NCBI RefSeq assembly: GCF_000400485.1
Contig: NZ_ASHR01000016.1
Location: forward strand, 1 to 36,994
Origin: Agrococcus pavilionensis RW1
GTDB lineage: Bacteria > Actinomycetota > Actinomycetes > Actinomycetales > Microbacteriaceae
Direction of reading: 5' to 3'
DNA length: 36,994 nucleotides
Below the pieces are notes generated by a model. It saw only the letters and a program-made list of their open reading frames with translations, was not told where the DNA came from and searched no databases. Position 1 is the stretch's first letter, and each line of letters opens with the position of its first letter. The translations under genes were made by a program, and so were the position numbers. This document shows positions 1 through 36,994 of this stretch, piece by piece.

Positions 1-770
1 ATGTAGAGGTAGAACGCGTTCGAGACGCCGTGTCGGCCGGGGCCGCGCTCGATGTGGTCCGACATCCGCAGCGCGCCGAGCTTGTCGCAGATCTGGATGA
101 TGTTGTGCTTCTCGTGGGTCGAGAACGCGATGTGGTGCATGCGCGGGCCGTTCCCGCCCGTGAGCGCGGTGTCGTGCACGGTGCCCTTGCGGTGCATCCA
201 CGCGGCGTAGGTGACGCCCTGGTCGTCCTGGATGTCCTCCGTGACGCGGAAGCCGAGGTCCTCGAGGTACTTGCGACCGCGCGGCACGTCGGGCGTGACC
301 TGGTTGAAGTGGTCGAGGCGCACGAGCTCGCCCGCCGAGTAGAGGTCGTAGCGCTGGTGCAGCCGCTCGGCGTGCTCGGTCGCGTAGAAGAACTCGTAGG
401 GGAAGCCCAGCGGGTCCTCGACGCGCACGCTGTCGCCGAAGCCCTTCTGGAAGCCGTCCGCGCGACGCTCCGTGCGGCATCCGAGCTCGCGGTAGTAGGC
501 CTCGGCGCGGTCGACGTCCTCGGGCGTGCGCACGCGGTACGCGAACGCGGCGACCGCGGCGACGGGGCCCTTGCGGAGGACGAGGTTGTGGTGGATGAAC
601 TCCTCGAACGACCGCAGGTAGATCGCCTCGTCGTCCTCCTCGGTCACGTGCAGGCCGAGGATGTCGACGTAGAACTCGCGGCTCTTGGCCAGGTCGGTGA
701 CCACGAGGTCCATCGCGGCGCAGCGGATGATGTCGGGCGCGGGGACGGAGGGCTTGGGGATCTCGTTCAT
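1..770 (-). CDS. hpaD: 3,4-dihydroxyphenylacetate 2,3-dioxygenase, 3' end outside window
   Basis: Extradiol ring-cleaving dioxygenase of the vicinal-oxygen-chelate fold. It opens homoprotocatechuate to 5-carboxymethyl-2-hydroxymuconate semialdehyde with a non-haem metal. The ATG at 770 opens a protein starting MNEIPKPSVPAPDIIRCAAM, and two glyoxalase-like modules follow. Near the left edge the metal-ligand segment GPRMHHIAFSTHEKHNII and then GRHGVSNAFYLY are readable, as in Brevibacterium/Arthrobacter-type HpaD. The final glutamate ligand and C-terminus lie beyond position 1. It follows hpaE by 21 nt and should be the last visible gene of that transcript. The family assignment is firm; metal preference (Fe or Mn) cannot be read. 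Confidence 0.9.
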   Translation of the reverse strand, partial: MNEIPKPSVPAPDIIRCAAMDLVVTDLAKSREFYVDILGLHVTEEDDEAIYLRSFEEFIHHNLVLRKGPVAAVAAFAYRVRTPEDVDRAEAYYRELGCRTERRADGFQKGFGDSVRVEDPLGFPYEFFYATEHAERLHQRYDLYSAGELVRLDHFNQVTPDVPRGRKYLEDLGFRVTEDIQDDQGVTYAAWMHRKGTVHDTALTGGNGPRMHHIAFSTHEKHNIIQICDKLGALRMSDHIERGPGRHGVSNAFYLY

Positions 771-791
771 GGTGCTGCTCCTTGGCAGGGG

Positions 792-2285
792 TCAGGCGGA
801 TGCGCCGAAGCGGGTGGTGTGGACGTCGCCGAGCGTGATGTGCACGGCCTGCTGGTCGCTGTAGAAGTCGAGCGAGCGGTAGCCGCCCTCGTGGCCGAGG
901 CCCGAGGCCTTGACGCCGCCGAAGGGGCTGCGGAGGTCGCGCACGTTGTGGCTGTTGAGCCACACCATGCCGGCCTCGACGTCCTGCGCGAACAGGTGCG
1001 CGCGCTTGAGGTCGTTCGTCCAGATGTAGGCGGCGAGCCCGTACTTCGTGTTGTTGGCGAGCGCGAGCGCCTCCTCGTCGGAGTCGAACGGCGTGATGCA
1101 CACGACCGGCCCGAAGATCTCCTCCTGGAAGATGCGTGCCTCGGGGGCGACGTCGACGAACACGGTCGGGGCGACGAAGTTGCCCTCGGGGAACGCCTCG
1201 GGGCGGCCGCCGCCGGCGACGAGGCGGCCCTCCTCCTTGCCGATCTCGACGTACGACATGACCTTGTCGAAGTGCTCGGGGTGCACGAGCGCGCCGACCT
1301 CGGTCTTCGGGTCGCCGGGGTCGCCCACGACGATGCTCTTCGCTCGCGCCGCGTAGCGCTCGACGAACTCGTCGTAGACGCTGCGCTCGACGAGGATGCG
1401 GCTGCCGGCCGTGCAGCGCTCGCCGTTGAGCGAGAAGACGCCGAAGAGCGTCGAGTCGATCGCGGCATCGAGGTCGGCGTCGGCGAAGACGACGGCGGGG
1501 CTCTTGCCGCCGAGCTCCATCGAGAGCGCCTTGAGGTGCGGCGCCGAGTTGCCGAAGATGAGCTGTCCCGTGCGGCTCTCGCCCGTGAACGAGATGAGCG
1601 GCACGTCGGGGTGCTTCACGAGCGCGTCGCCCGCGGTCTCGCCGAAGCCGTTGACGAGGTTGAAGACGCCGCGCGGCAGCTCGGCCTCCTCGAAGATGCC
1701 CGCCCACAGCGACGCCGAGAGCGGCGTGAACTCGGCGGGCTTCAGCACGACGGTGCAGCCGGAGGCGAGCGCGGGTCCGAGCTTCCACGACTCGAGCATG
1801 AAGGGGGTGTTCCACGGCGTGATGAGGCCCGCGACGCCCTTGGGCTTGCGGTTGACGTAGTTCACCTGCGTGCCGGGCACCTTGTAGGTGTCGTCGCGGC
1901 CGGCGACGATGAGGTCGGCGAAGAAGCGGAAGTTCTCGGCGGCGCGCTGCGCCTGGCCCTTGGCCTGCGTGATCGGCAGGCCCGAGTCCCACGACTCGAA
2001 CTGCGCGAGCTCCTGGTCGCGCGACTCGACGATGTCGGCGATGCGGGAGAGGATGCGCGCGCGCTCGCGGTTCTTCATGCGCGGCCACGGGCCCTCGTGG
2101 AAGGCGCGGCTCGCGGCGGCGACGGCGAGGTCGATGTCGGCCTGCTTGCCGGAGGCGGCGACGGTGTAGTCCTCGTTCGTGACCGGGTTGAGCACGCCGA
2201 ACGTGTCGCCGTCGACCGACGCGACGCGCTCGCCGTCGATGTAGTGAGGGATGAGGTCGGGGATGCCTGCGGGCTGGTCGGCCAT
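792..2285 (-). CDS. hpaE: 5-carboxymethyl-2-hydroxymuconate semialdehyde dehydrogenase
   Basis: NAD-dependent aldehyde dehydrogenase of 497 residues, the usual family length. It oxidises the ring-cleavage product made by HpaD to 5-carboxymethyl-2-hydroxymuconate. Visible active-site elements are the oxyanion Asn159 in PWNTP, the general base Glu257 in MELGGKSP and the catalytic Cys291 in NGERCTAGSR. No signal peptide, so cytoplasmic. It sits between the GntR regulator (79 nt upstream) and hpaD (21 nt downstream) on the same strand. Sequence alone would allow another semialdehyde substrate; the neighbours make HpaE the best call. Confidence 0.9.
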   Translation of the reverse strand: MADQPAGIPDLIPHYIDGERVASVDGDTFGVLNPVTNEDYTVAASGKQADIDLAVAAASRAFHEGPWPRMKNRERARILSRIADIVESRDQELAQFESWDSGLPITQAKGQAQRAAENFRFFADLIVAGRDDTYKVPGTQVNYVNRKPKGVAGLITPWNTPFMLESWKLGPALASGCTVVLKPAEFTPLSASLWAGIFEEAELPRGVFNLVNGFGETAGDALVKHPDVPLISFTGESRTGQLIFGNSAPHLKALSMELGGKSPAVVFADADLDAAIDSTLFGVFSLNGERCTAGSRILVERSVYDEFVERYAARAKSIVVGDPGDPKTEVGALVHPEHFDKVMSYVEIGKEEGRLVAGGGRPEAFPEGNFVAPTVFVDVAPEARIFQEEIFGPVVCITPFDSDEEALALANNTKYGLAAYIWTNDLKRAHLFAQDVEAGMVWLNSHNVRDLRSPFGGVKASGLGHEGGYRSLDFYSDQQAVHITLGDVHTTRFGASA

Positions 2286-2330
2286 GGTGGCTCCTTGTCT
2301 GTTCGGGTCGTCGTCGCCGGTGTCGGCGGT

Positions 2331-2381
2331 TCAGGGCTGTCGGCAGCTCAGGGCTGCGTGGGGCTCAGGGCTTGGGCTGCG
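2331..2381. repeat. three 17-bp direct repeats at the end of the GntR gene
   Basis: TCAGGGCT recurs at 2331, 2348 and 2365, exactly 17 bp apart, followed by diverged GC-rich sequence. Read on the minus strand each copy is AGCCCTGA, so TGA stops appear in all three frames. The copy at 2365 is the real stop codon of the GntR gene. The copies look like a degenerate tandem duplication of the gene's own 3' end; no function is evident. Confidence 0.55.
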
Positions 2382-3066
2382 CGCGGTGCAGGTAGGCATC
2401 GGGCGTCGCGAGCCGGTGCGCGCGCACGGCGAGCTCGATGCGGCGCGGGTCGGCGCCCTCCTCGATGAGCGCGAGGATCCCGTCGTGCTCGTCGACCGAT
2501 GGCACGGCGCGGCTCGGCACGAACGAGAAGGTCGATTGGCGCAGCCGCGCGAGGCGCTTCCAGCACGTGTCGATGACGTCGCCGAGCACGCCGTTGGGGC
2601 AGACGTCGGTGAGCTGCCGGTGGAACGCCTCGTTGAGGGCGGTGAACCGCACGGGGTCGAAGTCGGCGAGCGACTGCCGCATCTCGTCGTTGATCGCGCG
2701 CGCGGCGGCGACGTCCGACGCCGAGTAGAGGCCGGCGGCGAGCGAGATCGCGGCGCCCTCGACGTACGAGAGCGTCTCCATCGTGTCGTGGTACTCGAGC
2801 TCGTCGATCTCGGCGACGCGCGCGCCGATGTTGCGCTCGAACGTGACGAGGCCCTCGGCCTCGAGCCGGCGGATCGCCTCCCGCACCGGCACGACGCTCA
2901 TGTCGAGCTCGCGGCCGATCGCGTCGAGCACGAGCCGGAAGCCGGGGGAGTAGGTGCCGTCGACGATGCGGTCGTGCAGCAGCCGGTAGGCGCGCTGCGA
3001 CTTCGAGGGTGCGATCGTGCCGCCCGACTCGGCGACGGCGGCCGTGCGCTGCCGCCGGCCGCTCAC
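2365..3066 (-). CDS. GntR/FadR-type transcriptional regulator of the hpa genes
   Basis: Repressor-type regulator of 233 residues. The N-terminal winged helix (about 22-92) carries VPVREAIRRLEAEGLV, the typical GntR recognition helix. A helical FCD effector domain (about 100-225) holds conserved His residues in NEAFHRQL and VDEHDGILAL. The GTG start at 3066 overlaps the stop of the upstream HpaG-RraA gene as GTGA, so the two are probably translationally coupled. Being inside the operon, it likely senses an aromatic acid or ring-fission product and controls both the operon and the divergent transporter. Candidate operators lie at 4584-4595 and 4682-4693. Ligand and targets are inferred. Confidence 0.88.
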   Translation of the reverse strand: MSGRRQRTAAVAESGGTIAPSKSQRAYRLLHDRIVDGTYSPGFRLVLDAIGRELDMSVVPVREAIRRLEAEGLVTFERNIGARVAEIDELEYHDTMETLSYVEGAAISLAAGLYSASDVAAARAINDEMRQSLADFDPVRFTALNEAFHRQLTDVCPNGVLGDVIDTCWKRLARLRQSTFSFVPSRAVPSVDEHDGILALIEEGADPRRIELAVRAHRLATPDAYLHRAQPKP

Positions 3067-4577
3067 GACCCCTCCGTCGCGGCGGTCTCGGCCTCGTACT
3101 TCGCGCGCCACTCGGCGTTCATCGGGAACAGCCCGTCGACGGGGTGGCCCGCCTCGACCTGCGCGGCGATCCACTCCTCCTCGGCCTCCTGCTGCAGGCT
3201 CTCCTCGACGAGCTCGCGCGCGAGCGCCGGCGGGATGACGAGCACGCCGTCGTTGTCGCCGACGATGATGTCGCCGGGCTGCACGGTCGCGCCGCCGCAC
3301 GCGATCGTCTCGTCGAACGACCACGGCACGTGCAGCCGGCCGAGCACGGCGGGGTGGCCGCCGCCGTGGTAGGTCGGCACGCCGATCTCGGTCACGACGT
3401 CGAGGTCGCGCACGCCGCCGTCGGTGACGAGGCCCGCGGCGCCGAGGTGGCGGGCGCGGAGCGCGAGGATGTCTCCGAGCGTGCCCGAGCGGTTGTCGCC
3501 GCGCGCCTCGATCACGACGACCTCGCCGGGCTGCAGCGAGTCGAACAGCCGCTTCTGCGCGTTGTAGCCGCCGCCGTGGCTCTTGAAGAGGTCCTCGCGA
3601 TTGGGCACGTAGCGCAGCGTGCGCGCGGTGCCGACCATGCGCTTGCCGGGCTGCGTCGAGCGCAGGCCGTCGATCGAGACGTTGTTGAGGCCGCGCTTCC
3701 GCAGTCCCGACGAGAGCGTCGCGAGCGCGACGCGCGAGAGCTTGTCGCGCAGCTCGTCGTCGAGCACGGGCGCGGCCTGCGGCTCGAACTCGGCGATCGG
3801 GCGGCCGGATGCGTCGGCCCACTGGTCGGGCGTCGGCTTCGGCTGGGCGGAGTAGGCGGGCAGCCGCTGCTCGCCGACCCGCACGGTCGACGCGAGCCGC
3901 CCGGTCGAGAGGCGCTCGCCGTCGAGCGCGGTCGCCGTCACCTCGACCTCGACCGACTGGCCGGGGGAGAGGGTGGATGCGTTCGCGGGCGTGCCCGTGA
4001 GGATCACGTCGCCGGGCTCGAGCGTGATGAGCTGCGAGAGGTCGCTCACGATCTGCGGGAGCGAGAAGAGGAGCGTCGAGGTCGAGTCCTCCTGCACGAG
4101 CTCGCCGTCGAGCCACGTCCGCACCTCGATCGCGTGCGGGTCGAGCCGCGTCGCGTCGAGCAGCGCCGGGCCGATCGGCGTCATGCCGTCGCCGCCCTTC
4201 GAGCGGATGTTGGCGCCCTTGTCGACCCAGCGGAGGTCGAAGACGCCGAGGTCGTTCGACGCGGTGACCGACGCGACGTGCGCCCACGCATCCGCCTCGT
4301 CCACCGCTCGCGCGTGCGAGCCGATGACGATCGCGATCTCGCCCTCGAAGCCGAAGATCTCGGTGCCCGCCGGCATGACGACCTCGCCGCCGGTCGAGAG
4401 CGAGGTCGCGGGCTTGAGGAAGAAGCCCGGCGCCTCGGGCGTGCGGCCCTTCTGCGCGGCGCGGCCGCGGTAGCCGATGTGCATCGCGAAGACCTTGCCG
4501 GGGCGGGAGCCGAGCAGGCCCCAAGCCGCTTCGGCGGAGGCGAGGGAGTCGGTTGGGAGCTGCGACGATGCATGCAT
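3063..4577 (-). CDS. hpaG: FAH-family isomerase/decarboxylase (HpaG-like) fused to RraA-like aldolase domain
   Basis: Protein of 504 residues with two enzymes. Residues about 25-235 form a fumarylacetoacetate-hydrolase fold with metal ligands Glu78 and Glu80 (GFEGEIA) and Asp109 in NDLGVFDLRW. It resembles HpaG, which decarboxylates 5-oxo-pent-3-ene-1,2,5-tricarboxylate and isomerises the product. After a linker (about 240-272), residues 275-455 match the RraA/4-hydroxy-4-methyl-2-oxoglutarate aldolase fold, with DGGVRD at 386-391 and GDNDGV near 440-445. The second domain could cleave the 4-hydroxy-2-oxo acid made later in the pathway (the HpaI role) or decarboxylate oxaloacetate; both are inferences. 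The start at 4577 is preferred over an open frame reaching 4697 because a promoter lies 6 nt before it, and the longer version would run through the operator. Confidence 0.85.
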   Translation of the reverse strand: MHASSQLPTDSLASAEAAWGLLGSRPGKVFAMHIGYRGRAAQKGRTPEAPGFFLKPATSLSTGGEVVMPAGTEIFGFEGEIAIVIGSHARAVDEADAWAHVASVTASNDLGVFDLRWVDKGANIRSKGGDGMTPIGPALLDATRLDPHAIEVRTWLDGELVQEDSTSTLLFSLPQIVSDLSQLITLEPGDVILTGTPANASTLSPGQSVEVEVTATALDGERLSTGRLASTVRVGEQRLPAYSAQPKPTPDQWADASGRPIAEFEPQAAPVLDDELRDKLSRVALATLSSGLRKRGLNNVSIDGLRSTQPGKRMVGTARTLRYVPNREDLFKSHGGGYNAQKRLFDSLQPGEVVVIEARGDNRSGTLGDILALRARHLGAAGLVTDGGVRDLDVVTEIGVPTYHGGGHPAVLGRLHVPWSFDETIACGGATVQPGDIIVGDNDGVLVIPPALARELVEESLQQEAEEEWIAAQVEAGHPVDGLFPMNAEWRAKYEAETAATEGS

Positions 4578-4583
4578 GTCGGC

Positions 4584-4613
4584 ATCGTATACGATTCCGA
4601 ATCTGGTGTGCAA
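4584..4613 (-). promoter_or_regulatory. hpa operon promoter with overlapping palindromic operator
   Basis: On the minus strand TTGCAC (4613-4608) and TACGAT (4589-4584) are 18 bp apart, and the ATG at 4577 follows after 6 nt, so the message is probably leaderless. The perfect 12-bp palindrome ATCGTATACGAT (4584-4595) covers the -10. A second near-palindrome GATTCCGAATC lies at 4593-4603. A GntR dimer bound here would block RNA polymerase. Confidence 0.6.
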
Positions 4614-4664
4614 GGCCGTCGTGCGCTGGCCGATCGGGGCAGCCTCAGGGTCCGCCCAAGGCGC

Positions 4665-4693
4665 TTGTCGTCGTGCACGAAATCGTATATCTT
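4665..4693 (+). promoter_or_regulatory. transporter promoter with operator-like half site
   Basis: TTGTCG (4665-4670), 17-bp spacer, TATCTT (4688-4693). ATCGTATATCTT at 4682-4693 shares its first eight bases with the palindrome in the divergent promoter. This suggests that the same GntR regulator controls both sides. Confidence 0.5.
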
Positions 4694-4748
4694 CCACTCA
4701 GTCCCGGCACCGAGCCCTCGGCGCCCTTCCCCTGACAAAGGAGTCAGC

Positions 4749-6161
4749 GTGTCTCACAGCACGACGCCTCACACCTCCGCGCGAGAGCGCAACAAGGTCC
4801 TCGCCGCCGTCGTCGTCGGCACCACGATCGAGTGGTACGACTTCTTCATCTACGCCTTCATGGCGAACCTGGTCTTCGCGCAGCTCTTCTTCGAGCCGGC
4901 CGGACCGGGCGTCGGCCAGATCATCTCGCTCGTGACGATCGGCATCTCGTTCCTGTTCCGCCCGCTCGGCGCGTTCCTCGCCGGCCACTTCGGCGACCGG
5001 ATCGGCCGTCGCCCGATGCTCGTCCTCACGCTCCTCCTGATGGGCGTCGCGACCACGCTCGTCGGCGCGCTGCCCACCTACGAGCAGGTCGGCATCCTCG
5101 CGCCGATCATGCTCATGGTGCTGCGCATCCTGCAGGGCCTCTCGGCCGGCGGCGAGTGGGGCGGCGCCGTGCTCATGGCCATCGAGCACGCGCCGGCGAA
5201 CCGCCGCGGGCTCTACGGCTCGTTCGTGCAGGCCGGCGTGCCGATCGGCATGCTGCTCGCGACCGGCATCCTCGCGGCCATCCGTGCCATGTTCCCGGGC
5301 GACGCGTTCCTCGAGGTCGGCTGGCGCATCCCGTTCTTCATCTCGATCATCCTCGTGCTCGTGGGCTACCTCGTGCGCCGCTCGGTCGACGAGTCGCCGG
5401 TGTTCCAGGAGATCAAGGAGACGGCGCAGGAGCAGTCGGCGCCCATCGTGCAGGTCTTCAAGAAGTACGGCCTCGTCGTGCTCTTCGCCGCGCTCGTCTT
5501 CATGGCGAACAACGCCACGGGCTACATGACGACCGGCGGCTACGTGCAGGGCCTCGCGTCCCGACCCGTCGACGCGCCGGTGCCGGGCCTCGGCTTCGAC
5601 CCCGTCGGCGTGCAGCTGGCGACCTTCGCGGGCTCGCTCTCGTGGCTCGTGTTCACGTTCGTCGCCGGCTGGGCCTCCGACCGCATCGGCCGCAAGCCGC
5701 TCTACCTCATCGGCTGGACGGCCCTCGCCGCGGGCATCGTGCCGCTGTTCCTGCTCGTCGAGACGGGCGTCGCGGGCGTCGCGTGGGCGACGATCCTGCT
5801 CGGCGTGGGCCTGGGCCTCACCTACGGCGCGCAGGCGGCGTGGTACGCGGAGTCGTTCCCCGCCTCGGTGCGCTTCTCGGGCGTCTCGATCGCCTACGCG
5901 ATCGGCGCGGTGATCGGCGGTGCGTTCGCGCCGACGATCGCGCAGGCGCTGCTGCAGGCGACCGGCTCGACGTGGGCGATCGTCGGCTACCTGCTCGCGA
6001 CCGTGGTGCTCTCGCTGATCGGCACGCTGCTGCTGAAGGACCGCACGGGCATCCCGCTCTCGATCGAGTTCGAGAAGTCGGGCAAGTGGGACGGCTGGAA
6101 GAAGGGCGACGAGTTCGTCGCGCTCTCCGAGGTCGACCGCGAGGCAGCCGTCGAGCGCTGA
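4749..6161 (+). CDS. MFS transporter of the metabolite:H+ symporter (MHS) family
   Basis: Inner-membrane carrier of 470 residues with about twelve hydrophobic segments. MHS hallmarks are GTTIEWYDFFIYAFMANLVF at the first helix, FGDRIGRRPML in loop 2-3, RILQGLSAGGEWGGAV in helix 4 and ASDRIGRKPLYL in loop 8-9. The GTG start at 4749 has AAAGGAG (4737-4743) upstream. It is divergent from the hpa operon and shares an operator-like site with it, so uptake of homoprotocatechuate, hydroxyphenylacetate or a related aromatic acid is the likely role. Related carriers also move dicarboxylates, betaine and shikimate, so the substrate is inferred from context. Confidence 0.88.
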   Translation: MSHSTTPHTSARERNKVLAAVVVGTTIEWYDFFIYAFMANLVFAQLFFEPAGPGVGQIISLVTIGISFLFRPLGAFLAGHFGDRIGRRPMLVLTLLLMGVATTLVGALPTYEQVGILAPIMLMVLRILQGLSAGGEWGGAVLMAIEHAPANRRGLYGSFVQAGVPIGMLLATGILAAIRAMFPGDAFLEVGWRIPFFISIILVLVGYLVRRSVDESPVFQEIKETAQEQSAPIVQVFKKYGLVVLFAALVFMANNATGYMTTGGYVQGLASRPVDAPVPGLGFDPVGVQLATFAGSLSWLVFTFVAGWASDRIGRKPLYLIGWTALAAGIVPLFLLVETGVAGVAWATILLGVGLGLTYGAQAAWYAESFPASVRFSGVSIAYAIGAVIGGAFAPTIAQALLQATGSTWAIVGYLLATVVLSLIGTLLLKDRTGIPLSIEFEKSGKWDGWKKGDEFVALSEVDREAAVER

Positions 6162-6172
6162 CCCTCGAAGAC

Positions 6173-6207
6173 CGGAACGGCCCCGCCACTGTGGCGGGGC
6201 CGTTCCG
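6173..6207. terminator. bidirectional hairpin between convergent genes
   Basis: A 17-bp perfect inverted repeat (arms 6173-6189 and 6191-6207) around one unpaired T. In RNA it would close with a small ACTGT-type loop. It sits 11 nt after the transporter stop and 13 nt from the stop of the convergent HtaA gene, so it can end both transcripts. Confidence 0.85.
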
Positions 6208-6220
6208 CGTCTGCGTCGGA

Positions 6221-6622
6221 TCAGGGCTCGACGCGCGGGTCGTCGAGCGGAGTACCCGCCTCGTAGGGCCCGAAGAAGAGGTCGGCGCCGTCCTGCGTGA
6301 GCGCGGTGCCCGAGGCGCGCTCGCCGTCGAACGCCGCGATGGTCGCGAAGGCGAGGCGCTCGCCCGGCTCGTGCGGGTCGGCGATCTCGAGCAGCCAGCC
6401 CTCGGGCGAGCGTACGATCGCGGGATCGGCGATGACGAGGCGCAGCATGCCGCTGTGCGCGGTGAGCGTCACGGAGCCGAGGAACGCGCCCTCGCCGGCC
6501 GCGGGGAAGCGGAAGCGGTCGCCCTCGGCCGTCGCCCCGCCGCCGGCCTCGACCGTGCCCGCCCCGCGGCCGCGCACGTAGTCGAGCAGCGACGCCTTGA
6601 TGCCCCAGTCGAGCGCGGTCAC
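6221..6622 (-). CDS. single HtaA-domain protein without export signal
   Basis: Protein of 133 residues that is nearly all one HtaA domain: TALDWGIKASLLDYVRG at the start, then GSVTLTAHSGMLRLVIADP in the middle, matching the tryptophan and tyrosine/histidine pattern of corynebacterial haem-binding HtaA repeats. Known HtaA proteins are exported and anchored. Here there is no signal peptide, transmembrane tail or sortase motif, so the product should be cytoplasmic. The GTG at 6622 overlaps the LysR stop as GTGA, implying coupled translation. Next to a haem enzyme (the P450 at 7642) it may bind haem or a similar ligand; that is inference. The domain call rests on recognised pattern, not on a search. 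Confidence 0.72.
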   Translation of the reverse strand: MTALDWGIKASLLDYVRGRGAGTVEAGGGATAEGDRFRFPAAGEGAFLGSVTLTAHSGMLRLVIADPAIVRSPEGWLLEIADPHEPGERLAFATIAAFDGERASGTALTQDGADLFFGPYEAGTPLDDPRVEP

Positions 6623-7542
6623 GGGCGGCCGGGCCAGGGGAGTGAGCGCGCGAACTCGATGAGCGCGCGCGTGCGAGCGGTCGGCTCGGGCGACGCGGGC
6701 CAGATCACGTCGATGCCGACCGGCGGCACGCGCGGCGCGATCTCGAGCATGGCGACAGGGTAGCCCTCGTAGCTCGCGGGGTTCGCGGGCCGCTGCACGA
6801 GGATGCCGTAGCCCAGGCCGCGGCCGACGAGCGCGCGCACGGCCTCGGAGCTCTGCACCCGGTGGCGCACGCGCGGCGTGACGCCCGCCGCCGCGAAGAG
6901 CGAGAGGGTGTGCTCGCTCGAGGGCGGCGCGTCGAGCAGGATGAGGTCGCGCTCGGCGAGCTCGGCGAGGCGCACCGAGCCGCGCGCGGCGAGCGGGTCG
7001 TCGCCCGCGACGACGACGTGCGCGGGCAGGGCGAAGAGCTTGGCCCGGCGCGGCTCGCCCGGCACGAGCGTGTCGTAGACGAAGGCGACGTCGATGCGGC
7101 CCGACTCGAGCCGGCCCTCGAGCCGGTCGTGCGTCGCCTCGACGATGTCGAGCTCGACCCGCGGATGCGCGCGGCCGAACCCGGCGAGGAGGGGAGGGAG
7201 GATCGTCGGCGCGAGGGTCGGGTAGCAGCCGATCGTGACCGGCCCGACGAGCTCGCCGGGGGCTCCCCGCAGCGAGGTCTCGAGCTCGCGCGACGACGCG
7301 AGCAGGTCGCGGGCGCGAGCGACGACATCCGCACCCGTGCTCGTGAGCGTCAGGCCGCGCGCTCGCCGGCGCACCGTCAGCTGCGAGCCGAGCTCGCGCT
7401 CGAGCTCGCTGATCGCCTCCGAGATCGCCGACGCCGACACGTGCAATCGCGCGGCGGCAGCGGCGATCGTGCCTTCGTCGGCGGCGCATACGAGGTAGGA
7501 GAGCTGCCGCAGGGTGAAGCCAGGGGCGTCGAGGGCATCCAT
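6619..7542 (-). CDS. LysR-family transcriptional regulator
   Basis: 307 residues, standard LysR length. The N-terminal winged helix (about 8-66) includes LSYLVCAADEGTIAAAAARL and the recognition helix with SASAISEAISELERELGSQL. The C-terminal half is a periplasmic-binding-protein-like effector domain, starting around VGPVTIGCYPTLAP. The ATG at 7542 is preceded by GGAGGAG. It is divergent from the P450 fusion with 99 bp between the starts, the classic layout for a LysR regulator and its target, and is coupled to the HtaA gene downstream. Likely an activator of the P450 gene in response to its substrate; the inducer is unknown. Confidence 0.9.
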   Translation of the reverse strand: MDALDAPGFTLRQLSYLVCAADEGTIAAAAARLHVSASAISEAISELERELGSQLTVRRRARGLTLTSTGADVVARARDLLASSRELETSLRGAPGELVGPVTIGCYPTLAPTILPPLLAGFGRAHPRVELDIVEATHDRLEGRLESGRIDVAFVYDTLVPGEPRRAKLFALPAHVVVAGDDPLAARGSVRLAELAERDLILLDAPPSSEHTLSLFAAAGVTPRVRHRVQSSEAVRALVGRGLGYGILVQRPANPASYEGYPVAMLEIAPRVPPVGIDVIWPASPEPTARTRALIEFARSLPWPGRP

Positions 7543-7641
7543 TCTTCGGCTCCTCCGAGGTAGAACGTGCGATGCATCCGCTTTCGCCAACGTAGCGGGT
7601 GGCGGATGATCGAGGCAGGACCGATCACGAGGATGTGCTCC

Positions 7642-10593
7642 ATGCCCGAAGCTCCCGTCGCCGACTGGGTGACGATCCCAGACCTCCACCGCGACCCGTT
7701 CCCGATCTACGAGCGCCTGCGCGCCGAGGGCGGCGTGCACTGGGTGCCCGCCGTCGGGCGCTACCTCGTCACCTCCTACGAGGCGGTGCACGAGACCGAG
7801 CTCGACCAGGAGGTGTTCTCGGCGAACGAGCGCGGCTCGCTGCAGATCCGCGCGATGGGCCACTCGATGCTGCGCCGCGACGACCCCGAGCACTACCTCG
7901 AGCGCAAGGCGTGGCAGCCCGCGCTGCGGCCCGGCGTCGTGCAGCGCGTCTGGCGCTCGACGTTCGAGCGGAACGCCGAGCGCTACCTCGACGAGCTCGT
8001 CGAGAAGGGGCCGGGCGCCGACCTCATCTGGGACTTCGCCGCCCCCTACGCCGCCGAGAGCCTGCGCGAGATCATCGGCCTCCACAGCGCTCGGCAGGAG
8101 GACCTGCAGCGCTGGTCGCAGACGCTCATCGACGCGACCGGCAACTACGCCGATGACCCCGAGGTGTGGGCAAAGGGGCTGCGCTCGTTCGACGAGGTCG
8201 ACGCGGCGCTCGACGAGGTGCTGCCGTGGCACGCGGCCAACCCGAACGAGTCGCTGCTGTCGCAGCTCCTGCGCATCCCCGACTACGAGATGCCGATCGA
8301 GCGCATCCGCGCCAACGTGAAGATGACGATCGGGGGCGGCCTCAACGAGCCGCGCGACGCGCTCGGGGTCGCCGCGTGGGCGCTCCTGACGCATCCTGAG
8401 CAGCGGCGCGCCGTCGAGGCCGACCCGTCGCTCTGGAACGCGGCGTTCGACGAGACGCTCCGCTGGGTCGCGCCGATCGGCCTCTACTCGCGGCAGGTCA
8501 CGCGCGACACCGAGCTCGCGGGCGTGCGGCTGCCGGCCGGCGCGCGCTTGGGCATCTGCATCCTCTCCGCCAACCGCGACGAGCGCGTGTGGGAGGACGC
8601 CGCGCGCTTCGACGTGCGCCGCGAGGTCAAGCCGCACCTCGCCTTCGGGAAGGGCGTGCACGTGTGCCTCGGCGCGTGGGTCGCGCGCTCGGAGGTCGCC
8701 GATGTCGCGCTGCCCATGCTCTTCGAGCGGCTGCGCGGGCTCGACGTCGTGCCCGACGCGCCCCCGACGATCGCCGGCTGGGTCTTCCGCGGCATGACGA
8801 GCCTCCCCGTGCGGTGGCGCTCGGTCGCCGAGCCCGCGACGGTCGTCGCCGCGCCGGCAGCCGCCGAGCAGGCCGCGCCGCGCATCGCGATCGTCGGCGC
8901 CGGGCCCGCAGGCTGCTTCACCGCTCAGGCGCTCCGCCGCCGCTTCCCGGCGGCGGAGCTCGAGGTGCTCGACGGGCTGCCGGTGCCGTACGGGCTCGTG
9001 CGCTCCGGCGTCGCCGCCGACCACCCCGGCACGAAGTCGGTCGCGCGGCAGTTCGACCGGCTCTTCCAGCACGAGCGCGTGCGGTTCCGCGGCAACGTGC
9101 GCGTCGGCGTCGACGTGCCGCTCGACGCGCTCCGAGGCGCCTACGACGCCGTCGTGCTCGCGACCGGCATGCGCGCCGATCGGCCGCTCGACGTGCCGGG
9201 CGACGCGCTCGAGGGCGTCCACGGCGCCGGCCGCATCACGCGGCTGCTCAACGCGCACGCCGACGAGGGCGAGGCGCCGTCACTCGGCGAGCGCGTCGTG
9301 GTCGTCGGCCACGGCAACGTCGCGATGGACGTCGTGCGCCTGCTCGCGCGCGACGCCGAGGGACTCGGCGGCACCGACGTCGACGACGAGGCGCACGAGC
9401 GGCTCGCCGGTGCCGTGCGCACGATCCACGTCGTCGGCCGCAGCGCCCCGAGCGCCGCGCGCTTCGACCCGGTCATGGTGCGCGAGCTCGCGGGCCTGCC
9501 GGGCGTTGCGCATCGCGTGCACGGCGCCGGGCTCGAGGGCATCGAGCCGGGCAAGGACGCGCGGGCGGATGCGGTGCGGGGTCTGGTCGCGGAGCCCTCC
9601 TCCCAGCCGCGCGTCGAGGTGCACTGGTGGTTCGGGCTCTCGCCCGCGCGCATCGAGGGCGACGGCCGGGTCGAGCGGGCCGTCTTCCGCGGTGCCGACG
9701 GCGAGGTCGAGCTCGGGGCCGACGCGATCGTGACGGCCGTCGGCTTCGCCGCCGACGACGAGTGCCTCGTCGAACCGGGCGCGCACGCGAGCGGCCGGGT
9801 CGAGCCGGGCCTCTACACCGCCGGCTGGCTGCGGCGCGGGCCGCGCGGCACGATCCCCGACCAGCGCACCGACGCGCGAGAGCTCGCGCGCCTCATCGCC
9901 GACGACCTCGAGGCCGGCGCCATCGGGGCGGGCCGCGACGGGCTGCCGCCGGTCGAGGGGGAGACCGACTTCGAGGGCTGGCGGCGCATCGACGTGCGCG
10001 AGCAGCTCGGCGCGGCGCCCGGGCGCTCGCGGTCGAAGCTGCGCTCGCGCGCCGCGCTGCTCGAGGCTGCGCGCGACGCGACGATCCCGCTGCCGGAGGT
10101 CGAGCGCCTCGAGACCGCGACCGAGGGGGCGGGGCTGCCGGTGACGGTGCTGTTCGGCACCGAGTCGGGCGGCGCCGAGCTCGTCGCCGACGAGCTGCGG
10201 CGCGGCCTCGCGGGCCGGGCGGCGGTCGAGGTCGTCGACATCGCCGACGCCGCGCCGGGCGACCTCGATGCGAGCCGCCTCCACCTGCTCGTCTGCTCGA
10301 CGTACGGCGACGGCGAGGTGCCGACGAGCGCCCGGCCGTTCCTCCGCGCGCTCGTCGAGGAGCGCCCCGATCTCCGCGGCGTGCGCTTCGCGGCCTTCGG
10401 GATGGGCGACCGCAGCTACGCGAAGACGTACTCGCGCGGCAGCGAGCTCGTCGCCGAGGCGCTCGCGGCGTGCGGCGCCGAGCGCGTCGGCGAGTACGGG
10501 CGGCACGATGCCGGCGGGCCCGTGCCCGCGACCGAGGCTGCGCTCGAGTGGGCCGAGGGGGTGCTCGCCGAGGCGGCCGCGCCGGTCGCCTGA
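7642..10593 (+). CDS. cytochrome P450 - adrenodoxin-reductase-like - flavodoxin fusion
   Basis: A 983-residue protein with three redox modules. Residues 1 to about 400 are a soluble bacterial P450: ExxR at Glu271-Arg274 and haem loop FGKGVHVCLG with thiolate Cys342. The I-helix reads GGGLNEPRD (231-239), without the usual acid-Thr pair. An Ala/Pro/Glu linker leads to residues about 413-765, an FprA/adrenodoxin-reductase-type FAD enzyme: VGAGPAGC (418-425), NADPH loop VVGHGNVAMD (554-563) and GWLRRGPRGTIPD near its end. Residues about 833-983 are a flavodoxin: phosphate loop GTESGG (839-844), STYGDGEVP, and FGMGDRSY. Electrons should pass NADPH to FAD to FMN to haem within one chain. The ATG at 7642 is chosen because GAGGA lies 8 nt upstream; an open frame extends to 7567. 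Cytoplasmic. Substrate unknown. Confidence 0.93.
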   Translation: MPEAPVADWVTIPDLHRDPFPIYERLRAEGGVHWVPAVGRYLVTSYEAVHETELDQEVFSANERGSLQIRAMGHSMLRRDDPEHYLERKAWQPALRPGVVQRVWRSTFERNAERYLDELVEKGPGADLIWDFAAPYAAESLREIIGLHSARQEDLQRWSQTLIDATGNYADDPEVWAKGLRSFDEVDAALDEVLPWHAANPNESLLSQLLRIPDYEMPIERIRANVKMTIGGGLNEPRDALGVAAWALLTHPEQRRAVEADPSLWNAAFDETLRWVAPIGLYSRQVTRDTELAGVRLPAGARLGICILSANRDERVWEDAARFDVRREVKPHLAFGKGVHVCLGAWVARSEVADVALPMLFERLRGLDVVPDAPPTIAGWVFRGMTSLPVRWRSVAEPATVVAAPAAAEQAAPRIAIVGAGPAGCFTAQALRRRFPAAELEVLDGLPVPYGLVRSGVAADHPGTKSVARQFDRLFQHERVRFRGNVRVGVDVPLDALRGAYDAVVLATGMRADRPLDVPGDALEGVHGAGRITRLLNAHADEGEAPSLGERVVVVGHGNVAMDVVRLLARDAEGLGGTDVDDEAHERLAGAVRTIHVVGRSAPSAARFDPVMVRELAGLPGVAHRVHGAGLEGIEPGKDARADAVRGLVAEPSSQPRVEVHWWFGLSPARIEGDGRVERAVFRGADGEVELGADAIVTAVGFAADDECLVEPGAHASGRVEPGLYTAGWLRRGPRGTIPDQRTDARELARLIADDLEAGAIGAGRDGLPPVEGETDFEGWRRIDVREQLGAAPGRSRSKLRSRAALLEAARDATIPLPEVERLETATEGAGLPVTVLFGTESGGAELVADELRRGLAGRAAVEVVDIADAAPGDLDASRLHLLVCSTYGDGEVPTSARPFLRALVEERPDLRGVRFAAFGMGDRSYAKTYSRGSELVAEALAACGAERVGEYGRHDAGGPVPATEAALEWAEGVLAEAAAPVA

Positions 10594-10612
10594 CGCGCCG
10601 GCCGAGCCGTCG

Positions 10613-11809
10613 TCAGTCCTCCTGCGGCGGCAGCGGCACCTTCGGCAGCTTCTTGACCCGCGCCCGGCGCTTCGGCCGCGCCGGGATCATCGAGCGCATC
10701 TCCTCGAGCCGGCCGAAGCACAGCAGCCGGTCCTCGGCGTGCAGCACCTCGGTGCCCTTCGGGTTCGGGATGACGGTCGTGCCGCGGTGCAGCGTCAGCA
10801 CCGTGATGTCGCGCTCGCGGAGCCCCGACGCGTCGAGCGGCTTGCCGACGAGGTCGGCGTCGCCGTGCACCACGAGCTCGGCGACGCCGAAGCCCGTCGA
10901 GACGGCGAGCCGCTCGCGCACGTCGATCTGCGGGAACGCGACCTGGTTGTCGATGTAGTCGATGATCGCGCCCGCGACGTCGAGCCGCGTCGCGCGCTCG
11001 ATGCCCTCGAGCCCGGGGGAGGAGTTGACCTCCATCACCTGCGGGCCGTCGTTGCCCTCGAGCATGTCGACGCCCGCGACCTTGAGGCCCATGATCTGCG
11101 CGGCGCGCACCGCGACGCGCTCGAAGTCGGGGTCGAGCGTCACCGGCTCGACGCTGCCGCCGCGGTGCACGTTCGAGCGGAACTCGTCGCCCTGGGCGCT
11201 GCGCCGCATCGCGGCGACGACGCGGTCGCCGACGACGAGCGCGCGGATGTCGCGGCCCTTGCTCTCGGCGACGAAGCGCTGGATGAGCACTTGCTGCTTG
11301 GTGCTCTGCAGCGTCTCGATGATCGCCTCGGCGACCTTGATCGTGGGCGCGAGGATGACGCCGATGCCCTGCGTGCCCTCGAGGAGCTTCAGCACGACCG
11401 GTGCGCCGCCGACGCGCTCGATCGCGGGGATCACGTCGGCGCGGTCGCGCACGAACGTCGTGGGAGGCATCCCGATGTCGTGCCTCGCGAGGATCTGCGT
11501 CGCCCGCAGCTTGTCGCGCGAGTTGGCGATGCCGTTCGCGGTGTTGGGTGTGTAGACGTCCATCTGCTCGAACTGCCGCACCACCGCGGTGCCGAAGTAG
11601 GTGATCGAGTTGCCGATGCGCGGCAGGATCGCGTCGTAGTCGGTGAGCTGCCGGCCGCGGAACTGCAGGTCGGGCGCCTCGCCCGAGAGGTCGATCGCGA
11701 AGCGCAGGGTGTTGAGCACCTTGACGTCGTGGCCGCGCTCGGCGGCCGCGGCGCGGAGCCTGCGGGTGCTGTAGGCGCGCGGAGCGCGCGAGAGGATGGC
11801 GAGCCTCAT
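10613..11809 (-). CDS. rimK: RimK-type alpha-L-glutamate ligase with C-terminal RCK_C domain
   Basis: 398 residues. Residues 1 to about 290 are the ATP-grasp ligase of the RimK family, which adds glutamates to ribosomal protein S6 or other C-termini: VVLKLLEGTQGIGV (138-151) for ATP, and EVNSSPGLEGIE (260-271) for Mg. E. coli RimK ends at about 300 residues. Here residues about 305-376 form an extra domain, GVAELVVHGDADLVGKPL to RLLCFGRLEEM, that looks like TrkA/RCK_C, the regulatory module of K+ channels. A basic tail, RPKRRARVKKLPK, follows. It is divergent from the retropepsin and deacylase genes (37 nt gap). The target protein is inferred from family only. Confidence 0.85.
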   Translation of the reverse strand: MRLAILSRAPRAYSTRRLRAAAAERGHDVKVLNTLRFAIDLSGEAPDLQFRGRQLTDYDAILPRIGNSITYFGTAVVRQFEQMDVYTPNTANGIANSRDKLRATQILARHDIGMPPTTFVRDRADVIPAIERVGGAPVVLKLLEGTQGIGVILAPTIKVAEAIIETLQSTKQQVLIQRFVAESKGRDIRALVVGDRVVAAMRRSAQGDEFRSNVHRGGSVEPVTLDPDFERVAVRAAQIMGLKVAGVDMLEGNDGPQVMEVNSSPGLEGIERATRLDVAGAIIDYIDNQVAFPQIDVRERLAVSTGFGVAELVVHGDADLVGKPLDASGLRERDITVLTLHRGTTVIPNPKGTEVLHAEDRLLCFGRLEEMRSMIPARPKRRARVKKLPKVPLPPQED

Positions 11810-11846
11810 GCGAGGTCGACCTGCCTTCCTGCTTGGATGGGGGCCT

Positions 11847-12335
11847 ATGGGCGATGACCATCCTCGCAGGCCTGCGATCGCCGGTTGGCGCGAATGGGTC
11901 GGCCTGCCGCACCTCGGCGTGCCGCACGTGAAGGCCAAGCTCGACACCGGCGCGCGCACGAGCGCCCTGCACGCGTTCGACATCGTCGAGTCGACGCGCG
12001 ACGGCGCCGACTGGGTGCGCTTCTCGGTGCACCCGTGGCAGCGCTCGGCTGCCGATGCCGTCGTCGTCGAGGTGCCCGTGCACGACCGCCGGCTCGTCCG
12101 CTCCTCGACGGGTCACGAGCAGGAGCGCATCGTCATCCGCACGGCGCTCGCGCTGCTCGGGCGCGAGGTGCTCACCGAGGTGACGCTCGCGCGCCGCGAC
12201 GAGATGGGCTTCCGGCTGCTCGTCGGGCGCGAGGCGCTCCGCCAGGGGTTCGCGGTCGACTCGGCGCGCTCGTACCTCGGCGGCCGTCCCGCGCGCACCG
12301 TGCGGCTCAAGAACCGGGGCCGCGCCGGTGCGTGA
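11847..12335 (+). CDS. retropepsin-like 'ATP-dependent zinc protease' family protein (RimB-like)
   Basis: 162 residues. The start matches the family closely: AGWREWVGLPHLGVPHVKAK followed by LDTGARTSALHAFD, where Asp33-Thr-Gly is the aspartic-protease-like signature of these single-domain retropepsin folds. In Pseudomonas a member (RimB) is encoded with RimK and affects the glutamylated target. It is divergent from the rimK-like gene and overlaps the following deacylase gene by 8 nt. The ATG at 11847 is used; a longer frame from 11796 would overlap the rimK start. Whether it cleaves glutamate tails here is inferred from the pairing. Confidence 0.82.
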   Translation: MGDDHPRRPAIAGWREWVGLPHLGVPHVKAKLDTGARTSALHAFDIVESTRDGADWVRFSVHPWQRSAADAVVVEVPVHDRRLVRSSTGHEQERIVIRTALALLGREVLTEVTLARRDEMGFRLLVGREALRQGFAVDSARSYLGGRPARTVRLKNRGRAGA

Positions 12336-13287
12336 GTCGTTCGCGATCGGCGGCGTGCGCGTGCGCGCCGGCCAGGCGAAGGGCGTCGAGCTGCCGATCG
12401 CCCGGCTCGTGACGGGCGGCGACGTCTCGCTCCCCGTGCGCGTGCTGCACGGCCGCGAGGAGGGGCCGGTCGTCTGGATCGACGCCGCCATCCACGGCGA
12501 CGAGGTCGTGGGCGTCGAGGTCATCCGGCAGGTGCTCGCGCAGGTGTCGCCCGAGCGGCTCCGCGGCACCCTCATCGCCGTGCCGGTCGTCAACGTGCTC
12601 GGGTTCCTGAACGGCGACCGCTACCTGCCCGATCGCCGCGACCTCAACCGCTCGTTCCCCGGCTCGGCGCGCGGCTCGCTCGCGAGCCGCATCGCCCACC
12701 TGCTCATGACCGAGGTCGTCGCGCGCTGCGACGTCGGCATCGACCTCCACACGGGCTCCGACCGGCGCGACAACCTGCCGCAGATCCGCGCCGACCTCGA
12801 CGACCCCGAGACGCGCCGGCTCGCTGCCGCGTTCGGTGCTCCCGTCATGCTGCACGCGAAGCTGCGCGACGGCTCGCTCCGCCAGGCCGCGCGCGAGGCG
12901 GGCGCGATCGCGCTGCTCTACGAGGCGGGCGAGGCGCTGCGGCTCGAGCAGGAGCCGATCGAGGTGGGCGTCGCGGGCGTGCTGCGCGTGCTCGCCGCGC
13001 TCGGGATGCTCGACGACGACGAGGCGGCGGATGCGTCGATCGAGTGCCGCGCGAGCGGCTGGGTGCGCGCTCGCGGCACCGGGATCCTGCACCTCGACGT
13101 CGAGCTCGGCGACCGGGTCGAGTCGGGCGCGCGGCTCGGCCGGGTGGCGGATGCGCTCGGCACGGGCGGCCGGATCGTGCGCGCCGACCGCGCCGGCATC
13201 GTCATCGGCCTCACCCGCGCGCCGATCGTGCACGCGGGCGACGCGGTCGCGCACCTCGCGGAGCCTGAAGGATCTTCAACCGGATAG
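12328..13287 (+). CDS. succinylglutamate desuccinylase/aspartoacylase family zinc hydrolase
   Basis: 319 residues with an M14-like zinc carboxypeptidase fold of the AstE/AspA group. Zn ligands His56 and Glu59 sit in AAIHGDEVVG, the third His in VGIDLHTGS, and substrate-binding Arg/Asn in DRRDLNRSFPG. A beta-rich C-terminal part (about 235-315, ASGWVRARGTGILHLDVELG) resembles the barrel of this family. The GTG start at 12328 overlaps the stop of the retropepsin gene. No arginine succinyltransferase pathway genes are near, so true succinylglutamate hydrolysis is unlikely. Grouping with RimK suggests removal of an acyl or glutamyl group from a RimK product, which is inference. Confidence 0.85.
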   Translation: MRESFAIGGVRVRAGQAKGVELPIARLVTGGDVSLPVRVLHGREEGPVVWIDAAIHGDEVVGVEVIRQVLAQVSPERLRGTLIAVPVVNVLGFLNGDRYLPDRRDLNRSFPGSARGSLASRIAHLLMTEVVARCDVGIDLHTGSDRRDNLPQIRADLDDPETRRLAAAFGAPVMLHAKLRDGSLRQAAREAGAIALLYEAGEALRLEQEPIEVGVAGVLRVLAALGMLDDDEAADASIECRASGWVRARGTGILHLDVELGDRVESGARLGRVADALGTGGRIVRADRAGIVIGLTRAPIVHAGDAVAHLAEPEGSSTG

Positions 13288-13336
13288 TCGGGCGGGCGAG
13301 CCGAATGCTGTCGCGCCCTGTCGGCTGTCCGGTTGA
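13276..13336. repeat. 12-bp inverted repeat around the deacylase stop codon
   Basis: TCAACCGGATAG (13276-13287) and CTGTCCGGTTGA (13325-13336) pair at 11 of 12 positions, with a possible G-U at the other. The left arm contains the TAG stop of the preceding gene. A 37-nt loop makes it a weak terminator. The rest of 13288-13405 holds no gene that I can see. Confidence 0.4.
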
Positions 13337-13405
13337 GCCGGGCTCAGCTGGTGGCGCAGCGCCGGCGGTCGGCGCGAACGGCAGCGCGGCGCCGGTCGAG
13401 CGGCG

Positions 13406-14158
13406 CTAGGCCAGCAGTGCGGTCGTGCCCGTCACGATGAGCGCGAGGCCGCCCGCGAGCGAGAGGGCGATGATCGACCACTTGACGACGGTGCGGTTCA
13501 CGAGGTGCGCGAGCCGGTTGCCGAGCAGCACGCCCGCGACGACCGGGACCACGATGAGCGCCCATCCCCACCAGGGCCACTCGGGAGCGCCCTCGGGGGC
13601 GACGACCGGGCGGATCGCGACGATCACGCCGCTCACGATCACCCAGAACGGCTGCATCGTCGCGACGAACGTGCGGTCCTGCCAGCCCGAGAGCAGCGTG
13701 TAGATGCCGAGCGCGGGCGCGCCCATGCCGACGCTCGCGTTGAGCACGCCGATCGTCGCCCCCGCGGCGACGCGCAGCGGCGGGCCGTCGAGCGCCCGCG
13801 CGCTGCTCGTGAAGGCGACCGAGACGACCACCCCGACGACCGCGATGACGCCGACGACGATGCGCAGCGCATCCGTGTCCGCACCCCTCGCGAGCAGCAG
13901 CCCCGGCACCATCATCGCGACCGCGGGGACGGCGAGCCACGCGAGCCGCCGCCAGTCGATGTCGCGCCAGACGCTCGGGAGGATCACGAGGCACGCGAGC
14001 GCGCCGTAGAGGTTGACGACGAGCACCGCCGCGAGCGGGCCCGCCACGAGCGCGACCGCCGGCGTGACGACGAGCCCCCAGCCCATCCCGATCATGCGCT
14101 GCCCCGCCGCGCCGATGAAGACGGCGACGGCCGCGACGGCGAGGGAGAGGAGGTCCAC
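13406..14158 (-). CDS. TauE/SafE family permease, copy A
   Basis: 250 residues, about eight hydrophobic segments, no soluble domain. Members export or import sulfite, sulfoacetate, thiosulfate or related anions. It is clearly paralogous to the permease at 15593-16354: both have WRxxDWRRLxWLxxPAV, LRIxVGxxAxxGVxxSVxFT and TMQPFWV in the same order. The GTG at 14158 is preceded by TACGCT and 7 nt, so translation may be leaderless. It lies 18 nt after the MerR gene on the same strand. A sulfur-anion substrate is the family guess; the sequence does not show it. Confidence 0.85.
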   Translation of the reverse strand: MDLLSLAVAAVAVFIGAAGQRMIGMGWGLVVTPAVALVAGPLAAVLVVNLYGALACLVILPSVWRDIDWRRLAWLAVPAVAMMVPGLLLARGADTDALRIVVGVIAVVGVVVSVAFTSSARALDGPPLRVAAGATIGVLNASVGMGAPALGIYTLLSGWQDRTFVATMQPFWVIVSGVIVAIRPVVAPEGAPEWPWWGWALIVVPVVAGVLLGNRLAHLVNRTVVKWSIIALSLAGGLALIVTGTTALLA

Positions 14159-14165
14159 GGCCGTC

Positions 14166-14171
14166 AGCGTA
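14166..14171 (-). promoter_or_regulatory. putative -10 of permease A, leaderless
   Basis: TACGCT on the minus strand, 7 nt before the GTG at 14158. It fits the TANNNT-N6-8-start pattern repeated elsewhere in the window. Confidence 0.4.
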
Positions 14172-14176
14172 GGTGC

Positions 14177-14611
14177 TCAGGGGGATGCGCGACGGTGCAG
14201 GCGCGCCGAGTGCGCGATCGGCTGCGGCTCGGCGGTGATGAGGTCGCGGAAGCCCGGGCACCGGGCGAAGTCGCTGTGGGTGCACGACTGGAGGTGGCGG
14301 ATGACGGCGAGCGCGGCCTCGAGCTCCGCCTGCTGGCGCTCGAGCCGGGTGACGTGGTCGGCGAGCAGCGCGTGCCGCTCGGCGGCGCTCTCGGTCGCGA
14401 GCACGGAGCGGATGGTGGCGAGCGACATGCCCGCGTCCTGTGCGCGCAGGATCGTGCCGATGCGCGTGCGCGCGCTCTCGTCGTAGCGGCGCTTGCCGCC
14501 CACGCGCGTCGTGGGCTCGAGCACGCCCTCGGCCTCCCAGTGGCGCAGCACGTGCGGGGCGAGGGAGAACTCGGCGGCGAGCTCGCCGATCGACAGCAGA
14601 CTTGACCTCAT
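14177..14611 (-). CDS. MerR-family transcriptional regulator
   Basis: 144 residues. The N-terminal MerR helix-turn-helix and wing are visible: LLSIGELAAEFSLAPHVLRHWEAEG then KRRYDESARTRI. A long helix of the dimerisation coiled coil follows (about 80-108). The C-terminal segment CTHSDFARCPGFRDL has two cysteines nine residues apart, a possible metal or thiol sensor. The ATG at 14611 lies inside a 24-bp near-palindrome, so the protein probably controls itself and the divergent flavoprotein. The signal is unknown; redox or sulfur stress would fit the neighbours. Confidence 0.88.
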   Translation of the reverse strand: MRSSLLSIGELAAEFSLAPHVLRHWEAEGVLEPTTRVGGKRRYDESARTRIGTILRAQDAGMSLATIRSVLATESAAERHALLADHVTRLERQQAELEAALAVIRHLQSCTHSDFARCPGFRDLITAEPQPIAHSARLHRRASP

Positions 14612-14632
14612 GTCGACATGAAGTCACATGCT
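14602..14632 (+). promoter_or_regulatory. MerR-type operator in a 19-bp promoter spacer
   Basis: TTGACC (14602-14607) and CATGCT (14627-14632) are 19 bp apart, the over-long spacer typical of MerR-activated promoters. Positions 14603-14626 form a 24-bp palindrome centred on GTCGAC with one mismatched pair. The flavoprotein ATG at 14640 follows the -10 by 7 nt, so its mRNA may lack a leader. Confidence 0.65.
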
Positions 14633-14639
14633 GGTGCGC

Positions 14640-15566
14640 ATGGCAACGCTCGACCTCGTCCAGGACCCTTCGCGAGCCGGCTCCGAGCCGCTCGACTGCA
14701 TCGTCGTCGGCGGCGGCCCCGCGGGGCTGCAGGCCGCGCTCACGCTCGCGCGGGTGCACCGCTCCGTCGCGCTCGTCGACGCCGGTCCGGGTCGCAACGC
14801 ATCCGCCGCACACATGCACAACGTCGTCTCGCGCGACGGGACGCCGCCCGCGGAGTTCCGCGCCGTCGCGCGCGAGCAGCTCGCCGGCTACGCGACCGTG
14901 CGGCTCGTCGACGGCCGGGTCGCCGCCGCCGAGGTCGGGGACGGCGCCGTTGCGGTCGAGCTCGCCAGCGGGGAGCGGCTCGAGGCGCGCTTCCTGCTGC
15001 TCGCGACGGGCGTCGCCGACGTGCCGCTGCCGCTCGGTCTCGCGCGGCACTGGGGCGGCCAGGTCGCCCACTGCCCGTTCTGCCATGGCCACGAGCTCGG
15101 TGCCCGCGTGGTCGTGCTCGGCGGCGAGCCGCAGCGCGAGCACGTCGCGCGCATCATGGCGGGCGTCGCCGAGCGCGTGACGTGGCTCACCGACGGGCTG
15201 CCCGTCGACCCGGAGGCGCGAGCGGCGCTCGCGGCCCGCGGCATCGAGGTCGACGAGCGGCGCGCGACCGGTGTCGTCGAGGACGGCGGCCGGCTGACGG
15301 CGATCGACCTCGAGGACGGCACGGCGCTGCCGTGCACCGGTGTGCTCGCGGGCGGCGACTTCCGGCAGGGCTCGGCCCTGCCCGAGGCGCTCGGCTGCGC
15401 CATGCGGCCCGACGGCACGATCGAGGTCGACATGCTCGGCCGCACGAGCGTGCCGCGCGTGCTCGCCGCGGGTGACGCGGCGCTCTCCGGCGGGCACTCC
15501 GTCATCGCGGCCGCGGCGGCCGGCCAGCTCGCGGCCGCGGGGATCGTGCGGGAGCTCATCGCGTGA
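14640..15566 (+). CDS. thioredoxin-reductase-like FAD-dependent oxidoreductase
   Basis: 308 residues. The FAD motif CIVVGGGPAGLQAALTLARV is at about 20-39, the redox-type CPFC in VAHCPFCHGHE is in the middle, and the second flavin motif VPRVLAAGDAALSGG is near the C-terminus. The expected NAD(P) loop reads VVLGGEPQREHVA and is degenerate compared with GxGxxA. It belongs to the low-molecular-weight TrxR-like group often annotated 'NAD(P)/FAD-dependent oxidoreductase'. It is divergent from the MerR gene and placed between two sulfur-anion-type permeases. Probable role is reduction of a thiol or disulfide substrate under MerR control; no thioredoxin is encoded nearby. Confidence 0.85.
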   Translation: MATLDLVQDPSRAGSEPLDCIVVGGGPAGLQAALTLARVHRSVALVDAGPGRNASAAHMHNVVSRDGTPPAEFRAVAREQLAGYATVRLVDGRVAAAEVGDGAVAVELASGERLEARFLLLATGVADVPLPLGLARHWGGQVAHCPFCHGHELGARVVVLGGEPQREHVARIMAGVAERVTWLTDGLPVDPEARAALAARGIEVDERRATGVVEDGGRLTAIDLEDGTALPCTGVLAGGDFRQGSALPEALGCAMRPDGTIEVDMLGRTSVPRVLAAGDAALSGGHSVIAAAAAGQLAAAGIVRELIA

Positions 15567-15596
15567 GCCCCGCGACGGCGAGGCCGCGGGGTTCAC
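15563..15596. terminator. hairpin across two convergent stop codons
   Basis: GTGAGCCCCGCG (15563-15574) pairs with CGCGGGGTTCAC (15585-15596) with one G-U, loop of 10 nt. It includes the stop of the flavoprotein and the stop of permease B, so it can act on both strands. Confidence 0.65.
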
Positions 15597-16354
15597 GCCG
15601 TCGCGAGGAGCCCCGCGATGCCGGTGGCGATGACGGCGACGCCACCGACGATGGAGAGCACGATGACTGCCGCGCGCGCGACGCCCGCGGGCACCCGGTG
15701 GGCGATGCGGTGGGCGAGCAGCGTGCCGAGCGCAGCGGCGGCCGAGGCGCCGACCCACGCCCACCAGGGCCATTGCGGGAAGCCCTCGGGCACGAGCACC
15801 GCCCGCTCGCCGAGCGTCACGAGGTTGAGCACGACCCAGAAGGGCTGCATCGTCGCGGCGAGCACGATCGGATCCCAGCGGCTCACGAGCGCGTAGATGC
15901 CGACGAGCGGCGCGCCGACGCCCACCGCGGCGTTGAAGCCGCCGATCGCGAGGCCGGAGCCGATGCGCGTGCCCGGGCCGTCGAGCGTGTGGCGCGAGCG
16001 CGTGAAGACGACCGAGATCAGCACGCCCGCGATCGCGAGGATCCCGACCGCGATGCGGAGCGCATCCGCCGACACGACGCGCGCCAGGAGGAGCCCCGCG
16101 ACGCTCGCGGGCACCGCGGGCAGCAGCAGCCATGTCAGCCGTCGCCAGTCGACCTCGCGCCACACGCCCGGCAGCATGAGCGAGCACGCGACGACGGCGA
16201 AGATGCAGTTGAGCGGCACCGCCGCGATCGGGCCGGCGACGATCGTCGACACCGGGCCCATCACGAGCCCGAAGCCGAGCCCGACGACGCGCTGGGCGAC
16301 CGTCGCGACGAAGATCGCCGCCGCGTAGAGCAGCAGCGTGAGCGGATCGATCAC
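15593..16354 (-). CDS. TauE/SafE family permease, copy B
   Basis: 253 residues, all membrane segments, paralogous to the copy at 13406-14158 over its whole length. The start is GTG at 16354; no closer ATG exists. It lies 28 nt after the MBL hydrolase on the same strand and may be transcribed with it. Its 3' end is convergent with the flavoprotein. Divergence between the copies suggests an old duplication or separate substrates. Substrate not readable; sulfite or organosulfonate export is a family-level guess. Confidence 0.85.
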   Translation of the reverse strand: MIDPLTLLLYAAAIFVATVAQRVVGLGFGLVMGPVSTIVAGPIAAVPLNCIFAVVACSLMLPGVWREVDWRRLTWLLLPAVPASVAGLLLARVVSADALRIAVGILAIAGVLISVVFTRSRHTLDGPGTRIGSGLAIGGFNAAVGVGAPLVGIYALVSRWDPIVLAATMQPFWVVLNLVTLGERAVLVPEGFPQWPWWAWVGASAAAALGTLLAHRIAHRVPAGVARAAVIVLSIVGGVAVIATGIAGLLATA

Positions 16355-16382
16355 GACGGCGCGCCCGGGCGGCGCGCGATCA

Positions 16383-17024
16383 TCAGTGCTCGCCGATGCG
16401 GAGCGAGTCGCCGTTCTCGAGCCGGTGATGCGTGCCGCCGTGCTCGGCGGCCGCCGCCTCGATGCGCGCGTGCGCCATGCCGAGGCCCATGGGCGAGAGG
16501 GGCGCGTCGTGCACCGCGAAGGTCGCGCGCGGCGCGACCGCGGCCACGAAGTCCATCACGTCGCCGATCTTGAGCCACGGAGCGCCGGCGGGCGCGGCGA
16601 GCACCTCGACCTTGACGTCGGGCGTCGCGTAGGAGTCGCCCGGGTAGTAGAAGCGCTCGTTCACGAGCACGCCGAGGTTGTCGACGAGCGGGATCGAGCG
16701 GTGGATCTCGGCGTGCGTGCCGCCGAAGAAGCGGAGCCGGAAGGGGCCGGCGGTCACGCGCTCGCCCGCCTCCACGACCGTGACGTCGAACTCCTCCGCG
16801 GCGGCCGCGACGCCCGCCGGCGCGTAGATGGGCGTGCCGGGATTGGCCGCGAGCAGCTCGCGCAGCCGGCCGGCGTCCCAGTGGTCGGCGTGCTCGTGCG
16901 TGATGACGATCGCGACGAGGTCGGGGGCCGAGACGGGGCCGGTCTGGTTGCCCGGGTCGATGACGAGCTGGCGTCCGTCCTCATCGAGGATCATGCAGGC
17001 GTGCTCTCGCTTGGTCACTCGCAT
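16383..17024 (-). CDS. MBL-fold metallo-hydrolase
   Basis: 213 residues. The metal-binding motif THEHADHWD (H-x-H-x-D-H) is intact, with further ligands in GGTHAEIH, YYPGDSY and TFAVHDAP. This UlaG/YycJ-like arrangement is found in hydrolases of phosphodiesters, lactones or thioesters; glyoxalase II and persulfide dioxygenases have related signatures. The ATG at 17024 follows TATCGT by 7 nt, suggesting leaderless translation; GTG at 17033 is an alternative. It is divergent from the lipid-kinase gene. The specific substrate is unknown. Confidence 0.87.
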   Translation of the reverse strand: MRVTKREHACMILDEDGRQLVIDPGNQTGPVSAPDLVAIVITHEHADHWDAGRLRELLAANPGTPIYAPAGVAAAAEEFDVTVVEAGERVTAGPFRLRFFGGTHAEIHRSIPLVDNLGVLVNERFYYPGDSYATPDVKVEVLAAPAGAPWLKIGDVMDFVAAVAPRATFAVHDAPLSPMGLGMAHARIEAAAAEHGGTHHRLENGDSLRIGEH

Positions 17025-17031
17025 GGCATCC

Positions 17032-17037
17032 ACGATA
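17032..17037 (-). promoter_or_regulatory. putative -10 of the MBL gene, leaderless
   Basis: TATCGT on the minus strand, 7 nt before the ATG at 17024. It lies in a 76-bp divergent spacer with a matching -10 on the other strand at 17088. Confidence 0.4.
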
Positions 17038-17087
17038 GGCGGTGCGGCGGGCCGGTGCAGGTGCACCGGTCGCGCCTGCGGCTCGCC

Positions 17088-17093
17088 TAGGCT
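17088..17093 (+). promoter_or_regulatory. putative -10 of the lipid-kinase gene, leaderless
   Basis: TAGGCT followed after 7 nt by the GTG at 17101. No ribosome-binding site lies between them. Confidence 0.45.
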
Positions 17094-17100
17094 CGCTCCC

Positions 17101-17988
17101 GTGCGCATCGTCGTGGCGTCGAAGCCGACCAGCGCCGGCCGCGCGGGCGCTGTCGGCGAGCGCGTCGCTGCGCGCCTCGCCGCGCTCGGGCACGACGTGC
17201 GGCACATCGCGGCCGCCGACTACCGCGGCCAGCTCGAGCAGTCGCGCTTCGCGATGACGACGGCGGATGCGCTCGTCGTCGTGGGCGGGGACGGCATGGT
17301 GCACCTCGGCGTCAACATCGTCGGCGGCACCTCGAAGCGGCTCGTGATCGTGCCGGCAGGCAGCGGCAACGACTTCGCGGCCTCGCTCGGGATCCGCATC
17401 GGGGAGCAGGCGATGGATGGGCTCGAAGCGGCGCTCGCGGCCTCGCCCGAGCGCTTCGACCTCGTGCGCATCGAGCACCCCGACGGGGTCGAGCTCGCGG
17501 CGGGCGTCGTCTCGGTCGGCTTCGACGCCGACGTCACGGTGCGCTCGAACCGGTTCACGCGCGTGCCGCGCGCGTTGCGCTACCGCGCCGCGATCGCCGC
17601 GACGCTCCTGCGGCCGCGGCACCGCACGTTCCGGATGCGCTTCGACGGCGGCGAGGAGCGGTCGTGGCGCACGCTCATCGCGGCGATCGCCAACAACGGC
17701 ACGTTCGGCGGCGGGGTGCCGATCGCGCCGAGCGCGTCGCTGCACGACGGCCGGCTCACGGCGGTGCTCGCCGACGAGGTGTCGTACCCGCGGTTCCTGC
17801 TCACGCTCGCGAAGGTGCTGCGCGGTCGCCACGAGGCCGATCGCCGCCTGCACGTCCGCGACTGCGAGTCGGTCGAGATCGCGAGCGACGACCCGGTGAC
17901 GGTGTGCGCAGACGGGGAGATGGTGGGGAGGCTGCCGGTGCGCTGCACCGCGATGCCGGGCGCGCTGCAGGTGCTCCGAGCTCCGTGA
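17101..17988 (+). CDS. diacylglycerol-kinase-like (DagK/YegS family) lipid kinase
   Basis: 295 residues. The nucleotide-binding motif VVVGGDGMVHL and the second motif VPAGSGNDFAASLGI are diagnostic for the DAGK catalytic domain (about 1-130). The C-terminal beta-sandwich contains ADGEMVGRLPVR, the usual end of YegS/DgkB proteins. Likely phosphorylates diacylglycerol or a related lipid for phospholipid or lipoglycan turnover at the membrane face. The start is GTG at 17101, immediately downstream of a -10-like box. It stands alone between a divergent MBL gene and tRNA-Glu. Confidence 0.88.
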   Translation: MRIVVASKPTSAGRAGAVGERVAARLAALGHDVRHIAAADYRGQLEQSRFAMTTADALVVVGGDGMVHLGVNIVGGTSKRLVIVPAGSGNDFAASLGIRIGEQAMDGLEAALAASPERFDLVRIEHPDGVELAAGVVSVGFDADVTVRSNRFTRVPRALRYRAAIAATLLRPRHRTFRMRFDGGEERSWRTLIAAIANNGTFGGGVPIAPSASLHDGRLTAVLADEVSYPRFLLTLAKVLRGRHEADRRLHVRDCESVEIASDDPVTVCADGEMVGRLPVRCTAMPGALQVLRAP

Positions 17989-18071
17989 CGGGCCGCCGCC
18001 GGCGCCGATTTGGCGCACGCCCGATTCGTGTGGCACACTATCCAGGTTGCTTTCGCGAGCGAGAGCAGCAC

Positions 18072-18144
18072 GGCCCCATCGTATAGCGGCCTAGTACGCC
18101 GCCCTCTCACGGCGGTAACGCGGGTTCGAATCCCGCTGGGGTCA
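18072..18144 (+). tRNA. tRNA-Glu (anticodon CTC)
   Basis: 73 nt. Acceptor GGCCCCA (18072-18078) pairs with TGGGGTC (18137-18143), discriminator A18144. Anticodon stem CCGCC/GGCGG closes the loop CTCTCAC with anticodon CTC at 18106-18108. The T-arm carries GGTTCGAATCC. CCA is not encoded. 17989-18071 holds no gene; TTGGCG at 18010 and CACTAT at 18036 are a poor, over-spaced promoter pair. Confidence 0.97.
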
Positions 18145-18151
18145 CACCAGG

Positions 18152-18180
18152 AGCGCCCCGGTCTCACGACCGGGGCGCTT
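18152..18180 (+). terminator. hairpin after tRNA-Glu
   Basis: AGCGCCCCGGTC (18152-18163) pairs perfectly with GACCGGGGCGCT (18168-18179), loop TCAC, 7 nt after the tRNA. Only a short T run follows. Confidence 0.85.
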
Positions 18181-18210
18181 CGCCGTTCCCGGCCCGACCT
18201 CGCAGCCCGC

Positions 18211-19059
18211 TCACCCCGCGAGCCGGACGGGCGCCGGTCGTCCCTGCGCCATCACGAGCTCGATGACCGACATCGTGCGCGGCCGCTCGTGCATGACATC
18301 GGCGTAGCCGAAGCGCAGCCAGCGGCCGCCGGCTGCCGTGATCGCGGTGCCCCGTCTCCGGTCCTTCGCCGCCTGCTTCTCGTTGTCGTGCCACTCGTCG
18401 CCGTCGGTCTCCACCCACAGCCAGCCATCGATCAGCAGGTCACCGCGACCGCCGCCCGGTGCGGGCATCTGCGTCTCGACGCGCCATCCGCGGTCGCGGC
18501 ACGGCACGCGCAGCAGCGACTCGAGCCCCGACTCCGCGCTCGCGTCGAGCTCGCGCCGCCATGGCCGGCACCGGAGCGGCAGCATCCCGAAGAGCCGGTC
18601 GAGCCCATCCTCACCGAGGAGCCCCTTGTGCAGCGCGCTGTCGATCGAGGCGATCGCGTCGTCCCGCTCCACCCGCCGGGCATGCTGCGCGAGCGCATCG
18701 ACGAGGCTCACGCGCCACAGCTTGTCGTCGACCGTGAAGTCGCTCCAGATGCGTTCGCCTTCGAGCACGTTCGGCGGACTGGAGTGCGGGCGGGTGGCGA
18801 TCTGCACCACGCGCAGCTCCGTCACCCAGACGCCGTAGGAGCGCAGAGCGCTGGCTCCGCCGAGGACCCCGCCGCTCCGAAGCGCTGCTCCGATCGCCGG
18901 ATTCGCGTCAGGCGTGACGACCCACCACCTGCCGATGGCGACGAGCCGTCCGCTCGCGACCTCAGCTCGGATCGACCGGTACGGATGGCCGAGGGCGTGC
19001 AGCGCGGCGCGCGTCGTCGCGCCCTGCGCCGCGAGGACGTCGGCCATGATGCTGCGCAT
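18211..19059 (-). CDS. DUF559-type protein with Vsr/restriction-endonuclease-like C-terminus
   Basis: 282 residues from the ATG at 19059; ATG at 19047 and 19092 are alternatives, and no start has a clear ribosome site. The N-terminal part (about 5-80) has a short winged-helix-like pattern seen in AbiEi-type antitoxins (AAQGATTRAALHALGHPYRS). The C-terminal part holds SGLESLLRV, then GRGDLLIDGWLWVETDGDEW and KDRRR, consistent with the E-D-ExD core of a Vsr-like nuclease. Such proteins are common as single copies in actinobacteria and their role is not established. The flanking DNA shows no toxin partner. Confidence 0.75.
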   Translation of the reverse strand: MRSIMADVLAAQGATTRAALHALGHPYRSIRAEVASGRLVAIGRWWVVTPDANPAIGAALRSGGVLGGASALRSYGVWVTELRVVQIATRPHSSPPNVLEGERIWSDFTVDDKLWRVSLVDALAQHARRVERDDAIASIDSALHKGLLGEDGLDRLFGMLPLRCRPWRRELDASAESGLESLLRVPCRDRGWRVETQMPAPGGGRGDLLIDGWLWVETDGDEWHDNEKQAAKDRRRGTAITAAGGRWLRFGYADVMHERPRTMSVIELVMAQGRPAPVRLAG

Positions 19060-19155
19060 CGACGAAGCGTGCCTGCTCCGACGCCACGGCATGCCGACGC
19101 GGCGTCGCGCTGTGGAGAGCGGCGGACGCCGCGGTCGATCCGATGCGACAGTGCA

Positions 19156-19237
19156 TCACGCAGGGAGTCGATGTCACGGAGGGAGTCGACGATCGACTCC
19201 CTCCGTGACGGATCTCGAATCGCGACTCCCTGCGTGA
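19156..19237. repeat. nested double inverted repeat downstream of mdh
   Basis: Four copies of a 15-17 bp unit. Inner pair: GTCACGGAGGGAGTCGA (19173-19189) and its exact complement (19193-19209) around a 3-nt loop. Outer pair: TCACGCAGGGAGTCG (19156-19170) and its exact complement (19223-19237). Inner and outer units differ at one base (G versus C after CACG), changed in both arms so pairing is kept. It starts 13 nt past the mdh stop on the minus strand, so it may terminate mdh. The remainder of 19060-19250 has no gene. Confidence 0.85.
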
Positions 19238-19250
19238 CGCCTCGCCCGCC

Positions 19251-20237
19251 TCAGCCCAGGTAGCCGAGCGCCCGCACCTGCTCGCGCTCCTGCTCGAGCT
19301 CGGCGACCGAGGCGCGCAGCTGCTCCGCGACCTCCGGCTCGAGCTCGAGGTCGTCGACGATCGACCACTCGCCCTCGGCGGTCGTCACCGGGAACGACGA
19401 GACGAGCCCCTCGGGCACGTCGTACTCGCCGCGCGAGATGACCGACATCGACGTCCAGTCATCGGGCGCCGTGCCGAGCATCCACGACCGCACGTGGTCG
19501 ATCGTCGCCGACGCGGCCGACGCGGCCGACGAGGCGCCGCGCGCCGCGATGACCGCCGCGCCGCGGTTCGCGACCGTCGGCGCGAACTCGTCGCGCACCC
19601 ACTCGCGCTCGACGAGGTCGGTCGCGAGCGACTCGCCCACGATCGCGTGCGTGAGGTCGGGCACTTGCGTCGTCGAGTGGTTGCCCCACACGATCATGCG
19701 CCGGATGCCGGCGACCGGCTCGCCCGTCCGCGCAGCGAGCTGCGCGATCGCGCGGTTGTGGTCGAGCCGCGTGAGCGCCGAGAAGCGCTCGCGCGGGATG
19801 TCGGGCGCGGCGGCGGCCGCGATGAGCGCGTTCGTGTTCGCCGGGTTCCCCGTCACGGTGATGCGGATGTCCTGGCTCGCGTGCTCCTGGATCGCGCGTC
19901 CCTGCGCGCTGAAGATCGCGCCGTTCGCGGCGAGCAGGTCGGAGCGCTCCATGCCCGGCCCGCGCGGCCGCGCGCCCACGAGCAGCGCGTGGCCGGCGCC
20001 CTCGAAGGCGACCGACGCATCCGCCGTCGTGTCGACCGAGTGCAGCAGCGGGAAGGCCGAGTCGTGCAGCTCCATGACGACGCCCTCGAGCGCCGGCAGC
20101 GCATCCGGGATCTCGAGGATCCGCAGCCGCACGGGCTGGTCTGGCCCGAGCATGTCGCCCGCGGCGATGCGGAACAGCAGCTGGTAGCCGATCTGGCCTG
20201 CGCCGCCCGTGACGGCGACGGTGATGGGAGCGCGCAT
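19251..20237 (-). CDS. mdh: malate dehydrogenase
   Basis: 328 residues, the length of the actinobacterial cytosolic-type enzyme that converts malate and NAD+ to oxaloacetate in the TCA cycle. NAD-binding loop GGAGQIGY is at 11-18, the GNPANTNA loop is intact, the substrate Asp/Arg are in LTRLDHNRA, and the catalytic His is in [12 protein letters not shown]. An Ala/Ser-rich run ([13 protein letters not shown]) near residue 240 is slightly expanded. ATG at 20237 is 33 nt after the corA stop on the same strand, so the two may be cotranscribed. Confidence 0.96.
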
Positions 20238-20270
20238 GCGCCCATCGTGCCGTGCGCTCCCTGGACGTCG

Positions 20271-21287
20271 CTAGAGCCAGCCCCGCCGCCGGAACGCGAG
20301 GTAGAGGCCGCCCGCGAGCAGCACCATGAGCAGCAGCGCGAAGGGGTAGCCGAGACCCCAGTGCAGCTCGGGCAGCGTGCGGAAGTTCATGCCGTAGATG
20401 CCGGCGATGAGGGTCGGGGCGAAGAGGATCGCGGCCCACGACGTGACCTTCTTCGTCTGCTCGTTCTGCTCGACCTGCAGCGCCGTGAGCGCGCGCATCT
20501 CGTCGTTCTGCCGCTCGGCGACGCGAGCGGACGCGAGCTGCAGCAGCGAGGTGAGCAGCCGTTGCGCGGCCTCGAGCCTGGCAGCCGTCTGCTGCGCGTG
20601 GTCGTCGACGTCGCGGAGGTGCCTGCGCAGCTCGTCGGCCTCGCGCTCGGGCTCTCGCGCGAGGCGCGCCGCGAACCGCTCGACGATGCCGCTCACCGGC
20701 TCCGCGGCGCGCTCGATCGCCACCACCCGGCGGAGCGCGCGGTACACGTCGACGGTGCCCGGATCGCCCTCCCCGAAGAAGGACTCCTCGATCTCGGCGA
20801 TGCGCTCCCGCATCGCGTCGGCGAGAGCCGCGTGCTGGTCCGCCGTCTCGTCGAGCAGCGCGTAGAGCACCGTCGCCGGCGAGACCTCGAGCCCGTCGCG
20901 GCCCGACCCGAGCCGCTCGCGCACATCGGCGAGCCCCTCGCGGCGATCCCACGAGATCGTCACGACGCAGCGCGGCGCGACGATCGCGTGCACCTCGTGG
21001 GCGACGAGCCGCTCGCCGAGCTGCTCGAGCCGATGCAGCACGCAGTAGCTCACGCCGTCGTAGGGCTCGAGCTTCGGGCGCTGCCCGCGCTGCAGCACGT
21101 CCTCGATGACGAGCCGGTGCAGCTCGAGCTCCGCCGTCACGGCGAGCAGCTCGGGCTCGTCGGGGTCGACGAGGTCGACCCACGCGAAGCCTCCGCGCTC
21201 GGCGGCCGTCTCGAGCACTCGATCGAACGGCACCGCGCCGTCGACGCGCGTGCCCTCGGCCCAGACGGATGCGTCGGCGATGGCCAT
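20271..21287 (-). CDS. corA: CorA-family Mg2+/Co2+ transporter
   Basis: 338 residues. A large cytoplasmic N-terminal domain with a long helix rich in Glu, Arg and Ala (about 150-270) precedes two C-terminal membrane helices. The pore signature GMN is at 299-301 in [16 protein letters not shown], and the protein ends in a basic FRRRGWL. Pentameric channel for Mg2+ and other divalent ions by family knowledge. ATG at 21287 follows TACATT by 6 nt. It is divergent from leuC. Confidence 0.93.
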
Positions 21288-21293
21288 GCGAGC

Positions 21294-21299
21294 AATGTA
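21294..21299 (-). promoter_or_regulatory. putative -10 of corA, leaderless
   Basis: TACATT on the minus strand, 6 nt before the ATG at 21287. Confidence 0.4.
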
Positions 21300-21345
21300 C
21301 GGCCGCGGCGTGTTCGCCGACAGAGGAGCGGCACCGGCCCCCGCG

Positions 21346-21351
21346 TAGACT
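21346..21351 (+). promoter_or_regulatory. putative -10 of the leuC operon
   Basis: TAGACT. No good -35 is visible. An ATG follows after 6 nt at 21358, 37 nt upstream of the leuC start, so the transcript may begin with a short reading frame. Confidence 0.4.
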
Positions 21352-21357
21352 GATCGG

Positions 21358-21414
21358 ATGGCCGATCGCGGTCGCGCAAGTGCTGGGAGGGCAGATGGGC
21401 AAGACGCTCGCTGA
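21358..21414 (+). other. possible 18-codon upstream reading frame overlapping leuC
   Basis: ATG at 21358 opens [18 protein letters not shown] and stops at 21414, inside leuC in a different frame. It has no ribosome site but would be at the 5' end of an mRNA started from the -10 at 21346. It contains no leucine codon, so it is not a classical leu attenuator peptide. Confidence 0.3.
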
Positions 21415-22834
21415 GAAGGTGTGGGACGACCACGTCGTGGTGAAGGGCGAGGACGGCGCCCCCGACCTCATCTACATCGACCTCCACCTCGTGCACGAGG
21501 TGACGAGCCCGCAGGCCTTCGACGGCCTCCGCCAGGCCGGCCGCGGCCTCCGTCGCACCGACCTCACGGTCGCGACCGAGGACCACAACACGCCGACGCT
21601 CGACATCGACAAGCCCATCCAGGACCCGACGAGCCGCAAGCAGATCGAGACCCTGCGGCAGAACGCGGCCGAGTTCGGCGTGCGCATCCACTCGCTCGGC
21701 GACAAGGAGCAGGGCATCGTGCACCTCGTCGGCCCGCAGCTCGGCCTCACACTCCCGGGCGTGACCGTCGTCTGCGGCGACTCGCACACCTCGACGCACG
21801 GCGCGTTCGGCGCGATGGCCTTCGGCATCGGCACGAGCGAGGTCGAGCACGTCATGGCGACGCAGACGCTCCCGCTCAAGCCCTTCAAGACCATGGCGAT
21901 CAACGTCGAGGGCGAGCTGCGCCCCGGCGTGACGGCGAAGGACATCATCCTCGCGGTCATCGCCAAGATCGGCACCGGCGGCGGCGCCGGCTACGTCTTC
22001 GAGTACCGCGGCAGCGCGATCCGCTCGCTCTCGATCGAGGGCCGCATGACGATCTGCAACATGTCGATCGAGGCCGGCGCCCGCGCGGGCATGGTCGCGC
22101 CCGACGAGACGACCTTCGCCTACGTGAAGGACAAGCCGCACGCGCCCAAGGGCGCCGACTGGGATGCGGCACTCGAGTACTGGAAGACGCTCCCGACCGA
22201 CGACGACGCCGTCTTCGACGCCGAGATCTTCATCGACGCATCCGAGCTCGAGCCCTTCGTCACGTGGGGCACGAACCCCGGCCAGGGCGTCTCGCTCTCG
22301 GGCGAGGTGCCGGCGCCCGAGTCGTTCGACGACCCGACCGACCGCGCGGCCGCCGAGCGGGCGCTCGAGTACATGGACCTCAAGCCCGGGACGCGGCTCA
22401 AGGACATCGCGGTCGACACCGTCTTCATCGGCTCGTGCACGAACTCGCGCATGGAGGACCTCACGGCGGCGGCCGAGATCATCCGCGGTCGGAAGAAGGC
22501 GGATGGGGTGCGCGTGCTGGTCGTGCCGGGCTCGGCTCGAGTGCGGCTCGAGGCCGAGGCCGCGGGGCTCGACAAGGTATTCACGGACTTCGGCGCCGAG
22601 TGGCGCTTCGCCGGCTGCTCGATGTGCCTCGGCATGAATCCTGACCAGCTCGCACCGGGGGAGCGCTGCGCGTCGACCTCGAACCGCAACTTCGAGGGCC
22701 GGCAGGGCAAGGGCGGTCGCACGCACCTCGTCTCGCCGCTCGTCGCCGCGGCGACCGCGATCCGCGGCACGCTCTCGAGCCCGTGGGACCTGGAGGCCGC
22801 TGAGGCCGAGCTCGTGAAGGACGGAGTCGCCTGA
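21395..22834 (+). CDS. leuC: 3-isopropylmalate dehydratase large subunit
   Basis: 479 residues. Aconitase-family large subunit that isomerises 2- to 3-isopropylmalate in leucine synthesis with LeuD. The [4Fe-4S] ligands are visible in [11 protein letters not shown] and [33 protein letters not shown] and TEDHNTPT are also conserved. GGGAGG at 21385-21390 precedes the ATG. It is the first gene of a tight cluster with leuD, murA, plsC, gpsA and ddl, overlapping leuD by one base. Confidence 0.97.
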
Positions 22835-23457
22835 TGGAGAAGATCAGCACGCTGACGGGCCCGATCGTGCCGCTCGAGCGCTCGAACGTCGACACCGACC
22901 AGATCATCCCCGCCGTGTTCCTCAAGCGGGTCACGAAGACCGGCTACGACGACGCGCTCTTCCACTCGTGGCGGCAGGATCCCGCGTTCGTGCTCAACCA
23001 GGAGCCGTACCGGCACGGCGGCATCCTCGTCGTCGGCAACGACTTCGGCACCGGCTCGAGCCGCGAGCACGCCGTGTGGGCGCTCCGCGACTTCGGCATC
23101 ACCGCCGTGCTCGGGCCGCGCTTCGGCGAGATCTTCCGCGGCAACGCCGGCAAGCAGGGCCTGCTCGTCGGCAAGATCACGGAGGAGGCGACGGAGGCCC
23201 TGTGGGCCGTCGCGCGCGCGAACCCGGGCGAGCCCGTGACGGTCGACCTCGAGGCTCGCACCGCGACCGCAGCCGGTGTCAGCCATCCCTTCGAGATCGA
23301 TGACTACACTCGCTGGCGCCTGCTCGAGGGCCTCGACGACATCGCGCTCACCCTGCGCGACGAAGCCGCGATCTCCGCGTTCGAGGCCAAGCGTCCGTCG
23401 TGGATGCCCACGACGCAGGATCGGACGCCCCAGGCACGAACGCAAGGAGCCTCGTGA
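22834..23457 (+). CDS. leuD: 3-isopropylmalate dehydratase small subunit
   Basis: 207 residues, the swivelling domain partner of LeuC. The start [18 protein letters not shown] and the signature [17 protein letters not shown] are typical. Its ATG shares a base with the leuC stop, and its own TGA overlaps the murA GTG as GTGA, so the three genes are probably translationally coupled. Confidence 0.97.
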
Positions 23458-24815
23458 ACCTCACCGAGTTCAGCAAGAGCGCCGGAGCCGCCGTCGGCAT
23501 GAACGTCGACCGCATCACCGTGCGGGGCGGCAAGCCGCTCCAGGGCCGCATCCAGATGAAGGGCGCGAAGAACCTCGTCACGAAGGCGATGGTCGCGGCG
23601 CTGCTCGGCGAGTCGCCGAGCGAGCTGCGCAGCGTGCCCGAGATCAGCGACGTGCGCGTCGTGCAGGGCCTGCTCGAGCTCCACGGCGTGACGGTCGAGC
23701 GCGACGGTGACACGCTGCGGCTCGACCCGGCGAACGTGCGCACGGCGCACGAGACGTCGATCAACGCGCACGCGGGCTCCTCGCGCATCCCGATCCTGTT
23801 CTGCGGCCCGCTGCTGCACCAGCTCGGCGAGGCGTTCATCCCCGACCTCGGCGGCTGCCACATCGGCGACCGGCCGATCGACTACCACCTCGAGGTGCTC
23901 CGCAACTTCGGCGCCGTCGTCGAGAAGCTGCCGAGCGGCATCCGCATGTCGGCCCCCAACGGGCTGCACGGCGCGAAGATCCACCTGCCCTACCCCTCGG
24001 TCGGCGCGACCGAGCAGGTGCTGCTCGGCGCCGTGCGCGCGAAGGGCCGCACCGAGCTCACGGGCGCCGCGGTCGAGCCCGAGATCATGGACCTCATCGC
24101 GATCCTGCAGAAGATGGGCGCCGAGATCCAGGTCGACACCGACCGCACGATCCGCATCGAGGGCGTCGACAAGCTCGTCGGCTACCGCCACACGGCGCTC
24201 TTCGACCGCAACGAGGCAGCCTCGTGGGCGTGCGCGGCGCTCGCGACCGGCGGCGACGTCTTCCTCGAGGGCGCGCGCCAGCCCGAGATGACGACCTTCC
24301 TCAACGTCTTCCGCAAGGCGGGCGGCGCCTTCGAGATCGAGGACGACGGCATCCGCTTCTGGCACCCTGGCGGCGACCTCAAGCCCGTCGTCGTCGAGAC
24401 CGACGTGCACCCCGGCTTCATGACCGATTGGCAGCAGCCGCTCGTCGTGGCGCTCGCGAAGGCCAACGGTATCTCGATCGTGCACGAGACCGTCTACGAG
24501 CAGCGCTTCGGCTTCACCGAGGCGCTCGTCGAGATGGGTGCGCGCATCCAGATCCACACCGATTGCCTCGGCAGCCACGCGTGCCGCTTCGGGCAGCGCA
24601 ACTACGAGCACTCCGCCGTCATCGCGGGCCCCGTCGAGCTGCACGGCGCGGATGTCGTGGTGCCCGACCTGCGCGGCGGCTTCAGCCACCTCGTGGCGGC
24701 GCTGACCGCCGAGGGCACGAGCCGCATCTCGAACGTCGGGATCATCGCCCGGGGCTACGAGCGCTTCATCGAGAAGCTCGAGACCCTCGGCGCGGACTTC
24801 GACGTGGAGGGCTGA
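23454..24815 (+). CDS. murA: UDP-N-acetylglucosamine 1-carboxyvinyltransferase
   Basis: 453 residues. First committed step of peptidoglycan precursor synthesis: transfers enolpyruvate from PEP to UDP-GlcNAc in the cytoplasm. Conserved [10 protein letters not shown] near the start, the active-site loop GGCHIGDRP with Cys135 (the residue alkylated by fosfomycin in other MurA), and [12 protein letters not shown] near the end. The GTG at 23454 has AAGGAG (23444-23449) upstream; an open frame reaching 23400 would run further into leuD. The short N-terminal extension before VDRITVRGG is longer than in E. coli MurA. Confidence 0.96.
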
Positions 24816-25630
24816 TGGCGCTGCCCGGCCGCCCGCCGAAGCCGGAGCGCACATCCGTCTACGTCGGGATCGCCGCCGCGGTCATCCCGGCGATGACCGC
24901 GATGGCGAAGCTCCGCATCCGCGGGCACGAGCACCTGCCCGCGCGCGGCGCGTTCGTGCTCTCGCCCAACCACTACAGCGAGATCGACCCGATCGTCATG
25001 GCGATGGCGGTGTGGAAGGCCGGCCGCGTGCCGCGCTTCATGGCGAAGGCGAGCCTGTTCAGGATCCCCGTCGTCGGCGCGATCCTGCGCGCCGCGGGCC
25101 AGATCCCGGTCGAGCGCGCGGGCCGATCGGCCCAGTCGGCGCCGATGGAGGCCGCCCGCACGCTCGTGCGCGACGAGCTCGGCGTCATCATCTACCCCGA
25201 GGGCTCGCTCACGCGCGAGCCCGACCTGTGGCCCATGCGCGGCAAGACCGGCGCCGTGCGCATGGCGCTCGAGGCGGGCGTGCCGCTCATCCCCGCCGCG
25301 CACTGGGGCACGCAGCACCTCATGCCGCGCTACGGCAAGGCGATCCGCCCGTTCCCGCGGAAGACGATCGACATCCTCTTCGGCCCGCCCGTCGACCTCT
25401 CCGACTTCGAGGGCAAGACCGACCAGGCCTCGATGACCGCCGCGACCGACCGCGTCATGGGCGCGATCGCCGGTCTGCTCGGCGAGCTGCGCGGCGAGGA
25501 GCCGCCCGCCGTGCGCTACGACCCCGCCCACTACGGGCAGGCCGAGACGGGCCGCTTCGAGCCGGGCACGCAGGGGCCGGATGCGTCGGCCGGCGACGCG
25601 CGGGACGAGGACGGGCGCGCGGATGGCTGA
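24815..25630 (+). CDS. plsC: 1-acyl-sn-glycerol-3-phosphate acyltransferase
   Basis: 271 residues. PlsC-type membrane-associated acyltransferase making phosphatidic acid. Catalytic HX4D is in SPNHYSEIDP, motif III is YPEGSLTREP, and IPVVGAILRAAGQIPVER is the substrate-binding block. The C-terminal 40 residues (GQAETGRFEPGTQGPDASAG onward) are acidic and probably disordered. The start overlaps the murA stop by one base and the end overlaps gpsA by eight. It joins gpsA in glycerophospholipid synthesis. Confidence 0.92.
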   Translation: MALPGRPPKPERTSVYVGIAAAVIPAMTAMAKLRIRGHEHLPARGAFVLSPNHYSEIDPIVMAMAVWKAGRVPRFMAKASLFRIPVVGAILRAAGQIPVERAGRSAQSAPMEAARTLVRDELGVIIYPEGSLTREPDLWPMRGKTGAVRMALEAGVPLIPAAHWGTQHLMPRYGKAIRPFPRKTIDILFGPPVDLSDFEGKTDQASMTAATDRVMGAIAGLLGELRGEEPPAVRYDPAHYGQAETGRFEPGTQGPDASAGDARDEDGRADG

Positions 25631-26621
25631 CGTCGCGGTCCTCGGCGCGGGGAGCTGGGGCACGACGTTCGCGAAGGCGCTCGCCGACGGCGGCACCGAC
25701 ACGGTGCTGTGGGCGAGGCGGCCCGAGGCGGCGCGCGAGATCGACGAGTCGCGCCGCAACACGCGCTACCTGCCGGGCATCACGCTCCCGGCGACCCTGC
25801 ACGCGACGAGCGACATCCGCGCGGCACTCGAGGGCGCATCCCAGGTCTACCTCGCCGTGCCGAGCCAGCAGCTGCGCGAGCTGCTGCGCGAGCACGGCGG
25901 CGCGATCGGGCCCGACGCGCCCATCGTGAGCCTCATCAAGGGGGTCGAGGCGGGCTCGCGGCTGCGCATGAGCGAGGTGATCGCCGAGGAGCTCGCGATC
26001 GACGCCGGCCGCATCGCGGTCGTGTCGGGCCCGAACCTCGCGCTCGAGATCGCCCAGGAGCACCCGACTGCCGCGGTCGTCTCGTCGTCGAGCCCCGAGA
26101 CGGCGCGCGAGGTCGCCAAGCGCGCCCGCAACGACTACTTCCACTCCTTCATCAACACCGACGTCGTCGGCACCGAGTTCGGCGGCGTGCTGAAGAACCT
26201 CGTCGCGCTCGCGATCGGCATCGTCGACGGCGTCGGCTACGGCGAGAACACGAAGGCGTCGATCATCACGCGCGGCCTCGCCGAGGTGACCGACTTCGCG
26301 GTCGCCCACGGCGCCGAGCGCGAGACGATGAGCGGGCTCGCGGGCCTCGGCGACCTCATCGCGACGTGCGGGTCGCCGCTCTCGCGCAACTTCACGGCCG
26401 GCCGGCTGCTCGGCATGGGCTACTCGCGCACCGACGTCGTCGCCCGCATGGAGCAGGTCGCCGAGGGCCTCGCCTCGGTCGAGCCGGTCGCGCAGCTCGC
26501 GGCCGCGGCGGGCGTGCGCATGCCGATCCTCGAGCAGGTGCGGCTCGTGCTCGACGGCGAGATGGATCCGCGCGACATCGCACCGCATCTGACGACCGAC
26601 GACGAGCCGATCCAGGAGTGA
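25623..26621 (+). CDS. gpsA: glycerol-3-phosphate dehydrogenase [NAD(P)+]
   Basis: 332 residues. Reduces dihydroxyacetone phosphate to sn-glycerol-3-phosphate for phospholipids. Dinucleotide loop VLGAGSWGTTFAKAL at the N-terminus, SGPNLALEIA in the middle, and catalytic Lys in FGGVLKNLVALAIGI. ATG at 25623 lies inside the end of plsC; ddl starts 2 nt after the stop. Confidence 0.96.
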   Translation: MADVAVLGAGSWGTTFAKALADGGTDTVLWARRPEAAREIDESRRNTRYLPGITLPATLHATSDIRAALEGASQVYLAVPSQQLRELLREHGGAIGPDAPIVSLIKGVEAGSRLRMSEVIAEELAIDAGRIAVVSGPNLALEIAQEHPTAAVVSSSSPETAREVAKRARNDYFHSFINTDVVGTEFGGVLKNLVALAIGIVDGVGYGENTKASIITRGLAEVTDFAVAHGAERETMSGLAGLGDLIATCGSPLSRNFTAGRLLGMGYSRTDVVARMEQVAEGLASVEPVAQLAAAAGVRMPILEQVRLVLDGEMDPRDIAPHLTTDDEPIQE

Positions 26622-26623
26622 CC

Positions 26624-27715
26624 GTGGCCGAGGGGAAGACGCGCGTCGCGCTGCTGTTCGGAGGTCGCTCGAGCGAGCACCTCATCTCGTGCGCGACCGC
26701 CGGGAGCGTGCTCGCGCACATCGACCGCGATCGCTACGACGTCGTGCCGATCGGCATCGCGCGCGACGGCCGCTTCGTGCTGCAGGCCGACGACCCGGCG
26801 CCGCTCGCGCTCGAGCGCTCGCCCGAGGTCGTCGGCGGCGACGCCGTGCTCATGCCGACCACGAGCGACTCGCGCACGCTCACCGCGGTCGACGCGGCGG
26901 GCGCGATCCGCGAGCTCGGCGACGTCGACGTCGTCTTCCCCATCCTGCACGGGCGCTTCGGCGAGGACGGCACCGTGCAGGGCATGCTCGACCTCATCGA
27001 CATCCCCTACGTGGGCAACGGGGTGCTCTCGAGCGCCGTCGCGATGGACAAGCACTTCGCCAAGACGGTGCTCGAGCACGTCGGCATCGCCGTCGCGCCG
27101 TGGATGACCGTCTCGCGCGGCGAGTGGCGACGCGACGCGGAGGGCGTGCGCGCGCGCCTCGCCGACTTCCCGCTCCCGGTGTTCGTCAAGCCGGCCCGCG
27201 CCGGCTCGTCGGTCGGCGTCACACGCGTCGACGCGCCCGCCGATCTCGACCGCGCGATGGAGCTCGCGCTCGCCGAGGACTCGCGCGCGCTCGTCGAGGT
27301 GGGGATCGCTGGCCGCGAGATCGAGGTCGGCGTGCTCGGCGGCCGCGACGGCGCGCGGCCGCGCGCCTCGCTGCCCGGCGAGATCGTGCTCGACGAGGGC
27401 ACGTACTACGACTTCGACGCGAAGTACCGCGGCACCCCGACCGCGCGCACCGAGTGCCCGGCCGACCTCGATGACGCGACGGTGCGCGAGCTGCAGGAGA
27501 CGGCCGTCCGCGCCTTCGAGGCGATCAAGGGCGCGGGCCTCGCGCGCGTCGACTTCTTCCTCTCGCCCGAGCACGGCATCGTCGTGAACGAGATCAACAC
27601 GATGCCCGGCTTCACCTCCATCTCGATGTTCCCCGTCGTGTGGCAGGCGAGCGGCATCGCCTACACCGACCTCATCACCGAGCTCATCGAGCTCGGGCTC
27701 GGGGAGGAGCGGTAG
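26624..27715 (+). CDS. ddl: D-alanine--D-alanine ligase
   Basis: 363 residues. ATP-grasp ligase making the D-Ala-D-Ala end of the cell-wall pentapeptide. VALLFGGRSSEHLIS at the start, FPILHGRFGEDGTVQG, the ATP-binding VKPARAGSSVGVTRV, and EINTMPGFTSISMFP at the metal site. Of two in-frame GTG codons, 26624 is preferred because AGGAG at 26614-26618 would overlap the one at 26618. It completes a run of cell-wall and lipid genes with murA, plsC and gpsA. Confidence 0.96.
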   Translation: MAEGKTRVALLFGGRSSEHLISCATAGSVLAHIDRDRYDVVPIGIARDGRFVLQADDPAPLALERSPEVVGGDAVLMPTTSDSRTLTAVDAAGAIRELGDVDVVFPILHGRFGEDGTVQGMLDLIDIPYVGNGVLSSAVAMDKHFAKTVLEHVGIAVAPWMTVSRGEWRRDAEGVRARLADFPLPVFVKPARAGSSVGVTRVDAPADLDRAMELALAEDSRALVEVGIAGREIEVGVLGGRDGARPRASLPGEIVLDEGTYYDFDAKYRGTPTARTECPADLDDATVRELQETAVRAFEAIKGAGLARVDFFLSPEHGIVVNEINTMPGFTSISMFPVVWQASGIAYTDLITELIELGLGEER

Positions 27716-28260
27716 CCGGCCCGCTGCTCACGGTCGGCCACGGCCGGCTCGACGGCGACGGCCTGCGCTCGCTCCTGACGGGCGCGGGCGTCGAGCTCGT
27801 CGTCGACATCCGGCGCTTCCCCGGCAGCCGCACGAACCCCGCCGCCGCTCGCGACGCCATCGAGGGCGAGCTCGCGGCGGGCGGCATCGCATGGCGCTGG
27901 GAGGAGCGGCTGGGCGGCCGGCGCCGGCTGACGGCCGAGCAGGACGCCGCCTCACCCGACGGCTGGTGGCGCGTCGACGCGTTCCGCGCCTACGCCGCCT
28001 GGACGCGGACGCCCGAGTTCGAGGCCGGCATGGCGTCGGTGCTCGAGGATGCGTCGGCGCGGCGCACGGCGGTCATGTGCTCGGAGGCGGTGTGGTGGCG
28101 ATGCCATCGGCGGGTGGTCGCCGACGTCGCAGCGCGGCTGCACGGCGTGCCCGTCGAGCACCTCATGCACGACGGCTCGCTGCGGCCGCACGAGCCGAGC
28201 GAGACGGCGACCGTCAGCGGCGGGGCGCTGCAGTGGCCGCCGGTGCCGGGCGCCGGCTGA
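27640..28260 (+). CDS. DUF488 family protein, start uncertain
   Basis: The conserved region starts just after the ddl stop: PLLTVGHGRLDGDGLRSLL, then VDIRRFPGSRTNP and the CSEAVWWRCHRR motif with two cysteines, all DUF488 features. The family has no settled biochemical role. The only canonical in-frame start is GTG at 27640, which overlaps ddl by 76 nt and adds 26 basic residues not seen in relatives that I know. GGGGAGGAG at 27701-27709 suggests initiation further on, but no ATG, GTG or TTG is available there; CTG at 27724 is the nearest candidate. The 3' end overlaps the convergent transporter gene by 47 nt. Confidence 0.82.
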   Translation: MAGERHRLHRPHHRAHRARARGGAVAGPLLTVGHGRLDGDGLRSLLTGAGVELVVDIRRFPGSRTNPAAARDAIEGELAAGGIAWRWEERLGGRRRLTAEQDAASPDGWWRVDAFRAYAAWTRTPEFEAGMASVLEDASARRTAVMCSEAVWWRCHRRVVADVAARLHGVPVEHLMHDGSLRPHEPSETATVSGGALQWPPVPGAG

Positions 28261-29140
28261 GCGCGCGATCGGGCAGCCGCGTGAGCGCGACGCCGACGAG
28301 GCACACGAGCCCGCCGATGAGCGCGAGCGGCGGCGGCACCTCGCCCAGCAGCGGCCACGCCGCGGCGGTCGCGAGCACGGGCACGAGGTAGGTCGTCGTG
28401 ATGAGCCTGCCCGCGGGCATCCGGCTCAGCGCGTATGCCCACGCGAGGAACGCGATCGCGGTCGGCACGACGCCGAGGTAGGCGACGCCCGCGATCTCGG
28501 CCGCCGTCGCGGCGCCGACCTGGGCGACGAGCGGCCCGGCCCACGGCAGGCTGCCGACCGTGCCGATCGCCACGCCGATGAACGTCATCTGCAGGCCCGG
28601 CAGGCGGCGCAGCAGCGGCTTCTGCAGCAGCACCGCGATCGCGTAGGTCACGGCGGCGAGCAGCGCGAGCAGCACGCCGGTGACGCTCAGCGCACCGGTC
28701 GCGGTCGCGGCGCCGATGAGCGCGACGCCGCCGAACGCGACGAGCGCGCCGACCATGAGCCAGCGCGGGAAGCCCTCGCCGAGCAGCCCGCCCGCGACGA
28801 GCGCGACGATGAGCGGTGCGACGTTCACGAGCAGCGCCGCGGTGCCGGCGTCGAGCTCGTGCTCCGCGGCGTTGAGGGCGAGGTTGTAAATGAGGAACCA
28901 CGAGAGGCCGAAGGCGCCCAGCAGCAGCCACTCGCGCCGCGTGGGGCGCACCCAGCCGCCGCGCGCGAGCTGCACGCCGCCGAGCACGACCGCGGCGACC
29001 GCGAGCCGTCCGAGCGTGAGCGAGCCCGGGTCGAAGGCGCCCGCGAGCGCGCGGATGACGAGGAACGCGGAGGCCCACGCGAGGAGCGGCACGACGACCG
29101 CGCCGATGACGAGCAGTCGGTCGCGCGCCGGGAGGGTCAT
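28214..29140 (-). CDS. EamA/DMT-superfamily transporter
   Basis: 308 residues with ten predicted membrane helices arranged as two EamA repeats (about 10-140 and 155-290). Conserved patches are LAWASAFLVIRAL in helix 1 and YLGVVPTAIAFLAWAYAL in the second repeat. Members export amino acids, nucleosides or other metabolites; nothing here defines the substrate. The ATG at 29140 follows TAGGCT by 6 nt. Its 3' end overlaps the DUF488 gene. Confidence 0.9.
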   Translation of the reverse strand: MTLPARDRLLVIGAVVVPLLAWASAFLVIRALAGAFDPGSLTLGRLAVAAVVLGGVQLARGGWVRPTRREWLLLGAFGLSWFLIYNLALNAAEHELDAGTAALLVNVAPLIVALVAGGLLGEGFPRWLMVGALVAFGGVALIGAATATGALSVTGVLLALLAAVTYAIAVLLQKPLLRRLPGLQMTFIGVAIGTVGSLPWAGPLVAQVGAATAAEIAGVAYLGVVPTAIAFLAWAYALSRMPAGRLITTTYLVPVLATAAAWPLLGEVPPPLALIGGLVCLVGVALTRLPDRALSRRPAPAATAAPRR

Positions 29141-29146
29141 GCGGCG

Positions 29147-29152
29147 AGCCTA
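29147..29152 (-). promoter_or_regulatory. putative -10 of the EamA gene, leaderless
   Basis: TAGGCT on the minus strand, 6 nt before the ATG at 29140. Confidence 0.45.
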
Positions 29153-29216
29153 GGCGCGGCCGCCCGCACCGACGAGCGGCGACCCTGCCGAGCTCCGTCG
29201 AGATCCCGCCAGCGCT

Positions 29217-30005
29217 TCAGAGCAGCACGTGCGTCGGCTCGAGCAGCCAGTGGTCGACCCCGCCGCGCAGCCAGTCGCGCAGCATCGCGTTGAAGCGCTT
29301 CGCGTGGTCGAGGTTCCAGATGTGGCGCATGCCCGGCGCGGTGCGCGTCTCGGCGTGCGGCGCGACCTCGAGCAGGGCGTCGAGCGACTGGGCCATCACG
29401 GGAGGGTCGAACTCTCCCGCGACCAGCAGCATCCGACCCCGGTAGCGCTCGAGCCCCTCCGGCATCGCGCCGGCCCAGATCTCGTCGAGCATCGCGCGCG
29501 CGGTCGCGCGGCGCACCGAGAGCCCGTGCTCGACGAAGCGGCCGACGCCCTCGGGCGAGAGGCCGAGGCTGCTCGCCTGCGCGCGCCAGAGCGCGCGGCG
29601 GTTCCACAGCAGCAGCTGCAGCGCCGAAGCCGTGCGCGCGACGCCGATCACCGGCAGCACCGCGGTGCCGCTCGTGAGCACCGACGCGGCGAGCTGCGGG
29701 TGCCGCGCCGCGAGGTGCAGCGCGAGCACGCCCCCGAGCGAGACGCCGACGACGTCGACCGCGCCCTCCGCGCCGAGATCGCGGATGCGTCGGGCGACGT
29801 CGTCCGCCGCGGCCGCGAGCCCCGGCCACTCCTCGTCGACGCGCGGCCCGAACCCGGGGAGGTGCGGCGTGAGGGCGAGGCGATCGCGCACCGCCGGCAG
29901 CTGCGGCTCCCACATCCAGTTCCCGGCGCTCCCGGCGTGCAGGAGCACGACCGGCCGGTGGGTGCTCGCGACCGACGGCCGGTGGGCTTCGGGGAAGGCG
30001 GTCAT
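29217..30005 (-). CDS. alpha/beta hydrolase
   Basis: 262 residues. Oxyanion segment VVLLHAGSAGNWMWEPQLPA (so HAGS rather than HGxx), nucleophile elbow GVSLGG, acid in AGEFDPPV and His in GMRHIWNLDHA. The whole fold is present and of normal length. Typical substrates are esters, lactones or C-C bonded diketones. The ATG at 30005 has CGGAGC upstream. No pathway context is visible, so the substrate is open. Confidence 0.88.
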   Translation of the reverse strand: MTAFPEAHRPSVASTHRPVVLLHAGSAGNWMWEPQLPAVRDRLALTPHLPGFGPRVDEEWPGLAAAADDVARRIRDLGAEGAVDVVGVSLGGVLALHLAARHPQLAASVLTSGTAVLPVIGVARTASALQLLLWNRRALWRAQASSLGLSPEGVGRFVEHGLSVRRATARAMLDEIWAGAMPEGLERYRGRMLLVAGEFDPPVMAQSLDALLEVAPHAETRTAPGMRHIWNLDHAKRFNAMLRDWLRGGVDHWLLEPTHVLL

Positions 30006-30184
30006 TGCCAGGGTGCTCCGGGGGCCGAGCCGGCGGCGCCCGGTGGGGCGGAGCGGATCGGGGTTCGCGCGCCGAGACGTCGCGCGGATCGGGGGACAGG
30101 GTGGGTCGAGTCGACCATCCCGGCCCCCGCGATGTCAACTCGGGCGCCCCGCCGCACCGCGAGCGCGAGCGGATCGACCCCCGG
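30006..30184. other. intergenic, no gene seen
   Basis: 179 bp of GC-rich DNA between the hydrolase start and the small acidic gene. The only structure noticed is a 13-bp palindrome, GGTCGA-G-TCGACC, near 30105. Confidence 0.5.
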
Positions 30185-30388
30185 TCAGGTGCCGCTGGGC
30201 GCGTCGGGGTCGAAGCCCTCCGCCGGGCTCTCTTCGATGCTCTCGCCGATCGCCGGGTCGGGCTCGCTCGTGTGCGTCTGCCCTGTGTCGATGCCCTCGT
30301 CGACGACCGCCTCGTCGGGCGAGTGGCTCGAGCGCTGCGCCGGGTCGACCTGCTCGCCGGGGGCGTCGGACCGCTGCTCGTCGTGCAT
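30185..30388 (-). CDS. small acidic disordered protein
   Basis: 67 residues, rich in Asp, Glu, Ser and Pro, with no hydrophobic core, cysteine or signal peptide; expected to be disordered. No family recognised. Support for a real gene is GAGGAGAG upstream of the ATG, a terminator-promoter arrangement before it, and the 23-bp motif at 30429-30451 that it shares with two other genes. It resembles the 109-residue protein at 32861 in composition. Confidence 0.65.
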   Translation of the reverse strand: MHDEQRSDAPGEQVDPAQRSSHSPDEAVVDEGIDTGQTHTSEPDPAIGESIEESPAEGFDPDAPSGT

Positions 30389-30428
30389 GGTGCTCTCCTC
30401 ATCCGCGGCGTCGCTGGCCGCTCGAGGT

Positions 30429-30451
30429 CGACGCTACGCGCCGAGGCTGGG
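30429..30451 (-). promoter_or_regulatory. shared 23-bp motif, site A
   Basis: Minus-strand sequence ends in the core GCGCGTAGCGTCG, identical at sites B (32529) and C (33241); the upstream ten bases also align without gaps. It lies 40 nt before the ATG at 30388. TAGCGT within it fits an actinobacterial -10. Confidence 0.65.
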
Positions 30452-30459
30452 GGAGCGCC

Positions 30460-30488
30460 GAGCCGGGCGGGTGGGCACCGCCCGGCTC
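30460..30488 (-). terminator. hairpin after the leucine-dehydrogenase-like gene
   Basis: GAGCCGGGCGG (30460-30470) and CCGCCCGGCTC (30478-30488) pair perfectly around a 7-nt loop, 9 nt past the stop of the gene at 30498 on the minus strand. It separates that gene from site A. Confidence 0.75.
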
Positions 30489-30497
30489 AGCGAGCCC

Positions 30498-31580
30498 TCA
30501 GACCGCGACGGCGGTGCGGGCCGTCGCGGCGCGCGAGCCGCGGGCGGCCTCGATGCGCGCCGCGGCGAGGGCCTCGGCGGCGGCGAGCGGCGTGGTGCCG
30601 CGCTCGCGCGCGCTCGCCATGACGCCGCGCACCGTGTCGGCGATGCCCGTCAGCCGCTCGGCGATCGTGGGCCACTCCTGGCCGTGGGCCATGCCCTCGA
30701 GGTGGATGACACCGCCCGCGTTCACGACGAAGTCGGGCGCGTAGACGATGCCGCGCTCCTGCAGCCGCTCGGCGCCCGAGCGGTCGGCGAGCGGGTTGTT
30801 GGCGGGGCCGACGACCGCCCGCACGGGCAGCGCGTCGATCGCCTCGTCGGTGAGGATGCCCCCGAGGCCCGCGGGCACGAGCACGTCGGCGGGGGTGGAG
30901 AGCGCCATCTCCGGCGCGATCCAGCGGGCGCCGAGCTCGTCGGCGAGCTGGCGCTTGCGCTCGTCGATGTCGGTGACGATGAGCTCCGCGCCGTGGCCCG
31001 CGAGCATGCGCGCGAGGCGGCCGCCGACCTGGCCGAGGCCCGAGATGACGAACGAGCGGCCCTCGATCTGCTCCGAGCCGAACGCCTCGCCGAGCGTGGG
31101 CGCGATCGCCGAGAAGACGCCGAGCGCGGTCGCCCCGGCGGGCTCGCCGGCGCCACCGCTCTCCGCGGGCAGGCCGACGACGTGCTCCGTGCGCTCGCGG
31201 ACGACGAGCATGTCGTGCTCGGTCGTGCCGACGTCCTCGGCGGTGCGGTAGCGGCCCTCGAGCGCCTCCACGAGGTCGCCGAGGTCGAGCAGCGCGGCGC
31301 GGCGGCGGTCGGGGTCGAGCGCCTCGCCCATCGGCAGGGCGATGACCGACTTGCCGCCGCCCGCGTCGAGGCCGGCTGCGGCGTTCTTGAGCGTCATCGC
31401 CGCCGAGAGTCGGAGGGCGTCGGCCTGGCCGTCGGCCCAGGTCGGGTAGCTCCACATGCGGCACCCGCCGAGGGCGGGTCCGAGTGCGCTCGAGTGGAGT
31501 GCGACGGTGATGACGAGTCCGCTGCGGGCGCCCATGGAGGTCAGGACACGCTCGTGCGAGAACTCAGGGATTGCGCTCAT
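30498..31580 (-). CDS. Glu/Leu/Phe/Val dehydrogenase family (leucine dehydrogenase-like)
   Basis: 360 residues. Oxidative deaminase of branched-chain or aromatic amino acids with NAD+. Catalytic Lys is in DAGGGKSVIALP, the general acid region in YRTAEDVGTTEHDM, and the Rossmann loop in VISGLGQVGGRLA; all fit leucine/phenylalanine dehydrogenases, and the length fits them better than hexameric glutamate dehydrogenase. The ATG at 31580 is preceded by GAGGAGAG. Leu, Val or Phe specificity cannot be settled by eye. A palindrome 72 bp upstream may be its operator. Confidence 0.88.
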   Translation of the reverse strand: MSAIPEFSHERVLTSMGARSGLVITVALHSSALGPALGGCRMWSYPTWADGQADALRLSAAMTLKNAAAGLDAGGGKSVIALPMGEALDPDRRRAALLDLGDLVEALEGRYRTAEDVGTTEHDMLVVRERTEHVVGLPAESGGAGEPAGATALGVFSAIAPTLGEAFGSEQIEGRSFVISGLGQVGGRLARMLAGHGAELIVTDIDERKRQLADELGARWIAPEMALSTPADVLVPAGLGGILTDEAIDALPVRAVVGPANNPLADRSGAERLQERGIVYAPDFVVNAGGVIHLEGMAHGQEWPTIAERLTGIADTVRGVMASARERGTTPLAAAEALAAARIEAARGSRAATARTAVAV

Positions 31581-31651
31581 GGCGGCTCTCCTCATTGAGT
31601 GCCGGCGCCGGCTTCGGCGCCGTGGGTCGGGGCCGCGGATCGCGCGGCTTG

Positions 31652-31708
31652 CCACCATGGTGGTGCGGATGCGCGGTGCGCGCAAGCGCGTCGGTCGCGG
31701 TTGCGCGC
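31652..31708. promoter_or_regulatory. palindrome and inverted repeat upstream of the dehydrogenase
   Basis: CCACCATGGTGG (31652-31663) is a perfect 12-bp palindrome. GCGCGCAA (31678-31685) and TTGCGCGC (31701-31708) form a further inverted repeat. Either could be an operator for the dehydrogenase at 31580 or the 3' hairpin of the PRC-barrel gene. Nothing else is seen in 31581-31757. Confidence 0.35.
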
Positions 31709-31757
31709 CATGCGCAGCGGGGCACCCCGGGAGGCGTCTGGACTGCGCAGCCTGCCC

Positions 31758-32465
31758 TCAGCGGCGGTCGTCGCCGTCCGGCTCGATGCCGTCCCCCTCG
31801 ACGACGATCTCCTCGCGCTGCACCGGCACCTGGATCGTCTGCATCTCGGTCACGATGCGGCGCCGCAAGCGCGGCCCGCCGGCCGAGGGCTGCGCGTCGT
31901 CGGAGCCGCGGCCGCGCACGCCGCGCTCGTCGTCGGAGCCGCTGCCGCTCGAGTCGGCGCTCCCGGCGTCGTGCCCGCCGCCGTAGGGCGTGCGATCCGC
32001 GTGCGCCGTCGAGGGTCCGGAGTCGTCGGCGTCGCCGGAGTGGCGCTCATCCGTGCGCTGCAAGTGGCCGCCGACACCGCGATCGCGGTCCTCGTCGTGG
32101 CGGTCCCGCGCGTCGCGCTCGTGCTCGCCGATGACGGCCCGCTGCTGCATCGGCGGCTCGACCCCGTAGTAGCGGTAGAGCTCGGCCTCCTGCTCGACGG
32201 AGAGCTCGCTCGCGTCGTCGATGCGCGGCGCATCCTTCACGAACGACTTCTCGAAGGGCACGACGAGCCCGTCGCCGCGCTCGGTCGCGCCGGCGACCGG
32301 GATGAACGACTCGTGCATGCCGAACAGCCCGGTCCTGACGGTGATCCAGGTCGGCTCGTCCGTGCCCTCGAGCACGAAGACCTGCCCCACGTCGCCGATG
32401 CGCTCGCCGTCGCTGCCGACCACCTCGCGGCCGACCAGCCGGTCGATGTTGCCCTGGAATGTCAC
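31758..32465 (-). CDS. PRC-barrel protein with a short DUF2382-like C-terminus
   Basis: 235 residues. Residues 1 to about 100 are a PRC-barrel: LVGREVVGSDGERIGDVGQV, then WITVRTGLFGMHESFIPV and VPFEKSFVKDAP. A long charged, Gly/Asp/Ser-rich linker (about 105-200) follows. The last 35 residues, PRLRRRIVTEMQTIQVPVQR, correspond to a single half-unit of the DUF2382/YsnF stress domain, which is normally longer. General stress role by family. GTG start at 32465 with GGAGG 4 nt upstream. Preceded by site B of the shared motif. Confidence 0.85.
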   Translation of the reverse strand: MTFQGNIDRLVGREVVGSDGERIGDVGQVFVLEGTDEPTWITVRTGLFGMHESFIPVAGATERGDGLVVPFEKSFVKDAPRIDDASELSVEQEAELYRYYGVEPPMQQRAVIGEHERDARDRHDEDRDRGVGGHLQRTDERHSGDADDSGPSTAHADRTPYGGGHDAGSADSSGSGSDDERGVRGRGSDDAQPSAGGPRLRRRIVTEMQTIQVPVQREEIVVEGDGIEPDGDDRR

Positions 32466-32528
32466 GATGCCTCCAACGGTTCGGGTCCGCGCCGAGCTGC
32501 GCCGGCGAGGGCGGCTGTCGCCTGGCCG

Positions 32529-32551
32529 CGACGCTACGCGCGCATCCTGAG
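32529..32551 (-). promoter_or_regulatory. shared 23-bp motif, site B
   Basis: Same 13-base core as sites A and C with CTCAGGAT before it; 63 nt upstream of the PRC-barrel start. It lies in the 124-bp gap after acylphosphatase, where no other gene is seen. Confidence 0.65.
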
Positions 32552-32588
32552 CAGCCCGTGACAGCCGGCTCCCGATCCGCGCCGCCCG

Positions 32589-32864
32589 TCAGCGCACGGC
32601 GAAGCCCGCTTCGCCGCGCGCCTCGATCGAGGTGGCGTCGACGCGATCGACGCGCGCCGTGTCGGGCCCGTGCGCGAGCCACGCGCCGAACGCCGCCACC
32701 GCATCCGTCGCACCCTCGGCCTCCGCCTCGACGGTGCCGTCGAAGCGGTTGCGCACCGAGCCCGCGAGCCCGAGCCGCTCCGCCTCGCGGCGCGCGGCCA
32801 TGCGGAAGCCGACGCCCTGCACGGTGCCGTGCACGACGAAGCGGCGTCGGATGCGCTCGGTCAG
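32589..32864 (-). CDS. acyP: acylphosphatase, probable CTG start
   Basis: 91 residues if started at 32864. The signature VVHGTVQGVGFRMAARREAE contains the phosphate-binding loop and catalytic Arg; the Asn is in GSVRNRFDGTVEAEAEG. Hydrolyses acylphosphates such as carbamoyl or acetyl phosphate. The GTG at 32834 would delete the first beta strand (RRRFVVHG), which forms the core of the fold, and no ATG, GTG or TTG lies further upstream in frame before the preceding gene. CTG at 32864 overlaps the stop of the upstream gene as CTGA, like the GTGA junctions elsewhere here. Confidence 0.82.
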   Translation of the reverse strand: MTERIRRRFVVHGTVQGVGFRMAARREAERLGLAGSVRNRFDGTVEAEAEGATDAVAAFGAWLAHGPDTARVDRVDATSIEARGEAGFAVR

Positions 32865-33190
32865 CGCCCGTCGCCCTCGAGGCTCGGGGCGTCCTGGTCG
32901 CGCGCGGCGTCCTCGAGGTGCCGCTGGTCGCCGCCGTCGAGCTCCTCGGGCTGCGCGGCGTCGCGCCCGGCCGAGAAGTCGTCGTTCGGCGCCTCCTTGG
33001 CCTCGCCGTCGCCGTGGACCGTCTCGCCCGTGCGAGCGTCGACGCCGGCGCCGGACTGGCCCTCCTCGGGCACGAACTCGTTGTGCCGGGCGTCGAAGGA
33101 GCTCGCCGAGCCGCTGTCCGCCGGCGGTGCCTCGTGGTAGACCGGGTCGCCCTCGCGCGAGTCGTACGTCGGATCGTTCCAGTTCGCCAT
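32861..33190 (-). CDS. small acidic hydrophilic protein
   Basis: 109 residues beginning MANWNDPTYDSREGDPVYHE; no hydrophobic core, no cysteine, rich in Asp, Glu, Gly and Ala, likely disordered. I do not recognise a family. The ATG at 33190 has GGAGGAGAG upstream, and site C of the shared motif lies 50 nt further. The stop overlaps the acylphosphatase start by 4 nt, so the two are one transcription unit. The composition and motif link it to the 67-residue protein at 30185; a stress-related role is a guess. Confidence 0.75.
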   Translation of the reverse strand: MANWNDPTYDSREGDPVYHEAPPADSGSASSFDARHNEFVPEEGQSGAGVDARTGETVHGDGEAKEAPNDDFSAGRDAAQPEELDGGDQRHLEDAARDQDAPSLEGDGR

Positions 33191-33240
33191 GATCGCTCTC
33201 CTCCGCGGTCCTGCGGCAGCCGTCGGCTGCGCTGTGGACA

Positions 33241-33263
33241 CGACGCTACGCGCGCAGCCTGGG
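33241..33263 (-). promoter_or_regulatory. shared 23-bp motif, site C
   Basis: Same 13-base core as sites A and B, preceded by CCCAGGCT; 50 nt upstream of the ATG at 33190. Confidence 0.65.
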
Positions 33264-33285
33264 AAAGGGGAGGGCCGCGTCGCGC

Positions 33286-34068
33286 TCACGCGGAGCGTCG
33301 CGAGCGCCCGCGCGCATCCTCGATCACCGGCACGCTCGCGAAGGCGAGCAGCAGCACGGCGGTAGGCACGACGGTGAGGAAGCCGATCGCCTGGTAGGCG
33401 AGCGCGCCGGTCACGCCGCCGACGAAGAAGGCGCTCACGAGCAGCACGTGCAGGCCGAGCCGCCCGAGCCGCGGTCGCACGGGATCGGGGTCGCCGGCGC
33501 GCTTCGGATAGACGAGCTTGCCGAGCTCGATGCCGATGTCGGTGACCATGCCGGTCACGTGCGTCGTGCGGATCTGCGCATCCGAGATCTTCGTGATCAC
33601 GGCGTTCTGCAGGCCCATCGTGAAGCCGAGCAGGGCGATGAGCACCCACTCGCGCCCGGCGTCGGCGGTGAGCTCGTGCGCGACGAGGCCGATGAAGAGC
33701 GCGAGCGCCGCCTCGAGCAGCAGCACGATCGCGAAGCGGCTCTGCAGCTCGCGACGCCGCGCCCAGTTGAAGAGCAGCGCGCACACCGCCGCGCCGACGA
33801 CGAACGAGGTGAGACCGGTCAAGCACAGCAGCGCGATGTCGAGCGAGCCGAGCACGAGGCTGTCGGCGAGCATCGCGGTGAGGCCCGTCATGTGCGAGGT
33901 GTAGAGCGCGATCGCCATGAAGCCGACGGAGTTGAGGATGCCCGCCGTGAGCGCGAGCAGCACCGCGAGGTCGCGGTTCCAGCGCGGCGAGCGGTCCGGG
34001 CCGGCGATGCCCCGGAGGTACGCGACGAGGGGCGCGGCCCGCCCGCCCGGCCCCGGTGACGCATCCAT
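33286..34068 (-). CDS. DUF1275 (YoaK-like) membrane protein
   Basis: 260 residues with six or seven hydrophobic segments. LALTAGILNSVGFMAIALYTSHMTG at the first helix, then GFTMGLQNAVITKISDAQIRTTHVTGMVTDIGIELG, are DUF1275 landmarks. The function of the family is not established. The ATG at 34068 is preceded by TAGCCT at 7 nt, so translation may be leaderless; a longer frame reaches 34143 but would run through the promoter. Divergent from ychF. Confidence 0.88.
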   Translation of the reverse strand: MDASPGPGGRAAPLVAYLRGIAGPDRSPRWNRDLAVLLALTAGILNSVGFMAIALYTSHMTGLTAMLADSLVLGSLDIALLCLTGLTSFVVGAAVCALLFNWARRRELQSRFAIVLLLEAALALFIGLVAHELTADAGREWVLIALLGFTMGLQNAVITKISDAQIRTTHVTGMVTDIGIELGKLVYPKRAGDPDPVRPRLGRLGLHVLLVSAFFVGGVTGALAYQAIGFLTVVPTAVLLLAFASVPVIEDARGRSRRSA

Positions 34069-34075
34069 GATCCCG

Positions 34076-34081
34076 AGGCTA
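34076..34081 (-). promoter_or_regulatory. putative -10 of the DUF1275 gene, leaderless
   Basis: TAGCCT on the minus strand, 7 nt before the ATG at 34068. Confidence 0.45.
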
Positions 34082-34122
34082 GTGCGGCCGCCCGTCGGGC
34101 CCGGGCGGCGGATGCGCGCCGG

Positions 34123-34128
34123 TAGGCT
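34123..34128 (+). promoter_or_regulatory. putative -10 of ychF, leaderless
   Basis: TAGGCT, 8 nt before the GTG at 34137, with no ribosome site between. Confidence 0.45.
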
Positions 34129-34136
34129 GGTCTGTC

Positions 34137-35210
34137 GTGGCACTCACGATCGGCATCGTCGGACTCCCCAACGTGGGCAAGTCGACCCTCTTCAACGCTC
34201 TCACCAAGAACACCGTGCTCGCGGCGAACTACCCGTTCGCGACGATCGAGCCGAACATCGGGGTGGTCGAGCTGCCGGACGAGCGCCTCACGCGCCTCGC
34301 CGAGATCTTCGGCTCGGCCAAGATCCTGCCCGCGACCGTCTCGTTCGTCGACATCGCCGGCATCGTGAAGGGCGCGAGCGAGGGCGAGGGGCTCGGCAAC
34401 CAGTTCCTCGCGAACATCCGCGAGGCCGACGCGATCGCGCAGGTCGTGCGCGGCTTCAGCGACTCGGATGTCGTGCACGTCGACGGCAAGGTCGACCCGG
34501 CCTCCGACATGGAGACGATCAACACCGAGCTCATCCTCGCCGACCTGCAGACGCTCGAGAAGGCGGTGCCGCGCCTCGAGAAGGAAGTGCGGGGCAAGAA
34601 GGCCGACCCGGCCGTGCTCGCCGCCGCGGTCGAGGCGCAGTCGATCCTGAACGCCGGCACGACGCTGTCGCAGGCGGGCTTCGACGTCGCGCCCATCAAG
34701 GAGCTCGGCCTGCTGACCGCGAAGCCGCAGCTCTTCGTCTTCAACGTCGACGAGGCGGTGCTCTCGGACGAGGTGAAGAAGGCCGAGCTCGCGGCGCTCG
34801 TCGCGCCCGCGAAGGCCGTCTTCCTCGACGCGCAGGTCGAGTCGGAGCTCATCGACCTCGACCAGGACGAGGCGCTCGAGCTGCTGCAGTCGCTCGGCCA
34901 GGAGGAGTCGGGCCTCGACCAGCTCGCGCGCATCGGCTTCGACACCCTCGGCCTGCAGACCTACCTCACGGCGGGCCCGAAGGAGTCGCGCGCCTGGACC
35001 ATCCGCAAGGGCTGGACCGCGCCGCAAGCGGCGGGCGTCATCCACACCGACTTCGAGCGCGGCTTCATCAAGGCGGAGGTCGTCTCGTTCGCCGACCTCG
35101 ACCAGTACGGCTCGATGGCCGAGGCGAAGGCCGCTGGCCGCGTGCGCATCGAGGGCAAGGACTACGTGATGGCCGACGGCGACGTGGTGGAGTTCCGCTT
35201 CAACGTGTAG
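34137..35210 (+). CDS. ychF: redox-regulated ATPase YchF
   Basis: 357 residues, near-universal Obg-related P-loop protein that prefers ATP and binds ribosomes. P-loop GLPNVGKST, switch region DIAGIVKGASEGEGLG, and NVDE in place of the GTPase NKxD, which explains ATP preference. A coiled-coil arm (about 125-190) and a C-terminal TGS domain (LGLQTYLTAGPKESRAWTIR onward) complete the fold. The GTG at 34137 is close behind a -10-like box. It appears to be the last core-genome gene before the accessory segment. Confidence 0.97.
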   Translation: MALTIGIVGLPNVGKSTLFNALTKNTVLAANYPFATIEPNIGVVELPDERLTRLAEIFGSAKILPATVSFVDIAGIVKGASEGEGLGNQFLANIREADAIAQVVRGFSDSDVVHVDGKVDPASDMETINTELILADLQTLEKAVPRLEKEVRGKKADPAVLAAAVEAQSILNAGTTLSQAGFDVAPIKELGLLTAKPQLFVFNVDEAVLSDEVKKAELAALVAPAKAVFLDAQVESELIDLDQDEALELLQSLGQEESGLDQLARIGFDTLGLQTYLTAGPKESRAWTIRKGWTAPQAAGVIHTDFERGFIKAEVVSFADLDQYGSMAEAKAAGRVRIEGKDYVMADGDVVEFRFNV

Positions 35211-35514
35211 CTCCGGCCTCGGCTCAGCTTAATACCGCGGAAACTGCCGCCACGCGGGCGTCGAATCAGCAGTGAGTCCGCGGGTACTTCTGCTCCCGGT
35301 TTCGCCCGTCCTTGAAGTGGCCAAACAGCAGGCCCTACTCGCGAACGCCCAAGCGCGCCGCGCATTCGGCGCACGATGCCCACGACACCGCACGATTGAC
35401 ATCGTCGATGGTCGCTACTGACTATCCAAGGGCCGATCATTTCGCACACGGGGAGAGAAACCTCGCCGTGCCGCCCGAGCGAGCGAGAACGGGGGACCGG
35501 GGTCTGCGCTCCGT
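35211..35514. other. gene-free junction between core and accessory DNA
   Basis: About 300 bp of visibly lower GC after ychF. Open frames here lack ribosome sites and domain signals. No tRNA, direct repeat or att-like duplication was recognised. Confidence 0.5.
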
Positions 35515-36417
35515 TCAGACGGTGTCGGCGGTGGCTTCGAAGGCGGTCGCGGCTTCCTCGTTCATGAAGGAGCGGAGCATCTTTCGAAGGTTTTCCTTCT
35601 CGTTGTCCTCGATCTGCTGCACGAACCAGCGGTCGGTCTCGTTGGCGATGGGCTCGAGTAGTTCCGCTACGGCGTAGAACGCCGCGGTGAACATGACGTG
35701 CATGGTGAGAGCGATCGGGAGCATTGTGCCGTTGTCCAGGCTCATCACCTCGTAGTACTCGACATCAAGGTGGGTGTCGAGCGTTCCGCTGTGCTGCGGA
35801 CGAAGGAACTTCACGGTGGCGAGAGTCAGTCCCTCGCGCATCGGCTCGTTCGCGTACTTCTCGAAGACGACCTCCATGGGTGGGCTGACGTGAACGACAA
35901 CATCTGGCCGGCTCATGGTGTGCGTGAGGATGCGGCGGTGCTTGTCCACGTTCGAGAGGCGGTTCAGCAGCGCCAATGCCCTCTCCTCGCCCGACCCATC
36001 GTCAATCGGTTGCACGGCCTCGAGAGCATCCAGCGTCGGCTCATCGAGCTGATACTCGTTCCTTTGCCTCCATTGCTCCCACTTCGCGCCGTCTGTGAAG
36101 ATCGGATACTGCACGCGGCGCTCATCCTTGGAGCTGAGGGTGCGGAAGCGGGCCGCCGTCAGGAGCATGGCGTGGTCGAGCGCCGAGCGCATGTTGTTGA
36201 TCGCGTCGCCCGACACATAGCTCCACGTGTCCTCGAGCGGTTCAAACTTTCGGACCCTCCACTGCGTTGCAAGGATGGGCGACCGTCCATAGTCGGTGTT
36301 GTGAAAGTGGCTGTACTCGATGGGGTTGCTTTCTCGGTACTCACGCTGCATGTCCCCGAGCCGTTGCATATGACGCATGGCGTGAGCGAGCTTCCCAAAC
36401 GGCGACGACAGATCCAT
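35515..36417 (-). CDS. accessory protein of unknown function with R-x4-H motif
   Basis: 300 residues from the ATG at 36417 (a GTG lies directly before it), with AAGGTGG upstream. I do not recognise a named family. Visible features are NMRSALDHAMLL (Arg77-x4-His82), a spacing used by HEPN ribonucleases, then VQYPIF, LNRLSNVDKHRRIL, and a mostly helical C-terminus. The RSxLDH ... DKHR combination occurs in many accessory hypothetical proteins. Base composition and codon use are less GC-extreme than in the flanking core genes, suggesting horizontal gain. It sits beside an IS3-type element. A HEPN-like role is inference from a short motif. Confidence 0.75.
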   Translation of the reverse strand: MDLSSPFGKLAHAMRHMQRLGDMQREYRESNPIEYSHFHNTDYGRSPILATQWRVRKFEPLEDTWSYVSGDAINNMRSALDHAMLLTAARFRTLSSKDERRVQYPIFTDGAKWEQWRQRNEYQLDEPTLDALEAVQPIDDGSGEERALALLNRLSNVDKHRRILTHTMSRPDVVVHVSPPMEVVFEKYANEPMREGLTLATVKFLRPQHSGTLDTHLDVEYYEVMSLDNGTMLPIALTMHVMFTAAFYAVAELLEPIANETDRWFVQQIEDNEKENLRKMLRSFMNEEAATAFEATADTV

Positions 36418-36515
36418 CACGCCACCTTAAAGGCACTCAGGCTCGAGACGAGTGTCTGTGAACCGTCCCCGGTTTGATGCCGGTTCCTTTCGAGTCTGGA
36501 AGGAAGATAGTCATC

Positions 36516-36827
36516 ATGCCGAAGCAGATCCCGGAGGAGACGAAGCAGCGAGCGATCCGGCTCGTGCTCGACCATCTCGATGAGTACCCGAACCTGACGA
36601 CCGCGTGCGAGACGGTCTCGAAACGGCTCGGCTTCGGGGCCGAGTCGCTGCGCCGATGGGTGCGGCAGGCTCAGATCGACGCCGGCGAACGGCAGGGCGC
36701 CTCGACGAGCGAGTCGGAGCGGGTGCGGCGGCTTGAGCGGGAGAACCGTGAGCTGCGTGAGGCGAACGCGATCCTGCGCGACGCGGCGGTTTTCTTCGCC
36801 GGGGAACTCGACCCCCGACGCCGCTGA
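36516..36827 (+). CDS. IS3-family transposase OrfA
   Basis: 103 residues. A helix-turn-helix of the transposase_8 type (KQRAIRLVLDHLDEYPNLTT ... GFGAESLRRWVRQAQIDAG) is followed by a leucine-zipper-like helix, RRLERENRELREANAILRDA, and the common ending FFAGELD. AAGGAAG precedes the ATG at 36516. It binds the element's ends and forms OrfAB with the next frame. Confidence 0.9.
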   Translation: MPKQIPEETKQRAIRLVLDHLDEYPNLTTACETVSKRLGFGAESLRRWVRQAQIDAGERQGASTSESERVRRLERENRELREANAILRDAAVFFAGELDPRRR

Positions 36828-36994
36828 TCGTCGGCTTCATCGACGAGCAGCGGGCCAAGGGCCGCGCGGTCGAGTCGGTCTGCCAGGTCCTGCGGGAGCA
36901 GGGCGTGGAGGTCGCCGCGCGAACCTACCGGGCGTGGAAGCGCGCCCAGCCCAGCAACCGCGCTGTGGATGACGCGGTGATCATCGACGCGCTG
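36794..36994 (+). CDS. IS3-family transposase OrfB, 3' end outside window
   Basis: Read in the -1 frame relative to orfA: GTRPPTPLIVGFIDEQRAKG, then SVCQVLREQGVEVAARTYRA, the standard opening of OrfB before the DDE integrase core. There is no start codon in frame, so expression should depend on -1 frameshifting; GGTTTTC at 36788-36794 is the candidate slip site. The catalytic residues lie beyond 36994. Confidence 0.82.

Follow-up and report, generated by a model that had tools for sequence, protein, structure and literature searches.

The window, the whole 36,994-nt stretch of Agrococcus pavilionensis RW1 DNA analysed here, holds one long open reading frame that an initial annotation, made from the sequence alone, had read as a cytochrome P450, a flavin-dependent reductase and a flavodoxin in one polypeptide. 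Is this gene real, how did it arise, and what would a protein of this domain order do?

Domain structure of the fused protein

The frame runs from ATG 7642 to a stop at 10591-10593 on the + strand, and its translation of 983 residues contains no internal stop. Three Pfam families, all above their gathering cutoffs, occur in it in the order p450 (best stretch 265-353), Pyr_redox_2 (414-568) and Flavodoxin_1 (836-967), as had been claimed, while none of the NCBIfam models listed (25 of 42) matched at its own cutoff. The parts of the gene are as follows.

7642..10593, + strand: whole gene, P450-reductase-flavodoxin fusion of 983 residues (translation, Pfam and PDB matches)
7642..8826, + strand: cytochrome P450 domain, CYP1232A-like, residues 1-395 (match to 6g71)
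8332..8358, + strand: I-helix GGGLNEPRD, residues 231-239 (same in CYP1232A24)
8644..8673, + strand: haem loop FGKGVHVCLG, residues 335-344, ligand Cys342 (motif comparison)
8827..8874, + strand: linker 1, residues 396-411, unconserved (no invariant position from 394 to 411 among 27 sequences)
8875..10041, + strand: adrenodoxin-reductase/FprA-type FAD-NAD(P)H domain (FdR), residues ~412-800 (PDB matches, Foldseek)
8896..8913, + strand: FAD loop GAGPAG, residues 419-424 (motif)
9307..9330, + strand: NAD(P)H loop GHGNVAMD, residues 556-563 (motif)
10042..10137, + strand: linker 2, residues 801-832 (6% invariant positions)
10138..10590, + strand: cindoxin-like flavodoxin domain (Fld), residues ~833-983 (Flavodoxin_1; cindoxin 4oxx, E 3.2e-23)
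10153..10179, + strand: FMN phosphate loop FGTESGGAE, residues 838-846 (motif)

In phmmer searches of the PDB, the best match of the P450 part (residues 3-394) was 6g71 (E 3.6e-165 to 2.2e-166), entitled 'Structure of CYP1232A24 from Arthrobacter sp.', and the middle part, from residue 409, matched adrenodoxin reductase 1cjc and FprA 1lqt. Foldseek likewise ranked FprA and adrenodoxin reductase (1lqu, 1lqt, 1cjc) at the top for the reductase domain, and cindoxin 4oxx was the best solved relative of the flavodoxin part. The reductase type and the C-terminal flavodoxin proposed at the outset are thus upheld by solved relatives, and Cys342 and the FAD, NADP and FMN loops lie within a few residues of the sites first assigned to them. 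The AlphaFold model (16 rows) had a mean pLDDT of 61.8 and a pTM of 0.52; pLDDT reached about 70-95 across the larger part of FdR and Fld, and the P450 part was unusable and gave no docking information.

The intact order is shared by 27 distinct full-length sequences, that of the window included. Across them 47% of positions are invariant in the P450, 28% in FdR and 30% in Fld, against 0% and 6% in the linkers, which vary in both length and sequence, implying three constrained modules joined by free linkers. By the Nei-Gojobori method, dN/dS was 0.09-0.44 in every domain for the six of seven pairs with enough differences; the seventh, the window against L004, is almost identical and differs too little to judge. 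At the NADP site, the loop Arg is followed by Ser in all 27 fused proteins and in 12 of 14 separate flavodoxin-linked reductases, and by a second Arg in the FprA-like protein of the same genome (L002) and in L031.

Distribution of the fusion and its reality as a gene

At 73-76% GC, long chance frames are common, and two related loci, L009 of Leucobacter massiliensis and L104 of the Agrococcus genome G761, have broken frames. The gene might therefore be an artefact: GC-rich DNA can contain such a frame by chance, or faulty sequencing or assembly could have merged three genes. However, independent assemblies of several genera keep the frame intact, and the dN/dS values indicate purifying selection on it. 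Since the same order is found intact across Agrococcus, Leucobacter, Serinicoccus and further families of the order, and forms one clade in the trees described below, the fused gene is confirmed as real; the in-frame homologues rule out a GC-rich-frame artefact, and the chance of any error of this kind is negligible. A stop or frameshift between modules, named early on as what would refute the reading, is found neither in the window's frame nor in these homologues.

The search for the same architecture in other genomes was carried out at several levels, whose sets overlap so that the counts are not additive. The contig search gave near-full-length matches at eight loci, four in Agrococcus, three in Leucobacter (the frame-broken L009 among them) and one in Serinicoccus; the gene of A. 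lahaulensis DSM 17612 (L004) showed 99% best-segment identity. Among 24 Agrococcus genomes, 16 carry the intact frame, counting the window's own, one (G761) a broken frame and one a partial 45% P450, and six were unmatched. With two candidates scored per genome, the fusion was present in 10 of 396 genomes sampled from the order, two of them Agrococcus, and in samples of the class (394 genomes) and phylum (296) it was detected only in Agrococcus already counted. Several lower-GC loci were read from open frames.

In family f6, which we guess is probably Micrococcaceae, 66 of 345 genomes match CYP1232A24 at E <= 1e-110. One locus was inspected in each of the 66, and 16 proved to be P450-FdR fusions, 15 of them with the flavodoxin in frame; at the other, L191, the contig ends before it. 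On plasmids, 185 records match some part of the fusion, none covering 80% of the query.

Origin of the fusion

In a P450 tree of 65 rows, the 36 rows from fused loci (frame-broken L009 and L104 included) grouped in a single clade (95/90), to which CYP1232A24 was sister (100/98). The exact place of CYP1232A24 is unsure, its branch being long and flagged by the tree program. All 24 ferredoxin-type P450 rows fell outside the fused clade, and 18 of them were adjacent to the group of fused clade and CYP1232A24. This tree was built without matches below 150 bits, loci outside the listed sets, L068-L080, and second locus copies (L015-L023, L106, L110). Three P450s of 35-37% identity (L100-L102) were set apart, having no ferredoxin neighbour, and L040 has a ferredoxin with no putidaredoxin-reductase-type gene in reach. 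A previous 55-row tree, built before CYP1232A24 and the fused rows of f6 were added, likewise united the fused proteins (29 rows) in a single clade (100/100).

The other two domains behaved similarly. One fused clade was recovered in the FdR tree (34 rows against 15 others, 99/98) and in the Fld tree (34 against 14, 97/97). With one fused clade in all three domain trees, a single fusion event is the simplest reading of the phylogeny.

Leucobacter, Rhodococcus and further genomes have FdR and Fld as separate, neighbouring genes next to other P450s (24-28% identity). In Rhodococcus pyridinivorans P23 the genes are unfused but run P450, FdR, Fld, just as the domains of the fusion do. Neighbouring FdR and Fld genes also occur in three Alphaproteobacteria, with no annotated P450 in the stretch shown.

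Haem loop type and the proposed change of electron carrier

The unfused relatives in f6 appear to use a different carrier: within 2.5 kb of each of the 50 lie a 2Fe-2S ferredoxin gene and one of the putidaredoxin-reductase type. The haem loop reads F[GS]KGVHVC in the 16 fused proteins and FG[GA]GxH[FY]C in the 50 ferredoxin-type ones, so that the form of the P450 matches the loop type in 66 of 66 genomes. Redox partners dock on the side of a P450 that carries the haem loop. CYP1232A24 has FGKGVHVCLG, identical to the fusion, and is hence expected to be flavodoxin-driven. The Lys of this loop is absent from P450s of other families that have separate FdR and Fld genes next to them. Apparently, to judge from these comparisons, this P450 lineage swapped a 2Fe-2S ferredoxin for a flavodoxin and was then fused once to its partners. 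The association of loop and carrier may reflect one evolutionary event, and so we take it as a lead and no proof. As close ferredoxin-chain P450s exist within the same bacterial family, the carrier change is directly testable by swapping a few residues.

It could be supposed that the flavin domains chiefly work in trans for other P450s or oxidoreductases and that fusion just sets the stoichiometry. Their likeness to the separate FdR and Fld genes beside other P450s and the variable linkers would fit such a role. Nevertheless, all three domains are constrained and share one history, and the haem loop type tracks the fused form, which makes service in trans very unlikely.

The I-helix, which lacks the usual acid-Thr pair, had been proposed as a peculiarity that might change oxygen activation. 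CYP1232A24 has GGGLNEPRD unchanged, all 17 ferredoxin-type rows carry GGxNEP, and the corresponding stretch of the O-demethylase GcoA reads GAMQEPG. Judged by these alignments, the unusual I-helix is family-wide and not specific to the fusion, and we dropped it as a mark of new chemistry.

Gene neighbourhood and proposed function

The genes upstream of the fusion suggest a pathway that the initial annotation had not mentioned.

3..770, - strand: HpaD, 3,4-dihydroxyphenylacetate 2,3-dioxygenase, cut by the window edge (TIGR02295, above cutoff)
792..2285, - strand: HpaE, 5-carboxymethyl-2-hydroxymuconate semialdehyde dehydrogenase (TIGR02299, above cutoff)
2365..3066, - strand: GntR/FCD regulator (domain search)
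3063..4697, - strand: FAH-RraA protein, start codon uncertain (PRK12764, above cutoff)
4749..6161, + strand: MFS metabolite/H+ symporter (best model TIGR00883, below cutoff)
6221..6622, - strand: HtaA-domain protein of 133 residues (PF04213, E 8.2e-16)
6619..7542, - strand: LysR regulator, divergent from the fusion (domain search)

A LysR gene lies within 4 kb of the fusion at 35 of 36 fused loci, and the one at 6619..7542 likely regulates the fused gene. HpaD is known to open 3,4-dihydroxyphenylacetate, and the cleavage cluster next door therefore suggests a substrate. HpaD, HpaE and FAH-RraA also adjoin the fusion in other Agrococcus and at L055 of another family. Within 9 kb of the 36 fused loci, we counted HpaD six times, HpaE nine times and FAH-RraA 11 times, many flanks being too short to tell, and each of the three was found once at the 18 ferredoxin-type loci. 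One ferredoxin-type relative, L096, adjoins both HpaD and HpaE, implying that the link to this pathway predates the fusion or arose twice.

CYP1232A24 is said, in the 2019 work of Klenk, to make 3,4-dihydroxyphenylacetate from homovanillate and to demethylate 3,4-dimethoxyphenylacetate as well. If so, the fused enzyme would supply the substrate of the neighbouring pathway. Taking into account this activity, the neighbours and the domains, we consider it fairly probable that the protein acts as a self-sufficient natural enzyme in the O-demethylation of methoxylated phenylacetates, that it joins a CYP1232A-type P450 to a whole P450cin-type electron chain, and that it arose once after a change of carrier. 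In general terms, it probably strips methyl groups from plant-derived aromatic acids.

The cofactors, electron path and substrate that we infer would work together as follows. NAD(P)H would reduce the FAD of the adrenodoxin-reductase-like middle domain, from which single electrons would pass to the FMN of the C-terminal flavodoxin. The flexible linker would then let the flavodoxin swing over to the proximal face of the P450, where it would reduce the haem. The substrate would be a methoxylated phenylacetic acid, at best guess homovanillate or 3,4-dimethoxyphenylacetate; the P450 would oxidise its O-methyl group, which would leave as formaldehyde. The predicted product, 3,4-dihydroxyphenylacetate, would be degraded by HpaD, HpaE and the FAH-RraA protein next door.

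A different aromatic ether (guaiacol, vanillate or a lignin fragment), or a hydroxylation, might instead be the task of a self-sufficient enzyme that has the dihydroxyphenylacetate cluster as an accidental neighbour. The low count of HpaD, near only six of 36 fused loci, points this way and suggests that other fused members may serve other pathways; in the genomes of family f7 the fusion is accompanied by LysR and MFS genes, and neither HpaD nor HpaE lies in the stretches covered; and GcoA, a more distant relative (E 5.7e-46), demethylates many methoxyarenes (PMC6021390). On the other hand, identity between the P450 domain and CYP1232A24 is about 60%, several Agrococcus and L055 again have the Hpa cluster next to the fusion, and the ferredoxin-type L096 also adjoins HpaD and HpaE, so that we regard another substrate as somewhat unlikely and retain the methoxylated phenylacetates. 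A single-chain O-demethylase could be useful for lignin-derived aromatics.

Association with HtaA

An HtaA gene lies within 4 kb of the fusion at 23 of the 36 fused loci; within that distance none was found at the 18 ferredoxin-type loci. Among the 14 loci with separate FdR and Fld genes it occurs at one, L046, where FdR, Fld, a P450 of 26% identity and HtaA follow each other on the same strand. In f6, HtaA lies near 13 of 16 fused loci against 0 of 50 ferredoxin-type loci, 10 of the latter having flanks of only about 1-1.5 kb in which a farther HtaA would be missed. HtaA was not found at 13 of 36 fused loci, including all seven of family f7 and L055. By eye, all 31 aligned HtaA copies have one Tyr and one His, and 30 of them have another Tyr, the remaining copy being cut short at that point; such Tyr and His positions bind haem in corynebacterial HtaA.

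We guess that HtaA may act as a haem carrier for the fused P450. A bolder proposal is that the locus represents a further class of self-sufficient P450, an O-demethylase that went from ferredoxin to flavodoxin and was fused once to a P450cin-type pair, with the cytosolic HtaA protein as its dedicated haem supplier and the switch legible at Lys337 and Val341 (replacing Gly/Ala and Phe/Tyr, respectively). In this full form the proposal is rather doubtful.

Comparison with known P450 systems

The P450 domain is 60.5% identical to CYP1232A24 over 390 residues, and CYP subfamilies are delimited by more than 55% identity to a member. The requested family assignment is therefore CYP1232A, consistent with the clade of fused rows and 6g71 (100/98), in which the 6g71 branch is long and flagged. 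Like the fusion in I-helix and haem loop, and sister to the fused clade, CYP1232A24 has reportedly been used with separate redox partners. Its cluster holds a flavodoxin and a flavodoxin reductase, according to a review (PMC9687028). On this account its partners would be separate genes. Its own locus was not found in the 345 f6 genomes (best match <=63%).

As its predicted haem, NAD(P)H-reductase and carrier domains all belong to a single chain, the fusion has the makeup of a self-sufficient P450. CYP102 (P450 BM3, class VIII) is likewise self-sufficient with FAD and FMN domains behind the P450, and its order is P450-FMN-FAD with a CPR-type reductase of the FNR family, whereas in the fusion the order is P450-FAD-FMN and the FAD domain is of the adrenodoxin reductase/FprA type by sequence and fold. 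XplA/XplB pairs a flavodoxin-driven P450 with an adrenodoxin-reductase-like reductase, and it had been suggested that the fusion is in effect this chain made into one polypeptide. The analogy is sound, but as ancestry the idea is ruled out: at L086, where an FdR gene precedes a flavodoxin-P450 fusion in XplA-like order, the P450 half is 24% identical to ours, which is a CYP1232A relative, and our flavodoxin is nearest to cindoxin. XplA is described as a flavodoxin-P450 fusion (PMC9405906); its flavodoxin is N-terminal and its reductase separate, unlike the C-terminal flavodoxin and internal reductase here.

Two main self-sufficient classes are named in the introduction of a 2025 paper (PMC11889516), with the KU-64 type as an addition in a review of 2022 (PMC9687028). 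CYP116B (class VII) and the KU-64 type are three-part chains like the fusion. They use a 2Fe-2S domain, CYP116B being an FMN reductase plus 2Fe-2S (PMC11889516), whereas the fusion has no 2Fe-2S Pfam match and a flavodoxin instead. A passage in PMC9405906 mentions flavodoxin fusions that include a P450 as well as a flavodoxin reductase domain, and gives CYP116B3 as its example; because CYP116B is described elsewhere as FMN reductase plus 2Fe-2S, we did not count it as the same architecture. GcoAB (CYP255A) contains a related O-demethylase P450, GcoA, with a similar I-helix, and has a separate three-domain reductase with a 2Fe-2S centre (PMC6021390).

No natural P450-FdR-Fld protein was found in the literature searched, seen in part and with most subscription journals outside its scope. 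There, searches on CYP1232 and on homovanillic acid with P450 returned no paper on this enzyme, and the name 1232A24 occurred in only one review, in its reference list. No described class with this order having been found there, as the initial annotation had supposed, the domain combination is apparently undescribed and would add one more self-sufficient architecture. The 2022 review, in a passage concerned with FNR-family reductases, states that direct evidence for gene products from a bacterial flavodoxin reductase and a flavodoxin was unreported (PMC9687028). The fused clade offers a natural fusion of an adrenodoxin-reductase-type reductase and a flavodoxin, joined to a P450.

A close functional parallel is the P450cin chain (class III), in which electrons pass from NADPH via FAD and FMN to the P450 through cindoxin reductase and cindoxin, as the review describes (PMC9687028). 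The fusion has the same chain, an FAD-type flavodoxin reductase with a flavodoxin resembling cindoxin 4oxx. P450cin, however, works as three separate proteins, whereas here the chain is predicted to lie behind a P450 of another family in one 983-residue frame.

HtaA gene near the fused P450

A small gene close to the fused P450 in the window encodes a protein with a haem-binding-type domain:

6221-6622 (-), HtaA-domain (haem-binding-type) protein, 133 residues

This gene shares 4 bases with a LysR gene. When neighbourhoods of related loci were compared, we found that the fused P450 is accompanied by the HtaA gene across several genera; among the ferredoxin-type loci compared, which encode unfused P450 relatives with a 2Fe-2S ferredoxin (ten of 50 in family f6 had about 1-1.5 kb of flank), the HtaA gene was found at none.

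Close to the window end, a lower-GC stretch adjoins a weak open frame (36516-36827, +), which by eye only resembles an IS3-type transposase in its first reading frame.

Frame breaks in related fusions

Two otherwise full-length fusions carry a frame break, in Leucobacter massiliensis (L009) near 11190-11280, at the junction between P450 and the adrenodoxin-reductase/FprA-type FAD domain (FdR), and in an Agrococcus (L104) within 6973-7905, late in FdR. These breaks may reflect real decay or sequencing error.

Unfused FdR and flavodoxin genes

On alphaproteobacterial plasmids (L087, L088 and L093), an aldehyde dehydrogenase gene is directly followed by FdR and flavodoxin genes, and no annotated P450 is present in these plasmid stretches. 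At L011, L013, L014 and L047 (Leucobacter and family f7), a different P450 (24-26% identity to the window's P450 domain) is divergent from neighbouring unfused FdR and flavodoxin genes, all within a common cluster of uncharacterised genes. At another locus, L046, four genes are consecutive on one strand:

7955-11409, FdR, flavodoxin, different P450 (26% identity), HtaA gene

Here HtaA is associated for a second time, and independently, with a P450 that is linked to a flavodoxin.
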